In this document: positions 1-64,000 of the stretch, one piece after another
How positions within the stretch are numbered: position 1 is the first letter of the stretch
Layout: each line of letters starts with the position of its first letter
Source: Methanolobus vulcani
GTDB lineage: Archaea > Halobacteriota > Methanosarcinia > Methanosarcinales > Methanosarcinaceae
Reading direction: 5' to 3'
Assembly: GCF_900100715.1 (NCBI RefSeq)
Contig: NZ_FNCA01000001.1
Location: 434,001-498,000 of the forward strand
DNA: 64,000 nt
Notes under the pieces: model-generated
What the model saw: the letters and a program-made list of their open reading frames with translations, nothing else
What the model was told of the DNA's origin: nothing
Database searches by the model: none
Made by a program: the position numbers and the translations under genes

Positions 1-1
1 A

Positions 2-538
2 TTCTTCTACAGCTCGAATATCTTGCTTGATAACTTTGTATTAAGCGGCAAATACTCTTTTCAGTATGTGGAAAATGTCGAGATCAGAAATTCCCGACTG
101 GATACGAAAGATGCTTTCTGGCACAGCAAAAATGTCACCGTCTCAGACAGTATCGTAAAAGGCGAATATCTTGGTTGGTACTCTGAAAATCTCAAACTTG
201 TCCGATGCAAAATAATAGGAACCCAGCCGCTTTGTTATGCAAAAGGTCTAATCCTGGAAGATTGTGAGATGATCGATTGTGATCTTTCATTTGAGTACAG
301 CGACGTTCATGCTACAATTGCCGGTTCAATAACAAGTGTAAAAAACCCACGTAGTGGACATATCATTGCAGATTCGATTGGAGACATAATACAGGATGAT
401 AATCAACTGACAGATGTTTCATGTATGATCGAAGTCCGGGAAGAACTGAACAAAGAAGAAATTCAAAAATCAGAGATCTATGATGAAAAGTATACCAAAC
501 AATGCAGATGTGCCTGTGCAGGAAACATAACAAATTGA
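2..538 (+). CDS. DUF3737 family protein, 5'-truncated by window edge
   Basis: The frame is open from base 2, so the window holds only the last 178 residues of a longer gene. The product is rich in short beta strands with repeats of the type 'S-x-N-x-x-x-x-D-S-x-V/I', the pattern of a right-handed beta-helix, and it resembles the C-terminal part of the DUF3737 family by its runs such as DAFWHSKNVTVSDS and GEYLGWYSENL. The function of that family is unknown. The last 30 residues are charged and end in a Cys-rich tail (QCRCACAGN) that does not look like part of the helix. The next gene starts 10 bases downstream, so the two may be co-transcribed. Family assignment is from memory of its sequence pattern. 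Confidence 0.65.
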   Translation, partial: FFYSSNILLDNFVLSGKYSFQYVENVEIRNSRLDTKDAFWHSKNVTVSDSIVKGEYLGWYSENLKLVRCKIIGTQPLCYAKGLILEDCEMIDCDLSFEYSDVHATIAGSITSVKNPRSGHIIADSIGDIIQDDNQLTDVSCMIEVREELNKEEIQKSEIYDEKYTKQCRCACAGNITN

Positions 539-548
539 GGAATTATCT

Positions 549-1070
549 ATGAAAATTACTCCGAAACACAATGATGGTAAAAAATGGATGGTGATTTGTT
601 TAGGAGTGTTTTTACTGATATTTTTAGCGACTGGATGTGTTGAACAAAATAACATGGACCAAAAAACCATCGATGATCGATTAGAAAATGGGCAGGGTGA
701 AACCAGCCAGGAAGAGGAGGAAACAAAAATGATGATCAGTGTTCAAGCAAATGGAAATACAACAATCTTTGAGCTCAATGATGGGAATGCTGCAAAAGAA
801 CTCTATGAGCAATTACCTTTAACGATAGATGTTGAAGATTTCAGTAATAATGAAAAAATATTCTATCCACCCAAAAAACTCGGTACAACTAACACACCTA
901 TGGCAAATGCAAAAGCTGGAACGCTTGCATATTATGCTCCCTGGGGAGACGTGGTGATATTCTATGATAAATTCGGCTCTGCAGGTGGTCTGTACGAATT
1001 AGGTAATGTCGTATCAGGTGGCGAGTATATCAAAAATATGTCAGGCACGATACTAATTGATAAAGTGTAA
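549..1070 (+). CDS. Lipoprotein with cyclophilin-like domain
   Basis: The 173-residue product has a lysine-rich N-terminus, a hydrophobic stretch (about residues 13-28) and a lipobox ATGC with Cys30, so it is probably a membrane-anchored lipoprotein facing outside. An acidic linker (about residues 37-60) leads into a small beta domain (about 62-173) with motifs such as YYAPWGDVVIFYDKFGSAGG and LYELGNVVSGGEYI. These match the cyclophilin-like fold found in many small prokaryotic proteins, some of them lipoproteins. Peptidyl-prolyl isomerase activity is not implied, because the classical active-site residues are not evident. It lies 10 bases after the DUF3737-like gene. Confidence 0.7.
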   Translation: MKITPKHNDGKKWMVICLGVFLLIFLATGCVEQNNMDQKTIDDRLENGQGETSQEEEETKMMISVQANGNTTIFELNDGNAAKELYEQLPLTIDVEDFSNNEKIFYPPKKLGTTNTPMANAKAGTLAYYAPWGDVVIFYDKFGSAGGLYELGNVVSGGEYIKNMSGTILIDKV

Positions 1071-1121
1071 ATAAAGCACGAAATTTTAAAAATAATACAG
1101 TAAGCAGAGAGGACAACTTTA

Positions 1122-1253
1122 GTGACTACAAAAGAATGTACATGTTTCGATGAAAACGTAAAGAAAATTCGTATAGGTACTTTTTCGCATTCCAGTGAAA
1201 TGCGTGATATTGCCAGTCTGATCAATGAAAAGGTATTCAAGAAATATGAATAA
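1122..1253 (+). CDS. Small protein, 43 aa, GTG start, unknown
   Basis: This is a short frame starting at GTG and preceded by a purine-rich GAGAGGA about 9 bases upstream, an acceptable ribosome binding site. The peptide begins VTTKECTCFDENV and ends in an amphipathic, positively charged helix-like segment. The Cys-x-Cys near the N-terminus could bind a metal. I recognise no family. It fills an otherwise empty gap between the lipoprotein and the aldo/keto reductase. It could be chance, but the start signal and balanced composition favour a real small gene. Confidence 0.4.
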   Translation: MTTKECTCFDENVKKIRIGTFSHSSEMRDIASLINEKVFKKYE

Positions 1254-1333
1254 AAATTAATTCATTATGACATAGTGAGAGTTGTTGGTCAATCATAATA
1301 GAGATAAAAATTCACAATTCAGGAGAACTAAAG

Positions 1334-2533
1334 ATGCTATACAGAGAAATGCCAAAGAATGGAGACGAGCTTTCAATACTTGGTTTTGGAGCCATGCGTC
1401 TTGCCTCTAAAGAAGATGGCAGCATTGATGAAGAAAGAGCCACTAAACAGGTACGCTATGCAATTGACCACGGAGTGAATTATGTTGATACAGCCTGGCC
1501 ATATCACATGGGTGCAAGCGAGCCATTCCTAGGTCGTGCCCTTACTGACGGATACCGCGAGAAAGTGAAGCTTGCAACAAAACTTCCTTCATGGCTCATA
1601 GAAAAACGTGAAGATATGGATAAGTTCCTGGATGCTCAGCTTGAGAAACTGAACACCGACCATATTGATTACTATCTTATACACTCTCTGGTTGGTGATT
1701 TGTGGGACACTCTTGAAAAATTAGGTGTGGCTGATTTCCTTGACCATGCCAAAGCCGATGGTCGCATCATCAATGCAGGGTTCTCCTTCCACGGCGCATC
1801 AGAGGATTTTAACCGTATTGTAGATGCTTATGACTGGGACTTCTGCCAGATCCAGTACAACTATCTGGATGAAAAGAGTCAGGCAGGTAAAGCCGGATTG
1901 GAATATGCTGCATCAAAAGGTCTAGGTGTTATAATAATGGAACCTCTTCGTGGGGGAAGCCTTACAAAAACTGTACCAGAGGCTGTGGAAGAGATATGGA
2001 ACGAGGCACCTATTAAAAGATCACCTGCAGAGTGGTCTCTGCGCTGGGTATGGAATCACCCGGAAGTAACAGTTGTTCTTTCCGGCATGAACGAGGAATC
2101 TCATATTGAGGAGAACCTAAGAGTTGCAGAACAGGCATTGCCAAATTCACTGACAGAAGAGGAACTGCAGCTTATAAAGAGAGTTGAAAACAAGTATCGT
2201 GAACTTATGAGAGTAGAATGTACCGGTTGCCAGTACTGCATGCCCTGTCCGGCAGGTGTGAATATCCCACTTTGTTTTGAGCTGTATAACAACCTTTACT
2301 TTGCGGATGATCCTGATGCAGTAAGATTCATGTATGCTGCACGTCTGGGTGGTGCTCTTGGAACAGGTGGAGGCGAGTTTGCATCTCAATGTGTCCAGTG
2401 CGGACAGTGTCTGGAGAAATGCCCTCAGCACATCGATATACCAACAGTTCTCGATTCAGTTGTAGAAGAACTGGAAGGGTCCGACCTTGAGCAGAGAGTT
2501 GCCATGGCAAAGGAGATGTTCAAGCAGGTATAA
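1334..2533 (+). CDS. Aldo/keto reductase with C-terminal 4Fe-4S domain
   Basis: The 399-residue protein has an N-terminal aldo/keto reductase TIM barrel (about 1-285) with the catalytic tetrad visible as Asp52, Tyr57, Lys83 and His117. A C-terminal ferredoxin-like domain follows, with two cysteine clusters: C296-x2-C299-x2-C302-x2-C305 and C353-x2-C356-x2-C359-x3-C363-Pro. This two-part layout is typical of the archaeal/clostridial COG1453 reductases. It presumably moves electrons between Fe-S clusters and a nicotinamide-dependent substrate reduction; the substrate is unknown. A GGAGAA ribosome binding site precedes the ATG. A gene for an Fe-S flavoprotein follows, so the two may serve the same redox process. 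Confidence 0.9.
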   Translation: MLYREMPKNGDELSILGFGAMRLASKEDGSIDEERATKQVRYAIDHGVNYVDTAWPYHMGASEPFLGRALTDGYREKVKLATKLPSWLIEKREDMDKFLDAQLEKLNTDHIDYYLIHSLVGDLWDTLEKLGVADFLDHAKADGRIINAGFSFHGASEDFNRIVDAYDWDFCQIQYNYLDEKSQAGKAGLEYAASKGLGVIIMEPLRGGSLTKTVPEAVEEIWNEAPIKRSPAEWSLRWVWNHPEVTVVLSGMNEESHIEENLRVAEQALPNSLTEEELQLIKRVENKYRELMRVECTGCQYCMPCPAGVNIPLCFELYNNLYFADDPDAVRFMYAARLGGALGTGGGEFASQCVQCGQCLEKCPQHIDIPTVLDSVVEELEGSDLEQRVAMAKEMFKQV

Positions 2534-2557
2534 TTCTGATGAGGAAATAAAGATAAA

Positions 2558-2695
2558 ATGAATGATGGGCAGAAAAAGTTCCAAAAAAGCCTTTCTTCTG
2601 TCATTTTCAATGAATTAAATAAACTGACAAAAACACTGGATACCCGAACAGCCAATTTAGTGAAAGGAATCCCATTAGAGATCAAAATGAGATGA
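2558..2695 (+). CDS. Small basic protein, 45 aa, unknown
   Basis: This short frame starts at ATG 25 bases after the aldo/keto reductase stop and ends just before the flavoprotein start. A GAGGA lies about 13 bases upstream, slightly far for a ribosome binding site. The peptide (starting MNDGQKKFQKSLSS) is basic, probably helical and has no Cys. I recognise no family. It may be a small co-transcribed protein or a chance frame. Confidence 0.35.
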   Translation: MNDGQKKFQKSLSSVIFNELNKLTKTLDTRTANLVKGIPLEIKMR

Positions 2696-2699
2696 TTAC

Positions 2700-3365
2700 A
2701 TGAAGGTAATAGCAATAAACGGAAGCCCTAGAAAGAACTGGAACACTGCAACTCTTCTTGAGCACGCACTCAAAGGAGCGGAATCCAGAGGTGCGGAAAC
2801 AGAACTTGTTCACCTCTATGATCTGGATTTCAAAGGCTGTATCAGTTGTTTTACCTGCAAGAGAATAGGTGGTCAAAGCTATGGCACCTGTTCCATGAAA
2901 GATGGACTGACACCGGTCCTTAAGAAAATAGAGGATGCAGATGCCCTCATTCTTGGTTCTCCTATCTACTTAGGTGATGTTACAGGTGAGATGAGGTCCT
3001 TTCTGGAGAGATTATTCTTCCAGTATCTGGTGTATGATAAAGAGCATTCCGTCCTGTTTCAAAAAAAGATACCATCTGCTTTCATCTATACAATGGGTGT
3101 TAATGAACAGCAGATGGAAATGATGGGATATGAGTGTATTTTCAACAAAATGGAAATGCTTCTACAGAGATTTTTCGGATATGCGGAATCACTATACTCA
3201 TTCGATACGTATCAGTTCGATGATTACTCCAAATACGTTTCAACTGCTTTCAATGCTGAAGAAAAAGCTAAAAGACGGGAAGAGGAGTTTCCGAAGGATT
3301 GTGCAAAAGCCTTTGAGATGGGAGTCAGATTCGCTGAAAAAGCATCTGAGAATCAAAAACTATAG
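2700..3365 (+). CDS. Iron-sulfur flavoprotein (NADPH-dependent FMN reductase fold)
   Basis: The 221-residue product starts with a beta strand and the FMN phosphate loop GSPRKNWNT (residues 8-16), the hallmark of the flavodoxin-like FMN reductase family. Cysteines at 47, 50, 53 and 64 (C-x2-C-x2-C-x10-C) resemble the compact 4Fe-4S motif of methanogen iron-sulfur flavoproteins (Isf), although the last spacing is longer than usual. SPIYLGDVTGEMRSFLERL (about residues 95-113) is a second conserved family segment. It probably transfers electrons from ferredoxin to an acceptor such as oxygen or peroxide; the substrate is inferred from the family only. It sits between an Fe-S reductase and larB. 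Confidence 0.85.
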   Translation: MKVIAINGSPRKNWNTATLLEHALKGAESRGAETELVHLYDLDFKGCISCFTCKRIGGQSYGTCSMKDGLTPVLKKIEDADALILGSPIYLGDVTGEMRSFLERLFFQYLVYDKEHSVLFQKKIPSAFIYTMGVNEQQMEMMGYECIFNKMEMLLQRFFGYAESLYSFDTYQFDDYSKYVSTAFNAEEKAKRREEEFPKDCAKAFEMGVRFAEKASENQKL

Positions 3366-3440
3366 ACAGGAAATAATGTGGAAATCAGAATCTTCAGGTT
3401 CAGTTAATTATATTAGCCATCCAATGCAGAAGTGAAATAA

Positions 3441-4217
3441 ATGGATCTTAAAACTATATTAAATCAGCTGAAAAATAATGAACTTGATATTGAAACTGCA
3501 GAATCCGATATCCGTTCAATGGGCTATGTCCCGGTCACAGACATTGCCAAAATAGATATCTTCCGCAAGCATCGTACAGGTATAATGGAAGCCATCCTTG
3601 CAGAAGGCAAGGACCCTGCAGATGTTGTAGAAATTGCAAAAGCACAGGTAGCTGCAACTGGAAGAGTGCTTATCACAAGACTTAGTGAAGGTCACAGAGA
3701 GATGATCGAGGCTATGTTCAATTCCGATAATCTTGAGTGGGACCTTCATTCAAAAGGTGTTGTAGTTCACAACGGCACTCCTGTACCAAGAACCGGAGGA
3801 GTTGTTGCAATAATCACAGCTGGTACCGCTGATATTGATGCGGCTGAAGAAGCAAGGATGGTTGCTCATGAAATGGGCTGCGAGACCATTGCCATCTATG
3901 ATGTAGGAGTTGCAGGCTTCCACAGGCTGGTATCCGAAATGCAGGTTCTCAAGGACAAGAAACCGGACTCCATAGTAGTGGCAGCAGGAAGAGAAGGAAC
4001 CCTGCCAACTGTTGTTTCAGGCCTTATGGATGTACCGGTAATTGGCCTTCCGGTTTCCACAGGTTACGGAGCTGGTGCAAAAGGTGAGGCTGCACTGCTT
4101 TCCATGCTTCAGTCATGTTCTGTGCTTTCTGTCGTTAACATAGATGCAGGATTTGTAGCAGGTTCCTTTGCTGCAAGGATCGCTAACAGGGTTGCAGAAG
4201 CAAGGAACAATGAATAA
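3441..4217 (+). CDS. larB: Nickel pincer cofactor biosynthesis protein LarB
   Basis: The 258-residue protein has an N-terminal helical segment and a C-terminal AIR-carboxylase-like (PurE-fold) domain with AGTADIDAAEEA, AAGREGTLPTVVSGL and STGYGAGAKGEAAL. That layout and length fit LarB, which carboxylates and hydrolyses nicotinate adenine dinucleotide to pyridinium-3,5-biscarboxylate mononucleotide, the first step of nickel-pincer nucleotide synthesis. GAAGTGA lies just upstream of the ATG. larC follows 80-90 bases downstream, which supports the call. The older label is AIR carboxylase-related protein; a purine role is unlikely given the neighbour. Confidence 0.88.
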   Translation: MDLKTILNQLKNNELDIETAESDIRSMGYVPVTDIAKIDIFRKHRTGIMEAILAEGKDPADVVEIAKAQVAATGRVLITRLSEGHREMIEAMFNSDNLEWDLHSKGVVVHNGTPVPRTGGVVAIITAGTADIDAAEEARMVAHEMGCETIAIYDVGVAGFHRLVSEMQVLKDKKPDSIVVAAGREGTLPTVVSGLMDVPVIGLPVSTGYGAGAKGEAALLSMLQSCSVLSVVNIDAGFVAGSFAARIANRVAEARNNE

Positions 4218-4258
4218 GAAATGCATCTTATAGTAGTGTTACAAATTGAAACGTTCTT

Positions 4259-4286
4259 ATTTGAAATTTGAAACTTAAAACTTAAA
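4259..4286 (+). repeat. Four tandem 7-bp units before larC
   Basis: Four consecutive heptamers, ATTTGAA twice and then ACTTAAA twice, lie head to tail directly upstream of larC. The array ends 22 bases before the chosen ATG, so it falls in the leader or promoter. A similar 7-bp-period array stands upstream of the DUF211 gene near 43.5 kb. Confidence 0.6.
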
Positions 4287-4308
4287 ATAATAATCTGGAA
4301 TGAATAAA

Positions 4309-5493
4309 ATGAAATCCCTAATATTCGATCCATTCTCCGGTGCCGCCGGTGATATGATACTGGGAAGTCTCATTGACCTTGGAGCAGATGCTGCAAAGAT
4401 ATGTGAAATCATCGAATCTGCAGTTGATGTGAAAGTGTCTGTTGACAGGGCAAATAAAAGAGGTATATCAGCCACCGATGTTAAGATCCATGTAGCACAC
4501 GAGGAACATTCCAGACATTATCATGAACTTGTAGATATAATCAAGTCAGCAGGACTTCATCCACAAATAGAAAAAAGTGCTCTTGATGTTTTTGCCATCA
4601 TGGCAGAAGCTGAGTCTAAAGTACATGGAGAGTCACTTGAAACAATCCATTTCCATGAAGTCGGACAGAATGATGCACTTGCAGATGTTATCGGTTCCTG
4701 TGCAGCGCTCCATGAGATCGGAGCCGAGGCGATATTCTGCACACCTGTAAACGTTGGCGGCGGAAAGGTAAAAGCTGCACACGGACTTATGGCTGTTCCT
4801 GCACCTGCAACACTTGAAATTCTGCGCTCAGGGAATCTCTCATCATATGGTTCCGGCAAGAGAGAACTTCTCACACCAACAGGTGCCGCTTTACTATCTT
4901 ATTTTGCAAAGCCCGTTGATAATCTGCCAAAAGGAAAGGTTCTTTCAATTGGATACGGTGCAGGTGATGCTGATACCGAAGACCCGAACGTTCTCAGAAG
5001 TATGCTGGTCGAAATGGACGATATTCTCACCAAAGACCAGATAGAAGTTCTGGAAACCAATGTTGATGACGTCACCGGAGAGGTTCTTGGGAACCTGTTC
5101 GACAAACTCCTTGCAGCAGGTGCAAGGGATGTTGCCATCACACCAACTATTATGAAGAAAGGCAGGTCAGGCCATATAATCAAAGTTATCACAAAATCCC
5201 AGAACAGCGAACGTGTTGCAAGGGAAATTATGAAAGAGACCGGCACACTTGGAATTCGTGTAATCCCAACGGTACATCGTTTTGTAGCTGATCGCAGGAT
5301 GGATGAAGTGACTATCCAGCTTAAAGGCGAGGAATTTAGCAGTGCCATAAAGATCGCACAGGATAAAACAGGCGAAATACTGCATATTTCAGCGGAGTAT
5401 GAGGACTGCCGGAAGATTGCTGATAAGGTAGGACTGCCGCTTAAAGAAGTGATTCGCAGGGTTGAGGAAGAGGCGTGGGGGAAGTTTAGTTAA
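4309..5493 (+). CDS. larC: Nickel insertion protein LarC
   Basis: The protein of about 394 residues starts MKSLIFDPFSGAAGDM, the conserved beginning of LarC (formerly DUF111), the CTP-dependent cyclometallase that inserts nickel into the pincer nucleotide. Other family features are the EEHSRHYHELV His-rich segment, FHEVG and NVDDVTGEVLG. I chose the second ATG because family members begin directly at this motif and a GGAATGA stands 5-8 bases upstream; an ATG at 4300 would add three residues. larB is upstream. Neither larE (the sulfur donor) nor larA (lactate racemase) is in the window, so the enzyme that uses the cofactor cannot be named. Confidence 0.88.
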   Translation: MKSLIFDPFSGAAGDMILGSLIDLGADAAKICEIIESAVDVKVSVDRANKRGISATDVKIHVAHEEHSRHYHELVDIIKSAGLHPQIEKSALDVFAIMAEAESKVHGESLETIHFHEVGQNDALADVIGSCAALHEIGAEAIFCTPVNVGGGKVKAAHGLMAVPAPATLEILRSGNLSSYGSGKRELLTPTGAALLSYFAKPVDNLPKGKVLSIGYGAGDADTEDPNVLRSMLVEMDDILTKDQIEVLETNVDDVTGEVLGNLFDKLLAAGARDVAITPTIMKKGRSGHIIKVITKSQNSERVAREIMKETGTLGIRVIPTVHRFVADRRMDEVTIQLKGEEFSSAIKIAQDKTGEILHISAEYEDCRKIADKVGLPLKEVIRRVEEEAWGKFS

Positions 5494-5549
5494 TTTTAAC
5501 TTAGGTCTACCACAAACAATCTAAACCATCCCGGCAATTAGGAGTTCAG

Positions 5550-6437
5550 ATGATAGACGACGTTGTGAAGTTATTCAAGGAAATGGACAGCAAAGACCTG
5601 CGTATACTTGCAGGTATCGAGATAGGCATGAAACACTTTGAATGGGTGCCTGCTGAAGATATAATGAAATACACTCGCCTTTCACACTCAGACCTTGAGT
5701 TCAAACTTAAAAAACTAATCAGGAACAACATGGTGATCGGTACCAATCAGCCATATGAGGGTTACCAGATATACTTTGATGGCTATGATACACTTGCTCT
5801 TAACACACTCGTAAAAAGAGGAACGATCAGCGCCATTGGTGACGAGATTGGTGTTGGGAAGGAATCGGTTGTTCATGAAGCTGTCAAGGAACCTGAACTT
5901 TCCTTTGGTGAGCCACAGGGAGTCATACTCAAATTCCACAGAGAAGGTAGAACCAGTTTCAAGAGCGTCAAAAGAACCCGATCCCATCTTGAAGGAAAAG
6001 AACATTTTTCATGGATCTATGCAGCCAGACTAGCAGCGAAAAGAGAAGCTGCAATCATAAAAGAACTCTACCCGGATGTATCTGTTCCAAAACTGCTGGA
6101 CAACAATCGTCATGCACTTGTCATGGACGTAGCAAAAGGAACGCTTCTCTACAAAACAAAACTTGAAGACCCTGAGTGGTTCCTGAATGAGATTCTCAGA
6201 CAGGTGGCTCTTGTCTATGAAAAAGGTTACATTCATTCCGACCTCAGCGAATACAACATCTTTGTGAATGAGAATGGAGTCCAGTTCATTGACTGGCCAC
6301 AGTACGTTGAAGTCAGCCACCCACATGCTGAAGAACTACTTGAAAGGGATGTAACTAACGTCCTGAAACACTTCAAACGCAAATACCAGATAGACAAAGA
6401 CACTAAAGAAATTATTTCAGAGATAATGAATAACTGA
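5550..6437 (+). CDS. rio2: RIO-type serine/threonine kinase Rio2
   Basis: The 295-residue protein has an N-terminal winged-helix domain (about 1-90) and a RIO kinase domain. The kinase motifs are an incomplete glycine loop GVGKESVVHEA (about 100-110), the catalytic loop HSDLSEYNIFV with Asp231, and the metal-binding Asp248 in FIDWPQ. The winged helix plus kinase order defines Rio2 rather than Rio1. In archaea and eukaryotes Rio2 acts as an ATPase/kinase in late small-subunit ribosome maturation. GGAG precedes the ATG. The next gene is a DUF460 protein with a nuclease-like fold. Confidence 0.93.
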   Translation: MIDDVVKLFKEMDSKDLRILAGIEIGMKHFEWVPAEDIMKYTRLSHSDLEFKLKKLIRNNMVIGTNQPYEGYQIYFDGYDTLALNTLVKRGTISAIGDEIGVGKESVVHEAVKEPELSFGEPQGVILKFHREGRTSFKSVKRTRSHLEGKEHFSWIYAARLAAKREAAIIKELYPDVSVPKLLDNNRHALVMDVAKGTLLYKTKLEDPEWFLNEILRQVALVYEKGYIHSDLSEYNIFVNENGVQFIDWPQYVEVSHPHAEELLERDVTNVLKHFKRKYQIDKDTKEIISEIMNN

Positions 6438-6494
6438 AGCTGAAAATCGCCTGTAGTCATTCATATATCTTATTAGTAACATAAAATAAACTGT

Positions 6495-8474
6495 ATGCAA
6501 AACGGGGTAATTTACGGTATTGACATAGCAAAAGGTTCATCCCGTGCTCAGGAAGTTCCCAAATATGCCGTTGCCGTACTCAGGGACGGGGAAATAAGCC
6601 ATTATACAATGGTCAGGCTTCACAGGATACTGCGGATGCTGAACATGGACAGACCGGATTACATTGCAGTAGACAATATTTTTGAGCTTGCACCAAACAA
6701 AAAAGCACTTATTCATTTACTTGAAAAGCTCCCGGATAACACCAGACTTGTACAGGTAACAGGCGGGATACACCAGAAACCACTACTCCGGCTTGCACAG
6801 GAACACGGACTTTCCCTTAACCAGTTTGACCCTGTACAGGAAGCTGAAACCTGTGCCATACTTGCAAGTCTTGGTGTGGGTGAAGAAGTTTCCCTTTTTG
6901 AAGATATCACGCGTATTAAAGTCAGCCGTGCCCGTTCCCTTGGAAGAGGAGGCTGGAGCCAGAACCGCTATCGCAGGAAAGTTCATGGAGCAGTCAAGGA
7001 AAAAAGCAGGGAAATAGAGAACATACTGCGCAAATTCTCCCGGGAGACCGGGTACACATATACAGAACGTATTACCGAAGGTTTTGGAGGATATGTCAGG
7101 GCTGAATTTACCGTAAAGGCAAGACGAGAGAGAGTACCGGTTAAACCATCTTCAAATGCTGATGTGCAGGTCACAGTAAAAAGTGTTGAAAGGGACAAGA
7201 TCCAATACATACCCCTTAAGAAAACAGGAAGAAAGTACACCATTGTTGGTATTGACCCCGGAACTACCGTGGGAATTGCAATTCTGTCACTTGATGGGGA
7301 ACTTCTGCTCTCTGAGAGCATTCGTGGAATCTCACATGATGAAGTTGTCAGGAAGATAGCCGAATATGGCAAGCCTGTAATCGTTGCCACAGATGTCTAT
7401 CCCACGCCTTCAGCCGTCGAAAAGATCCGCCGCAGTTTTAATGCAGTTGCATGGAGTCCGGGAGGGGAAATAAGAGCAGAAGACAAAATTGCTCTTGCCA
7501 GAACTTTCGGATATTCCAATGACCATGAACGTGATTCACTTACCGCAGCAATTGCAACCTATAAATCTTACAAGAATGTCTTTTCCAGGGTTGAAAAAAG
7601 AGCACCAAAATATCTCAATACGGACAGTATCAAATTCCATGTTATAAACGGAGATTCAATAGAAGAGGCTATTGAAAAAGTAGCTTCGGAATCAAAGATT
7701 CAGGTACGTGTCAAACCTGAACCGGAACCTGTAAAAGAAGAACTTACAGACACAGATGAACTTGTAAAGAAACTCCGTGAGGAACTCAGGCAGAAGAATT
7801 CACAGATAAAGCAGCTCAAAGAGTATGTTTCTGAAATCAAGTACGAATCCGGGCAGAAGGACAAGACCATAGAAAAACTAGAGATGCGTATCAATAAATT
7901 CAAGAATTCCATTTACAAACAGATTAAGAGGGAAAAGGAGATACAGATAAGGGATACTGAGATCGAGCGTCTCAATAAAGAGCTTGCAAAGACCCGGAAG
8001 AATCTTAAGAACCAGCGCAGGCAGAACAAACGCCTTAAACAGATACGCAAAAAGGAAGTTAAGGGCGAAGGTCTTCCTGTCAAAGTTATATCTGCCTTTA
8101 CAAGGGAAGCAATTCAGCATACAAAAGAACTCTACGGAATCAAAGAGAACGATGTTGTTTTCCTCAAAGACCCAAGTGGCGGTGGACCAATAACTGCTTC
8201 GCTGCTTGCTGAATCAAAAGTGAAAGCTGTGCTTATAACTGAAGATATGCCTCATGCTGCACTTGAATCATTTTATGATAACGATGTACCGGTTTTGAAA
8301 GATATCCAGATCCACCGTGTTGGAGACCTGGCTTCAGTTGACCCGGATATCCTTGAAAGTGCCATTGAGATATGGCAGGAAGGGGCTGAAAAGCGTCGCC
8401 ATGAAAAAGAGCAGGAACAATTCCAGTCCATTCTTGATGAATACAGGAGTGAACGTAGAAGAGGTCTTGCATGA
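6495..8474 (+). CDS. DUF460 / COG2433 protein with RuvC-like domain and coiled coil
   Basis: The 659-residue protein belongs to an archaea-specific family (COG2433). It has an N-terminal conserved domain (about 1-170), a RuvC/RNase H-like core with GIDPGTTVGIAIL (about 251-263), a long charged coiled coil (about 415-515), and a C-terminal domain containing FLKDPSGGGPITASLL. The function is unknown; the fold suggests nucleic-acid cleavage or binding. There is no ribosome binding site; a TATA-like CATATATC lies about 30 bases before the ATG, which suggests a leaderless transcript. mobA overlaps its 3' end by four bases, and rio2 is upstream. Confidence 0.85.
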   Translation: MQNGVIYGIDIAKGSSRAQEVPKYAVAVLRDGEISHYTMVRLHRILRMLNMDRPDYIAVDNIFELAPNKKALIHLLEKLPDNTRLVQVTGGIHQKPLLRLAQEHGLSLNQFDPVQEAETCAILASLGVGEEVSLFEDITRIKVSRARSLGRGGWSQNRYRRKVHGAVKEKSREIENILRKFSRETGYTYTERITEGFGGYVRAEFTVKARRERVPVKPSSNADVQVTVKSVERDKIQYIPLKKTGRKYTIVGIDPGTTVGIAILSLDGELLLSESIRGISHDEVVRKIAEYGKPVIVATDVYPTPSAVEKIRRSFNAVAWSPGGEIRAEDKIALARTFGYSNDHERDSLTAAIATYKSYKNVFSRVEKRAPKYLNTDSIKFHVINGDSIEEAIEKVASESKIQVRVKPEPEPVKEELTDTDELVKKLREELRQKNSQIKQLKEYVSEIKYESGQKDKTIEKLEMRINKFKNSIYKQIKREKEIQIRDTEIERLNKELAKTRKNLKNQRRQNKRLKQIRKKEVKGEGLPVKVISAFTREAIQHTKELYGIKENDVVFLKDPSGGGPITASLLAESKVKAVLITEDMPHAALESFYDNDVPVLKDIQIHRVGDLASVDPDILESAIEIWQEGAEKRRHEKEQEQFQSILDEYRSERRRGLA

Positions 8475-9070
8475 TCCGTTCATCACTTCTGCTTGCCGGT
8501 GGACTTGGCACCCGGATGAATGGCAGGGAAAAAGCCCTGATGGTACTTGAAAGTAGTACTCTTCTGGAGCGTTCGCTTTTCGTTTTAGATGATGTATCGG
8601 ATGAAGTGATAGTCTCACTGCGGGATGAAGAACAGGTTCTGGACTTCTCACCTTATCTTCATGAAAGAAAGATAGTCACTGACAGGATCAGAAATGCAGG
8701 TCCTCTTGCCGGAATGCTCGCGGGTTTTAAGAGAGCGGATGGTGACTATGTTTTTACTGTTGCATGCGACATGCCATATCTGAACAGGACACTAATTGAT
8801 ATGATGTTCGACATGGTGGGTGAGCATGAGGCGCTCATACCGATAAGCGAATATGGTAGAAAAGAAACGCTTCATGCGGTGTATAAAAAAGATGCCATGC
8901 TTGCAGCAATTGAAAGTGCTCTTGAAGAAGGCAGCAGAAGCATACTATCGCCGGTATCGTTTCTTGATGATGTAATCTATCTTGATTCCGAAGTTATAAG
9001 AACGATAGACAGAGACTTTAAAAGTTTTGTTAACGTTAATACCCCGGAAGATATGCTGAAACTGGAATGA
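8471..9070 (+). CDS. mobA: Molybdenum cofactor guanylyltransferase MobA
   Basis: The 199-residue nucleotidyltransferase has the signature LAGGLGTRM (residues 8-16), followed by NAGPLAGMLAGF and the metal-binding VACDMPYL. These fit MobA, which transfers GMP from GTP to molybdopterin. The ATGA overlap with the DUF460 stop and a GAGGT 7 bases before the start indicate translational coupling. In methanogens the product is needed for formylmethanofuran dehydrogenase. A related cofactor nucleotidyltransferase is possible, but the length and motifs match MobA well. Confidence 0.88.
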   Translation: MIRSSLLLAGGLGTRMNGREKALMVLESSTLLERSLFVLDDVSDEVIVSLRDEEQVLDFSPYLHERKIVTDRIRNAGPLAGMLAGFKRADGDYVFTVACDMPYLNRTLIDMMFDMVGEHEALIPISEYGRKETLHAVYKKDAMLAAIESALEEGSRSILSPVSFLDDVIYLDSEVIRTIDRDFKSFVNVNTPEDMLKLE

Positions 9071-9128
9071 TAATCCATTAAATAACCCTGATTATCATGT
9101 ATCTTATGTTCCTGCAGGATGTGTCTGA

Positions 9129-9665
9129 ATGATAGATAATGGAATTGTTATTGAAAAAGCGATCTGGAGAATTGCCGATGAATATGGGTTCGATGTCAGA
9201 ACAGTGGAAGATGCTATCAATTTCTCGGAAGTTCCGCTGGACCTTGAGAAACTGGTCGGTGAAGGAATTTTCTGTTTCAGGGGACCAAGCGAGAATGTAA
9301 AGTACGATAACGCGTCCATTTGTCTTTCTAACAAGATACTGGCCAATAAAGGTGTTGCGCAAATATTGATCCCTTTGATCTGTAACAGAATACGCAATTG
9401 GGATCATGAAGATATCGAAGTTCTGCTATCTGATCTGAAGAAAGTTATCACAATAATGGAACTGAATCCTGATGACTATCCTGGCCTGCAGAAATGCAGT
9501 ATTGATCCAAAAGACCTGCCTAGTGAAAAAATACCGGATGATATCAAAGAAAAATGTCAGGTGTGGGCAATGGATAAAAAAGGTATGTGTCTTGTGGGAA
9601 TTGACGCCAACAAATTAATGCATATAGATGATATTCGAAAGGCTGCATCGGGTAATTGTTCTTAG
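9129..9665 (+). CDS. Hypothetical protein, 178 aa
   Basis: I recognise no family. The ATG is preceded by AGGATGTG at good spacing. The protein is soluble and slightly acidic with no signal peptide or membrane segment. It starts with a helical segment containing IADEYGFDVRTVEDAI, has a central helical region, and contains five cysteines (near residues 49, 65, 86, 120-125 and at the end) with no clear metal motif. It may be specific to Methanosarcinales. It lies between mobA and a TPR gene and is probably a separate transcription unit. Confidence 0.7.
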   Translation: MIDNGIVIEKAIWRIADEYGFDVRTVEDAINFSEVPLDLEKLVGEGIFCFRGPSENVKYDNASICLSNKILANKGVAQILIPLICNRIRNWDHEDIEVLLSDLKKVITIMELNPDDYPGLQKCSIDPKDLPSEKIPDDIKEKCQVWAMDKKGMCLVGIDANKLMHIDDIRKAASGNCS

Positions 9666-9887
9666 GATTTACATAGAGAATAAACTAATCACTGTTTATA
9701 CTTCATATGCATATTAAGTTATTTTTTTTATTATTATGACAATATATACTTCTTATAATTCCGAATAATTTCGATAACTTAATTAATATGTTATGTACAT
9801 TAGGGAAAAGTAAAAAGAGAAAATTGATTGCCGTAAATGTGATATTGTGTTAGTGTATTATAACTAGTTCTGGAGTTGGTTGGTTGA

Positions 9888-10529
9888 ATGGATTCTGATA
9901 CGCCGGAAGAATGGTTCAAATTAGCATTTGATGCAGATGATCCGGAAGAAAAAATCGAATATTTTTCACTTATCCTTGACCATAATGATTTGGACCCGGA
10001 CCTATGGAGTAATGAAGCGCTTGCGCTGGTCTGGAACAATAAGGGAATAGCGCTTTTTTTTCTTGGACGGGATAAAGAAGCCCTTGAATGCTTCAAAATG
10101 TCTGTCCGTCTTAACAAAAATGATGTTGATGTCTGGTGCAACATGGGAATCATTCATTTTAACATAGGTAACCATGAAGCTGCAATCAAATGTTATAACC
10201 GCATACTAAGACTTGATCCCTCAAATGAGAATGCCTGGGTAAACAAAGGCGATATTTTAGGCGTAATGGGAATGCACAATGAAGCTATCGAATGTTACAG
10301 TAAGGTCCACAAGGAGATCGAGCTTGACAACAAGTTTGCAGTTGTGTGGAATAAAAAAGGTCTTGCTTATTTTGGTCTTGGAAAATACGAAGATGCAGTT
10401 GACTGTTTCAACAGGGTTCTCAAGATAGACCCCGAACATATTGATGCAATAGAGAACCTTAAAGCTGCAATGTCAAAAGTAAAACAGATCAACGAGGAGA
10501 TAAGTTATTCAGACCCCTCGTGCCTGTAA
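9888..10529 (+). CDS. Tetratricopeptide repeat protein
   Basis: The 213-residue soluble protein contains about five TPR units. The motifs AWNNKGIALFFLGRDKEALE, WCNMGIIHFNIGNHEAAI, AWVNKGDILGVMGMHNEAIE and VWNKKGLAYFGLGKYEDAV recur at 34- to 40-residue spacing. Such repeats form a superhelical scaffold for protein-protein contacts, and no catalytic domain is attached. GGAG lies about 14 bases before the ATG. The 222 bases upstream are strongly AT-rich with several T tracts and probably hold its promoter. Methanosarcinales carry many TPR paralogues, so a specific role cannot be given. Confidence 0.85.
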   Translation: MDSDTPEEWFKLAFDADDPEEKIEYFSLILDHNDLDPDLWSNEALALVWNNKGIALFFLGRDKEALECFKMSVRLNKNDVDVWCNMGIIHFNIGNHEAAIKCYNRILRLDPSNENAWVNKGDILGVMGMHNEAIECYSKVHKEIELDNKFAVVWNKKGLAYFGLGKYEDAVDCFNRVLKIDPEHIDAIENLKAAMSKVKQINEEISYSDPSCL

Positions 10530-10577
10530 AAAATAATTAATTTAGAACCTGTTTTTCAGAATACTCTGAATATGTGA

Positions 10578-11816
10578 TCATACAGTGAAACGTTCTCCCA
10601 GTTCAGGAGCGTAGGCTTTCACACCGACCTCTTCACTTATCCAGTCTGCAAATCCTTCACAGTTATCACCATGCATGGTAAATACATGCTCAGTTCCCCT
10701 GTCACAGAAATCCTTTACCATTTCCTTAAGCTCTTTATCACCGGAATGAGCAGAGAAATCATATTGCTCGATCTTTGGTTTCAGGTGCTGGATAACTCCG
10801 TCATTATCAATAATACCAGTATCCATAGCCATTCTGCCGTTGGTGCCTTCTACCTGATAACCTGTAAGTATGATCTTTGATTTTGGATCCTTGTACTTCT
10901 TATTTATATAATGCAATACAGGGCCACCATTCAGCATTCCGGCCGTTGTAACAATGACAGAAGATTCAAGATGGACTGAATCTCTTTTTCTTCCTGAAAC
11001 GGTTGTTGCGTTATCAAACGCCTTCTTAAGGTGTGTTGGATTCCTTATATAATCCATGTGTTTTGACATTATCTTGTATGCATGAACTCCCATGCCGTCA
11101 ACATAAGCCCTGATTCCGTGGGCGTCCAGAAGCATCAGTATCTCCTGGGTCCTTCCGATTGCAAAGGCAGGAACAATAACCGTACCACCTATATCCAGAG
11201 TGTCCATTACAGAATCTATGAACTGCTTTTCAACTTCCCTGCGAGGAGGGTGCTCATCACCAAAATAAGTGCTTTCAGTTATAAGAACATCAGTATCCGG
11301 AAATTCAACTGCACCGGAAACAAGTCTTGTGTCTGCTGTATTTATGTCACCTGTATAGTACAGACTTTTGCCTTCTTTATCTTTCAGGAATATAGAAGAT
11401 GCACCAGGTATGTGTCCGGCATCGAACAATTCAACATCATACCCGTGAGTATGGAATGGCATACCAGTATCAACTTGCCTGGTTTTGTGCGCGAATTTTG
11501 TAAGTTCTATGGAATCATAGGCAGGCATTTCACCTTCTCTTTCAGCAATCCTCAGGGTATCCTGAGCCAGCATATATGACAGATCAAAAGTAGGTGGTGT
11601 CATGAAAACATCGGGCTCAAGGTCCATAAGATTAGGAACTGCACCTGAATGGTCAATATGTGCATGAGAAACAAGAACTGCCTGAGGTCTTGATCCGTTC
11701 ACAGGATATTTTACCAATTCTCCCGGAGAAACTCCGTAGTCCATCATTATTTTTTCATCAACCAAAACTGCCGATCTTCCGACCTCTCTACATGCACCCT
11801 TGAATTCCAGTTCCAT
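10578..11816 (-). CDS. Beta-CASP metallo-beta-lactamase RNA-processing nuclease
   Basis: The 412-residue protein has the metallo-beta-lactamase motif SHAHIDHSG (His51, His53, Asp55, His56) and the later zinc ligands HIPGASS and STYFGDEHP. It also has the beta-CASP insert, including VIVPAFAIGRTQEILMLL and a C-terminal SAHSGDKEL. It belongs with COG1236 exonucleases/endonucleases of RNA 3'-end processing (aRNase J/aCPSF relatives) but lacks the N-terminal KH domains of aCPSF1. I chose the ATG at 11816 because GGAG lies 10 bases upstream; a TTG at 11840 would overlap topA. It follows topA on the same strand and is probably co-transcribed. Confidence 0.88.
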   Translation of the reverse strand: MELEFKGACREVGRSAVLVDEKIMMDYGVSPGELVKYPVNGSRPQAVLVSHAHIDHSGAVPNLMDLEPDVFMTPPTFDLSYMLAQDTLRIAEREGEMPAYDSIELTKFAHKTRQVDTGMPFHTHGYDVELFDAGHIPGASSIFLKDKEGKSLYYTGDINTADTRLVSGAVEFPDTDVLITESTYFGDEHPPRREVEKQFIDSVMDTLDIGGTVIVPAFAIGRTQEILMLLDAHGIRAYVDGMGVHAYKIMSKHMDYIRNPTHLKKAFDNATTVSGRKRDSVHLESSVIVTTAGMLNGGPVLHYINKKYKDPKSKIILTGYQVEGTNGRMAMDTGIIDNDGVIQHLKPKIEQYDFSAHSGDKELKEMVKDFCDRGTEHVFTMHGDNCEGFADWISEEVGVKAYAPELGERFTV

Positions 11817-11832
11817 TTTAACCTGTCTCCTT

Positions 11833-14076
11833 TCAGACAATATCTGATTGCCATGTTTTTATTTTCTTGACAGGTATACTTGTAGCTTTTGCAAGTTCCA
11901 GTGCATCAGCTTCACATAATTCATCGACACTACAGATACCGGCATCTGCAAGTTTCTCCGCGGTGACCTTGCCAATACCTGATATATCATTAAGTGTCTT
12001 TGGCTTTTCCTTGTCAGAAGACTGCTCTTTCTGCTTTTGTTTCTCTTCTTCCTGTGTCTTTTGCCACTCTATGAAATTACACTCCGGACAACCAAGGTTC
12101 CAAGGCCTTTTTCCGGCATTAATGATACGTATATGGTACAGGCCATGATCCTCACACAGTTTGTCTGTGACAATAACCTGCCCCATCTTTGGAAGCGGTA
12201 GTGAGAAAGTACAATCCGGGTAGCCTTCACAACCTATGAAACGTCCTCCACGCTTTGACCTCATTACCATTAGATTTGAACCGCATTCAGAACAAACACC
12301 AATTATTTTGTCCTCACGCAAACCTGCACGTAGTGACTCACTTATATCATCCTTGTTCTTTCCAAGCTCATCGAAAACAAGCTCCAGCATCTCTCTGGAT
12401 TCATTCAGGACTTCATCCTCTGGTATATCACCTTCGGCTATCCTGTCCATGTCAGCTTCAAGCTTGCTGGTCATATCAGGTTTGGATATAGTAGGTGCGA
12501 ACTTCTCAAGTGTGTCCACAACTGCAACAGCAGTCTTTGTAGGTTGCAGCGGGTTTCCATGTACATAAGCCCTTGAATAAAGCTTACTGATAATATCGTG
12601 ACGTGTAGCCTTTGTACCAAGTCCCAGCTCTTCCATGATCTTGATGAGTCTGCCCTGACCATATCTTCCGGGAGGTTGTGTTTCCTTTGCCTCAACATCT
12701 ATCTTGAGCACGGAATGGACATCGGCTTCTTCCATTTTTGGAAGCAGTCTGTCCTCTGGTGCGTTGTAATGATAGTACCATCTCCATCCAGGTTCCACAA
12801 GCCTTGCACCATTTGCCTTGAATTCCTCACCTTTGATATCATACTTCGACCTGATGGTCTCCCATATTGCAGGGTCGGCAAAGGTTGCAAAGAAACGCCT
12901 GACAACCATTTCGTAAAGTTTCCATTCCTGCTCGTTCATCTCGGATTTCTTGGCAAGGGATGCAGGGAAGATTGGCGGGTGATCTGTTGTTTCTTTCTTA
13001 CCCTTTGTAGGAACAAGTTCTTTCTTCTCAAGAAGTTTAAGAGCATATTGTTTGAATGCCCCTGTCTTGAATATCTCTATCTGTGCTCTCAGGTCAATAG
13101 TATCAGGATAAACTGTGTTATCTGTCCTTGGATATGAGATGAAACCGTTAGTGTAAAGTGTCTCAGCAATTCTCATGGCATTAGCTGCAGTAAAGCCAAT
13201 TGAACTTGCTGCACTGATAAATTCAGTAGTGTTAAAAGGTGTTGGAGGTTTGTCTGTTTTCTCGGAAGTGGTCAGTTCAGTTACCGTTGCATTATCACCA
13301 ATGGAGATCTTATCCATTGCAGCATCAACTTCTGCTTTCTCCCAGAACCTCTTTGTGCGGTGCTCAACCTTGAACTCTTCACCGTTTTTGCTCTTAAGCA
13401 TGGCTGAGAGTTCCCAATATGGCCGGGGAATAAAGGCTTCTCTTTCTTTTTCACGTTCAACGATAAGTGCAAGTGTCGGAGACTGGACCCTACCAACTGA
13501 CAGGAACATCTTTCCTAAACGTCCGGCTGCAAGTGAGATATAGCGAGTTAGTGATGCACCCCACACAAGATCGATGACCTGACGGGAATGTCCGGCATCT
13601 GCAAGATTGAAATCCACATTTGTAGGATTTGAAAATGCAGCATCGATAGCTTTGGGAGTTATTGCACTGTAATGTACACGGTCAAAAACAACATCTGGAT
13701 TTACCTGCTTGATGATATCAAGGGCTTCAGCTCCAATGAGTTCTCCTTCTCTGTCGTAGTCAGTTGCAATAGTGACTTTTGTAGCTTCCTTTCCAAGTTT
13801 TTTAAGTGCGGATACGATCTTTACCTGAGTTGAAGCTGTAATGATCTCTGCCCCGATGAGTTCATTTGCCTCCACCTTCTGCCAGTTATTATACGCCTTA
13901 GGAAAGTCCAGTTTCACAATGTGACCACTAAGACCAATGAATACTTTTTTCCCCTCTTCTGATTCGTATTCATAAGTATCTACCCCACTTACACGAACCT
14001 GTTTTATTTTTTCTGATGCCAGAATTGCGGCTATTCTTTTTGCTGCAATGTGCTTTTCTGCTATGATGAGATGCAT
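11833..14076 (-). CDS. topA: DNA topoisomerase I (type IA) with zinc finger and HhH tail
   Basis: The 747-residue protein starts with a Toprim domain including DYDREGE (106-112). Type IA core domains follow, with SVGRVQSPTLAL and the active-site tyrosine Tyr315 in FISYPRTDN. After the core there is a four-Cys zinc finger (CSECGSNLMV...GCEGYPDCTF), a second partial Cys motif, a charged Glu/Lys/Gln linker, and a C-terminal helix-hairpin-helix (about 690-747). It relaxes negative supercoils through a 5'-phosphotyrosine intermediate. GGAGATAAC precedes the ATG. A 20-bp inverted repeat lies 44 bases upstream. Confidence 0.95.
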   Translation of the reverse strand: MHLIIAEKHIAAKRIAAILASEKIKQVRVSGVDTYEYESEEGKKVFIGLSGHIVKLDFPKAYNNWQKVEANELIGAEIITASTQVKIVSALKKLGKEATKVTIATDYDREGELIGAEALDIIKQVNPDVVFDRVHYSAITPKAIDAAFSNPTNVDFNLADAGHSRQVIDLVWGASLTRYISLAAGRLGKMFLSVGRVQSPTLALIVEREKEREAFIPRPYWELSAMLKSKNGEEFKVEHRTKRFWEKAEVDAAMDKISIGDNATVTELTTSEKTDKPPTPFNTTEFISAASSIGFTAANAMRIAETLYTNGFISYPRTDNTVYPDTIDLRAQIEIFKTGAFKQYALKLLEKKELVPTKGKKETTDHPPIFPASLAKKSEMNEQEWKLYEMVVRRFFATFADPAIWETIRSKYDIKGEEFKANGARLVEPGWRWYYHYNAPEDRLLPKMEEADVHSVLKIDVEAKETQPPGRYGQGRLIKIMEELGLGTKATRHDIISKLYSRAYVHGNPLQPTKTAVAVVDTLEKFAPTISKPDMTSKLEADMDRIAEGDIPEDEVLNESREMLELVFDELGKNKDDISESLRAGLREDKIIGVCSECGSNLMVMRSKRGGRFIGCEGYPDCTFSLPLPKMGQVIVTDKLCEDHGLYHIRIINAGKRPWNLGCPECNFIEWQKTQEEEKQKQKEQSSDKEKPKTLNDISGIGKVTAEKLADAGICSVDELCEADALELAKATSIPVKKIKTWQSDIV

Positions 14077-14119
14077 GTTATCTCCGTGAATCTTGATATT
14101 GTGCGATAGTATGCAAAAC

Positions 14120-14139
14120 GATCAAACGCTTGTTTGATC
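14120..14139. promoter_or_regulatory. Perfect inverted repeat upstream of topA
   Basis: GATCAAAC, a GCTT spacer, and GTTTGATC form a perfect 8-bp-arm palindrome 44 bases before the topA start, near where transcription should begin. It could be an operator. No regulator can be assigned. Confidence 0.4.
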
Positions 14140-14341
14140 TGAGACTTTCGATAGAAAATCTTTATTTTTACAGTGTTATTTAATGATAAATCTAACAAAC
14201 ATTCTTCTAAATATATCTATCGCAAATACATCGCAAACAATATAGAAAAGGGCTTTGAAGAAAATAGCATCAAGCAAAGCTGTTTAATAAAACAAGATAT
14301 GTGTATACTTGCACAGTAAAAACAAAAAAGATAAGATAATA

Positions 14342-14374
14342 ACATTTCCTGCCCTATTAAGAGACAGGAAATGT
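14342..14374 (-). terminator. Hairpin terminator of the perR-prx-ferritin operon
   Basis: Perfect 10-bp arms ACATTTCCTG and CAGGAAATGT flank a 13-base loop just after the ferritin-like gene. Read on the minus strand, a T-rich stretch follows. This is a good intrinsic-type terminator for the operon. Confidence 0.6.
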
Positions 14375-14401
14375 CCAATCCTTTCCATCCACCAGAAAAG
14401 G

Positions 14402-14899
14402 TTAGTCTCTTCTCTGCATAAGTTCGATATCTTCCATTATGGCCTGCAGGTCATCCTCGTGCTCGATCTCATCGGTAAGGATCTGTAACACGATCTCATA
14501 TGTTACCGGGTCCTTGTCCTTGACCTTGCCAAGAATTGAATTGTATACCTGGATAGCACACTGTTCACCTTTGATGTTCTGCTCAAGGATCTTCTTGACG
14601 AAAGGATCTTCAGGAGACTCGTATCCACAGTTACTTAATTTCTCCCAGTCCTTTGGTGAAAGCACAGGCGTTCCACCAAGCTGAATTATCCTGTTGGATA
14701 CCATATCTGCATGGCGAAGTTCATCAGTAGCATGCTGGATAAGTTCAGCTACGGCAGCTTCTCTCATCGGACCCTTAATGACTTTTGCACCAATCCAGTA
14801 TTGGTAGTATGCAAACCACTCATCTGCAAGTGCTTTGTTCAGTAATTCTATCAATTCATCGACATCTAAACCTAAGATTTCCACACCTTTTGTTCCCAT
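14402..14899 (-). CDS. Ferritin-like (Dps-like/thioferritin-type) protein
   Basis: The 165-residue four-helix protein carries ferritin-like iron ligands Glu27, Glu60-x2-His63, Glu112 and Glu144-x2-His147. In addition, Cys91 and Cys114 lie next to the presumed metal site. That cysteine pair is a feature of the archaeal Dps-like (DPSL/thioferritin) group, which oxidises and stores iron using peroxide. AGGTGA stands about 6 bases before the ATG. It is the last gene of an apparent operon with perR and a peroxiredoxin, which fits a role in peroxide defence. Confidence 0.85.
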   Translation of the reverse strand: MGTKGVEILGLDVDELIELLNKALADEWFAYYQYWIGAKVIKGPMREAAVAELIQHATDELRHADMVSNRIIQLGGTPVLSPKDWEKLSNCGYESPEDPFVKKILEQNIKGEQCAIQVYNSILGKVKDKDPVTYEIVLQILTDEIEHEDDLQAIMEDIELMQRRD

Positions 14900-14936
14900 G
14901 ATAGGTCACCTTTGGATTATATCTTTACTTATCTAT

Positions 14937-15611
14937 TTAAGACTGTTTCTTCAGGCACATGAACCAGTCGAGGCAGTACTTTCCTTCTTCCTTGCTCTCG
15001 ACTCTCTCCTTTGCAGTACCGCATGATCCTGGAGGTGGGATTATTACGTCATCGCCGGGCTGCCAGTTGGCAGGTGTTGCGATGTTTTCTGCATCGGCTT
15101 TCTGTATTGCTGTAAGCAGCCTCTTGATCTCATCCATATTCCTACCATTGGACAATGGGTAGTAGAGGATGGCCCTGATGGTTGCCTTTGGATCAATAAT
15201 GAAAACTGCTCTGACAGCCTGTGTTGTGGAGGCGTTTGGCTGTACCATGCCGAATTTCTTTGCAACTTCCATCTTAAGATCTGCAATAACAGGGAATGTA
15301 ACTTCTACATCCTTCATGCCCTTGTATTCGATCTTCTCTTTGATGGTGCGCAGCCATGCAATGTGAGCATAGATACTGTCAATGGACAGTCCGATAAGTT
15401 CTGTGTTGAGTGCTTTGAATTCATCCTGCATTGTTGAGAATGTCATGAACTCAGTTGTACATACAGGTGTAAAGTCTGCAGGGTGGCTGAAAAGAATTAC
15501 CCACTTGCCCTTGTAGTCTTTAGGGAAGTTGATCTCTCCGGCGGTTGTCTCTGCTTTAAAGGTTGGTGCTGCGTCTCCGATAAGTGGCATTGTTACAATT
15601 TCTTCTTCCAT
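14937..15611 (-). CDS. Peroxiredoxin (Prx6-type, archaeal)
   Basis: The 224-residue protein has the peroxidatic cysteine Cys51 in the signature HPADFTPVCTTEF and a long C-terminal arm. That arm has three further cysteines (Cys197, 213 and 219), in PGSCGTAKERVESKEEG and YCLDWFMC. The length and arm match the archaeal Prx6-form peroxiredoxins that act as 2-Cys enzymes through C-terminal cysteines. It reduces hydrogen peroxide and organic peroxides. GGAG lies just before the ATG. The start is two bases past the perR stop, so the genes are translated as one operon. Confidence 0.93.
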   Translation of the reverse strand: MEEEIVTMPLIGDAAPTFKAETTAGEINFPKDYKGKWVILFSHPADFTPVCTTEFMTFSTMQDEFKALNTELIGLSIDSIYAHIAWLRTIKEKIEYKGMKDVEVTFPVIADLKMEVAKKFGMVQPNASTTQAVRAVFIIDPKATIRAILYYPLSNGRNMDEIKRLLTAIQKADAENIATPANWQPGDDVIIPPPGSCGTAKERVESKEEGKYCLDWFMCLKKQS

Positions 15612-15612
15612 A

Positions 15613-16008
15613 TTACTCCATCTCCATACATTTCTTACAAATTCCGTAAAAGTTAGTGTCTGCTGATTCTATTCTGAAGTCATCTATCTGTTCTGCTATT
15701 TTCATAGCATAGTCGCTAAGCTCTTCTGACTGGTAGTCTGTTATTTCTCCGCATTCGAGGCATATTGTGTGGTGGTGAGGCACCAGATTCGCTTCGAACC
15801 TTGAAACCCCCTTGACATTCACCTCCTTTATCAATCCCTTTTCAGCAAGGAACTTCAGGTTATTATAAACTGTAGCTTTGCTAATACGTGTGAGCTTTTG
15901 TCTTACTCCCTCATAGACATCATCTACAGTTGGATGACCATCAAATTCCTTGAGGAACTCCAGGATCTCGATCCGCTGGTTTGTATATTTGATGTCTGCT
16001 TGTTTCAT
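15613..16008 (-). CDS. perR: Fur-family regulator, PerR-like
   Basis: The protein is about 131 residues long, with an N-terminal winged helix (ISKATVYNNLKFLAEKGLI) and a C-terminal metal-binding dimerisation domain. The latter has HHHTICLECG and CKKC, the two CxxC pairs of a structural zinc site. The Fur family senses iron or peroxide; the downstream peroxiredoxin and ferritin-like genes point to a peroxide sensor. I chose the ATG at 16008, where conserved homology begins; an ATG at 16044 would add 12 residues. A Fur/PerR-type palindrome lies between its TATA box and start, which suggests autoregulation. Confidence 0.87.
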   Translation of the reverse strand: MKQADIKYTNQRIEILEFLKEFDGHPTVDDVYEGVRQKLTRISKATVYNNLKFLAEKGLIKEVNVKGVSRFEANLVPHHHTICLECGEITDYQSEELSDYAMKIAEQIDDFRIESADTNFYGICKKCMEME

Positions 16009-16047
16009 GTTTGACCACTTTCCGCTTTTTCTGGTTTCTAACATATC

Positions 16048-16072
16048 TTATGTAAGAACAGATTCTAAATAA
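16048..16072 (-). promoter_or_regulatory. Candidate PerR/Fur box in the perR promoter
   Basis: This 25-base imperfect palindrome has the ends TTATGTA and TAAATAA and matches in reverse complement at about 15 of 25 positions, similar to the AT-rich Fur/PerR box. On the minus strand it lies directly downstream of a TTTAAATA TATA box (about 16084-16092), over the likely transcription start, where binding would repress the operon. Confidence 0.45.
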
Positions 16073-16253
16073 GAATTGTTATTATTTAAACTTTGTTACT
16101 ATTTAGGATAAAAACCTGTTTGGCACTATATATTTGAAGATATAATGCTAAAAAACCAGACCAGTAAGCAAGAATGAATTCATTTGAGCAAGTTACTTAT
16201 GAGATAATTAGCAGATTACTAGCAAATAATCATCAAACTCCCGGAGAAATAAA

Positions 16254-17027
16254 ATGAGTAAGAACAGGATAATTTCATGGAATGTGAATGGTATAAGGGC
16301 AGTTCATAAGAAGGGATTCCTTGATTGGTTCAATGAAGAGAGACCTGATATACTCTGTATCCAGGAAACAAAGGCCCACAGGGAACAACTCCCGGCAGAC
16401 CTTCTTGAAATAGATGGTTATTACAATTACTTTGCATCTGCCGAGAAAAAAGGCTACAGTGGAGTTGCACTTTACACCAAAAAAGAACCTGTGGATATAA
16501 AATGTGGCTTTGGAATTGAAAAGTTCGATAGTGAAGGACGCACACAGATAGCAGATTTTGGAGATTTTGTGCTCTTTAATATATACTTCCCAAATGGCAA
16601 AGCATCTGATGAAAGACTTGCATACAAAATGGAATTCTACGATGCTTTTCTTGAATATGCCAACACACTCAAGTCAAGAGGCAAAAGGATAATCGTCTGC
16701 GGAGACGTGAACACTGCACACAAGGAAATCGACCTTGCACGCCCAAAAGACAACGAAACTGTATCCGGTTTCCTGCCAGAAGAACGCGCATGGATCGATA
16801 AACTACTTGACAATGGGTATGTAGATACTTTCAGAATGTTCAACGAGGAACCTGAGAATTATACCTGGTGGAGCATGAGGACTAGAGCCAGGGAAAGAAA
16901 CGTTGGCTGGAGAATTGATTACTTCTTCGCAAGTGATAATGTGAAAGATAACATCAAAGATGCATTCATACTACCTGACGTAATGGGTTCGGACCACTGC
17001 CCGATAGGGATCGATGTTGAGTTCTGA
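16254..17027 (+). CDS. xth: Exodeoxyribonuclease III / AP endonuclease
   Basis: The 257-residue protein is a full-length member of the ExoIII family. Motifs in order are [17 protein letters not shown] with the metal-binding Glu, [16 protein letters not shown] (catalytic Asp/Asn), [20 protein letters not shown] and the C-terminal GSDHCPIGI with the catalytic Asp-His. It cleaves DNA 5' to abasic sites in base excision repair. GGAGAAATAAA precedes the ATG. The adjacent perR operon is transcribed in the opposite direction; shared control under oxidative damage is possible but not shown. Confidence 0.95.
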
Positions 17028-17051
17028 TCCAGATTCCAAACTCGGAAATAA

Positions 17052-17510
17052 CTATTGTTTTTCACTGATGCTGTCCAGGGCGATCCTGACAGCATCCTTC
17101 GGGTCACTTGCTCTGATGGTACCTTCTATTTCCCATTTTGACTGCAGGGTCACCACTGTTTTGCCCATTTTCAGTGAATGTGCTATCTCCGAAAGAGTGC
17201 CATATTCACCGCCTAAAGCTATAAGAGCGTCAGCTGAGCGTGTAATGATCACATTCCTTGCATGTCCCATTTCAGTGACTATGGCAATATCAATATAGGG
17301 ATTTGCACTTTTGCGGTTGTCTCCCGGCAGAAGACCAACAGTTGTTCCGGATTCTTTTTTTGCACCTCTGGCAGAAGCTTCCATTACTCCACCAAGTCCG
17401 CCGCATATAAGAAGTGCATCGTTTCTGGCAATCTCAGCACCTACTTCTTCAGCCAGGTTTTCCAGTTCCCTGTCACATGAACCCGCACCAATCACTCCAA
17501 TTTGTATCAT
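17052..17510 (-). CDS. LOG-like Rossmann protein, TIGR00725 type
   Basis: The 152-residue protein has a Rossmann fold with GVIGAGSC at the N-terminus, LICGGLGGVMEASARGA (about 42-58), and LIALGGEYGTLSEIAHSL. The GG-x-GT-x-x-E pattern is that of the LOG/TIGR00725 family, related to nucleotide phosphoribohydrolases that release a base from a nucleoside monophosphate. The substrate is unknown. I chose the ATG at 17510 over an upstream TTG at 17528 because the Rossmann strand begins here and GGTG lies nearby. It follows tsr3 on the same strand. Confidence 0.82.
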   Translation of the reverse strand: MIQIGVIGAGSCDRELENLAEEVGAEIARNDALLICGGLGGVMEASARGAKKESGTTVGLLPGDNRKSANPYIDIAIVTEMGHARNVIITRSADALIALGGEYGTLSEIAHSLKMGKTVVTLQSKWEIEGTIRASDPKDAVRIALDSISEKQ

Positions 17511-17540
17511 TGAACACCAAACCCCCAATTAACTTATTTT

Positions 17541-18062
17541 TTACATATATTCACTTTGTATCCGTAGAATATCTTTACTGTCCCTGGCCTGAGAATATTC
17601 CTCCAGAGGCTCATGATTTAGCTCAAGAAAAGTGTGTCCCCAGTTGAACTTGGACATTATTTTCTCTGCCTGCTGCTTGTTCCCAAGAATATAAAGTGCA
17701 GCGGCAAATGCTTCCACAGATGTCAGTTTGAATGGTCTTCCGAAATTTACCGGATTTGCGGCTACAAGGTAAGGCAGTGCACGGTGTTCAAGTCTCATTT
17801 TGAGGAGCTGCGGGAACACTCTTTCAACTTCCTCCCAGGAGCAGTCCAGCACAGTAATACCCTTTTTGGAGTTATCCTCAGGTGAGAGGGCTTTTTGGGC
17901 CATCGGGTCAAGTAAAATAGATCTCGAAGGAATTCTCTCGATCTTCTCTGAAAGATCCACAAGTCCGAATTTTGCCATTTTCTTACCTGTACACTTTTTT
18001 GGATCGCATTGTTTGGCATGGTATAGGAAGAGTTTTATGTCTTTTTCATCAGCTTGAATCAT
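17541..18062 (-). CDS. tsr3: rRNA aminocarboxypropyltransferase Tsr3
   Basis: The 173-residue protein belongs to the DUF367/Tsr3 family. It starts with [20 protein letters not shown], a conserved family segment, and continues with the SPOUT-like SAM-binding core including [25 protein letters not shown] and [15 protein letters not shown]. Tsr3 transfers the 3-amino-3-carboxypropyl group from S-adenosylmethionine to a hypermodified uridine of small-subunit rRNA (position 1191 in yeast 18S). The 183 bases upstream are AT-rich and shared with the divergent pilus operon. Confidence 0.9.
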
Positions 18063-18192
18063 GTGGGAAAAAGCGTCATGATGCTATAAATTCTTGTTCT
18101 GTGAATAATTTAACACTGCAATAATATAGATATGTATTTATATTTTTAAGTAGTATTTTGAGATGATTATACATTATTTACATTAACTGAAT

Positions 18193-18229
18193 ATGATCGC
18201 CATTTGAATGGTACATCAACTGCGATCAT
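18193..18229. promoter_or_regulatory. Inverted repeat before the pilus operon
   Basis: Perfect 8-bp arms ATGATCGC and GCGATCAT are separated by 21 bases and end 15 bases before the first pilus gene start. GAGG, the ribosome binding site, follows at 18234-18237. It could be an operator or an RNA hairpin that controls translation. Confidence 0.4.
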
Positions 18230-18244
18230 TAATCGAGGCATTTT

Positions 18245-19039
18245 ATGACAGCAATAATTTTCACAATCGTCTCAGGGAAGGGTGGTGCAGGCACAAGCAC
18301 TGCTGCTATAAATCTTGGTGCCGCTCTGGCAGGGTTCGCAAAAAAAACTCTGATCATCGATGCTGATGTAGGGATGCCCACCATTGGACTGATGTTGGGG
18401 CTTGAAACTTCAAAAGGAACTATCCACGAAGTACTTGCAGGCAAAGTAGAGCTTAGTGAAGCCGTTTATGACGGACCAAATAACATGCACATACTCCCTG
18501 GGAGCATCTCACTTCAGGGTTTTGTGAATGCAAATACAGAGATACTTGCAGACATTGTGGAAAGTGTCAAAGAAAAATATGATTATATCATAATTGATTC
18601 CCCTACCGGAATAAACAAGAATTCACTACTGGCAATATCCCTTGCTGATGAAATTATCCAGCTTGTCAATCCGGACATAGTATCGCTTGCCGGTGCAATG
18701 AAGATCAAAGCGATCAGCGACAATATGGGCAAGCAGTTCAGGGGATTGTTGCTTAACAGGACAGGTGTTACCCAGAATGAAATTAGTTCAGAGCGGATAG
18801 AAACTGCCCTTGGGCTCAAAATACTGGCAACATTACCAGAAGAGAAGAATGTGAAGAATTCACTTGCATTCAAATCTCCGATCGTCATCAAATATCCGGC
18901 TTCTCAGGTAAGTGTGAACTTTAATCGCCTTGCTGCCGAAATTGCAGGTATCAAAGTATCAGTAGAAGAACTGTCCCGTGAAGAGCCTGAAAAGAAAAAG
19001 AAAGCAAGAAAATTCTCACTTGCAAAGAATAAGAACTGA
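18245..19039 (+). CDS. MinD/TadZ-like ATPase homologue of the pilus operon
   Basis: The 264-residue protein belongs to the MinD/ParA superfamily by its start (IVSGKGGAGTSTAAINLG), its IIDADVGMPTIGLML segment and its IDSPTGINKNSLLAI segment. The deviant P-loop keeps the signature lysine Lys12, but the usual Walker A lysine is Thr17 (KGGAGTS instead of KGGxGKT). A C-terminal Lys-rich tail (about 250-264) is present. Bacterial TadZ proteins are MinD-family members with atypical Walker A motifs that position Tad pili, and this gene stands directly before TadA-, TadB- and TadC-like genes. I infer a TadZ-like positioning role; a MinD cell-division role is less likely. Confidence 0.8.
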   Translation: MTAIIFTIVSGKGGAGTSTAAINLGAALAGFAKKTLIIDADVGMPTIGLMLGLETSKGTIHEVLAGKVELSEAVYDGPNNMHILPGSISLQGFVNANTEILADIVESVKEKYDYIIIDSPTGINKNSLLAISLADEIIQLVNPDIVSLAGAMKIKAISDNMGKQFRGLLLNRTGVTQNEISSERIETALGLKILATLPEEKNVKNSLAFKSPIVIKYPASQVSVNFNRLAAEIAGIKVSVEELSREEPEKKKKARKFSLAKNKN

Positions 19040-19052
19040 TCCGGGTGAGAAT

Positions 19053-19136
19053 ATGCAAACTCCATCGGAAATGACTGAGCTGAAAAAGAATGGGATGATC
19101 ATAATTACTGGGGTTGGTAATTTTGAGCATAGATAA
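19053..19136 (+). CDS. Candidate 27-aa upstream ORF overlapping the TadA-like start
   Basis: An ATG 14 bases after the MinD/TadZ-like stop has an excellent ribosome binding site (GGGTGAGA, four bases away). It encodes 27 residues (MQTPSEMTELKKNGMIII...) and ends inside the beginning of the next gene, which has no ATG. It may serve translational coupling. It could also be the true N-terminus of the ATPase displaced by a sequence error. Confidence 0.35.
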   Translation: MQTPSEMTELKKNGMIIITGVGNFEHR

Positions 19137-21312
19137 CACTTCTGATAACCGGACAGATGCAACAGAAAATGCAGATGAGATCGATTCATCTCTTCAGCCT
19201 GAAAGTGAAACATCTGAAATTGAAGACTTCCTGCGGGAAATAAAAGAAAACGATGTTAGATCGGACTCCTCAGGAGAGAATTCAGAAAATGACATATCAC
19301 TGGATGACATACCCGTAAAAGAACCTGCAGAAGATGCGATCCAGGAAGATGGTCTTGCAGATGATGTCGATAATTCTCAAACTGAAACTAAAGAGATCTC
19401 ACCTCAAGAAGAAGCAACATTGATAAAAACAGAATCAGATACTGCTGTTCCCGAAATTGTTGAAGATGATGTGCAGCAAGACGGGAGCGAGACTCTGGCA
19501 GTTGATGAGGATGATATAATAGGCGAACTTGCCGACCTTATCCTTCCTGATGCAGAGCCGGTAAATATCGAAGACCTGAAAAGTAAGATAGATGACGTTT
19601 ATATCCCTTTATTCAGAGATAATGTAGAAGAAGAAAGGGATTCTTTCTGGAAGGACACTATTTCTGAACTATATAAAGAAGAACCCGTTGAAGAAGATAT
19701 ATTTACAGAAGAAGAGAAAGACTCTTCTATTCTTGACCGCATTACCAAGCTTTTCTCATCAAAGAAATCTCTCTATGAACCATACAATATTGTGGAACAC
19801 GGACCAATAGTAGACCTTACGATGCCTGCGGACAGTCCTTTCAGAGAAGTTGAACTTTATGAGGTAAACCCACTCTATGCATATGTCAGAATTGCATATG
19901 ACCCTGAATCACATGAATATCAATATCAGGCAATTGAACCTGTATTATCAGAAAAAGAACAGGAACTCCTTGATACTATAAAGTTGAAATTCATTGAAAC
20001 CTTGGATGTGAACCTTAAGGAGATCTCCCGCAAAAATGCTGAGGACTACCTGAGAGAAAATGTAGCGAAATATCTGCAGGAATTCAAGATAGATATCTCA
20101 CCGAGAAAACGTGAAAGAATAATGTATCACATTGTCCGTGACTATGTCGGATATGGAGAGATCGATGTGTTAATGAGAGACCCGAACCTGGAGGATATTT
20201 CCTGTGACGGACCTAACACTCCTGTGTATATCTATCATAAAGAATACAACTCGATCCCAAGTGACATTGAGTTCCCATCTGATGAGGTGCTGGATTCATT
20301 TGCCATCAGGATCGCACAGATATGTGGCAGACATATTTCAATTGCAAAACCATTGCTTGATGCTACAATGCCGGATGGTTCACGTATCCAGATGACCCTG
20401 GGACGTGAGATCACAACCCGTGGAAGTACTTTTACAATCAGGAGATTCAAGGATAACCCCATAACTCCAGCCAACCTTATAGAATATCATACATTCTCAA
20501 CAGCCATGATGGCTTACATGTGGCTGGCTGTTGATTCAAGTAAAAGCCTGATATTTGCCGGAGGAACCGCTTCCGGTAAAACAACTGCCATGAATGCAGT
20601 CTCACTTTTCATTCAGCCGGAAATGAAGATCGTTTCTATTGAAGATACAAGAGAACTGAATCTTTCACACCCTAACTGGATCCCTGGTGTTACCAGACAG
20701 GCATTTGCAGGCGAGGATAAAGGTTCCATTGAGATGTATGAGCTTCTAAGAGCATCACTCAGACAGAGGCCTGAATACATCCTGGTGGGTGAGGTACGAG
20801 GAGCTGAAGCCTATGTGTTGTTCCAGGCAATGTCCACAGGACACACTACATTCTCAACAATGCATGCTGATTCCGTACAATCAGTAGTACACAGGCTTGA
20901 AAACCCGCCGATCAACGTACCGAGGATCATGATCCAGGCGCTTGACCTTGTAGCCATCCAGATACAGGTAAAGGTTGGTGATGAGCGTGTCAGAAGATGC
21001 AAGAGTCTAACTGAAATAGTTGGTGTTGATCCAAGGACCGGTGAACTGCTTACTAATGATGTTTTCGTATGGGATGCTGCGCGTGATATGTTCCAGTACT
21101 CCGGGCGCTCCTATATTATTGAAAGCGTGATGGAAAGCCGCGGATGGAGTGAAGAGAAAGTTCGTGACGAACTAAAACGGCGGCAGGACATACTTGAATG
21201 GGCTCGTGATAAGAATATAACTCATTTCAGAGACTTTGCGAAGATCGTTGTGGGTTATAATCGTGAACCGGAAATGATAATGAAACTCGTAAGGCAGGAA
21301 TTGTATGGCTAA
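19114..21312 (+). CDS. TadA/GspE-type pilus assembly ATPase with long acidic N-terminus
   Basis: The 732-residue secretion ATPase has an acidic, low-complexity N-terminus of about 150-200 residues rich in Glu, Asp and Ser. A conserved N-terminal domain and the ATPase core follow, with Walker A GGTASGKTT (about 483-491) and Walker B/Asp-box LRQRPEYILVGEVRGAE (about 550-566). It powers assembly of a type IV pilus-like filament at the inner face of the membrane. No ATG is available: TTG at 19114 or, equally likely, TTG at 19123 is the start. The stop overlaps the next gene by 8 bases. The acidic tail is longer than in the archaellum ATPase ArlI. Confidence 0.92.
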   Translation: MVILSIDNTSDNRTDATENADEIDSSLQPESETSEIEDFLREIKENDVRSDSSGENSENDISLDDIPVKEPAEDAIQEDGLADDVDNSQTETKEISPQEEATLIKTESDTAVPEIVEDDVQQDGSETLAVDEDDIIGELADLILPDAEPVNIEDLKSKIDDVYIPLFRDNVEEERDSFWKDTISELYKEEPVEEDIFTEEEKDSSILDRITKLFSSKKSLYEPYNIVEHGPIVDLTMPADSPFREVELYEVNPLYAYVRIAYDPESHEYQYQAIEPVLSEKEQELLDTIKLKFIETLDVNLKEISRKNAEDYLRENVAKYLQEFKIDISPRKRERIMYHIVRDYVGYGEIDVLMRDPNLEDISCDGPNTPVYIYHKEYNSIPSDIEFPSDEVLDSFAIRIAQICGRHISIAKPLLDATMPDGSRIQMTLGREITTRGSTFTIRRFKDNPITPANLIEYHTFSTAMMAYMWLAVDSSKSLIFAGGTASGKTTAMNAVSLFIQPEMKIVSIEDTRELNLSHPNWIPGVTRQAFAGEDKGSIEMYELLRASLRQRPEYILVGEVRGAEAYVLFQAMSTGHTTFSTMHADSVQSVVHRLENPPINVPRIMIQALDLVAIQIQVKVGDERVRRCKSLTEIVGVDPRTGELLTNDVFVWDAARDMFQYSGRSYIIESVMESRGWSEEKVRDELKRRQDILEWARDKNITHFRDFAKIVVGYNREPEMIMKLVRQELYG

Positions 21313-22228
21313 TCCGTATTTTATTTTTGCTTACAACCTATTTGGAAAATACTATGAGAAAAAAAGGGTCGAGTTTTTCGGCCTGCGTCATAGTCTCCTT
21401 AAGAACAGAGTAGACATGGCTTTTGATGTGTACATGTCCGGTGCACTTCTAAGTTCAATACTTTCTGCATTTGTAGCATTGTTTGGAGTTTCTTTCCTTT
21501 TTCTTATATTTGGTGTACCTGAGGTAAAACCAACCAGAATCATGTTCCCTGGATGGATGGCACCATACCTCCAGTACAAATCGATTGTACTTGGAGTATT
21601 TTTCGGAATATTGTTCACAGCCCTTGTGTTTGTGATCATTTACAAGCTATTCCTTGTATATCCATCTATAATGGCAGGTGACAGAAAAAGAAGAATTGAC
21701 AGCATGCTTCCATATGCCGTGAACTATATGTCGGCCATGTCTGGTGCCGGAGTTCTTCCGGTTGATCTGTTCAGATCACTTGCGAACAATGATATCTATG
21801 GAGAAATGGCAGTTGAATGCAGATACCTGGTGCGTGACCTGGAGATATTAGGTCATGACCTTGTGACAGCTATGAAGAATCTTTCTGTAACAACACCATC
21901 AACAGCTTTGCAGGATTTCCTGCAAGGAGCTATCACAGTCGTAACTTCCGGCGGACAGCTTGAACCTTACTTTGAAATCAAGACCGAACAGTACATTTTG
22001 GAGAACAGACAGAACCAGAAAGAATTCCTGGAAACCCTTGGCCTTCTGGGGGAAACATATGTAACGGCTTTTGTTGCCGGTCCTCTTTTCCTTGTGGTGG
22101 TGATATCCATTATGTCCATTATGGGTAATGCACAGCTTATATTCCTTTATGTGATCATCTACGCACTGATACCAATTGGTAGTATCATGTATGTTGTCCT
22201 TATCAGTACTCTAACTCCGGAGGCCTAA
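21305..22228 (+). CDS. TadB/TadC-type pilus membrane platform protein 1
   Basis: The 307-residue membrane protein has hydrophobic segments near residues 40-65, 95-120, 255-275 and 280-300. Between the second and third lies a cytoplasmic domain with DSMLPYAVNYMSAMSGAGVL and the later YFEIKTEQYILENRQNQKEFLETL. This is the type II secretion F-domain of pilus platform proteins (GspF/TadC/ArlJ). It anchors the ATPase and extrudes pilin subunits. It overlaps the ATPase gene by 8 bases, and its stop is one base before the start of the second platform gene. Confidence 0.9.
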   Translation: MANPYFIFAYNLFGKYYEKKRVEFFGLRHSLLKNRVDMAFDVYMSGALLSSILSAFVALFGVSFLFLIFGVPEVKPTRIMFPGWMAPYLQYKSIVLGVFFGILFTALVFVIIYKLFLVYPSIMAGDRKRRIDSMLPYAVNYMSAMSGAGVLPVDLFRSLANNDIYGEMAVECRYLVRDLEILGHDLVTAMKNLSVTTPSTALQDFLQGAITVVTSGGQLEPYFEIKTEQYILENRQNQKEFLETLGLLGETYVTAFVAGPLFLVVVISIMSIMGNAQLIFLYVIIYALIPIGSIMYVVLISTLTPEA

Positions 22229-22229
22229 A

Positions 22230-23219
22230 ATGAAGTTAGCTGATTTTTTGAGATTAAATGCAAAAGAAAATGAAACGCTGACGGAAGAAGAACTGATAGA
22301 ATTGGAAGACAACCTGATCAACGCAAAAATGGAGGAAGCAACAAAGAATGTAGTGATAAAGGAATTCCTGAAGGATCCCTTAAAGACACTGTATAACTAT
22401 CCGGAATACACATTCGCAATTAGTGTGCCTATTGCACTGGTTTTCTTTGTAATTGGTATGATTGCTACATGGGACACCCCTATAATAGATGATGTGATAA
22501 TCTTTTCAGTGCTTATTTCCATTACACCTCCTGCGTTTACATTCCATAAGAAATACAAGAGGACAGATACAATCGAAGAATACCTGCCTACTTTCCTCAG
22601 GGACATTTCCGAAATGAGCAGGGCAGGACTTACCCTTCCAAGAGCAGTGAACACTGTTGCAAAAGGAGAATATGGCGCCCTTACAAAGGAAGTTCAGGCA
22701 ATGGATGCATCAATGTCCTGGGGTGTTTCTTTTGAAGAATCATTACAGAACTTTGCAAAAAGAGTTCCAACTCCGATTATCGTAAGGTCAGTTTCACTTA
22801 TCACACAGGCAAGCAAAGCCGGAGGTCGTGTTGCTTCGGTTCTAGAAGCTGCTGCCCGTGATGCAAGAGAAGTTAAATTACTGGAACGTGAGAGACGTGG
22901 TAATATGATGGTATATGTGGTCATCAGTTACATGTCATTCTTTGTGTTCCTTTTTGTTATAGGAATGCTCACATCCACTTTCGTACCGACCATGGCAGAA
23001 GCCGGAAAAGCTGCACAGGCAGCTGGAGCCGGAAGTCAGTTCATTGGTGCATTTGACCCGGCAAAATACACACGACTCATGATGCACACAGGAGTGATCC
23101 AGGGATTTATGAGCGGACTTGTGGCAGGACAGATGGGCGAAGGTTCTGTGTTCCAGGGTCTGAAACACTCTATCATCCTGACACTCGTAGCATGGATGGT
23201 ATTTACTTTTGTGATCTAA
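22230..23219 (+). CDS. TadB/TadC-type pilus membrane platform protein 2
   Basis: The 329-residue membrane protein has a soluble N-terminus of about 60 residues and hydrophobic segments near 63-82, 87-107, 228-250 and 308-329. The central F-domain has YLPTFLRDISEMSRAGLTLP and VRSVSLITQASKAGGRVASV. It is a second, divergent platform protein. The pair of two distinct platform proteins in tandem is characteristic of Tad and of several archaeal pilus systems, whereas archaella use one. It is the last gene of the operon. No pilin or prepilin peptidase gene is adjacent. Confidence 0.9.
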   Translation: MKLADFLRLNAKENETLTEEELIELEDNLINAKMEEATKNVVIKEFLKDPLKTLYNYPEYTFAISVPIALVFFVIGMIATWDTPIIDDVIIFSVLISITPPAFTFHKKYKRTDTIEEYLPTFLRDISEMSRAGLTLPRAVNTVAKGEYGALTKEVQAMDASMSWGVSFEESLQNFAKRVPTPIIVRSVSLITQASKAGGRVASVLEAAARDAREVKLLERERRGNMMVYVVISYMSFFVFLFVIGMLTSTFVPTMAEAGKAAQAAGAGSQFIGAFDPAKYTRLMMHTGVIQGFMSGLVAGQMGEGSVFQGLKHSIILTLVAWMVFTFVI

Positions 23220-23251
23220 AACCAAAAATATAATAAAATAAAATAATCAAA

Positions 23252-23283
23252 GGAAGGCTTATTCTATTTTGGAATAAGCTTCC
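23252..23283 (-). terminator. Hairpin terminator at the fumarase 3' end
   Basis: The perfect arms GCTTATTC (23257-23264) and GAATAAGC (23272-23279), with further GGAA/TTCC pairing outside, overlap the last codons of the fumarase beta subunit. On the minus strand a long T-rich stretch follows (23221-23250). It separates the convergent fumarase and pilus operons. Confidence 0.5.
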
Positions 23284-23834
23284 AGTGCTTTTTTTCTTAC
23301 ATCTGTGAAAAGATCATTCTCATGGGAATCTATTCCCACAACCAGAGGACCGAAATTCTCTACCTTAAGTTCCCATACAGCTTCAGGCATCCCAAGGTCA
23401 AGCCAGTGAACTGTGGTTACTTTTTCAATGCTCATGGCTGCAAGGGCTGCACATCCTCCTGTGAATGCCAGATAGACAGACTTCCCCTTCATGGCTTCTG
23501 TTACGTTATCCATGCCACCTTTCCCCACAAATGCACGAACGTCATGGATATCAAGGAGAGCCGGTGTCATTTTTGACATCCTTGCACTGGTGGTTGGTCC
23601 GGCAGCAACAACTTCCCAGCCATCATCTTTTCCCTTCATGAGAGGACCGCAGTGATATATTACCGCACCTTCAAGGTCAAATGGAAGTTCTTTCTTTTCC
23701 TCTGCCATTTCAAGAATTCTTGCATGGGCTTCGTCCCTTGCAGTGTAAACAGTCCCGTTGAGATAAACAATGTCACCTGCATTTAGTTTATCAACATCTT
23801 CTTTTTTCAGTGGTGTATTTAGCTTGTATTCCAT
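23259..23834 (-). CDS. fumB: Fumarate hydratase class I, beta subunit
   Basis: The 191-residue protein matches the C-terminal domain of class I fumarases. Motifs are [43 protein letters not shown] and [11 protein letters not shown], which form the substrate-binding part. With the alpha subunit it interconverts fumarate and malate, in the partial citric acid cycle used for biosynthesis in methanogens. Its ATG overlaps the alpha stop in a TAATG junction, so the subunits are translationally coupled. The beta-subunit symbol varies between databases. Confidence 0.92.
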
Positions 23835-24673
23835 TATTCATCACCACCCAGAACAACTGAAGCATGACGATTCGCCCAGCATTGAATATTTACCGCAACA
23901 GGAAGTGATGCTGTATGACAATGTGCTTTTTTAATGTGGACTGCTAAAGCGGTTGTTTTTCCTCCAAGTCCCATTGGTCCTATTCCCAGTGAATTAATGT
24001 CATCAAGGAGAACTGTTTCTTCTTCGCTCATCTCATCAACTTTCTCAAGCAGAGCTGACTTTGCAAGTCTTGCAGCTTTGTCAAATGAACCACCAATACC
24101 CACACCTACAACAACCGGAGGGCATGGTTTTCCACCTGCATTAAGGACGGTTTCAAGAACAAAATTACGGATGCTGTCCTTTTCAGTTGGATTGAGCATT
24201 TTTATTGCGCTCATATTCTCAGAACCTGCACCCTTCGGTGCCGCGGTTATCTTAATGCTGCTTCCATCAACAAGTTCGTATTTAATGTCAGGAATTCCGT
24301 TTCCAGTATTATTTCCGCTGTTGCTTCTGGTTAAAGGATCAACAGCATTTGGACGCAGTGGTATCGACCGAGTTGCTTTTTTCACACCTTCAAGAATTGC
24401 ATCTTCCAGCCTGAAATCCATTCTGGCATCACGACCGAGTTCAACATAGAAAATCAATATGCCAGTATCCTGGCACATCGGTACTTTTTTCTTTGCTGCG
24501 ATCCCTATATTCTTCAGGATAGCTTCAAGTTGCTCTTTTGCAACAGGAGATGATTCTTGCGATGCAGCTTTTTCTAATGCAACAACAACATCCTTTGGTA
24601 GTACGGTCTCAGCCTCTTCTAATATATCAACAACAGCAGATACAACAGTATCATAATCAATAGGATTTGACAA
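23834..24673 (-). CDS. fumA: Fumarate hydratase class I, alpha subunit
   Basis: The 279-residue protein holds the 4Fe-4S part of class I fumarase. The three cluster cysteines are Cys67 (PMCQDTG), Cys184 ([15 protein letters not shown]) and Cys265 (IQCWANRHA). The Fe-S cluster directly activates the substrate water, which makes the enzyme oxygen-sensitive and fits an anaerobe. AGGTGA precedes the ATG. It is the first gene of the two-gene operon; tRNA-Leu lies 19 bases upstream on the same strand. Confidence 0.93.
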
Positions 24674-24691
24674 AAAAGATCACCTTTGGTG

Positions 24692-24777
24692 TGGTGCGGG
24701 AGAAGGGATTCGAACCCCCGAACGCCTGCGCGAGCAGATCTTGAGTCTGCCACCGTTGGCCACTTGGTTACTCCCGC
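24692..24777 (-). tRNA. tRNA-Leu (CAA)
   Basis: The minus-strand transcript has a 7-bp acceptor stem (GCGGGAG with CTCCCGC), a TCGAATCCC T loop and an anticodon stem-loop GCAGA-CTCAAGA-TCTGC. The anticodon CAA reads leucine codon UUG. A long variable arm confirms a type II tRNA, as expected for leucine. Discriminator A and an encoded CCA end the gene. An AT-rich TTTATAATAAATA about 35 bases upstream is the likely TATA box. The fumarase operon follows on the same strand. Confidence 0.95.
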
Positions 24778-24970
24778 ATTTGAGATAAACGATACCACTA
24801 TTGCCGTATTTATTATAAATTTAACTGTCGATTCATATGACACACTCAGCCTAAAAAGTATGCAGGAAATAAGCAGAAATATAAATTCAGTAACATATTT
24901 ACTGAGTATGATTACAAATCGATGGAGTTAAATAGATAGGACATGAAATAAAGAGTATAGTGGTATACCA

Positions 24971-25258
24971 GTGATTAAGTATTATATTACTGGTCTATGT
25001 GGTACTAAAATAGAATGCAGGGGGCATACTATTAGACGGAGTAGGTTGGATATTACAATAGCCATTCTAAGAATTGCAATGGATGGTGCAAAAAAAACAC
25101 AGATAGTTTACGGAGCGAACCTTAATTCAACAATTGCAAATAAATACCTTTCAAGGCTTGAAGAAAAACAGTTAATAGAGCAAAAAGGTAATCTATTTGT
25201 TACTACAGATAAAGGTAGGATGTATAGGGATATGGCCAGCGAACTGGATATCCGCTGA
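24971..25258 (+). CDS. Winged-helix transcription regulator (HTH_45-like)
   Basis: The 95-residue protein has the typical archaeal single-domain winged-helix pattern RSRLDITIAILRIAMDGAKK (about 24-43). TQIVYGANLNSTIANKYLSR, EKQLIEQKGNLFVTTDKG follow. Such proteins are predicted DNA-binding regulators. The start is uncertain: GTG 24971 gives 23 extra residues before the conserved domain, and no strong ribosome binding site precedes it. An internal TTG near 25047 is possible. An inverted repeat (ACCAGT and ACTGGT, 24967-24994) covers the start region and might be an autoregulatory operator. Confidence 0.75.
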   Translation: MIKYYITGLCGTKIECRGHTIRRSRLDITIAILRIAMDGAKKTQIVYGANLNSTIANKYLSRLEEKQLIEQKGNLFVTTDKGRMYRDMASELDIR

Positions 25259-25312
25259 CATTGACTTAAAGACTATTTTGGGATTTATAACATAATATAT
25301 TTTTATATTTTT

Positions 25313-25771
25313 TCAGATAAAACCTAGTAACTGTGAGATTTTAAGGACAACGTTTGCCACGGTGTAGGTGACGCTGTTCACAAAACCCACGGGTTCAATA
25401 ACAATATCACCGTTATCTTTTGCTTCGATGAAAGTTTCAAGCGGGGTATCTGAATCTATTATACTTCTTACAGTGGCTTCACTGGAACCAATGATCATGG
25501 TAGCATCAAATTCTGTATCTTTTGAAACTTTCTCAAAGGTCGTCACATATGCATTTTCAGTTACCGCCTTTATGTAGATCTCATCACCCGAATCAGCTAC
25601 GATGACAAGTTTTATCACTTCATCCCCGAGCAAGCTCTTGAGATAGGAAGGCAAGTACTCTGTATTTTGGTTGTAATCATTGACCTTTATTTCAAGATCA
25701 TTGAATATGTCCGCACTTGCTACCGGCATGAGCAACATCAGTAATATTAAAAGAATTATTATTTTTTTCAT
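25313..25771 (-). CDS. Secreted or membrane-anchored hypothetical protein
   Basis: The 152-residue protein starts MKKIIILLILLMLLMPVASA, a clear Sec signal peptide with cleavage probably after Ala20. The mature part is acidic, with alternating strands (IKLVIVADSGDEIYIKAVT) and a predicted helix region SSEATVRSIIDSDTPLETFI. A hydrophobic C-terminal segment (about 130-152) could be a membrane anchor. I recognise no family. AGGAGG stands just before this ATG, so I prefer it to the upstream candidate at 25834. Confidence 0.75.
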   Translation of the reverse strand: MKKIIILLILLMLLMPVASADIFNDLEIKVNDYNQNTEYLPSYLKSLLGDEVIKLVIVADSGDEIYIKAVTENAYVTTFEKVSKDTEFDATMIIGSSEATVRSIIDSDTPLETFIEAKDNGDIVIEPVGFVNSVTYTVANVVLKISQLLGFI

Positions 25772-26052
25772 CTGCTTCCTCCTGCGTATGATACTTTTCT
25801 CATTGACAGAGTCTTGGATCAATGTAAACATCATAATTTACAATTTGTCTAGCAGCTGAATAAAAGACGGGATCAATGACCCGCATAGATACATACCATT
25901 TTCAGCCATATAGACCACCCTATATAGTACCAAATATATATTGAATACGATTATAGTTATAGTTGACTGTGTTTTATATATAAAAGACTCTTTTACAGGA
26001 AAACTGTTTTAAGAACATACGCATAATTGCATTTTCAAGAGGGCGATTTCTA

Positions 26053-29000
26053 ATGGGTGAGATTGTAGTAAGCGATGCCATGAGAGACTATTTTGAAGGG
26101 CTTGAGTCTAATCTCCACAAGGAAATAGAAATTGCCAATCGTGCACGTTCCAGAGGCAGAGACCCAAAACCTCACATTGAGATTCCCCTTGCAAAAGACC
26201 TTGCAGACAGGGTGGAGAACCTCATTGGCGTGAAAGGTGTTGCAGAGCAGATCCGCATATTTGACGAGACTATGTCTCGTGAAGAAGGAGCTCTTGCTAT
26301 TGGAAAAGCTGTTGCTGAAGGTGTCGTCGGTAAGTTTGATTCAAAGGAAGAGGCAATAGAAGCTGCAATCCGTGTGTCCGTTGCAATGCTCACTGAAGGT
26401 GTGGTAGCAGCACCAATTGAAGGAATTGATAAGGTCACACTTGGAAAAAACGATGACGGAAGCGAGTATATCAGGATATTTTATTCCGGACCTATACGCA
26501 GTGCAGGAGGTACAGCCCAGGCACTGTCTGTTCTTGTTGGTGATTATGTCCGCCGTGCAGTAGGGATTGAAAGATATAAACCACGAAAGGAAGAAGTTGA
26601 ACGATACGTTGAGGAGATACTGCTTTACAGACGTGTGGCAACTCTTCAATATACTCCATCTGAAGACGAGATTAGACTTATCGTAGAGAATTGCCCCATA
26701 TGTATAGATGGCGAACCCACTGAAGCCGAGGAAGTTGAAGGTTACAGGAACATGGACAGGATAGAGACGAACAGGGTTCGTGGCGGTATGTGTCTTGTAC
26801 TTGCCGAAGGTCTGGCCCTGAAAGCCCCAAAAGTTTTGAAGCATGTTAATAAACTTGAGATGGACGGCTGGGACTGGCTCAACACACTCATAGCCGGAAC
26901 AAAAAGTACAGACGATGATGACGGCGGGTTTGTAGGTGTCAAACCCAAGGATAAGTATCTCCGTGACCTGATAGCAGGAAGACCTGTATTCTCACACCCC
27001 ATGCGACCAGGTGGTTTCAGGCTCCGCTACGGCAGGTCAAGGAATACATCCTTTGCTGCTGCAGGAATCAGTCCTGCAAGCATGTATATTATGGACAGCT
27101 TCATCGTTTCAGGCACACAACTTAAAGTTGAGAGACCTGGAAAAGCCGCAGGAATGGCACCAGTTGACAGTCTTGAAGGTCCGACCGTGAGACTGAGGTC
27201 AGGAGATGTAATAAGAGTTGATGACGAGCAGGAAGCCATTGAAATTCACCCGGAAGTCGAAGCTATAATTGATATTGGAGAGATTCTGATCAATTACGGA
27301 GATTTTCTTGAGAATAACCATCCACTTGTACCTGCATCTTATTGTTTTGAATGGTGGATACAGGAATTTGAAAAAGCAGTTGCTAATCCACCATACTCAA
27401 GAGATGAACTTAAATGTCCATCTCAGGAACTTGCGCTGAAGCTATGTGAAAAATATAATATTCCACTTCATCCGGCCCATACACATCTCTGGCATGATAT
27501 ATCTGTAAAAGAATACGAAACCCTTGCATCATTTATATCAGAGAATGGGATCATTTCTCAGGATTCAAGAATACTTGAACTTCCTCTTACTTTAACCAGA
27601 GATTCCGGTATAAAAACGATCCTTGAACATCTTCTTGTCCTGCACAGACTGACTGATGGACATATTGTTATCGAAAATCCTTTACCATTCATCAGATGTA
27701 TGGGACTGGACACAGACCTTAAGAAAAAATGGACTGAATTACCGGAAGAACTTACAGAAACAGTACCATTGGTCAACAAACTCAGTGGACTGATCGTCAG
27801 AGAACGTGCGCCAATAAGGATTGGTGCAAGGATGGGACGTCCTGAGAAATCCAATAAGAGAAAAATGTCTCCTGCTCCTCATGTGCTGTTCCCCATAGGA
27901 GATTCGGCAGGAAATACACGTAAAATGGAAGCTGCGGCTGGCTATATATCATCGATGAACAGCAAGGTAGGGCAAATACGAGTTGAGATCGGAAACAGAG
28001 TATGTCCGGCTTGTGGAATGGATACTTTCCTTTATCGCTGCGACTGCGGCGAGTTTACCATACCCAAACTTTTCTGCCCCAGATGTGGAATTTCAGCGCA
28101 GAAAGAAGAGTGTCCTAAGTGCGGTTCTAAAACCACATGCGTGAAAATGCAGAATATCAATTTCAAAGAGATCTATCAGGCTGCCTTTGCAAAGGTCGGT
28201 GAGCGTGAGAATATCGAGGTCAAAGGTGTCAAGAGAATGATGTCAGGAACCATGACCCCGGAACCTCTTGAAAAAGGAATTCTACGTGCAAAACATGACC
28301 TTTATACATTTAAAGACGGGACTGTCAGGTACGATATGTCCGATATTCCACTAACACACATCCGGGCTGATGAGCTGGGTATAAAGGTTGAAAAGCTTAT
28401 TGGAATAGGATATACCGAAGATATCTACGGGAATAAACTGGAAAGGGATGATCAGGTTGTATGCCTGAAAGTTCAGGACCTTGTGATTTCCTACGATTGT
28501 GGTGAGTATCTTCTGAGAACCACGAAGTATATCGATGACCTGCTTGAAAAATACTATGGAGAAGAGGCATATTACAAGGCTGAAAAACTCGAGGACCTTG
28601 TTGGCGTGATGCTAATGGGACTTGCACCTCATACTTCCGCTGGTGTGCTTGGAAGACTTGTAGGCTTTACAAAAGCATCAGTTGGTTACGCACATCCGTT
28701 CTTCCATGCGGCTAAAAGAAGGAACTGTGACGGAGATGAGGATTGTGTCATGTTGCTTATGGATGGTCTCATTAATTTCTCAAGGGATTATCTGCCTGAG
28801 AAAAGAGGAGGTAAGATGGACGCACCTCTTGTGCTTACAACTCGTCTTGATCCAAGTGAGGTCGACAAGGAAGCGCACAACATTGATGTATGCGACCACT
28901 ATCCGCTGGAATTCTACGAAGCTACCCAGAATTATACAAATCCAAAGGAACTGGAGTCCACATTTGACCTTATAAGTGCAAGATTGGGAACTCCTGACCA

Positions 29001-29478
29001 GTACGAGCATTTTATGTACACTCACGATACAACCGATATTGCCGCAGGTCCGCTCAACAGTGCTTACAAGACACTGGGAAGCATGGTGGAGAAAATGGAT
29101 GCACAGCTTGCTCTTGCCGATAAGATACGTGCGGTCGATGCCTCAAATGTTGCTGAGAGGGTTCTAATTTCACACTTCCTGCCGGATATGTTCGGTAATC
29201 TCAGGGCATTTTCAAGGCAGGGTACAAGATGCCTGAAATGTGCCGCAAAGTTCCGCAGACCTCCACTTACGGGAATTTGTCCTAAATGTGGTGGCAGGGT
29301 CATACTTACAGTTCACGAGGGTGCTGTGAAAAAGTATCTGGAGGTTTCAAAGAAAGTCGCTCATGATTACAATGTTTCCAGTTATACAAAACAAAGAATA
29401 GAATTGTTGGGTCTGGATATGCAATCACTCTTTGAGAATGACAAATCAAAACAGACCGGACTACTGGAATTTATGTGA
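26053..29478 (+). CDS. polC: DNA polymerase D large subunit DP2
   Basis: The 1141-residue protein is the catalytic subunit of the archaeal replicative polymerase PolD. It has the N-terminal domain with [20 protein letters not shown], the catalytic acidic motif [19 protein letters not shown] (about 891-909), zinc fingers ([33 protein letters not shown] and a C-terminal [20 protein letters not shown]), and a C-terminal QTGLLEFM that resembles a PCNA-interacting peptide. The length is normal and no intein interrupts it, although inteins are common in this gene. AGAGGGCGAT precedes the ATG. The small subunit is not in the window. Confidence 0.97.
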
Positions 29479-29526
29479 GCAGCCGGCACAGATATTTTGT
29501 AATTTGATTTTCAGTATTGAATTGGT

Positions 29527-30762
29527 CTATTCACCAATTTCCAGACCAATTGCATTTATTTCACGGATAAGTTCTGTGAACCCTTCTATTTCAAATTCAA
29601 GAACTTCATCTTTGCTAAGACCAATGGACATTTCACCATCATATGTCAGCATTTCCGGTCCCCTGCGCACAAAGCGGGATACGCCGTCACTGGACAGGAC
29701 TGAAGTTGCTTCAGGATCATGCACAAATGCCCTTCCGGGAATTATAACCGTCTCTTTTACATCCGTAAGATCCAGCTTTTCCATGTCTTCAATGGTTATT
29801 AGACAACCTATATCCTTATCCACGGCAACCACATTAACAGCACTTCCAAGCTTTGTGAATACTTCCTGAAGCCTGTCCTTTGAAGCCCGGCTGGTAAGTA
29901 TTGTTGCATCCTTGCGGATCTCAGGAAGTCTGGCAAGAGCTTCCGGCTCATTCCTTATTGCATATGGTGAACCGATAAGTGGATCCTCAAGTGGAGTTCC
30001 GGTTATACGGAAATCGTATTTTGCATCGGCATCTCTTACGATCTTCACGAATTCCTCGATGCTGTGGGTTTCGATCCCTTCCATAACAGGAGCATTGTTC
30101 AGTATGAGACCTTCTTCTGTTTTGTTGGCAAAGCGCATGAGTATGGCTCCTTTGGCACCCATATCCTCAAGGTCGCTGAGAGTTTTGTCAAGTACTTCGC
30201 CATCATTGATTCCGGGAATGAGAACGATAGCTGCATAAACGTCACAATGCTTACAGAACTGGCGTAGCACCTTAAGTGCGGCTTCTGGCTCTGGGTCACG
30301 CATGTATTTTCTTCGCAGTTCCGGGTCGGTTGCAAATACTGTGAACGAAACCTCAGTAACACCGTATTCAATGAAGAAATCCGCCTCATCGCCATTACTG
30401 AAACCTTTTCCGCTGGTGTATCCAAGATGTATCGGAAGACCGAACTGCGCAATGTTAGCCACAAGTTCCATCAGGTCCGGATAACAACTTACGTCACCAC
30501 CACCGCTTATGGTGATCTTTTCAATATTGTCACCTGCCATCATGAGACGCTGGTACAGGTCCTGGAACACATATTGCCCGGGTTTGAAACCGGAATAAGA
30601 TTCCCTTACACCCCTGGTGCAGTAATCACATCCCTTTTTGAAAGGGAAACAGTATTTACAGCCAAATGGAGGGTTCTCTTTTACTTTCTTAAAATAACAG
30701 TATGTGCAGAAGCCTTTGCAATCTATTCCGGGATTGCCTCCTACGTCAGCAGTGATCTCCAT
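29527..30762 (-). CDS. mmp10: Mcr arginine C5-methyltransferase Mmp10 (methanogenesis marker 10)
   Basis: The 411-residue radical SAM enzyme has the cluster motif C15-x3-C19-x2-C22. A further cysteine set is C35, C38, C45 and C48, and the SAM-binding GGGDVSCYP follows. The sequence and its place beside mcr identify Mmp10, the cobalamin-dependent enzyme that methylates the active-site arginine of McrA (5-methylarginine). It faces away from mcrB across a 398-base gap. A TATA-like CTATATAATATG about 20-30 bases before the ATG, with no ribosome binding site, suggests a leaderless transcript. The gene is convergent with polC. Confidence 0.93.
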
Positions 30763-31160
30763 AGAACGAAATACATATTATATAGGTACTTAAAGGTTTG
30801 TGGTTCTTTTAATATTCATTCATATACTGGATGATAAGGCGTTTTTAATAAACTAAAAAAAAACAGAAAAATTTTCAGAGAGAATTCTGTTATTTAAGCT
30901 TTCTTTAATTGGGGGCAAATCCAATACATATCCAATTATTTTTACACCCATTTTTTGCTTGCGGTTAATGATTGCGAAATTGTCGCGAAACGATGCAAAA
31001 GGTTTAAACGTCATCGTTGCTTAATAATTCCGAGAATTCCCAGTGGAAAGTTTTCGTACAGAAAATTACTATGTGGTACAAAGTAATTGGCTTACATTCA
31101 TTCATCTGTACATTTCCAAAATGGGTGATTTCTGAATAGAAACATAGGAGGAAAATATAC
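30763..31160. other. Divergent promoter region and long mcr leader
   Basis: These 398 bases separate mmp10 and mcrB. They hold the mmp10 promoter at the left, an AT-rich stretch (30840-30960), the mcrB TATA box near 31002-31009 and an untranslated mcr leader of roughly 130 bases. The leader contains a possible 22-codon peptide (31071-31139, MWYKVIGLHS...), which has no ribosome binding site and is probably not translated. Confidence 0.6.
30989..31018 (+). promoter_or_regulatory. mcrB promoter with inverted repeat flanking the TATA box
   Basis: A TATA box (GTTTAAAC, about 31002-31009) lies exactly between the perfect arms AACGATG (30989-30995) and CATCGTT (31012-31018). Just upstream are two GCGAAA direct repeats (about 30974-30990). 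A protein bound here would overlap the transcription factor site. Confidence 0.55.
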
Positions 31161-32465
31161 GTGTCTGATAAAATAGACATTTACGACGACAGAGGTAAAC
31201 TGTTGGAAAGCGGCGTTGATCTTATGGATATTGCGCCAACAAGGAACGCAGCGATTCAAAATATCATCAAAGATACAAAGAGGACAGTTGCTGTAAACCT
31301 CGCAGGTATCGAGAAATCACTGAAAACCGGTGCTATGGGCGGAACTAAAAAGCAGATCCTTGGCAGAGAACTTGAATACGATATTGTAGGCAACTCCGGT
31401 GCTATCCTTGATGCAGTAGAGAAGCTCATCAAAGTAAGCGAAGATGATGACACCAACGTAAAGGAACTTGGTGGCGGAAAGCAGCTCCTCGTCCAGATCC
31501 CAAGCGTAAGGACACAGGTCGGTGCTGACTACGTATCTGCAAGCACAGTAACAGGTGCAGCAGTAGTCCAGACAATCATTGACATGTTCAACACTGACAT
31601 GTTCGATGCACCAATAGTAAAGTCCGCTGTATGGGGAAGCTACCCACAGACAATGGACATGAAGGGCGCAAACATCGCATCAATTCTCAGCATTCCACAG
31701 AACAACGAAGGTCTCGGTTACTCCCTGAGGAACATCACAACAAACCACGTAGCAGCAATCACCGGCAAGAAGGCAATGAATGCAGCAGCACTTTCATCAA
31801 TCTTCGAGCAGGTAGGTATGTACGAGATGGGTAACGCTGTAGGACCATTCGAGAGACACCAGTTACTCGGTCTTGCATACCAGGGTCTTAACGCAGGTAA
31901 CTACGTCTACGACATCGTAAAAGAGAACGGAAAGGACGGTACAATCGGTACTGTGATCCAGTCTGTAGTAGACAGAGCACTTGAAGCAGGTGTTATCTCA
32001 GTCGACAAGACAGCTCCATCCGGATACAACTTCTACAAGGCAAACGATGTTTCAATGTGGAACGCATGTGCAGCAGCAGGTCAGCTTGCAGCAACCATGG
32101 TAAACTGTGCAGCAGGAAGAGCAGCTCAGAACGTATCCTCAACTATCCTCTACTACAACGACATACTTGAGAAGGAAACAGGCCTTCCAGGCTGTGACAT
32201 GGGTAGAGCTCAGGGTACTGCAGTAGGATTCTCATTCTTCAGTCACTCCATCTATGGTGGTGGCGGACCAGGTATCTTCAACGGTAACCACGTTGTAACC
32301 AGACACTCCAGAGGTTTCGCAATTCCTTGTGTATGTGCAGCATGTTCACTTGACGCTGGCACACAGATGTTCTCAATCGAGAAGACATCCGCACTTGTCG
32401 GTAACGTATTTGGATCCATCGAAGAATTCAGGGAGCCAATCAAGGCAGTGGCAGGTGCACTCTAA
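31161..32465 (+). CDS. mcrB: Methyl-coenzyme M reductase beta subunit
   Basis: The 434-residue protein is full length for McrB, a structural subunit of the (alpha beta gamma)2 complex that makes methane from methyl-CoM and coenzyme B in the cytoplasm. It starts at GTG after a strong AGGAGGAAAA. Typical segments are [38 protein letters not shown] and the active-site loop [20 protein letters not shown] (about 354-373). Codons are strongly biased to C-ending forms, as expected for a very highly expressed gene. It is the first gene of mcrBDCGA. Confidence 0.98.
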
Positions 32466-32515
32466 GACACAACACCCCTCCTTAAATATCACAGATAATC
32501 ATAAAGGTAACAAAA

Positions 32516-33010
32516 ATGTCCGATACTTTTTCAGACGCAAACTATGTGCAGCTTGAAATATTCCCTTCAAGGCTGCTTAAACCCGAAACAGCCCAGAACT
32601 TACTTAGGGAGATCGCTGATCTCGAAGGAATTATCAGGCTGTTTGTCCATGGCCCAAGACTTCCCCAGACCGTTCCTTACGGACCTGCCACAGGACTGCC
32701 TGTGCAGCACCCGGGAAATACTGTAATTGAGGTCGCAGGCCAGGCAATAGAACTTGCCGTATCCGTTGGCAGCATCCGTATGGAAGTTGTGGACGTAGAT
32801 GTAAAAGAGCAGGTAAGGGGAGTTTGCGAAAAGATTCTAACAGTACCGTTCGAATTCAGAGAAGGACATTTCATTCCAACGAGGCAGACAGTCAGTGACT
32901 ATGCAAGACGTGGCCCAAATGCTGATCCTCTTATGACCGGAATGACAGATCCTAAAGGTAAACTGAAGAATCAGCCAGTATGTATTCTAAAACCTGACGA
33001 TATGGAATAA
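32516..33010 (+). CDS. mcrD: Methyl-coenzyme M reductase operon protein D
   Basis: The 164-residue protein occupies the McrD position and contains the family segment FVHGPRLPQTVPYGPATGLP (about 43-62). McrD is not a structural subunit; it binds the assembling or inactive Mcr complex and is thought to help maturation or F430 handling. Codon bias is weaker than in mcrB, mcrG and mcrA, which fits lower demand. It follows mcrB by about 50 bases. Confidence 0.95.
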   Translation: MSDTFSDANYVQLEIFPSRLLKPETAQNLLREIADLEGIIRLFVHGPRLPQTVPYGPATGLPVQHPGNTVIEVAGQAIELAVSVGSIRMEVVDVDVKEQVRGVCEKILTVPFEFREGHFIPTRQTVSDYARRGPNADPLMTGMTDPKGKLKNQPVCILKPDDME

Positions 33011-33018
33011 GTGATAAC

Positions 33019-33621
33019 ATGTTTGACCGGGAAACACAGGTTGTAGATTGCAGACACGGAATGGGTCTTGGCCGTGGAGGAGGACTTGCACAGCGAGGTA
33101 CTCTCTCTGAAACAGGAAGACCTGATGTGATCGCAGTTGCAATGAGCCCGGGAAGAAGACATATCACAAAACCAGTATGTGAACTCACATATGGCATGCG
33201 CCGTGAGGAGATCCAGGTAAGTGTGCTTGTGCTTAACACCGGTTCAGGTGTTCCGGACACAAATATGGGTTCCGGATCTTTTGGAATCAGTCCTGAGGAG
33301 ATAGCACAGATCAACAGACACAAAGTTGCTGTGATCCACACAGGAAACATCAGGGACCATGTGGTCAGAAAAGTAAAGGCAATTCTTGAACAGGCCGATA
33401 TTCCCGCAGTAGTTGTTTGCCAGACCCTTGTTGATTTCGAGGATTTTGCAATGGCAGGAGTAAAGACACGGCTTGTTAAACCAAAAGAGAGTGATATTTT
33501 AGCAAAGGGAAGGGTAATGGAAATTGTGACAGGAGTTACACGAGGCGAATCATGTTCGAGGGAAAAACTGAACGAACTCGTGAAGGCCGTGAAAACCACA
33601 ATGAGATCATTAGAGAATTAG
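33019..33621 (+). CDS. mcrC: Methyl-coenzyme M reductase operon protein C
   Basis: The 200-residue protein matches McrC by its start MFDRETQVVDCRHGMGLGRG and by GVPDTNMGSGSFGI. McrC is part of the ATP-dependent complex that reductively activates Mcr to its Ni(I) form. It starts eight bases after mcrD and ends 12 bases before mcrG. Like mcrD it shows less codon bias than the structural genes. Confidence 0.95.
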   Translation: MFDRETQVVDCRHGMGLGRGGGLAQRGTLSETGRPDVIAVAMSPGRRHITKPVCELTYGMRREEIQVSVLVLNTGSGVPDTNMGSGSFGISPEEIAQINRHKVAVIHTGNIRDHVVRKVKAILEQADIPAVVVCQTLVDFEDFAMAGVKTRLVKPKESDILAKGRVMEIVTGVTRGESCSREKLNELVKAVKTTMRSLEN

Positions 33622-33633
33622 GAGTGAATAATA

Positions 33634-34383
33634 ATGGCATATGAACTACAATATTATCCAGGAGCAACATCCGTTGCTGAAAACAGAAGAAAACACATGT
33701 CTGGTAAAGTCGAGAAGCTCAGAGAGATCTCCGACGATGACCTGACACTTGTTCTCGGACACCGTGCACCAGGTAGCGACTACCCAAGCACCCACCCACC
33801 ACTCGCAGAAATGGGCGAGCCAGAATGTTCAATCAGAGAACTCGTAGAACCAACACCAGGTGCAAAAGCTGGTGACAGGGTAAGGTACGTACAGTTCGTT
33901 GACTCAATGTACAACGGTCCATCAGTACCATACTTCAGATCATACAACGCAGCAATCAACTTCAGAGGTGTCGACCCAGGAACACTTTCCGGTCGTCAGG
34001 TCGTTGAAGCTCGTGAGAGAGACATGGAAGAGATCGCAAAGTTCCAGATGGAAACTGAGATGACATGTCCAGCACTCGCAAGCCTTAGAGGTGCAACAGT
34101 ACACGGTCACTCACTCAGACTTCCAGAAGACGGTGTAATGTTCGACATGCTCGACAGGTGCAGAAAAGAAGGCGATGTAATCGTTATGCACAAGGACCAG
34201 GTAGGAAGACCAATCGACAAGAAGGTAAACCTCGGCAAGCCAATGTCCCCAGAAGAGGCAGCAAAGAGGACCACAATCTACCGTGTCGACAATGTAGCAT
34301 TCAGAGATGACGCAGAGGTCATCGAATGGGTACACAGAGTATTCGACCAGAGAACCACATACGGATTCAAGCCGGAGAACTGA
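33634..34383 (+). CDS. mcrG: Methyl-coenzyme M reductase gamma subunit
   Basis: The 249-residue protein is full length for McrG. It starts [20 protein letters not shown] and contains [19 protein letters not shown] and [16 protein letters not shown], which shape the coenzyme pocket. It is a structural subunit of the methane-forming complex. TTAGGAGTGAATAA before the ATG is a strong ribosome binding site. Codon bias is extreme. The mcrA start follows 10 bases after its stop. Confidence 0.98.
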
Positions 34384-34393
34384 GGTGATTATA

Positions 34394-36112
34394 ATGGCAG
34401 ACGACAGAAAGAGAATGTTTGCAAAACACATGGAAATTAAGTACACAAAAGAACACGGTACTAACAAAATGGAAGGTGGAAAGATCACCGACAAGACTGT
34501 AGAATACTACAGACTTGGTGTCGATCAGAACCCACGTAAATTAGAAATGAAAAAGGCAGGTCAGGAACTCGCAAAGAAGAGAGGACTTGTCGGTTACAAC
34601 CCAATGATGCACTGTGGTGGTATACCACTCGGTCAGAGAGCACTCACACCATCTTTCCTTTCCGGAACAGATGACATGGTCGAGATCGATGACCTTCACT
34701 ACGTCAACAATGCAGCAATGCAGCAGATGTGGGATGACATCAGAAGGACCGTAATTGTCGGTCTGGACATGGCACACGAGACACTCGAGAAGAGGCTCGG
34801 TATCGAAGTCACACCAGAAACAATCAACCACTACCTTGAGACACTCAACCACGCACTTCCTGGTGGAGCAGTTGTCCAGGAACACATGGTCGAAACACAC
34901 CCAGCTCTTGTAGATGACTGTTACGTAAAGATCTTCACCGGTGACGATGAACTCGCAGATGAGATCGACAATCAGTTCCTCATTGACATCAACAAGGAAT
35001 TCCCAGAAGAGCAGGCAGCCCAGCTCAAAGCAGCTATCGGAAAGAACTCATTCCAGGCAGCACACATCCCAACAATTGTCAGCAGAACCACAGACGGTGG
35101 TCAGACAAGCAGGTGGATGGCTATGCAGGTCGGTATGTCATTCATTTCAGCATACAGCATGTGTGCTGGTGAAGCAGCAGTAGCTGACCTTTCATACGCA
35201 GCAAAGCACGCTGGTGTTATCCAGATGGGAGAAATGCTTCCAGCAAGACGTGCACGTGCACCAAACGAGCCAGGAGGAATTCCATTCGGCCACATGGCAG
35301 ATATCGTACAGACAAGCCGTGTAGACTCAGAGAACCCAGCACACGTAGCTCTTGAAGTAGTCGGTGCAGGATGTATGCTTTACGACCAGATCTGGCTCGG
35401 TTCATACATGTCCGGTGGTGTAGGTTTCACCCAGTACGCAACAGCAGCATACTGTAACAACATCCTTGACGACAACCTCTACTACAACGTTGACTACATC
35501 AACGACAAGTACGATGGTGCAGCAAACAAGGGTACAGACAACAAGGTAAAGGCAAGCCTCGATGTAGTAAAGGACATTGCAACAGAGTCCACAATCTACG
35601 GTCTTGAGAACTACGAGAAATACCCAACAACCCTCGAAGACCACTTCGGTGGATCACAGAGAGCAACAAGTCTTTCCGCAGCAGCAGGTTCCGCTGTAGC
35701 TCTTGCAACAGGAAACGGAAACGCTGGTCTTTCCGGATGGTACCTCTGTATGTACCTCCACAAGGAAGCACACGGCCGTCTCGGTTTCTTCGGATACGAC
35801 CTGCAGGACCAGTGTGGTGCTACAAACGTACTCTCATACCAGTCCGACGAAGGTCTTGCTCTTGAACTGCGTGGACCAAACTATCCAAACTACGCAATGA
35901 ACGTAGGTCACCAGGGTGGATACTCTGCAATCACTTCCGCTGCACACGCAGGTCGTGGAGATGCATACGCAGTCAACCCACTCGTCAAGATCTGCTTCGC
36001 AGACAAGCTCCTGCCATTTGACTTCACACAGCCAAGGAAGGAGTTCGCAAAGGGCGCACTCAGAGAGTTCGAGCCTGCTGGTGAGAGATCACTCATCATT
36101 CCAGCAAAGTAA
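34394..36112 (+). CDS. mcrA: Methyl-coenzyme M reductase alpha subunit
   Basis: The 572-residue catalytic subunit starts [18 protein letters not shown] after GAGGTGAT; an earlier in-frame ATG at 34307 lies inside mcrG and is not the start. The axial F430 ligand is Gln162 ([14 protein letters not shown]) and an active-site tyrosine is Tyr348 ([12 protein letters not shown]). Positions known to be modified in homologues are conserved: His272 (N-methyl), Arg286 (5-methyl, made by Mmp10), Gln422 (2-methyl), Gly467 (thioglycine) and Cys474 (S-methyl) in [13 protein letters not shown]. Whether each is modified here cannot be seen from DNA. Confidence 0.99.
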
Positions 36113-36125
36113 TTTTAAAACAAGT

Positions 36126-36158
36126 GCAGGCTTAATGCCTGCTACTTACTCTTTTTTT
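36126..36158 (+). terminator. Terminator of the mcr operon
   Basis: GCAGGC, a TTAAT loop and GCCTGC form a perfect 6-bp stem 13 bases after the mcrA stop, followed by a stretch ending in seven T residues. It is a strong candidate for the end of the mcr transcript, so the next gene probably has its own promoter. Confidence 0.7.
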
Positions 36159-36234
36159 GAATCACCACTAATTGAGTGGAAATTTATAGTTGCTAACCAA
36201 ACTTTTATTACATATCGTGCATAGTTCATACTTT

Positions 36235-37419
36235 ATGGTTAAAACGGAACGTAAAAGTGCTATGGGAATGCCTTTTCATGTAATGCTTATCCCCACCCTG
36301 GGATGTCCCGGGAACTGTAATTACTGCTGGAGTTCCGAGGAAAACTCCCCGGTAATGAGTATCGAGACCATAAAAGAAGTAGTTAAATGGCTCAAAAACT
36401 TCAGGGAAGATTCTGTCACCTTTACTTTCCATGGTGGAGAACCACTTCTTGCAGGTGCTGATTTCTATAGAGAAGCTTTACCGATCCTTGCTGAAGGAGT
36501 AAAGCCAAAGGAAGTGGCTTTTGCCATACAGACCAACCTCTGGAAGATGACAGACGAAATTGCTGAGATTTTTGCAGAATATAATATTCCTATCGGCTCC
36601 AGCCTTGACGGGCCGAAAGAGTTGAATGATTTCCAGAGAGGAGAGGGATATTACGAAAATACCATGCGTGGCTACGAGATAGCAAAAAAACACGGACTTT
36701 CCGTGAGGTTCATCACAACTTTCACTTCCCATTCAGAAAAATTCAGAGAAGAGATCTTCAATTTCTACCTGGAAAACGGTTGGACCCTCAAGTTTCACCC
36801 TGCTCTGCCATCTTTACGCGGAGACGAGCCTGAAAAATGGGCTCTTGACCCGGAAGAATACGGCAGGCTTCTTATCTACCTTCTGGATAAATACCTGGAA
36901 AACATAGACCAGATCGAGGTAATGAACATCGACCACCTATGCAAAGGCGTATTTAGTGGCAGAGGTGCTGTCTGCACTTTTGTAGACTGTATGGGAGATG
37001 TTTTAGCCGTGGGTCCCGACGGAAGCATATACCCTTGCTATCGTTTTGTAGGCATGCCAGAATATGTCATGGGCAATGTCCATGACCACCCAAGCACTGA
37101 AGACCTTGCAAAATCCGATGCATGGAAGCTCATGTTCGATTACAAAGAGTATGTGGATGAGAACTGCAAGGACTGTTCCCACATAAAATACTGCAGAGGC
37201 GGCTGCCCTTACAATGCCATAACCCCAACAGGCGGAGAGATAAAGGATGTCGACCCCCATTGTATCTCCTACAAGATGATACTCGACGAAATAACCGAGA
37301 GAGTCAATGAGGAGATGTTCGGTGGTCCAAGCATGGAAATGGACTTTTTCCAGAACCCGATGAAGCCTTCAAAACCCAAGAAAGCAGGAATAATGTCCCT
37401 GATGCTTAAGAAAATATGA
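36235..37419 (+). CDS. Radical SAM/SPASM protein downstream of mcrA
   Basis: The protein of about 394 residues has the radical SAM motif C-x3-C-x2-C in TLGCPGNCNYCW, then the GGEPLL SAM-binding motif. A C-terminal SPASM-type domain carries many cysteines (CTFVDCMG, YPCYRF, ENCKDCSHIKYCRGGCP, PHC) for auxiliary Fe-S clusters. SPASM enzymes usually modify peptides or proteins. The place right after mcrA raises the possibility of an Mcr modification, but this is inference. I prefer the ATG at 36235; a TATA-like ATTTATAG lies about 50 bases upstream, and there is no clear ribosome binding site. It could also be a sulfatase-maturase-like enzyme. Confidence 0.88.
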   Translation: MVKTERKSAMGMPFHVMLIPTLGCPGNCNYCWSSEENSPVMSIETIKEVVKWLKNFREDSVTFTFHGGEPLLAGADFYREALPILAEGVKPKEVAFAIQTNLWKMTDEIAEIFAEYNIPIGSSLDGPKELNDFQRGEGYYENTMRGYEIAKKHGLSVRFITTFTSHSEKFREEIFNFYLENGWTLKFHPALPSLRGDEPEKWALDPEEYGRLLIYLLDKYLENIDQIEVMNIDHLCKGVFSGRGAVCTFVDCMGDVLAVGPDGSIYPCYRFVGMPEYVMGNVHDHPSTEDLAKSDAWKLMFDYKEYVDENCKDCSHIKYCRGGCPYNAITPTGGEIKDVDPHCISYKMILDEITERVNEEMFGGPSMEMDFFQNPMKPSKPKKAGIMSLMLKKI

Positions 37420-37460
37420 TTGGGACTGAAAACAGACAGTAGCTTTCTAAAAACAAAAAC

Positions 37461-37500
37461 TGACAGGACAGATGTCCCGTCATTTATTTATTCATTTTTT
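37461..37500. terminator. Hairpin with T tract between convergent genes
   Basis: TGAC-A-GGAC, an AGAT loop, and GTCC-C-GTCA form an interrupted stem followed on the plus strand by a T-rich run. It probably ends the radical SAM transcript just before the convergent PKD gene. Confidence 0.5.
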
Positions 37501-38491
37501 AATTATTTATTTTTCTGAGCACGATCAGTGCAAGTGATACAAAAACAATTCCTGCGAGTGCACCAAAACCTGGTGTACTCTTTATATCATCAGCATCTGT
37601 TTCTTTAGTATCTGTTCCTTCTGTTTTTTCCTCTTCAGAAATTATCGATACATTTTTTTCTGCCTGGATGCTTTCTTCAGGTATTTCCTCGCTGATATTA
37701 TCAGTGATTGTTGCATCATTCTGAGCCTGAGTTGTTATTATAGATAAACGAGAGCTGGAACTTGAACCACTTGAACTTCCTGAATCGGAACTTTCCACAC
37801 TAACTCCAGATACAGTAATGTAAGCAATCCTTGTGCTGATACTGCTTCCAAGAGCATTACTTGCATTAAGGCTCACATTGTAGGTCCCCACGGTTGAATA
37901 AGTATGAACAGGATTCTGATTGGTGGAAATGTTCCCATCGCCGAAATCCCATACCCATGAGGTAGGGTCGTTTGCCGATGAATCAGTAAAGCCTACGGAA
38001 AGCGGAACCACACCGGAGATCACATTGGAACTGAAGCCGGCAACCGGAGAGTCAACGACTGTGATATATGAAGTATGAAGTCCAACCAGTCCTGCATCGT
38101 CCACCGTCTCTGTTTCCCAGCTTGAGCCATTGTGGTATGCGAATTTGAGACTACCATTCAGCCAATCATAATAACTGATCGCGGGATTGCCTGAATGATC
38201 AAACTCAAGGGAAGTGTAGAGTCCAACCTGTCCTACATCGTCCACTGTTTCTATTTCCCAGCTTGAGTTATTGTAGTGTGTGAATTTGAGTTCGTGGGAA
38301 TTATAATATAGATAACTGATTGCCGGATTGTCTGAAAGATCGAAGGCAAGGGAAGTATATTTTCCAGTATTGGGACCAGGATAGGGACAATAACTGGAAG
38401 CGTCATCCACCGTTTCTGTCTGCCAGTTCATTGCACTTACAGGAGATACGAATATCACAAGAAGGACAATTGCCAGAATGATGTATTTCAT
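37499..38491 (-). CDS. PKD-domain surface protein with PGF-CTERM anchor
   Basis: The 330-residue protein has a Sec signal (about 1-20). Two or more repeats built on 'SLxFDxSGNPAISY' and 'NSSWExETVDD' (about 25-150) look like beta-propeller-type blades. A PKD domain (about 150-230, with VWDFGDGNISTNQNPVHTYS) follows, then a Ser/Thr-rich and acidic spacer. The C-terminus has TPGFG, a hydrophobic helix and RKINN, which is the PGF-CTERM signal processed by archaeosortase A. It is therefore probably an S-layer-associated, glycosylated surface protein. The ligand is unknown. Confidence 0.85.
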   Translation of the reverse strand: MKYIILAIVLLVIFVSPVSAMNWQTETVDDASSYCPYPGPNTGKYTSLAFDLSDNPAISYLYYNSHELKFTHYNNSSWEIETVDDVGQVGLYTSLEFDHSGNPAISYYDWLNGSLKFAYHNGSSWETETVDDAGLVGLHTSYITVVDSPVAGFSSNVISGVVPLSVGFTDSSANDPTSWVWDFGDGNISTNQNPVHTYSTVGTYNVSLNASNALGSSISTRIAYITVSGVSVESSDSGSSSGSSSSSRLSIITTQAQNDATITDNISEEIPEESIQAEKNVSIISEEEKTEGTDTKETDADDIKSTPGFGALAGIVFVSLALIVLRKINN

Positions 38492-38827
38492 CTCATATCA
38501 CTTTCCAAGTTTTGGGCAAGTTGGGAGAATTGTTCAAAAGGAGGAGTTCCATATGGAATTAAATTTGAAACCAATATAGATCGTTTTATCGTTTTTGAGA
38601 AATTCAAGGCAGTCACCTTTAATATTAGTATAAATAGATAATAATATATGTGCAACAATGCACATGTATATTATATAGAATTTATGAGAAAGTGTTACGC
38701 ACTTTTCGTTATCAAATCCAATTAGATATCCTCTGAGAACAAACGGTAATGCTTAAATATTGCAAAACCATTGTTTTTTACATTATCAATTATGAAACTA
38801 ATTTTTGTTTGAAAGGAGTGAACCAAA
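38492..38827. other. Divergent intergenic region, PKD gene / hydantoinase gene
   Basis: These 336 bases contain no supported gene. They hold an 18-base palindrome (38648-38665), AT-rich DNA (38620-38690) that may include the promoter of the minus-strand PKD gene, and a CTTAAATA TATA-like box near 38753 for the plus-strand gene at 38828. Confidence 0.5.
38648..38665. promoter_or_regulatory. 18-base palindrome in a divergent promoter region
   Basis: The perfect arms ATGTGCA and TGCACAT are separated by ACAA. It lies roughly midway between two divergent genes and could be an operator for either. The regulator is unknown. Confidence 0.4.
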
Positions 38828-40876
38828 ATGCAATACAGTCTGGGCATTGATGCCGGAGGAACTTTTACAGACGGTGTAATTATCCGTGATTCGGATGGTG
38901 TGATAATGGATGCCACGAAAATGCTTACCACTTATCCTGACCCGATTGGCGGAATTAAACAAGTAATAGATTCACTGAATCCTGAATATTTGCAAGATGT
39001 CAAGCTTGTTTCAGTCTCAACCACACTCTCTACAAACACTATACTTGAAGACACAGGTTTCCCTGTAGGAGTAATCCTCGTTGGTGATTATGTAATTCCA
39101 AAAGAAGGATTTCCGGCAAAATACTATGTCCAGCTTGCCGGCGGTCACACCAGCAACGGAGAAGAAGCCGCACCACTTGATGAAGATGGTGTCAAGCTTT
39201 TTGCTCTTGAAGTAAAAGACCATGTTGCAGCCTTCTCAGTATCATCATTCTTCAGCAACCGTAACTCAGAGCATGAACTTCGCGTCAAGGAAATTATCCG
39301 CGAGCTAACAGGGCTTCCGGTTGTATGCGGACATGAACTTTCCCAGGAAGTCGGTGCATATGACAGGGCTATTACTGCCTATCTTAATGCACAGCTTCTG
39401 CCGATCACACACAAATTCATCCAGTCGATCATGCAGGACATCAAATCAAGAGGAATGGATGCAAATCTGCTCATGCTCAAGTGTGACGGCTCTGTTGTTG
39501 GTATGGAAGAAGCTCTTGAACGTCCTATAGAATCTATCTTCTCAGGACCTGCTGCAAGTCTTGTAGGTGCTTCATTCCTGACAAAATATGACACCTGCGC
39601 CATGGTCGATGTTGGTGGAACCAGTACGGATGTTGCACTTATCAGAAATGGTGTTCCGGAACTTAGCGACCAGGGTGCCGTTGTAGGTGGCTGGAAGACA
39701 ATGGTCAAAGCCATCAGAATGGAAACATCCGCTACCGGTGGAGACAGTCATGTATGGATTCAGGACCAGAAATTCTACATTGGTCCCAGGAGAGTTATCC
39801 CGCTTTGCCGTGCAGCAACTTTGTATCAGGGATTCCTTGAAAGATTCAAGGAGTCTAAATCACCATCAAGAAAACTTCTTTGTGAAAATATCCAGCCTAC
39901 TAAATTCTTTGTGCGCACAGGCCTCAGACCACTTGAACTTAGCAGGACTGAAGAAGAGATATTCGATGTTATTCAGGGAAGTCCGGTTTCATACGTAGAT
40001 ATTTTCCAGCGCCTGAAAAAGCAACCAAGCGTACGTGCACTTGATGGCCTTATACAGAAACGTCTTGTGCAATCAATTGGTTTCACACCAACTGACGCAC
40101 TGCATGTACTTGGAGATTTCAATAAATGGGAAACCGAAGCTTCTATCATAGGAGCTGAAAGGATTGCAAAGCAACTCAGGATTAGCAAGGAAGAAGTTGC
40201 CACCATGGTTAAGAAAAAGGTAGCAAAGAACATGGCATCAGACCTTGTATCATATCTTGTAGACGGAATTACCCAGCCTGTTATTGATCAGATGCTTGCA
40301 GGAGATAACTATACCCGTTTTAAAGTGGAAACGCCAGTTATCCTGCTGGGTGGTCCTGTGGTTGCATATAAGGAAGAAATGGAAAAACTCATTGATGCAG
40401 ATATAGTGGTTCCTGAACATGCCAGTGTCGGAAATGCTGTTGGTGCTCTTGTTGGTAAAGGTATCAAGCGCGTAGAGGTTTTGATCAAGAAGGACTTTGC
40501 CCCGATCACAGGTGAAGATGTGACAGACGAAGAACTGAAGAATGCAAAGGAAGTAATCAGTTACTTTGTGTTCACCCCTGAAGGAAGACAGATCTTCCCT
40601 GACTATATCCAGGCCTTCGATTATGCCAGGAACACCGGTAAAGAAATAATTATGGATTACATGAAGGTTGCTGGCTATGGCAAGGACGAGGTTGAAATAG
40701 AGGTCACCAAGAAAGAACTCATGGTAAGAGAAGGCGAAGAACCTGTGGAGACTAAAGTCATTGTAGTAGGAATCGGTACATCAAAACTTGTTGTGGAAAA
40801 GGATGTTATCCCTGACTACATGCGTAAAAAAGCAGTAAGCTTCCGCTCTGCTGAAGATTCATATTCAGGAAAGTGA
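38828..40876 (+). CDS. Hydantoinase/oxoprolinase family protein (HyuA-like)
   Basis: The 682-residue protein starts LGIDAGGTFTDGVIIRDSDG, the ASKHA phosphate-1 motif of HyuA/oxoprolinase enzymes. It has the typical middle motifs SGPAASLVGASFL, MVDVGGTSTDVALI and HASVGNAVGALVG. The family hydrolyses cyclic amides such as 5-oxoproline or N-methylhydantoin with ATP, usually with a HyuB partner. No HyuB gene is present, so activity on these substrates is uncertain; stand-alone methanogen members are uncharacterised. AAAGGAGTGAACC is a strong ribosome binding site. It is a single-gene unit. Confidence 0.88.
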   Translation: MQYSLGIDAGGTFTDGVIIRDSDGVIMDATKMLTTYPDPIGGIKQVIDSLNPEYLQDVKLVSVSTTLSTNTILEDTGFPVGVILVGDYVIPKEGFPAKYYVQLAGGHTSNGEEAAPLDEDGVKLFALEVKDHVAAFSVSSFFSNRNSEHELRVKEIIRELTGLPVVCGHELSQEVGAYDRAITAYLNAQLLPITHKFIQSIMQDIKSRGMDANLLMLKCDGSVVGMEEALERPIESIFSGPAASLVGASFLTKYDTCAMVDVGGTSTDVALIRNGVPELSDQGAVVGGWKTMVKAIRMETSATGGDSHVWIQDQKFYIGPRRVIPLCRAATLYQGFLERFKESKSPSRKLLCENIQPTKFFVRTGLRPLELSRTEEEIFDVIQGSPVSYVDIFQRLKKQPSVRALDGLIQKRLVQSIGFTPTDALHVLGDFNKWETEASIIGAERIAKQLRISKEEVATMVKKKVAKNMASDLVSYLVDGITQPVIDQMLAGDNYTRFKVETPVILLGGPVVAYKEEMEKLIDADIVVPEHASVGNAVGALVGKGIKRVEVLIKKDFAPITGEDVTDEELKNAKEVISYFVFTPEGRQIFPDYIQAFDYARNTGKEIIMDYMKVAGYGKDEVEIEVTKKELMVREGEEPVETKVIVVGIGTSKLVVEKDVIPDYMRKKAVSFRSAEDSYSGK

Positions 40877-40917
40877 ATAAATAATAAATAGATCAAAAGT
40901 TAAATAAATAAAAATTG

Positions 40918-40980
40918 TATCAGGAAGATCATAAAGCTTGATTTTAAGCTTATGTTTAATCTCCTGATCTTCTATTTTCT
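40918..40980. terminator. Nested hairpins between convergent genes
   Basis: AAGCTT (40934-40939) and AAGCTT (40946-40951) pair around a GATTTT loop, and GGAAGATC and GATCTTCT can pair outside them. T-rich DNA follows on the plus strand and A-rich DNA lies upstream, so it can end transcription in both directions. Confidence 0.45.
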
Positions 40981-40996
40981 TTTTAAACTTAAAAAT

Positions 40997-41872
40997 TTAG
41001 TATCTCAGTAGGATATACTTCTTATCGAAATATGCACCTGGTGTGGTAAAGTCGAAAACTACAAGAGCTCCTGCTTCAGGTCTTACCTGGAAGGAAACTT
41101 CAGTCCTGGGAGGAAGACCTTCATAGCTCTCATCATCAACCTGGAATACCTTACGGATATCCACTACTACTTCCATGATATCACCGGTCCTGAGTACCGG
41201 TTGTGTTGCCTTGAAAACAGTCTGATCACGGGAACGTATCGGACTTACTGAGAAGTATTCAGCAGTTGGCAAATGTACTGTATCACTTGTGTCTGATGTG
41301 TCATATCTGACATTGGCAACATGAGAACCATCTGACAGATAGATGATCAATTGTGAAAGATCAACATCCTCACTACCCGGACCTAAAGATACGGAAATGT
41401 GCAACTTTGTGATCTGACCGTAGTCAAGAGTATCATTTACAATAACATTTCCTGTAGTAGTAGTGCTGCCATCATCTATGGTGAAATTATAAGTTCCCTG
41501 TGATGTAAAACGATATTCATAATAAGAACCATCGGCTACAGAGCCGTTCTCACCATTTACAGTAATATCAAAAGAACCCGCTGAAGAAATCCATTCAACC
41601 ATTTGTCCTTTATAACAGGATAAATTAGTATTAGAAACCACCCCATTTGTCACAGTAACTGTGGAATAAGAGGCACGTTCACCCTCTACACGGTCGATAC
41701 GCATATTGGAAGCAACCTCACGTGTCGTTTCCTGACCGGTTTGAGCTGCTTTCTGCTGAAGCACTCCTGAGGTCTTGATCAAAAGGGCAGACGCTACGGC
41801 TGCCACAAGTACCATGGATATAAAGATGATAAGGGTACCTATACCTACCTGTGCACGGTCATCCCTGTGCAT
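40997..41872 (-). CDS. Archaellin (flagellin-type pilin) with inserted domain
   Basis: The 291-residue protein has a short charged leader ending in DDR and then [20 protein letters not shown], the conserved archaellin N-terminus cut by the prepilin peptidase before the Ala-Gln. The hydrophobic helix continues to about residue 57. Residues 69-152 form an extra beta-rich segment (with [12 protein letters not shown] and [10 protein letters not shown]) that the second archaellin in the window lacks. The C-terminal part (from [10 protein letters not shown]) is the normal archaellin beta domain. It builds or decorates the archaellum. No other archaellum genes are near. Confidence 0.92.
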
Positions 41873-42088
41873 TAAATGTCTCTGATTTGCTTTCGTGCGA
41901 TTCCCTCATGAAACGTTTTAGCAATCGTGTTACAGGTTTATATTGCGAGTTATACTATATTAATTCTGTTATTTAATATTTTTTATGAGTTAATATAGAT
42001 ATCGTGCTAGTAACATCTGTTACCATAATTGCACAATCAATATAATTATACTTATATTTAAATCATCCTGTAAAAAGAGCAGGCAAAC

Positions 42089-42751
42089 TCATTGAACCAT
42101 TTCATCAATTGACTGAATATCCATTAAAATTGCACGTGCTGGGGCACCATCACATCCTTCAAGCTTTAAAGGAAGGCAAATAAAGAAATAAGTACCCTCA
42201 TTTACATTCATCAAGTCCAAATATTCTATAATATTGATATTATTGCTCAAAAAAAGATGGTGATTAGGCAGAGAGACATTCTCATCAACTGAAAGAGTAT
42301 CAACACCTACTACCCTGAAACCATTTTCATATATCCATTTTCCCGCAGTTGCCGCAAGCATTCTGTCTGAATGAAGACATTCATCCAGGCACTCCGATGA
42401 ACAACTTCTTGTTTTTATCAGAATAATATCCGCATTTTCCCCTGAATATGACTTATAAATTGTTTCAAGTTCATTATCAGTTATCGGGCCATTACCTGAT
42501 GATATGTCGAGAAGAACAGCTTTCCCCATTAATGACCCTGGATCAATATCAGCAACTGACTGGCCACATTCATACAAATGTAAAGGTGCATCAACATGAG
42601 TACCTGTATGGGTTCCTATACTTATTCTTGTAACCTTAAAACCGTCTTTCTCAATCGAAGATACTTTTTCAAATACCGGAAGTGGATCACCTTCATACAC
42701 CGGAGTATTTTCGGATATTCCGGTAGTTATGTCAATAACCTTGAACTTCAT
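42089..42751 (-). CDS. Cyclase family protein (kynurenine formamidase-like)
   Basis: The 220-residue protein has the family signature ISIGTHTGTHVDAPLHL (about 44-60), whose His and Asp bind metal. Other segments are DITTGISENTPVYEGDP at the start and VVGVDTLSVDE. The family includes arylformamidase and bacterial cyclases and hydrolyses amides or lactones. The substrate here is unknown. It lies 20 bases downstream of a PHP-domain gene on the same strand and is probably in the same operon. It contains a Cys-rich loop (RSCSSECLDEC) that I do not recognise from relatives. Confidence 0.88.
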   Translation of the reverse strand: MKFKVIDITTGISENTPVYEGDPLPVFEKVSSIEKDGFKVTRISIGTHTGTHVDAPLHLYECGQSVADIDPGSLMGKAVLLDISSGNGPITDNELETIYKSYSGENADIILIKTRSCSSECLDECLHSDRMLAATAGKWIYENGFRVVGVDTLSVDENVSLPNHHLFLSNNINIIEYLDLMNVNEGTYFFICLPLKLEGCDGAPARAILMDIQSIDEMVQ

Positions 42752-42771
42752 CGACTAAAAAAATAAAATGA

Positions 42772-43407
42772 TCACAGGAAGCGCATTGAGTTATTTAACA
42801 CATTCTGTGCCTGCTTCTCAGTTAATCCGGCACCCATTGCAACTTTCAGGGCAAATTCTTTGGTGATCAGATTACCTGGGCTGTGTGCATCAGTATCTAC
42901 AACAAGAGTCGCACCGGCTTCCATTCCAATCCTTGCCACATGACCATTTGTCCTGTTATGACCATTCCTTGCAGTGATCTCCAGACAAACATCATTCTCA
43001 CGGGCTGTTTCAGCTTCTTCAATAGTGATAAAACCAGGATGTGCCAGAATATCCACATCTGCAAGTTCCACTGATGCAGCATTCGTTCCCGGCATGACAG
43101 GTTCATTTATAGTCTCACCGTGAACAACCACGATCTCTGCTCCAAGGTCCTTTGCCATTTTTGCCAGAGGAGCTATCTTACGTGGTGGAACATGGGTGAT
43201 TTCCACACCTACCTTTACCTGAATGTCAAGCTCATCTTCAAGGTACTTTGCCTTGCTCACGTTCTTGATAATGTGTTCTACGTTTGTGAAATCTGCATGG
43301 TCAGTGATACCTATTGCTCTGTAACCGTGAACCACGGCTCTTCGTACAAGTTCACTTGGAATTAGTTCACCATCACTGAAAATAGAATGAGTATGCATGT
43401 CAATCAT
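42772..43407 (-). CDS. PHP-domain histidinol-phosphatase-like metallohydrolase
   Basis: The 211-residue protein is a single PHP domain. Motif order is MIDMHTHSIFSDGEL, GITDHADF, VKVGVEITH, VVHGE, LAHPGF, LEITARNG and VDTDAHSP, which supply the metal-binding His and Asp residues. The family contains phosphatases, including histidinol phosphatase, and nucleases of small substrates. The exact substrate cannot be given. It starts divergently from the DUF211 gene and probably forms a transcription unit with the cyclase gene. Confidence 0.87.
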   Translation of the reverse strand: MIDMHTHSIFSDGELIPSELVRRAVVHGYRAIGITDHADFTNVEHIIKNVSKAKYLEDELDIQVKVGVEITHVPPRKIAPLAKMAKDLGAEIVVVHGETINEPVMPGTNAASVELADVDILAHPGFITIEEAETARENDVCLEITARNGHNRTNGHVARIGMEAGATLVVDTDAHSPGNLITKEFALKVAMGAGLTEKQAQNVLNNSMRFL

Positions 43408-43531
43408 AAAAATACCTCATTGGCTTGAGAATGAATTATAGAATGGAACCTATTATGTACTGAAATTAGATAAAGTCATTCATAGGAAAACAAAAATAAT
43501 ATAATGTTTTATAGGCAATGTTCATAAGTCC

Positions 43532-43566
43532 GATATTTGATATTTGGCATTTGATATTTGATACTT
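43532..43566 (+). repeat. Five tandem 7-bp units before the DUF211 gene
   Basis: GATATTT, GATATTT, GGCATTT, GATATTT and GATACTT lie head to tail. The array ends 36 bases before the TTG start of the DUF211 gene, in its promoter or leader. The 7-bp period is the same as in the array before larC. Confidence 0.6.
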
Positions 43567-43602
43567 GCAGAATTATGACTTTCTAATCAGGAAGGATAAA
43601 AA

Positions 43603-43893
43603 TTGACAGGAATTAGAAGATTGGTCCTGGATGTGCTTAAACCCCATCATCCATCAATTGTAGAATTGTCCAAGACACTTAGTGTACTCCAGGGAGTGCA
43701 TGGAGTGAATTTGAGCTTATATGAAGTAGACCAGCAGACGGAAACTGTAAAGATCACAGTTGAAGGAGAGAACCTGGATTATGAGGAAATAAAACAGGCA
43801 ATAGAGAATCTGGGTGCAGTGGTTCACAGCATTGATGAAATAGCTGCAGGAAAACGTCTGGTAGAAGAAGTGCAGACCTTGCAGGAAAGATAA
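43603..43893 (+). CDS. DUF211 domain protein
   Basis: The 96-residue protein matches the archaeal DUF211 family ([19 protein letters not shown], then [20 protein letters not shown] and [13 protein letters not shown]). It has a ferredoxin-like alpha/beta fold known from structural genomics, but no established function. The start is TTG with a strong GGAAGGA about six bases upstream, and no in-frame ATG fits better. It is a single gene between a divergent PHP gene and a convergent TPR gene. Confidence 0.88.
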
Positions 43894-43939
43894 GATCCAT
43901 CTTCGAATAATTATCTGTATCTTTCACAGGATACAGCTA

Positions 43940-44956
43940 TTAAAGACTTTTATACGCACGTGCGATGTTGTGTATAACACCATCATGTTCAACCTGGAAA
44001 AGACTGATAGTAAAAACCTTTAGAGCTTCATTGTAAGCCATAACCGCCTTTTCCACATTACTTTCTTTATTTTCAATTTCGGAGAGTTCAAACCAGGCAT
44101 TGCCAAGGTTATTCTGGACAGTGGCATATTCTATTGGGCGGCTATTTATAGTATACACTCTGAGAGCATTGTTAAACGAAGTGATAGCACTTTCAACGTT
44201 GCTTTTTTCATTTCTGTATGAAGCCATCTCAAGGTAGAGGTTCCCCAGATTGTTCTGAACACCTGCATATTCAAAGGGGTAGACATCTTCCCTGAATACT
44301 CTGAGTGATTCCTCATATGATGACAAAGACATCTGAAGGTAGGTCACATTGTTTTCAATATTTCCCTTTTTACGCCATGCATTACCTAGTTTGTTGTTTA
44401 TTGATGCAAAATAAATAGGGTCAACTGCAATGGAATAATAACAAAGGACACTACCATAATAGCTTATTGCAGTGTCCAGCTCACTTGCGTCTCCCCTGGA
44501 AGCATATAGTTTTAGATATGCATCACCCAACCCGTAATGCACCCTGAAATATTCTGCAGGATATTCTTTTTCTGTAATGAACTTAAGGGAATAATCATAA
44601 GCATAAATGCTGTTCTGCAAATGACTGGAAGCATTTACCATGTCGAATGATGCTATTTCCTCATATGTTTTTCCACGGTAGTAATGATTCATTCCATATT
44701 CCAGTGGAAAATCCTTAGAGGATATAAGGCTAAAAACTGAATTATAGACCTCAAGTGCACCGTCAAAGTTTCCTTCATCACGCAATTGTGATGCCTGCTC
44801 CCATAAGGAATCAACCTCACTTAGTGTCCTCTGTTCCTGTATATAATCTCCAAAAACAACATATCCTGCAATAAGGATAAGGAGAATACCAACGCCAGCA
44901 TAGACAAAAGGTTTTTTTTGCGGACGAGATTCAGGTTCAGGGACTTCACAGTTCAT
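43940..44956 (-). CDS. Membrane-anchored TPR protein
   Basis: The protein of about 338 residues has a short cytoplasmic N-terminus, one membrane helix (about 18-38, AGVGILLILIAGYVVFG) and then about seven long TPR-like units of 40-50 residues. Repeats such as YAGVQNNLGNLYLEMA and YATVQNNLGNAWFELS recur at even spacing. The domain faces outside or the pseudoperiplasm if the helix is an uncleaved signal anchor. It probably acts as a binding scaffold. I chose the ATG at 44956 over an upstream TTG. It lies downstream of rlmE but 189 bases away, with a hairpin between. Confidence 0.82.
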   Translation of the reverse strand: MNCEVPEPESRPQKKPFVYAGVGILLILIAGYVVFGDYIQEQRTLSEVDSLWEQASQLRDEGNFDGALEVYNSVFSLISSKDFPLEYGMNHYYRGKTYEEIASFDMVNASSHLQNSIYAYDYSLKFITEKEYPAEYFRVHYGLGDAYLKLYASRGDASELDTAISYYGSVLCYYSIAVDPIYFASINNKLGNAWRKKGNIENNVTYLQMSLSSYEESLRVFREDVYPFEYAGVQNNLGNLYLEMASYRNEKSNVESAITSFNNALRVYTINSRPIEYATVQNNLGNAWFELSEIENKESNVEKAVMAYNEALKVFTISLFQVEHDGVIHNIARAYKSL

Positions 44957-45101
44957 AGACAATTCCAGAATTTACATCAATGCATATGCAAGTTTTTCTG
45001 TTCTAGAAAGTACTGCAAGTAATAGTAGTATAACTGCATATGCACTATATAAACTACATTACTTTATGGCATAAATATATAATTGATGAGCGAGTGATGC
45101 T

Positions 45102-45121
45102 AGTGGCAATTTATTGCCACT
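45102..45121. terminator. Perfect hairpin after rlmE
   Basis: AGTGGCAA, a TTTA loop and TTGCCACT form a perfect 8-bp stem 24 bases after the rlmE stop (minus strand). No strong T tract follows on the minus strand, so it may be a processing signal or an operator of the next gene rather than a classical terminator. Confidence 0.4.
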
Positions 45122-45144
45122 TCAATATCAAAAATAAAAACTAA

Positions 45145-45909
45145 TTACTCGATCACTTCTGCAAATGCAAAGTTTGGCTTCACATCGTTTATTCTTATCT
45201 TTACATGATCTCCAAGCTGCACTCCCTTGACAAAGACAACAAAATCATCAATCAAAATTGCACCGTCACCACTGGAACCAAGTTCAGTTATATCAACTTC
45301 AAACTCATCCCCACGTCTTACGGGAGCTGTAAGGAACTTCTTACCAATAACATATATCTCAGCACTCTGGGACCTTGAGGCTTTAGGTGAATAAGAATGT
45401 GTGTAAGTAAAATTGTCCTGTACTTCATCCAGGAAATCCTTAAACATATCACCCTGAAATACTTTTACTACAAAATGGCCACCCGGTTTGAGAATCTTTT
45501 TTGCACAGCCAAGGGCTGACCTTGTAAGATCGATAGAACGTGCGTGATCATAACTCCAATTTCCACTTAAGTTCGGTGCTGCATCACATATTACAACGTC
45601 AGCTCCGGCTTTGCCCACCATATCAAATATTTTTGCGATGGTCCTGTCAGAAGTTATATCGCCAACTATTGTTTCTACACCTTCTATAGGTGATATTTTC
45701 CTGAGGTCTACACCCACAACACGAGAACCTGACAGTTCTTTGGCAACCTCACACCATCCACCGGGAGCAGCACCCAGGTCTACAACGATGTCGCCTTCTT
45801 TTATAATGTGATGCCTGTTATTAATCTGAAAAAGCTTGTAGGCCGCCCTTGAGCGAAAACCATCTTCTTTGGCTTTCCAGTAATATTTATCACGCCTGTC
45901 TCTTGCCAT
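45145..45909 (-). CDS. rlmE: 23S rRNA 2'-O-methyltransferase RlmE with TRAM domain
   Basis: The 254-residue protein has an FtsJ/RrmJ methyltransferase domain (about 1-195). SAM-binding VDLGAAPGGW and the catalytic residues are in RSRAAYKL, CDAAPNLSG, FVVKVFQG and SRSQSAEIY, giving the K-D-K-E tetrad. A C-terminal TRAM domain (about 200-254, RRGDEFEVDITELG) adds RNA binding, as in many archaeal members. It methylates a ribose in the peptidyl-transferase centre of large-subunit rRNA. It is the third gene of an operon with a Vms1-like hydrolase and a coiled-coil protein. Confidence 0.93.
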   Translation of the reverse strand: MARDRRDKYYWKAKEDGFRSRAAYKLFQINNRHHIIKEGDIVVDLGAAPGGWCEVAKELSGSRVVGVDLRKISPIEGVETIVGDITSDRTIAKIFDMVGKAGADVVICDAAPNLSGNWSYDHARSIDLTRSALGCAKKILKPGGHFVVKVFQGDMFKDFLDEVQDNFTYTHSYSPKASRSQSAEIYVIGKKFLTAPVRRGDEFEVDITELGSSGDGAILIDDFVVFVKGVQLGDHVKIRINDVKPNFAFAEVIE

Positions 45910-45934
45910 ATATCTACCAGATAATACCTAAAAG

Positions 45935-46546
45935 TCAAATACCTTGTGCCGACTTCAGGGATTCTATCCTTAAGCTGAGTTCACGAATCTCATCTTCAAG
46001 ACCAGGCATGTCGTCAGATAGCCAGAAAGTGTAATCATAATACTGGTTCAGTATGTCACTGTACCTTAATTCCAGATTTTCCAGGTCTTTTTCATGTACC
46101 TTTGCAGAACTGACAACTTCGATCTTGTCTTCAAGGTTCTTTATCCTGCGATGAAGATTCTTGCTTAGCCTTGCAGCAACACTACTAAGGTTTACATCCC
46201 TTTTTTGTAATTCCAGAATATCAATGACCTCACTTAGCTCAAAAGGAACTTCAGGAAAAGCATTCGGTCCGGAGATATAATACAAAAGAATATCATCCTT
46301 AACTTCGCCTGAAACCTGTGAAGCAGGATTTTTCTTGTTCTCTTCTGCACCTGTGATCTCTTCAGCTGAAACAGCCACAATGTGATGTTCCTTTTCAGAC
46401 TCCGCACATAGCTCCTTAATAGAAGGCATGGCAGGGGGGACACTTCCCTTGAGCAAGGACAACTCCTTTGTTATATGATAGATCTCATCCTGGGTAAGAG
46501 CACCTAAAGCATCGATTATCCCGCAAAGTTCCTCTTTACTTAGCAT
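45935..46546 (-). CDS. Coiled-coil hypothetical protein between vms1-like gene and rlmE
   Basis: The protein of about 203 residues is soluble, acidic and largely helical. The N-terminal 40 residues look like a small helical domain (MLSKEELCGIIDALGALTQD). A low-complexity linker follows, then a C-terminal coiled coil (about 115-200) rich in Glu, Leu and Lys. I recognise no family. I chose the ATG at 46546, which has GGGGTG five bases upstream, over one at 46567. It is the middle gene of a compact three-gene operon with a ribosome-rescue-type hydrolase and rRNA methylase, so a ribosome-linked role is likely. Confidence 0.75.
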   Translation of the reverse strand: MLSKEELCGIIDALGALTQDEIYHITKELSLLKGSVPPAMPSIKELCAESEKEHHIVAVSAEEITGAEENKKNPASQVSGEVKDDILLYYISGPNAFPEVPFELSEVIDILELQKRDVNLSSVAARLSKNLHRRIKNLEDKIEVVSSAKVHEKDLENLELRYSDILNQYYDYTFWLSDDMPGLEDEIRELSLRIESLKSAQGI

Positions 46547-46571
46547 TAAAGCACCCCATATTATCATATGA

Positions 46572-47597
46572 TCATAGCCTGTACCTGCGACAGGTCATTA
46601 ATTGTTTCATTATGCCGGAGATATTATGTTTTTCGATCCTTACATCAGATGACGAATATACCTGAGTGATATCAAGAAGAATATCGGAAGTAATTTCCTT
46701 TGCAAGCGGAAGGTCACCGGCCAGGATCATATAGTCGATGCTGCCTCTGAACTCATCAAGAATATCTTTCATGGCAATTCTTACTTTATCTATATGGTGT
46801 GCGATATCCTCATCCCGCAGCCTTTCAAAGCGTCTCTGGCTGAATCCTCCTTTAGCATGTTTGGCCTTGACACTTGTCTTTATCATCTGGAAAGAATCGA
46901 AGTCCTGAGAATCAAGAGAGAAGCCTGTAAAAGATTCGCCTGCATGAGCTACAAGTACACAGACACCTGCATTCTTGTTCAACAGCTCTGAAATTGTTGA
47001 AATATCAAATTTGTTATCCGCATTCCATGATGATTTTTCCATTGGCAATGGTGGCACAAGAAGCTCATTTATCATATGGTCGGGAGAATGGAACAATACA
47101 AAACCTGTGCTTGATCCAACTTTCTCAGCTAGAGCAAGGGTTTTGCTATCGACACGTTCTGCTAAAAGCTCGTAATCCTTGATGCTGGCAGGACTTTCAT
47201 CCGCAGCTATATATAATGATACAAGTGAAGGATCATTATAACCGATCGTAGACAAAGACCTGAGAAATTCTTCTGTACGCTGTTTACTGAACTGATCATT
47301 GCAGGCGAATGAAATAGATGCAGGAACGTCAATTCTTTCTTTCTCCACCTCATGTTCCAGGGTTTTAAGTTTAACATCCAGAGCATTGAGTTGTTCTTCA
47401 GCTTCCTGTTTTGCTGCAACGGCCTTTTTCTCAGACTCGATACTTTTCTCATATCTTATGTTGGCAGTCCTCACATCCAGCTCAAGCTCAACAATGTGGG
47501 ATTGAAGCCTATTTATCTCATTTTCAAGCTCCTCCTTCCCGGAATACTTGTTGAAGAGGGAGCTGATGTTGCCAACAACTTTGTCCTTTTCGATCAT
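46572..47597 (-). CDS. Vms1/VLRF1-type peptidyl-tRNA hydrolase
   Basis: The 341-residue protein has an N-terminal coiled coil (about 20-90) and an eRF1-like domain. The catalytic loop is GGFSQRRFERLR (250-261), with Gln254 in the place of the Vms1/ANKZF1 catalytic glutamine. Vms1-like release factors cut peptidyl-tRNA on stalled large ribosomal subunits during ribosome quality control. The assignment rests on the GGxSQRR motif and the eRF1-like context. It is the first gene of an operon with a coiled-coil protein and rlmE. It lacks the zinc finger and ankyrin repeats of the eukaryotic proteins. Confidence 0.82.
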   Translation of the reverse strand: MIEKDKVVGNISSLFNKYSGKEELENEINRLQSHIVELELDVRTANIRYEKSIESEKKAVAAKQEAEEQLNALDVKLKTLEHEVEKERIDVPASISFACNDQFSKQRTEEFLRSLSTIGYNDPSLVSLYIAADESPASIKDYELLAERVDSKTLALAEKVGSSTGFVLFHSPDHMINELLVPPLPMEKSSWNADNKFDISTISELLNKNAGVCVLVAHAGESFTGFSLDSQDFDSFQMIKTSVKAKHAKGGFSQRRFERLRDEDIAHHIDKVRIAMKDILDEFRGSIDYMILAGDLPLAKEITSDILLDITQVYSSSDVRIEKHNISGIMKQLMTCRRYRL

Positions 47598-47757
47598 TTC
47601 ATCTGAAATAGCAACTTACCTGATAAATAACCTGTCGATTTGTTCTGAAGGCGGAAAAGAGATTCTTGAAAATGAAGCAATCAGGAAAGTGTATCTTTGT
47701 GGAAAATACCAACCGGATAATTTTTAGATCTATTGAAAGTTAAATCAAAAATAGATT

Positions 47758-47782
47758 AACTAAAGCCAACAAGGCTTTAGTT
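47758..47782. terminator. Hairpin terminator after the FGE-like lipoprotein gene
   Basis: AACTAAAGCC, an AACAA loop, and GGCTTTAGTT form a perfect 10-bp stem with T-rich DNA on both sides. It lies 38 bases after the end of the minus-strand lipoprotein gene. Confidence 0.6.
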
Positions 47783-47819
47783 TTTAATTTGTTTTATTTC
47801 GTGTTTATTCGACTCTGAA

Positions 47820-48659
47820 TCAGGCATCCATCACAAGACGGAAACCAATTGAAGAATCTCCATCACGTGGATCCTGCTTTCCTCTGAATGCTGTGTAAAG
47901 TGCATTTTCCAGACTTGAATAACTGCCACCTCTCATAACCCTCAGGGAAGAAGCACCTTTCTCTACAGCACTTCCGTCTTCAGGTGCGCTGCCATAGTTA
48001 TCCACCCAGCTGTCTTCCACAAGTTCCCATACATTTCCGTGAACGTCATAGAGACCCCATGGATTTGGAAGTTTCTGACCTACCTCATGAGTCCTGTCAT
48101 ATGAGTCATCCTGATACCAGGCATAGTCCTTGAGGAAAGGACCCTCATCCTTATTTATTTCGCCAAATGAATAGAGAGTTGTTGTGCCGGCTGCTGCTGC
48201 ATATTCCCACTCAGCCTCGGTTGGGAGCCTGTACCTTGTAGTGCCTTCCATTTCATTGAGCTTGGTTATGAATTCCTGAATGTCGTTCCATGAGACACTT
48301 TCAACAGGAAGGTTGTCACCTTTGAAATTAGAGGGATTGCTGCCCATTACTGCTTCCCACTGTGCCTGTGTCACTTCATACTTCCCTATGTAAAAGTCAT
48401 TATCAAGCCTTACTTTGTGAACCGGCTGAGAGTAAGCATACTTTGATGTACCCATGTTAAAGGTCCCGGCGTTGATGCGCTGGAAATCCATTCCTATGGA
48501 GTTGGTGTATTCATTACCCGTTGGTTTGCTGGCCGTAGTTGCAGATGAACTGCTTGCCCCATTGTCACTACCATTATCGCTTGAAGTGCAACCTGTTACA
48601 GCAATTGCAATCAGGAGTACTGCAAGGATCGTTATGATCTTTTTTGTACCTATCCGCAT
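47820..48659 (-). CDS. Lipoprotein with formylglycine-generating-enzyme-like (SUMF1) domain
   Basis: The 279-residue protein has a signal peptide and lipobox VTGC (Cys24). A Ser/Ala-rich linker follows, then an FGE-sulfatase domain (about 50-279). Family motifs are FNMGTSKYAYSQPVHKVRL, EVTQAQWEAVMG, YRLPTEAEWEYAAAAG, GLYDVHGNVWELVEDSW, MRGGSYSS and IGFRLVMDA. The copper-binding catalytic cysteines of true formylglycine-generating enzymes are absent, so it is probably a surface-exposed binding module rather than a sulfatase activator. It is followed by a strong terminator hairpin. Confidence 0.88.
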   Translation of the reverse strand: MRIGTKKIITILAVLLIAIAVTGCTSSDNGSDNGASSSSATTASKPTGNEYTNSIGMDFQRINAGTFNMGTSKYAYSQPVHKVRLDNDFYIGKYEVTQAQWEAVMGSNPSNFKGDNLPVESVSWNDIQEFITKLNEMEGTTRYRLPTEAEWEYAAAAGTTTLYSFGEINKDEGPFLKDYAWYQDDSYDRTHEVGQKLPNPWGLYDVHGNVWELVEDSWVDNYGSAPEDGSAVEKGASSLRVMRGGSYSSLENALYTAFRGKQDPRDGDSSIGFRLVMDA

Positions 48660-48725
48660 AAGATGTCCTCGCTATGAGTTTTTCGAAGATATGTTATCAA
48701 TACATATCTATTTTTGGATGTTAAA

Positions 48726-49784
48726 CTAGTCCTCAAAATACTCGAAAGCATCGATTATGTCAAGATAAACACCATCAAATCCCGCATCAAGTATCATATC
48801 CAGATACGCATCTTCATTTCCATAGATGACATCCTGCCACTGCTCATCCCAGTAGCGTACCTTGTAGTTGCCTTCCCAGTCAGGATTCTCAGCCTCAAGC
48901 CACTCTGGAGAGCCAACACGCCATGATTCATCCCAATAGTACCGATAGTCTTCACTTTCACCGATGCTCATGTAAGCGATCACAAGACGAGAGCCACCAT
49001 TTGATTTGATTTTCAGGGAAGCAATGTCATCTGATGTCAGAGGCAGGTCATAAAAGAAGAGATCAATAAGAATCACATCGTAGTCAGTTCCCCACAAGCT
49101 TTCCAGAAACTCTTCCTTACTGCCATATTCCTCCGGATTGATGATGTACAAGAAGTTCTGCGCATCAGAAAGTGATAGAATATCGTTGCTGTTGACATTG
49201 AAAGGCTCTGCCGGATATTCAGGAATAGTATCAAGATCCCTGCTGTCAGCAGCAAATGAGATGTAAAACCGGTCTGCATTCTCACGATATGAAGCATCGA
49301 CATAGAATTTAGTCCAGCAGTAATCAGTTACCAGTACAACTACACCGTTGTCTCTGGCAATATCCAGCAACGATGCCATATATTCTGTGTCTTCTTCCTC
49401 TGTTGCCACGTTGTCATCATCATAACCGAAGAAGAGGTCTTCCCTGCCAACCCCGTCAATTGCTGAAATATAGTCCTGTGCAATCGGATCATCAGGTTCT
49501 CCGCCGGATGTCAGAAGTTCCTGACCGTTCTGCGGGATGATTATGAAAACCGGGTTCTTCTGTTTTGAGTAAGTGCTGATACCGATGACAAAATCACGCA
49601 TTTGCTGGCGATAGTCCATTACTGAAGTGGATTCTTCAGCAGTGTCAAGGGAATCAGTGTTTGAGGCTTCGGATATGTCAGGATTTTTGATTGTGTCGGG
49701 TGTGTCTGTGCTGTTGTCTGAGCAGCCGGATGTCAGGAGGATGAGTGTGAGGAAGATGATAATTTGCAGTGACTTCTGGTTCAT
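48726..49784 (-). CDS. Lipoprotein of the GH114-like (MJ1477/TM1410) family
   Basis: The 352-residue protein has a signal peptide and lipobox LTSGC (Cys21), a Ser/Thr/Asp-rich linker (to about 55) and a TIM-barrel domain. Family motifs are FVIGISTYSKQKNPVFIIIP, LVIAYMSIGESEDYRYYW, NPDWEGNYKVRYWDEQWQ and GFDGVYLDIIDAFEYF. This is the GH114-like family of predicted endo-alpha-1,4-polygalactosaminidases, which act on cell-surface or biofilm polysaccharides. It is a surface lipoprotein and probably has a carbohydrate substrate, but activity is not shown. The next gene downstream, on the same strand, is the SUMF1-type lipoprotein. Confidence 0.83.
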   Translation of the reverse strand: MNQKSLQIIIFLTLILLTSGCSDNSTDTPDTIKNPDISEASNTDSLDTAEESTSVMDYRQQMRDFVIGISTYSKQKNPVFIIIPQNGQELLTSGGEPDDPIAQDYISAIDGVGREDLFFGYDDDNVATEEEDTEYMASLLDIARDNGVVVLVTDYCWTKFYVDASYRENADRFYISFAADSRDLDTIPEYPAEPFNVNSNDILSLSDAQNFLYIINPEEYGSKEEFLESLWGTDYDVILIDLFFYDLPLTSDDIASLKIKSNGGSRLVIAYMSIGESEDYRYYWDESWRVGSPEWLEAENPDWEGNYKVRYWDEQWQDVIYGNEDAYLDMILDAGFDGVYLDIIDAFEYFED

Positions 49785-50339
49785 GTAAAAAGGATTTATT
49801 TTACACTATTATATAGACTTGTAGAGGTATATCCATACTCAAAAAACAAAACAAAACACATAAAATAGAAAATCGGAAAATCCCATATAATAACCAGATG
49901 AATTGGAAAAGAGCAAACTTAGTCATTCCTGGTATCATTTTGACAATACACGGACTGAATGAACCAATGAATCTGATATTTCCAATATAGATCTTTACTT
50001 ATCTGTTATTGGAGGAGGAGTGATGAGTGGGCTTTTGACCGAAGACAGGAGTATTTGCAATTACAGAAAATCTCCCGAAGCCTGCCGGTGAGAAAATACT
50101 GCTAAGTCAAAATCCAGTAAAATGATATTGTCTTTGGGTTTGTATACTATCTTTTTGTGATCTCTGTATGGTACTTACTGCTCAGGAAAATAAGATACGC
50201 TGGCAGAGATTTATTTTTGATAACAGGTATCTATGGACTGTTTCTACTTCCAGTGTTAAAATCAATATAAAATTACTATCCTACTTAAGTAGGTTTTAAA
50301 AATGGGAGGGATGTATACATGCCAGCATCCCCCTTTCAA
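49785..50339. other. 555-base gap with remnants of a membrane protein gene
   Basis: No intact gene is visible. Short open frames with protein-like sequence occur in different frames, which suggests a decayed gene (see the pseudogene entry). The left end carries AT-rich DNA upstream of the minus-strand lipoprotein gene. The right end (50270-50339) is the 3' flank of the archaellin gene. Confidence 0.5.
49898..50270 (+). pseudogene. Decayed small membrane protein gene (candidate)
   Basis: A first frame (49898-49990) encodes 30 residues starting MNWKRANLVIPGIILTIHGL, which look like the start of a membrane protein. A second frame (50121-50270), open after a stop, encodes about 49 residues with hydrophobic helices (FVYYLFVISVWYLLL and DLFLITGIYGLFLLPVL). 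The two are in different frames and separated by stops. A single broken gene for a small multi-pass protein is the simplest reading. The intermediate part contains a 14-base sequence that recurs near 60.2 kb. Confidence 0.35.
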
Positions 50340-51119
50340 TTATGGATACAGTTGTACAGTTTCCTTAACACCGTAAGAAGAAGGCGTGACGAACTCTGCA
50401 CTGGTTGCTGCACCAGACTCAGGGGTCAGGACAATGCTGACCACAGTACGCGGAACAAGGTTAAGACCTGATGAATACATACTTCCTGGAGCTCTAGAAC
50501 CAATATAAGTATAAGTAGACCCACCTGCTTCTAGTGATGTTGTTCCAATATACACAGTAATAAGGTCCCCGGTATTCATTACAGGATTACTCTGAGAGAA
50601 CGATGAATCCTCATCACGAATCTTTTCAACTGTAAAGTAGCGCATAGAGCTATTAACACCGTTGGTTACTGTACGAAAAAGTGCATCCAGATTGTCTGCA
50701 GCGGATGTTGAATTAAATGTAAACATTTGTCCGTATGACTTATCATTACCTGCATACGCAAGGTTATTTGTAGTTGTCCCGTCTGTGATGGAGATAATTA
50801 CCTGATTTACATCCACCGGTGAACTTCCAACATTAAGACCAACTTTTAGTTCCAGCATGTCGATTGTGTTGGACATGTCGACTAAAGAATTTTTTGCACG
50901 TACACCTTCGATGTCTTTGACCATGAGGTTGGATGAAACTTCCTGTGTTGCCTGTTTACCTGTTGACTGGGCTTTCTGTTGCAGAGTACCTGATGTCTGA
51001 ATCAGAACAGCGGCAGCTACAGCGGCTACCAGCACCATGGCTATGAAAATGATAAGAGTACCAATACCCACCTGGGCACGTGTATCTTTTTTCATGAAAA
51101 ATTGTTTATTTGCTTTCAT
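50340..51119 (-). CDS. Archaellin (flagellin-type pilin)
   Basis: The protein of about 259 residues has a positively charged leader ending in KKDTR and then [20 protein letters not shown], the standard archaellin N-terminus. The beta domain follows directly ([20 protein letters not shown]), without the insert seen in the other archaellin. The ATG at 51119 is preceded by GGGGACTTGCAT, while an upstream TTG is less likely. It is probably a major subunit of the archaellum filament. The gene stands alone, about 9 kb from the second archaellin; TATA-like TTATATATAG lies upstream. Confidence 0.93.
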
Positions 51120-51321
51120 ATGCAAGTCCCCAATAATTATATATAAAAAATAATATAATGAGCATTGACTTTTACTATATATAATGATTACCCTTTGAAT
51201 GTACAGATATTATTACAGTTCCTTAACCATGTAACTATTAATGCAAAATTATTGTTGATGTAATGATCTGTTTTTTCTACTAGATAAATATAGAAAGAAC
51301 CAGAAAGAGTCGATTTCCACC

Positions 51322-51855
51322 TTATTTTTCAGTAAAGTCAGGATTCAGCCACACCATGAGAATATCATCTTCAAAACTGCCGTCCTTTCTCCTGACCTTT
51401 TTCTCCATCCGACCTTCTTCTACAAAACCAAGAGATTCGTAAAGACCTCTGGCTGAGTGGTTGCTCTCCATTGTAATTAGCTCTACTCTCAGAACATCAG
51501 GGTATTCTGTTCTTACCTTTTCAAGCATTGTTGTAAAAAGCATCCTGCCGATTCCCCGTTTCTGAAATGACGAATGCACTGCGATTGTCAGGTGCTCGAA
51601 CACGTGGGAGAACACGCTTCTGGAAGAGCGATAGGTATGAAGGTCAGCTATTATGCGGTCGTTCTCATTGTCATCAACCACAAGGATGATACCATCTTTC
51701 AGGCTGTTGGTGAGGAATTTATCGACGTATTCCTCTGTGACCTCATGTGGTTCGCGGATAATGCCGCCGGAAATCGTGGCTACCTCCCGGTAGAGGGCTA
51801 AGAGTTTGGATTTGTCTGCAAGGGTTGCAGGACGCGGGACAAAAGGAGAGGTCAT
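51322..51855 (-). CDS. GNAT family N-acetyltransferase
   Basis: The protein of about 177 residues has the acetyl-CoA-binding motif A in HLTIAVHSSFQKRGIGRML (about 84-102), with the Q-x-x-G-x-G/A loop. The final motif ESNHSARGLYESLGFVEEG is also typical. It acetylates an amine group of an unknown small molecule or protein. The ATG at 51855 begins near the conserved fold (MTSPFVPRPA); the longer version would use TTG. No clear ribosome binding site is present. Confidence 0.85.
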   Translation of the reverse strand: MTSPFVPRPATLADKSKLLALYREVATISGGIIREPHEVTEEYVDKFLTNSLKDGIILVVDDNENDRIIADLHTYRSSRSVFSHVFEHLTIAVHSSFQKRGIGRMLFTTMLEKVRTEYPDVLRVELITMESNHSARGLYESLGFVEEGRMEKKVRRKDGSFEDDILMVWLNPDFTEK

Positions 51856-52137
51856 AATGGAGAAGATATGGAACAATCATATTGGAATTTATCGGAAGTA
51901 GAGGGGAACGAATCTAGCAACAGTAAGCTCTCAGAAAAAGGGCGTGAACATATGCAGGTTTATGTCAATTGGAATGGTGGGAAAGTGCCGCCTTCGGTGG
52001 GATGGCGGTTTCTTCGCTCAATATATGTTGGAAATTCCTGAAAATGTTAATAAGAATAATAGCTAATAAATATAAGGTAGAACTAGAATGTAATCACATC
52101 TCTAAAAAGAAGAAACAAAGATAACACTGCTATCAAT

Positions 52138-52488
52138 ATGTCATTTAAGAAAAACACTATTGAGATCAATGATGCCTTTGATCTTGCACAATCTCTGGGT
52201 CTTGATAGAAGGGTTGGAAAAGACCTGATGGAGCTTTGCAGGCAGCATGATATAGTATCTCTTGGACTTTTTGGCTCTTTTTCAAGGGGAGAACAGCAAG
52301 AAGATAGTGATATTGATCTTCTGGTGACATTCTCTAAAGGAAAAAGTCTTATTGATCACATAAAGATAGAAAATGAATTCGAAACACTTCTGGGTAAAAA
52401 AGTAGACCTTGTTACTGAAAGGTCATTAAGTCCATACATATCCCCCATGATCAGAGACGAACTTAGGAGAATCTATTGTGAAGGATAA
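52138..52488 (+). CDS. mntA: MNT-domain nucleotidyltransferase antitoxin (MntA)
   Basis: The 116-residue protein has the minimal nucleotidyltransferase motif GSFSRGEQQEDSDIDLLV (Gly46, Ser47, Asp58, Asp60). In the HEPN/MNT modules such proteins are antitoxins that add AMP to a tyrosine of the partner toxin. The next gene encodes the HEPN partner and overlaps it by 11 bases. An AT-rich TATA-like AAATATAAGG lies about 65 bases upstream. Its N-terminus holds an extra helical segment before the catalytic domain. Confidence 0.9.
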   Translation: MSFKKNTIEINDAFDLAQSLGLDRRVGKDLMELCRQHDIVSLGLFGSFSRGEQQEDSDIDLLVTFSKGKSLIDHIKIENEFETLLGKKVDLVTERSLSPYISPMIRDELRRIYCEG

Positions 52489-52810
52489 TTCTGTATTTCT
52501 AAACTATATTCTTGATGCGATTAACCAGATAGAAGAATACACAGAATACCTGACCTATGAAGAGTTTCTTGAAAAAAGACTTATTCAGGATGCAGTAATA
52601 CGGCAACTGGAAATAATAGGTGAAGCCACAAAGAACATTTCACCAAGTACAACAGAAAACTACCCTTTAATTCCATGGAAAGAAATTGCAGGAATGAGGG
52701 ATAAGCTGATACATGTCTATTTTGGAGTTGATCTTGATGAAGTATGGAACACCACAAAAAGAGATATTCCTGAACTGAAGACAGTTATAGAAACAATTCT
52801 TGCAAACTAA
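52478..52810 (+). CDS. hepT: HEPN-domain toxin RNase (HepT)
   Basis: The 110-residue all-helical protein carries the HEPN ribonuclease motif R74-x4-H79 with the adjacent Tyr81 (RDKLIHVYF), the residue that MntA-type antitoxins modify. It is a predicted metal-independent RNase that acts on RNA when not neutralised. The start is GTG with AGGAGA seven bases upstream. The 11-base overlap with mntA fits the usual toxin-antitoxin order. Confidence 0.92.
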   Translation: MKDNSVFLNYILDAINQIEEYTEYLTYEEFLEKRLIQDAVIRQLEIIGEATKNISPSTTENYPLIPWKEIAGMRDKLIHVYFGVDLDEVWNTTKRDIPELKTVIETILAN

Positions 52811-52872
52811 TTCTACTAAACCGTCCCCTTTTAAATACTAAAATCCACTTATTCATCAAATAAGGACAGAAT

Positions 52873-54120
52873 ATGCCTCAGATTCCAAATGAACACCCGA
52901 CACTATGGATAAGATCCACTAGATCAGAATCGCTTAAAGGCAAGACCATCGTACTTGCAGTTACAGGCAGCATTGCTGCTGTAAGGACAGTAGAACTTGC
53001 ACGTGAATTCATCCGAAGGGGAGCAGATGTCTATGCGGTTATGAGTGAGGGTGCAGGGTGGATAATCAACCCAATGGCCCTGCATTACGCAACCGGGAAT
53101 GAAGTTATCACTGAAATCACCGGAAAGGTGGAACATGTGGAGTTCTTTGGGAATCTTGGCAGGGCAGACCTTTTGCTTATCGCTCCTGCAACAGCCAACA
53201 CTCTTGGGAAGATCGCAGCAGGGATCGATGATACACCTGTGACAACCTTTGCAACCACAGCCATCGGTGCAGGTAAGCCTGTAATGGTAGTACCTGCAAT
53301 GCATGAGGACATGTACAACCATCCGGCTGTTATGGAGAACATTGAGAAAATGAAAGGTTGGGGAATCGGCTTCATCGGGCCAAGGATAGAGGAAGGCATA
53401 GCAAAGATAGCTGGCAATGATGAGATCGTGCTTGAGGTTGAGAGGGCTATCGGGAAAAGGACACTCTGTGGGAAGAAGATACTAATTACTAGTGGTTCTA
53501 CAGCAGAACCAATTGATCCGATAAGAATCCTTACTAACAGGGCATCCGGGAAGACTGGGAATGAACTTGCTCTTGAAGCTTACCGCAGGGGTGCTGAGGT
53601 TACCATCGTTCACAGAAACAAACTTGGAGTAACTGGCATCAATGAGATTTACGCTGAAACTGCAGCCCAGATGACCGACGCAGTGCTTGGTGAACTTTCA
53701 GCGGGTTATGATGTGCTTATAAGTTCTGCTGCTATTGCTGATTATACAATTGATTCAAGTGACCGGAAGATAAAATCCGGAGAAGAAGGGCTTAAGCTTT
53801 CATTCAAAAACACTCGCAAGTTAATCAAAGAAGCGAGGCAGGCATATCCTCAGGTGAAGATAATAGGGTTCAAGGCTGAGGCAGGAGTTGATTCAGAAGA
53901 ACTGCTCAAAAGGGCAAGGCAGACCCTTGAAAATTCAGGACTTGATATGATCGTTGCCAACGAGGTCAGTAAAGAAGGAATGGGAACTGACAACAATAGT
54001 ATTACTATATTATACTCCGGTAATAAAGATAATATTAGTATAGAAGGTTCCAAAAGTCTTATTGCAAATGTCCTGATAGATGAAATTACAGACATGCTGA
54101 CATCGAAAGGCGAAAATTAA
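52873..54120 (+). CDS. coaBC: Bifunctional phosphopantothenoylcysteine decarboxylase / phosphopantothenate-cysteine ligase
   Basis: The 415-residue protein has an N-terminal flavin-dependent decarboxylase (CoaC, about 1-200; LAVTGSIAAVRTVELARE, PATANTLGKIAAGIDD, VPAMHEDMYNHPAV) and a C-terminal ligase (CoaB, about 200-415; ITSGSTAEPIDPIRILTN and GFKAEAG). It converts 4'-phosphopantothenate and cysteine to 4'-phosphopantetheine in CoA synthesis. GGACAGAAT precedes the ATG and TTTAAATA about 40 bases upstream is a TATA box. The pantoate kinase gene follows with no gap. Confidence 0.95.
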   Translation: MPQIPNEHPTLWIRSTRSESLKGKTIVLAVTGSIAAVRTVELAREFIRRGADVYAVMSEGAGWIINPMALHYATGNEVITEITGKVEHVEFFGNLGRADLLLIAPATANTLGKIAAGIDDTPVTTFATTAIGAGKPVMVVPAMHEDMYNHPAVMENIEKMKGWGIGFIGPRIEEGIAKIAGNDEIVLEVERAIGKRTLCGKKILITSGSTAEPIDPIRILTNRASGKTGNELALEAYRRGAEVTIVHRNKLGVTGINEIYAETAAQMTDAVLGELSAGYDVLISSAAIADYTIDSSDRKIKSGEEGLKLSFKNTRKLIKEARQAYPQVKIIGFKAEAGVDSEELLKRARQTLENSGLDMIVANEVSKEGMGTDNNSITILYSGNKDNISIEGSKSLIANVLIDEITDMLTSKGEN

Positions 54121-55014
54121 ATGCAATCAGAATCTGTCGATGATACTCAGACGGCCAGAGCTTTTGCACCGGCCCATATTACAGGTTTTTTTCAGATACA
54201 CGACCAGAATGATCCCATGAAAAAAGGGTCAACTGGTTGTGGAGTTGTACTTGATGGCGGAGTTTACACCACTGTTACTGCAGGAAAAGAGATTGATAAT
54301 ACAAAGATATTTCTCAATGGTGAAAAGGTAGCAGGGCACACTAGCAAAACAGTTGTTGAATCCATGACGGAATATCCTGTAAAAGTTGAAAGTATTTCTG
54401 ATATACCTATTGAATGTGGTTTTGGTGCTTCCGGAGCCGGGGCTCTTGGAACTGCATACGCACTAAATCATGCTCTTTCGCTTGAATATACATCGACCCG
54501 ACTCAATGATATCGCACATGTTGCAGAAGTCAGGAATGGCAGTGGACTTGGAGATGTTGCAGGACAGGTACATGGTGGAATCCTTGTAAGAATGACACCA
54601 GGTGCCCCATCCATTATCCAGACAGACCAGATACCTACACGAGAAAGAGAAGTGTGCTGTGTTGTGCTTGGAAAACTATCTACAAGTTCGGTTCTGGGAG
54701 ACAAATATATGGTCAAAAATATCAATGCTGCCGGAAAAGAAGCAATGAAAAAGCTCATGCAAAAACCCACAGCATCTAATTTTATGCTTTGTTCCAGAGA
54801 ATTTACCATGAATACAGGACTTGCTGAGGATAAAATAATAGATGTAATTGAAGCTGCAGAAAATGCAGGCGTTATAGCTTCACAGGCAATGCTTGGAAAT
54901 GCAGTATTTTCAGTGCCATCAGTAACCTGTGCACCGGAACTTGTGAGTATATTTTCAGAATTTGGTGAAGTGCTTCGGTTCAGGATACGAACTGGAAGCA
55001 TCAGAATTGTCTGA
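54121..55014 (+). CDS. pok: Pantoate kinase
   Basis: The 297-residue GHMP-type protein has the ATP-binding glycine-rich loop IECGFGASGAGALGTAYAL (about 99-117) after AFAPAHITGFFQIHD. It belongs to COG1829, the archaeal pantoate kinase, which together with phosphopantothenate synthetase replaces bacterial pantothenate synthetase/kinase. Its substrate is pantoate, giving 4-phosphopantoate. The ATG directly follows the coaBC stop, which indicates coupling. The partner enzyme gene is two genes downstream. Confidence 0.92.
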   Translation: MQSESVDDTQTARAFAPAHITGFFQIHDQNDPMKKGSTGCGVVLDGGVYTTVTAGKEIDNTKIFLNGEKVAGHTSKTVVESMTEYPVKVESISDIPIECGFGASGAGALGTAYALNHALSLEYTSTRLNDIAHVAEVRNGSGLGDVAGQVHGGILVRMTPGAPSIIQTDQIPTREREVCCVVLGKLSTSSVLGDKYMVKNINAAGKEAMKKLMQKPTASNFMLCSREFTMNTGLAEDKIIDVIEAAENAGVIASQAMLGNAVFSVPSVTCAPELVSIFSEFGEVLRFRIRTGSIRIV

Positions 55015-55078
55015 GCGAAAACATATTATCAATTACACCTGATATTTACGCCTGGAATTATTCTATTGGAGATTTTTT

Positions 55079-56023
55079 ATGGTTGTTGAAGGTGAATGGG
55101 AACCCGAACCTCCTAAAAAGGTACCGGAACTCCCAATAAAAGATATTACACCTATTATTGGTAAGATATCACGTGGTATTGCTCTTATATTCGTAGTATT
55201 GATCGTATTTTCAATTTTATTCGGCTCTATCTTCGTATCTGTTGGAGCCGGAGAGGTTGGCGTGAAGTTCAACCAGTTCGGTGGTGTGGAAGATGACGAA
55301 CTTGGGGAAGGATTACACATCGTTCCGCCATGGGTATCCGTGACAAAATACTCTGTTAGAAGTGAAACATACACCATGAGCGGTGTGGAAGATGAAGGAC
55401 AGGTTGTTGGTGATGATCAGATCAAGGCACTCACGGCTGAAGGTCTTACACTGGGACTCGATATTACCGTAAGGTACAGACTTGTACCAGACAAAGTAAG
55501 TGATGTCCATCAGAAACTCGGAACAAACTACGCTGAAAAGATAATAAGACCTACAATAAGGTCATCGATACGTGAAGTTGTTTCCAGCAAGACTGCTCTG
55601 CAGGTCTATGGAGAAGAAAGGGAACTTGTAGCCGGAGAGATGCTCACAAATATTGCAGATGCCCTTGATAGCGATGGTATCATTGTGGAAGAAGTGCTCG
55701 TAAGGAACGTAGTGCTCCCTACAAAGGTTGCTGAAGCCATTGAAGCAAAACTCCAGGCAGACCAGGATGCCCAGAGAATGATCTTCGTAAAGCAGAAAGA
55801 GCAGCTTGAAGCTGAAAGGAAGATAATTGAAGCGAACGGTATTGCTAATGCAACTATTGCCCAGGCATACGGTGAGGCTGAAGCACTAAAAATAATCAAT
55901 GAGCAACTGGCAAAGAACCCGAACCTCATAAACTACAAGTACATTCAGATGTTGCAGGGACAGGACATACAGACAATGCTTGTACCAACTGACCAGGGAA
56001 TAATACTGGATGCTAGCAAATAA
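55079..56023 (+). CDS. SPFH/prohibitin-family membrane protein
   Basis: The 314-residue protein has a short proline-rich N-terminus, a membrane anchor (about 33-56, ALIFVVLIVFSILFGSIFV) and a band 7/SPFH domain (about 57-240; GEVGVKFNQFGGV, GLTLGLDITVRYRLVPD). A C-terminal coiled coil is rich in Ala/Glu (QKEQLEAERKIIEANGIANA). Such proteins form large membrane assemblies that organise lipids or control membrane proteases. TTGGAGA precedes the ATG. It stands inside a CoA-synthesis cluster, but no metabolic link is known. Confidence 0.9.
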   Translation: MVVEGEWEPEPPKKVPELPIKDITPIIGKISRGIALIFVVLIVFSILFGSIFVSVGAGEVGVKFNQFGGVEDDELGEGLHIVPPWVSVTKYSVRSETYTMSGVEDEGQVVGDDQIKALTAEGLTLGLDITVRYRLVPDKVSDVHQKLGTNYAEKIIRPTIRSSIREVVSSKTALQVYGEERELVAGEMLTNIADALDSDGIIVEEVLVRNVVLPTKVAEAIEAKLQADQDAQRMIFVKQKEQLEAERKIIEANGIANATIAQAYGEAEALKIINEQLAKNPNLINYKYIQMLQGQDIQTMLVPTDQGIILDASK

Positions 56024-56055
56024 GATAATAAAATGAAAAGGAGAAAACGGACTGA

Positions 56056-56826
56056 ATGACAGATATCCCTAAAGATCACCCCAGGTATGAATCCCTCATC
56101 ACCAGGGAAAGAATAGTTGAAGGTGTGAACATCGGCATCACCAGCAAGCAGGGACTTGTGGCGCAGGGACGCGGGGAAGCCTTCGATTACATTATAGGGG
56201 AAAAGACCACTAAATCAGCAGCCATTGCCGAGAGAGCAGCGGTTGCTAATATCCTTCTTGCAGAGAATGCCATAATATCTGTGAACGGTAATACTGCTGC
56301 ATTGGTTCCTGATCTTATGGCAGCTCTTGCAGATGTCACCGGAGCAAGACTTGAAGTGAACCTGTTCCACAGAAGTGATGCCAGGGTGCATAAAATAATC
56401 GAGCATCTAAAAGCGCATGGAGCAGGTGTTGTTCTAGGTGGAAAAGCAGACAAAAGACTTGACCTTTCCCATGACAGGGCTATTGTTGATGAGGAGGGTA
56501 TATTCAGTGCTGATGTTGTACTGGTGCCCCTTGAAGACGGTGACAGGTGCCAGAAACTTGTGGAGATGGGTAAGACTGTAATTACAATTGACCTGAACCC
56601 ACTTTCCAGAACTGCACTGACAGCTAACATCACCATTGTGGATAATGTCACCAGAGCTCTTAAGAATATGATCCAGTTCACAAAAGAGATGAAAACTCAT
56701 AGCAAGGATGAACTTCAGGAAGTTGTTGATTCATTCAACAATGATGTTACTATCTCAGATGCCCTTTACACTATGCAGGAAAACCTGAAGAACAAAGCAG
56801 AGGAGAAAGGACTTACATGTGTCTGA
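56056..56826 (+). CDS. pps: 4-Phosphopantoate-beta-alanine ligase (phosphopantothenate synthetase)
   Basis: The 256-residue protein is the archaeal COG1701 family enzyme. Typical segments are SLITRERIVEGVNIGITSKQ, GRGEAFDYIIGEKT, ISVNGNTAALVP and TIDLNPLSRTALTANITIVD. It joins 4-phosphopantoate and beta-alanine with ATP, following pantoate kinase. AAAGGAGAAAACGGACTGA precedes the ATG. Its 3' end overlaps the HD-domain gene by 10 bases. Together with coaBC and pok it gives an archaeal CoA route from pantoate to phosphopantetheine. Confidence 0.93.
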   Translation: MTDIPKDHPRYESLITRERIVEGVNIGITSKQGLVAQGRGEAFDYIIGEKTTKSAAIAERAAVANILLAENAIISVNGNTAALVPDLMAALADVTGARLEVNLFHRSDARVHKIIEHLKAHGAGVVLGGKADKRLDLSHDRAIVDEEGIFSADVVLVPLEDGDRCQKLVEMGKTVITIDLNPLSRTALTANITIVDNVTRALKNMIQFTKEMKTHSKDELQEVVDSFNNDVTISDALYTMQENLKNKAEEKGLTCV

Positions 56827-57458
56827 TAGAGAACACAAGGAAATTCGTGTCACTGGTACTGGAAAATGAACCCAGTACACACGATATGTCACATATCGAA
56901 AGGGTTGAAAATACCTGCATGAGAATTCAGGAAAAAGAAGGTGGAGACTTACAGGTAATCCGTCTTGCAGCACTTCTACATGATGTAGGTATCGTGAGAG
57001 AACACAAGGAAGGTGGCAACCACGCAGAATATAGCGCCGAGATTGCACGTGATTTCCTTGCAGAGAATGGCGCTGAAGCAGAACTCATAGAACATGTGAC
57101 ATCATGTATCCTGACCCACCGTTTCAGCCGTGGAATGAAGGCAGAGACCATCGAGGCTCAGATCCTTCAGGATGCTGACAGGATCGATGCATTGGGTGCT
57201 GTAGGGATTTTCAGGTCACTTGTATCTATGGGAGCTTTAAGAGCTTTGAAAGAAACTATTGGAACCGTAAAGGAAACTTCCATGAATGCTTACACCGAAG
57301 ACCCATTTGACGGGTTCTACGATTACATGGAAAGAAAACCTTTTAAAATACCTGAAAGACTTAATACGGAAACAGCCAAAGATATTGCAGAACAGAGACT
57401 GGCAATTATGCGCAAATATCTAAACGAGCTAAAAGAAGAGACATCAGGAGAGAAATAA
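56817..57458 (+). CDS. HD-domain phosphohydrolase
   Basis: The 213-residue protein has the HD metal motif: HDMSHIERVENTCMRI (about 22-37), ALLHDVGIVREHKEGGNHAE and the late Asp in LQDADRIDALGAVG. It resembles the YfbR/YedJ-like HD hydrolases that act on nucleotides or other phosphate esters. The substrate is unknown. AGGAGAAAGGACTTAC is a strong ribosome binding site inside pps, and its stop overlaps the start of the deaminase gene, so it is translated as part of one operon. Confidence 0.88.
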   Translation: MCLIENTRKFVSLVLENEPSTHDMSHIERVENTCMRIQEKEGGDLQVIRLAALLHDVGIVREHKEGGNHAEYSAEIARDFLAENGAEAELIEHVTSCILTHRFSRGMKAETIEAQILQDADRIDALGAVGIFRSLVSMGALRALKETIGTVKETSMNAYTEDPFDGFYDYMERKPFKIPERLNTETAKDIAEQRLAIMRKYLNELKEETSGEK

Positions 57459-58756
57459 TGGCGGATCTTATCATAAAGAATGCTTATATCCTAACAATGG
57501 ACCCGGAAGCAGGCGATATTAAGAACGGGGTCGTTGTTGTAGAGGATGGTAAAATAAAGGAAGTCGGAACTTCCACAGAATGTACTGCTAAGAAAGTCAT
57601 CGATGCAAAAGGCTCAGTCCTTATGCCCGGACTTGTTAACACTCATTGTCATGCAGGAATGACAATATTCAGAGGTTACGCAGATGACATGCAGCTTCAG
57701 GACTGGCTTGAGAATCATATATGGCCTGCAGAAGCTAAACTTACTGATGATGACATCTATGCAGGTACAAGACTTGCATGTCTTGAAATGATTCGCTCCG
57801 GAACAATTGCCTTTGCGGATATGTACATCCATGAGAACAGGGTTGCTCAGGCTGTTGATGAAGCCGGAATCCGTGCAGCACTTTCCTACGGAATGATTGA
57901 TTTTGGAGATAAGGAAAAGGCAGACAAGGAACTTGAAGTTGGTAGCGCTTTTGTCAAAGAATGGAATGGGAAAGCTGGTGGCAGGATCATTACCATGTAC
58001 GGACCGCATGCACCTAACACCTGTTCAAGGGATTTTCTCATAAGAGTGAAAGAGCAGGCTGTAAGAGATAACGTCAAATTGCATATCCATGTGCTTGAGA
58101 CCGAAGCCGAACTCAACTATATGAAAGAGAACTTCGGAATGTGCTCTATTCATTTCCTCAAGGGAATTGATTTCTGGGGAACTGATGTGCTTGCTGCACA
58201 CTGCGTGTGGCTCTCTGATGGTGATATAAAGATACTTGCTGAATACGGCGTTAATATATCCCACAATCCTAACAGCAATATGAAACTCGCTTCCGGCATC
58301 TGTCCTGTTACAAAACTCATTGATGCGGGAGCAAATGTATGCCTTGGAACAGACGGATGTGCTTCTAACAACAATCTCGACATGTTTGAGGAAATGAGAT
58401 CAGCAGCTCTTTTGCAGAAGGTAAGTGTTATGGATCCAACCGTGCTTCCTGCACGCAAGGTACTTGAGATGGCAACTGTCAATGGCGCAAAGGCCCTTGG
58501 AATCAACAGTGGAATGCTGAAAGAAGGTTACAACGCTGACATGATAATTATTGACATGAACAAAGCACACCTTGCACCTGTATATGATGTAGCTTCACAT
58601 CTTGTCTATGCTGCAAGCGGCAAAGATGTCAGGACTACAATTGTTGCCGGAAAAGTGCTCATGGATGATGGAAAAGTACTCTCCATGGATGAGCAGGAAG
58701 TCATTGACATCGCTATAAAGGCTTCAAAAGATCTTCTTGGAAGGATTGGAAACTAA
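57458..58756 (+). CDS. dadD: 5'-deoxyadenosine / SAH / MTA deaminase (DadD-type amidohydrolase)
   Basis: The 432-residue amidohydrolase has the metal site residues in LVNTHCHAGMTIFRGYADDM, HIHVLETEAE, LAAHCVWLSD and CLGTDGCASNNNLDMFEEMR. This is the MTA/SAH deaminase subfamily. In methanogens DadD deaminates 5'-deoxyadenosine, S-adenosylhomocysteine and methylthioadenosine to their inosine forms, removing by-products of radical SAM enzymes and methyltransferases. Its ATG overlaps the HD stop. The next gene is a homocysteinase with a changed base-recognition residue, which fits a joint pathway. Confidence 0.93.
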   Translation: MADLIIKNAYILTMDPEAGDIKNGVVVVEDGKIKEVGTSTECTAKKVIDAKGSVLMPGLVNTHCHAGMTIFRGYADDMQLQDWLENHIWPAEAKLTDDDIYAGTRLACLEMIRSGTIAFADMYIHENRVAQAVDEAGIRAALSYGMIDFGDKEKADKELEVGSAFVKEWNGKAGGRIITMYGPHAPNTCSRDFLIRVKEQAVRDNVKLHIHVLETEAELNYMKENFGMCSIHFLKGIDFWGTDVLAAHCVWLSDGDIKILAEYGVNISHNPNSNMKLASGICPVTKLIDAGANVCLGTDGCASNNNLDMFEEMRSAALLQKVSVMDPTVLPARKVLEMATVNGAKALGINSGMLKEGYNADMIIIDMNKAHLAPVYDVASHLVYAASGKDVRTTIVAGKVLMDDGKVLSMDEQEVIDIAIKASKDLLGRIGN

Positions 58757-58845
58757 GGAGTACAAGGCTTATACTTATATCAGATGCATAATAATCAGGA
58801 AGATATCCTATTTATCTATAGTTATTTCAAAATTGGAGATAAAAG

Positions 58846-60081
58846 ATGACTGATACTGAAATGTTAGAATCCGGAAACATGAAGATCGACTGGGTTCTTA
58901 ATCACATGCCTGTTCTTAATATCATCAGGGAACAGTTTGCAAAAGAAAAACCTCTTGCAGGTCACAAAGTTGCAATGGCACTTCACGTCGAAGCAAAGAC
59001 CGCAGCTCTTGTAGAGACACTTGCTATCGGCGGTGCTAAAGTAGCGATTACGGGATGTAATCCTCTAAGTACACAGGATGATGTTTCAATGGCTTTGCAC
59101 AACAAGGACAACATCCAGTGTTTTGCAAAATATGACTGCTGTAACGAGGAATACTATGAAGCTATTGATAAGGTTCTTGATATGAAACCTGACATCACGA
59201 TCGATGATGGTGCAGACCTTATTTTCAAGCTTCATACAGAACGCACAGACCTTCTGCCTGAGATCCTTGGTGGCTGTGAGGAAACTACAACTGGTATCCA
59301 CAGGCTTAAGGCAATGGAACGTGATGGGGCTCTGAAGATGCCTGTTATTGCAGTAAATGATGCAATGACAAAGTTCCTTTTCGATAACCGCTATGGTACC
59401 GGGCAGTCCTCATGGGATGGTATCATGAGAACAACGAACCTCCTTGTAGCAGGCAAGAATGTTGTTATCGGTGGATACGGATGGTGTGGCAAAGGTGCTG
59501 CAATGCGTGCAAAGGGACTTGGAGCAAACGTAATTGTAACCGAGATAGACCCGATAAGAGCACTGGAAGCACGCATGGATGGTAACAGTGTTATGCCTAT
59601 GAAAGAGGCCGCAAAGATCGGGGATATATTCCTTACAACCACAGGTAACAGGGATATCCTGAACAGAGAGGATTTCGAGGTCATAAAAGATGGTGCTATT
59701 CTTGCAAATGCAGGTCATTTCAATGTTGAGATCAACCTTGAAGACCTCAAGGCAATGGCAGGTTCTGTCAGGACTGTAAGAAACAACATCAAGGAATACA
59801 AGATCGGTGAGAAACGTGTTTACGTGCTTGCTGACGGAAGACTTGTGAACCTTGCAGCAGGTGATGGTCACCCTGCAGAGGTCATGGATATGAGCTTTGC
59901 AAACCAGGCACTCTGTGTAAGATATATTGCGGAGAACAAGCTTTCAAATGGAGTACATGCTGTACCACACGAACTTGATATCGGCGTGGCCGAGATGAAA
60001 CTCATGTCAATGGGCATAAGCATTGACAAGCTTTCCGATGAACAGGAAGCATACATGGCAGGCTGGGAAACCGGAACATAA
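58846..60081 (+). CDS. S-inosylhomocysteine hydrolase-like protein (adenosylhomocysteinase family)
   Basis: The 411-residue protein is a full-length SAHH-family enzyme with NAD-binding GGYGWCGKGAAMRAKGLG and the substrate segments ITGCNPLSTQDD and LVNLAAGDGHPAEVMD. In place of the usual HMTxET adenine-recognition segment (human His55-Met-Thr-Val-Glu59-Thr) it reads HVEAKT (His47-Val-Glu-Ala-Lys51-Thr). Glu59 contacts the adenine amino group in classical enzymes; a lysine would suit the 6-oxo group of inosine. With dadD upstream, I infer S-inosylhomocysteine as the substrate, as known for methanogen SIHH. Databases often label this adenosylhomocysteinase. Confidence 0.88.
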   Translation: MTDTEMLESGNMKIDWVLNHMPVLNIIREQFAKEKPLAGHKVAMALHVEAKTAALVETLAIGGAKVAITGCNPLSTQDDVSMALHNKDNIQCFAKYDCCNEEYYEAIDKVLDMKPDITIDDGADLIFKLHTERTDLLPEILGGCEETTTGIHRLKAMERDGALKMPVIAVNDAMTKFLFDNRYGTGQSSWDGIMRTTNLLVAGKNVVIGGYGWCGKGAAMRAKGLGANVIVTEIDPIRALEARMDGNSVMPMKEAAKIGDIFLTTTGNRDILNREDFEVIKDGAILANAGHFNVEINLEDLKAMAGSVRTVRNNIKEYKIGEKRVYVLADGRLVNLAAGDGHPAEVMDMSFANQALCVRYIAENKLSNGVHAVPHELDIGVAEMKLMSMGISIDKLSDEQEAYMAGWETGT

Positions 60082-60490
60082 ACCTGTCATTTACTTTTTC
60101 TTTTTTTGCATAACTTTAAGTTGATACACTGCTACGACAAAGGTGCTAACCGAAGGTGCCGAGATATTGTTGCTACATTAAGTAATATTAAGTACCAAGT
60201 ACCAATGTATCAGGTATTGTTCAGGAGTGGGCTTTTGAGAGGGAGAAATTAACCACATTAGTTGCCTACTTTGTAAAATGCAGGAATAATAAGATATAAA
60301 CATTCTGTTTTGGATTTAATTAAGGGTACATCTATAAAAAAGATATAAGTAATAGTAAGTCATAGGATGTTATAGAAGTTCGAACGCAACGTGAAAGCAC
60401 GAAAACTATATATACTAAAAGTGCTTTTATCACCCGCTACACCGAAGTCGATGAACGTGAAGCAGCCTCAGCAAATCCACCCAACATATT
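60082..60490. other. Intergenic region before tRNA-Lys
   Basis: These 409 bases start with a T-rich run (60092-60110), a probable terminator of the homocysteinase transcript. Two AAGTACC heptamers in tandem lie at 60190-60203. A short protein-like frame (QEWAFEREKLTTLVAYFV, about 60220-60275) follows, which may be a gene remnant; it shares 14 bases with a site at 50025. An inverted repeat around a TATA-like box lies at 60394-60427. I see no intact gene. Confidence 0.5.
60394..60427 (+). promoter_or_regulatory. Inverted repeat flanking a TATA-like box upstream of tRNA-Lys
   Basis: AAAGCAC and GTGCTTT, a perfect 7-bp pair, flank 20 bases that include CTATATATAC. It lies 64 bases before tRNA-Lys and may be the promoter of a joint tRNA-Lys and RNA polymerase transcript. 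Confidence 0.4.
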
Positions 60491-60567
60491 GGGCTCGTAG
60501 CTCAGTCAGGCAGAGCGTCTGGCTTTTAACCAGACGGCCTAGGGTTCAAATCCCTACGAGCCCGCCA
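60491..60567 (+). tRNA. tRNA-Lys (TTT)
   Basis: The gene shows the acceptor stem GGGCTCG with CGAGCCC, a GTTCAAATC T loop, and the anticodon stem-loop TCTGG-CTTTTAA-CCAGA. The anticodon TTT reads lysine AAA and AAG. Discriminator G and an encoded CCA end it. The rpoH start is 51 bases downstream on the same strand. Confidence 0.96.
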
Positions 60568-60617
60568 TCACTTTGCAAGAGTGTTCACGTTCACATTTTT
60601 GAGGGAGGAGTAATATA

Positions 60618-60854
60618 TTGAGAAAATTTAGCCTGCTCGACCATCAGTTGATCCCTAAACATGAGATAATGTTGGAAGATGAACTTAAATCTGTTTTAAA
60701 GCAATATGCCATAGAGAAGGAACAACTACCAAAGATAAAGGTCGTTGATCCAGTTATTCAGGAAATTGGGGCACAGGTTGGAGACGTCGTAAAGATTACA
60801 CGTAACAGTCAGACCGCCAGCGAAGCATTCTACTATCGACTTGTCATCGCTTGA
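60618..60854 (+). CDS. rpoH: DNA-directed RNA polymerase subunit H (Rpo5)
   Basis: The 78-residue protein is the archaeal homologue of the C-terminal part of eukaryotic RPB5. It starts RKFSLLDHQLIPKHEIM and has DPVIQEIGAQVGDVVKITR, the conserved family segment, which lies at the jaw of the enzyme. The start is TTG with GGGAGGAG about seven bases upstream. It precedes rpoB'' as in other archaea. Confidence 0.95.
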   Translation: MRKFSLLDHQLIPKHEIMLEDELKSVLKQYAIEKEQLPKIKVVDPVIQEIGAQVGDVVKITRNSQTASEAFYYRLVIA

Positions 60855-60916
60855 AAGCGATATTCACATTATTCAGACAGGGCTTTTTTGCAATAAACAC
60901 AATAACCACATAAAGA

Positions 60917-60929
60917 AGGTGCTATCATA
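60917..60929 (+). promoter_or_regulatory. Ribosome binding site and ATA start of rpoB''
   Basis: AGGTG (60917-60921) stands five bases before ATA (60927-60929), and the conserved N-terminus [12 protein letters not shown] follows at once. The frame has a stop at 60903 and no ATG, GTG or TTG between, so ATA is the most plausible initiation codon. Confidence 0.6.
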
Positions 60930-62570
60930 GCGTTAACCAAAGGACAGATCCCACGTTCGTTTTTCACGAAAGATAAGATCGTACAGCATCACATAGATTC
61001 CTACAATAAGTTTCTGGAGAGTGGTCTTCAAAAGATCATCGATGAACAGAAGATCATCGAGACCGACCTTGAAGACACATATATCAAACTGGGCAATATC
61101 CGCGTTGAGAATCCTGTAGTCAAGGAAGCGGACGGAGCTATCGAGAATCTCTATCCTAATGAAGCAAGGCTCAGGAACCTTTCCTATTCCGCACCACTCT
61201 ACCTCCAGATGAGTGTTGTAGAAAATGATGAGGAGAAAGAACCACAGGAAGCAAAGATCGGGCAACTCCCGGTAATGATAAAATCAGACATCTGTAACCT
61301 CACTGAACTTGGCGAGGACGAGATGATAAAATACGGTGAAGACCCACTTGACCCGGGAGGATATTTCATTATCAACGGTACCGAGCGTGTGGTCATGACA
61401 CTGGAAGACCTTGCTCCTAACAAGATTCTCACTGAATTCGGAGAAAGATACGGAGACATCATCGAAGTTTCAAAAGTATTCTCACAGAGAAGAGGATACA
61501 GAGCACTTGTTGTTGTGGAAAGAGGAAGAAAATCACTTCTTGAAGTCTCATTCCCATCCATTTCAGGCCGTCTTAACTTTATCACACTTATGAGAGCTCT
61601 CGGAGTGGAAACTGATGAGGAACTCGTAAAGGCAGTATCCACAGATCCCGAGATCATGAAGTTCATGTTCGAGAACCTTGAAGAAGCAGAGGTTGACAAC
61701 ATAGAGGATGCAATGGAGAAGATCGGCTCAAGAGTGGCTTCCGGGCAGGCAAGGGACTACCAGATCAAACGTGCAAACTACGTGATCGACAGATATCTTT
61801 TACCACACCTTGGAAACGAACCTCATGACAGGCCGGCAAAGGCAAACTTCCTTGGAAGAATGGCCGAATCATGTTTCGAACTGGCACTTGGAAGACGTAA
61901 TCCGGATGACAAGGACCACTACTCAAACAAGAGACTGAAACTCACCGGTGACCTCATGGAAGATCTGTTCAGGGTCGCATTCAACAGGCTCTCAAGAGAC
62001 ATAAAATACCAGCTTGAAAGAGCGAACATGAGAAACCGTGAGCTCAATGTGATCACACTTGTAAGAGCAGACGTACTTACAGACAGGCTCCAGCACCCTC
62101 TTGCAACAGGTAACTGGGTAGGTGGAAGAACCGGTGTATCACAGCTTCTTGACAGAACTGATTATATCTCAACCCTTTCTCACCTCAGGCGTGTTATTTC
62201 CCCACTTTCAAGAGCACAGCCACACTTCGAGGCTCGTGACCTGCACCCGACACAATGGGGCAGACTTTGTCCATCAGAAACTCCAGAAGGTCCTAACTGT
62301 GGTCTTGTGAAGAACTTTGCACAAATGGTAGAGCTTTCCACAGGCACAGAGGAAGAAAAGAAAATAAAGAACATTCTTTACGACCTTGGTGTAGTGAAGG
62401 CAGTTCTGAACTCATCCCTGAAAGCACTTCCTGAGTATGATGAAGAACTTGATGATTATCTGGAAGATATAGAAGTGAGAAACGTAGTAGAAGAGGATAA
62501 GCCAGAACCGATCGGGTACACGAACTATTCAGAATCATTAGATGATATGGGAGGACTTCTCGATGAATGA
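60927..62570 (+). CDS. rpoB2: DNA-directed RNA polymerase subunit B'' (Rpo2N)
   Basis: The protein of about 547 residues is the N-terminal half of the second-largest RNA polymerase subunit, encoded separately from B' as in Methanosarcinales. Homology begins at [20 protein letters not shown], before the first ATG at 61209, which would cut off 94 conserved residues. The only start with a well-placed ribosome binding site is ATA at 60927. Core motifs include [28 protein letters not shown], and [20 protein letters not shown] near the end. It overlaps rpoB' by eight bases. Confidence 0.92.
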
Positions 62571-64000
62571 AGCTAAAGTTTTCCTCAACGGAGAACTTGT
62601 AGGAACCCACACAGACCCTGCTGAACTGGTAGAGAATATCAGGGAGCAGCGCAGATCAGGCATGATGTCAGAACAGATCAATGTAACATATTATGAGGAC
62701 ATACATGAAGTTCTGATCAACACTGACATGGGTCGCGCAAGAAGACCACTGATAATTGTAAAGAACGGAGAATCACTCGTTACCGATGAGGAGATAGACC
62801 TCCTTGCAGAGGGCAAGATGGGATATTCCGAACTTACAAAGACAGGAAAGATAGAGTACCTTGACTCTGAAGAAGAAGAGAATGCATTCATTGCTCTTTA
62901 CAAGAATGATATCACAGAGAGCCATACTCACCTTGAGATCAACCCGGGACTTATGCTCGGTATTTGTACCGGAATGGTACCATATCCTGAACACAATGCA
63001 TCCCCACGTAACACAATGGGTGCAGCAATGGTCAAGCAGTGTATTGGCGTCTCAACATCAAACACCAAGCTCAGACCTGACACCCGTGCACACCTTTTAC
63101 ACTATCCACAGCGCGCAATGGTAAGAACGCAGACCTGTGAATCCATCCATTTCGATGACAGGCCGGCAGGACAGAACTTCGTTGTAGCGGTTATGTCCTA
63201 CGAAGGACACAATATTGAAGATGCACTGGTCTTTAACAAGGGTTCAATCGAGAGAGGACTTGGAAGAAGTCACTTCCTCAGGACATTTGAGGGCGAGGAA
63301 AGACGCTACCCAGGTGGACAGGAAGACAAGTTCGAAATACCTGACTCTGAGTTCAGAGGTGCACGCAGTCCGGAAGCATATGCGAACCTTGACATTGATG
63401 GTCTTGTAAACCCTGAAACCAGAGTAGGTCCAAACGACGTACTTATCGGAAAGACCAGTCCGCCACGTTTCCTTGAGGAACAGTCCGACTTCGGAATCAC
63501 AGTTGAGCAGCGCAGAGAAAGTGCAATAACAATGCGTTCCAACGAGAAAGGAGTCGTTGACACAGTCATTCTTACAGAATCAATTAACGGAACACGTCTT
63601 GCAAAGGTCAAGATAAGAGACCAGAGGATCCCTGAGATTGGCGACAAGTTCGCATCAAGACACGGTCAGAAGGGAGTTATCGGCCTTATCGTACCGTTTG
63701 CTGACATGCCATTTACAGAGAAAGGAATGGTTCCTGACCTTGTAATTAACCCACACGCAATTCCTTCACGTATGACTGTAGGTCACGTGCTTGAGATGAT
63801 CGGTGGTAAGGTAGGCTCCATGGAAGGAAGAAGAGTTAATGCAACTGCATTCTCCGGAGAGAACGAAGACGATCTTCGTGCAGCTCTCAAGACACACGGA
63901 TTCGCACACACAGGAAAGGAAGTATTCTTCGATGGTGTAACCGGAAAAAAGATCCAGGCAGATGTGTTCGTAGGGGTTATCCTTTACCAGAAACTGCACC
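62563..64000 (+). CDS. rpoB1: DNA-directed RNA polymerase subunit B' (Rpo2C), 3'-truncated by window edge
   Basis: This frame starts at ATG inside the last codons of rpoB'' with GGGAGG seven bases upstream and stays open to the end of the window (about 479 residues visible of an expected 600 or so). It carries the catalytic-centre motifs [37 protein letters not shown] and [15 protein letters not shown]. It forms the RNA polymerase core with B''. The 3' end, with its zinc-binding tail, lies beyond the window. Confidence 0.96.

Follow-up and report, generated by a model that had tools for sequence, protein, structure and literature searches.

A pilus operon of Methanolobus vulcani, lying within the 64,000-nucleotide stretch of DNA analyzed here (the window), opens with a gene for a MinD-like protein whose P-loop has lost its lysine. 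This raises the question of whether the protein is an archaeal form of the bacterial pilus protein TadZ or an archaeal MinD that changed within its own lineage. Both the presence of MinD in archaeal pilus loci and the atypical nature of TadZ are already known; in the literature we searched, no archaeal pilus operon was reported whose MinD lacks the P-loop lysine throughout a genus. The features on which the analysis was anchored are as follows.

18245..19039, + strand: MinD-like protein, 264 aa, matching TIGR01969
18272..18301, + strand: deviant Walker A SGKGGAGTST of that protein (residues 10-19), with codon 17 encoding Thr in place of the P-loop lysine
18977..19036, + strand: Lys-rich tail of that protein (residues 245-264), where other archaeal MinDs have an amphipathic membrane helix
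19114..21312, + strand: secretion/pilus assembly ATPase (TadA/FlaI/GspE2/PilB3-like), 732 aa, TTG start; PF00437 at 135.8 bits, PilB3_C at 30.4 bits
21305..22228, + strand: platform protein, 307 aa, one T2SSF domain; PF00482 at 54.3 bits
22230..23219, + strand: platform protein, 329 aa, one T2SSF domain; PF00482 at 72.4 bits
23259..24673, - strand: fumarase beta and alpha genes; PF05683 and PF05681

Gene order of the locus and the P-loop of its MinD

The four forward-strand open reading frames bear out the order given in the first-pass annotation, namely MinD-like protein, TadA-like ATPase, TadB-like protein, and TadC-like protein. A 74-nt gap separates minD from the ATPase gene, which overlaps the first T2SSF gene by 8 nt, and 1 nt lies between the two T2SSF genes. 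The fumarase pair is convergent to the operon and marks the syntenic locus in related genera, where the same two downstream ORFs recur. Neither Flp pilin, TadE/F/G nor secretin genes were found in the locus, whose neighbors are ribosome biogenesis, SLOG, exonuclease, and fumarase genes. The order minD-ATPase-T2SSF-T2SSF is kept wherever other genera of the family have minD at the locus, with minD directly preceding the ATPase and the two platform genes at 18 loci, and a canonical-lysine minD in the same order was also recovered from two loci of more distant families (L178 and L197). Hence, as the earlier annotation had supposed, this MinD goes with pilus operons.

Within SGKGGAGTST, the signature Lys12 is present and Thr17 occupies the position of the P-loop lysine, just as first described; of the two lysines that together characterize the deviant Walker A of archaeal MinD, K12 is kept and K17 is absent. 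The motor ATPase retains an intact Walker A of its own (GGTASGKTT). Among 27 Methanolobus genomes, 26 were readable at position 17 (the other carries Ns there), and their orthologs have Thr in 15 cases, Ser in 10, Val in one, and Lys in none. Thr17 is therefore not peculiar to one sequence, a possibility that had been raised against the original observation, and a sequencing or assembly error is ruled out, with almost no residual doubt, by 26 independent genomes that include single-contig ones. In the alignment sample, the P-loop lysine is kept in 44/44 archaeal MinDs from outside Methanolobus, including operon MinDs of other genera with the same gene order, so that its loss looks rare in archaea (0/44 of the others sampled). 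Since all 26 readable Methanolobus genomes lack the lysine and all 44 other MinDs carry it, the loss lies on the Methanolobus stem and is old enough for all species of the genus to have inherited it. The atypical Walker A is thus a change on the Methanolobus branch, and not an ancestral trait of the archaeal system.

Descent of the MinD protein and of the pilus motor

Against the archaeal MinD model TIGR01969, the protein scores 239.2 bits, above the curated cut-off of 201.75, and against the CpaE model 59 bits. It is the only tested protein of the host genome to exceed the archaeal MinD cut-off; the next paralog shares 27% identity and reaches 90.6 bits on the same model. Structure prediction, which had been suggested as a check, yielded a plain MinD fold: the best PDB match of the AF2 model (pLDDT 86.5) is the archaeal MinD 1g3q, with a Z of 35.1 and an rmsd of 1.6 over 235 residues. 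MinD structures also came first among the matches listed by Foldseek and VIA, where the solved TadZ structure 3FKQ was not listed, a result that is uninformative on kinship.

In our phylogeny, the Methanolobus MinDs group as a single clade (100%) that lies within the lysine-bearing archaeal MinDs and has the lysine-bearing MinD of genus g21 as its sister (97% SH-aLRT). The eight bacterial TadZ sequences, on very long branches, fall with bacterial MinD/FlhG-type rows (95%), and the starred branches of the tree force at least three changes of lysine state. The phylogenetic check thus placed the protein inside the archaeal MinDs and apart from TadZ, but an AU test did not reject a single clade of Methanolobus MinD and TadZ (p 0.111; lnL lower by 20.8).

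At the level of the motif, the missing lysine is indeed similar in kind to the atypical Walker A of TadZ, as originally proposed. The structure 3FKQ, which we take to be the TadZ of Eubacterium rectale (its record names an NtrC-like two-domain protein), reads GGVGTST, with Thr at the same place as in Methanolobus (GG-x-GTST), and a related bacterial TadZ (L231) reads GGTGTST. The P-loop lysine is absent from 6/8 sampled bacterial TadZ (three Thr, two Arg, one Ala) and present in the other two (L230 and L236). The signature lysine, however, is absent in 7/8 of these TadZ and kept in Methanolobus MinD; the patterns of lysine loss differ, so the two pockets are not equal. The Methanolobus protein has no N-terminal receiver-like domain, its P-loop starting at residue 10, and some bacterial proteins at the TadZ position (L228 and L229) also lack one. 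A search of the genome for TadZ_N (PF16968) gave no match, which is uninformative, as control genomes gave none either.

These data bear on a reading in which the protein is a true archaeal TadZ, descended together with its operon from a system ancestral to bacterial Tad pili. Gene order and split platform are alike, the GTST motif is common to both, TadZ profiles align with archaeal arCOG00589 (PMC6668835), and the AU test tolerates one clade, though with very long TadZ branches. We nevertheless consider such descent highly improbable, given the sister position of the lysine-bearing g21, the grouping of TadZ with bacterial rows, the lysine-bearing members within TadZ, and a motor ATPase that belongs to a euryarchaeal group. 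Family score and archaeal sister leave of the proposed TadZ homology nothing beyond shared membership of the MinD superfamily, and by descent the protein reads as an archaeal MinD, not a TadZ. Because some TadZ carry the lysine, as do all the closest relatives of Methanolobus MinD, we take the lysine losses in TadZ and in Methanolobus as independent.

The motor genes lead in the same direction. The closest solved relative of the ATPase is Archaeoglobus GspE2 (2oap, 418.6 bits, compared with 291 for FlaI and 175 for CpaF), and its score of 161 bits against the TadA/CpaF family model TIGR03819 is under the cut-off of 373. It carries a PilB3_C domain, and its N-terminal arm, roughly 237 aa long, is acidic. 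In the ATPase tree, it groups with euryarchaeal pilus ATPases, with bacterial TadA apart (100%); this tree contained no Epd sequence, and it is the PilB3_C match and 2oap that point to Clade 2. By hhalign, the first T2SSF protein corresponds to the N half of fused FlaJ/TadC-type platforms (columns 44-352 of 694) and the second to the C half (columns 380-694 of 694). The labels TadB and TadC hold by position but not by homology: a one-to-one assignment was rejected, as both bacterial proteins match the C half best in this comparison, for which the bacterial sets were small and the L206 pair was not the right one.

Elsewhere in the genome, we found four further pilus- or archaellum-type ATPases, one divergent ATPase, and one PIN-domain ATPase. 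Pilin-like loci (PF07790) number five, in trans on other contigs; four exceed the cut-off. The single A24 peptidase of the genome is encoded away from the locus and has FlaK, below the cut-off, as its best and only NCBIfam match; a dedicated EppA was not found in the genome. In euryarchaeal Clade 2, the locus of an ATPase/TadC module is often devoid of pilins and often has two tadC genes (Makarova 2016, PMC4858521); a FleN/MinD ATPase, in most cases a stand-alone gene, was expected to serve this clade (PMC4858521). The locus fits such a Clade 2 type IV pilus of euryarchaea, for which it supplies the motor module of ATPase and split platform. Denise and co-workers placed Epd, not Clade 2, next to Tad (PMC6668835). 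The suggestion that the operon is a relative of the source system of Tad pili found no support, given its euryarchaeal ATPase, the separation of TadA, and the lack of a dedicated EppA; the two are related only broadly, in that each is a pilus of archaeal type with a partner from the MinD family.

Tail, pocket, and constraint of the Methanolobus MinD

In other archaea, the MinD of this operon has an amphipathic helix at its C-terminus (e.g., GFVDRLARALFGG), whereas in Methanolobus a Lys-rich tail takes its place (e.g., KKKKARKFSLAKNKN). Of the last 15 residues, 2-3 are hydrophobic in Methanolobus; in other genera, g21 excepted, the operon MinDs have 4-8. The helix is absent in 21/21 Methanolobus MinDs and present in the other operon MinDs save that of g21, which has kept the lysine; it is also missing in some other archaeal MinD rows (e.g., L193). 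AF2 assigns residues 245-264 a pLDDT below 50, and the tail is predicted to be disordered. The motor-gene tree and the state of g21 together indicate that helix loss came first, before the split of Methanolobus and g21, and that the lysine was then lost on the Methanolobus stem. We also considered whether the basic tail of MinD docks on the motor ATPase at its acidic arm; this is unsupported, as genus g17, which lacks minD, has the arm too.

In the remaining pocket, K12, D39, D41, D118, and G122 are kept in 21/21 Methanolobus MinDs and N171 in 20/21. Asp150, near-invariant in archaeal MinDs, is Gly in 21/21, and dimerization could have been lost as well. The minD frame is open in all Methanolobus loci read, and its pairwise dN/dS within the genus has a median of 0.10 (0.04-0.15), the highest of the operon; the ATPase core stands at 0.04, the two platform genes at 0.07 and 0.09, and the adjacent fumarase gene at 0.07. 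With a dN/dS of about 0.10, minD is constrained, slightly less than its neighbors, which disfavors simple decay. The loss has become fixed across a genus under purifying selection, and the lysine-bearing orthologs of the same operon in adjacent lineages offer natural controls.

In genus g17 (11 genomes), the corresponding locus, again followed by the two ORFs seen downstream elsewhere, has no minD; the ATPase and both platform genes are kept where readable, and none of the 11 genomes encodes a protein over the archaeal MinD cut-off. The motor-gene tree groups g17 with lysine- and helix-bearing genera (100%), and the deletion of minD there is therefore a separate event. To judge from g17, the motor can be kept without MinD, and this genus shows what the motor can do in its absence.

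This deletion, with the ATPase and platform genes kept at the same locus, invites the reading that Methanolobus MinD is a relic en route to loss, in which helix, lysine, and elsewhere the whole gene have gone, and the remnant is tolerated rather than used. The drift of position 17 among T, S, and V, and a stepwise course in which the lysine-bearing sister g21 is already without the helix, would agree with it. We hold this reading to be unlikely, though worth keeping in mind, since the open frames and low dN/dS speak against it, the pocket residues are invariant or nearly so, with the signature lysine invariant, and the g17 deletion lies on another branch and so does not continue the process seen in Methanolobus. 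Somewhat less probable still is a protein that remains an active ATPase, with some other residue doing the work of the lysine, and that cycles like other MinDs. It would accord with the other catalytic and binding residues being kept, with a predicted fold that is plain MinD, and with variant P-loop models in the superfamily (KGGVGR, NF047398), but no column screened in the folded domain turns to Lys/Arg in step with the loss, and the protein no longer has the membrane helix on which MinD cycling depends.

A proposed hub for the pilus motor and its place among known systems

In the usual MinD cycle, the protein binds ATP, dimerizes, binds the membrane via its tail helix, and is released on hydrolysis. 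For a MinD that has neither P-loop lysine nor membrane helix, this ATP-driven cycle of dimerization, membrane binding, and release should fail. We infer that nucleotide is most likely held by the rest of the pocket (Lys12, Asp39, Asp41, Asp118, and Asn171), with hydrolysis weak or none, and that the protein may act as a stable adaptor on the motor ATPase, setting where or when the pilus machine assembles. Several earlier observations speak for this reading. The K16A change in Haloferax MinD2 left motility unaffected (PMC11588486) or mildly affected (PMC11621097), a Walker B change having a strong effect, and an archaeal MinD can therefore work without its P-loop lysine. Haloferax MinD4 reportedly oscillates independently of its Walker motifs, on which its polar caps depend (PMC11588486, PMC11621097), and DNA uptake in Methanococcus maripaludis needs a MinD/ParA protein as well as pili (PMC10133366). 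TadZ itself combines an atypical Walker A with retained ATP binding, low ATPase activity, and polar recruitment of Tad parts (PMC6668835), and in a recent in-situ model of the Tad machine of Caulobacter, six dimers of the TadZ homolog CpaE encircle the CpaF hexamer (PMC13170226).

Taken as a whole, we propose, at roughly even confidence for and against, that Methanolobus MinD is a lineage-specific, TadZ-like, membrane-uncoupled hub with little or no hydrolysis, serving a euryarchaeal pilus motor whose pilins are encoded elsewhere. A fuller version of this proposal holds that the genus independently re-invented a TadZ-like MinD (ATP-holding, non-cycling, membrane-free, and motor-fixed) by losing the helix first and the P-loop lysine second, with the dimer-sensing signature lysine retained; we advance it tentatively, as a conjecture that we doubt more than we believe.

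Some observations run counter to a hub. Genus g17 keeps the motor without any minD, so that a hub is not essential there; the Asp150-to-Gly change is universal in Methanolobus (21/21), TadZ mostly lacks the signature lysine (7/8), and minD has the top dN/dS of its operon.

With the Methanolobus operon, the question of TadZ, namely what role a pilus-bound MinD unable to cycle can have, becomes testable. If the parallel with TadZ holds, the pilus hubs of two domains would have ended up with one and the same broken P-loop; this would suggest that a pilus hub needs nucleotide to be held stably, not hydrolyzed.

Among known systems, the protein is most like archaeal MinD (TIGR01969, arCOG00589-type FleN/MinD; 1g3q, 1ion, and 1hyq) in family score, fold (Z 31-35), signature lysine, Walker B Asp, and tree position, and differs in the genus-wide replacement of the P-loop lysine, the basic disordered tail, and Gly for Asp150. 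The motor resembles Clade 2 type IV pili (PilB3/GspE2 type) in its ATPase and split platform without pilins in the locus, its PilB3_C domain, 2oap as the closest solved ATPase, and two tadC-like genes; here, however, MinD is in the operon rather than alone, with an altered P-loop in Methanolobus. The Epd pilus of Methanococcus, proposed as the nearest kin of Tad, likewise has a split platform and an associated MinD/FleN-type ATPase, whereas Methanolobus lacks a dedicated EppA, its ATPase resembles FlaI/PilB3/GspE2, and its operon accessory ATPase is MinD, not FlaH. With TadZ/CpaE (3FKQ), the protein shares a gene position immediately ahead of the genes for the motor ATPase and two platform proteins, as well as a Thr at the P-loop lysine (GTST); unlike TadZ/CpaE, it keeps the signature lysine, has no receiver domain, appears archaeal MinD by descent, and is without a membrane helix, which CpaE is reported to have. 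Type 1 beta-McdA, which positions carboxysomes, is likewise a working ParA/MinD protein whose deviant Walker A is one lysine short, but McdA is without the signature lysine (PMC8262871), and Methanolobus MinD without that of the P-loop.

Acidic arm of the motor ATPase and a further split-platform system

The motor ATPase encoded in the operon at 18245-23219 begins with an N-terminal arm (19114-19824) some 237 aa long, which precedes the conserved core, contains 31% Asp+Glu and carries a net charge of -55; between genera, this arm varies widely in both length and charge. The genome also encodes another ATPase (locus L243, G000:C9) with a split platform, its two proteins comprising 305 and 463 aa. 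This ATPase forms a long branch in the tree and is distinct from that of the operon.

Platform and MinD variation in related genera

In the related genus g17, the second platform protein of loci L280, L281, L282, L287 and L288 bears a long N-terminal extension, giving a total length of 424-463 aa versus about 330; in L282, the extension is an acidic, ELAEVD-like repeat. The remaining g17 loci encode a second platform protein of 328-330 aa without it. This genus is also the one that lost minD. One genome of another genus, g22, harbors two MinDs, one standing alone (L157, G086:C13) and the other within the pilus operon (L158), both retaining the P-loop lysine.

Archaellin-family and archaellum-type genes

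Two archaellin-family genes stand alone in the window:

40997-41872, minus strand, archaellin-family gene (PF01917)
50340-51125, minus strand, archaellin-family gene (PF01917)

A FlaI gene is located apart from these, on a different contig (C13), where it adjoins a FlaH-like gene (L203/L245).
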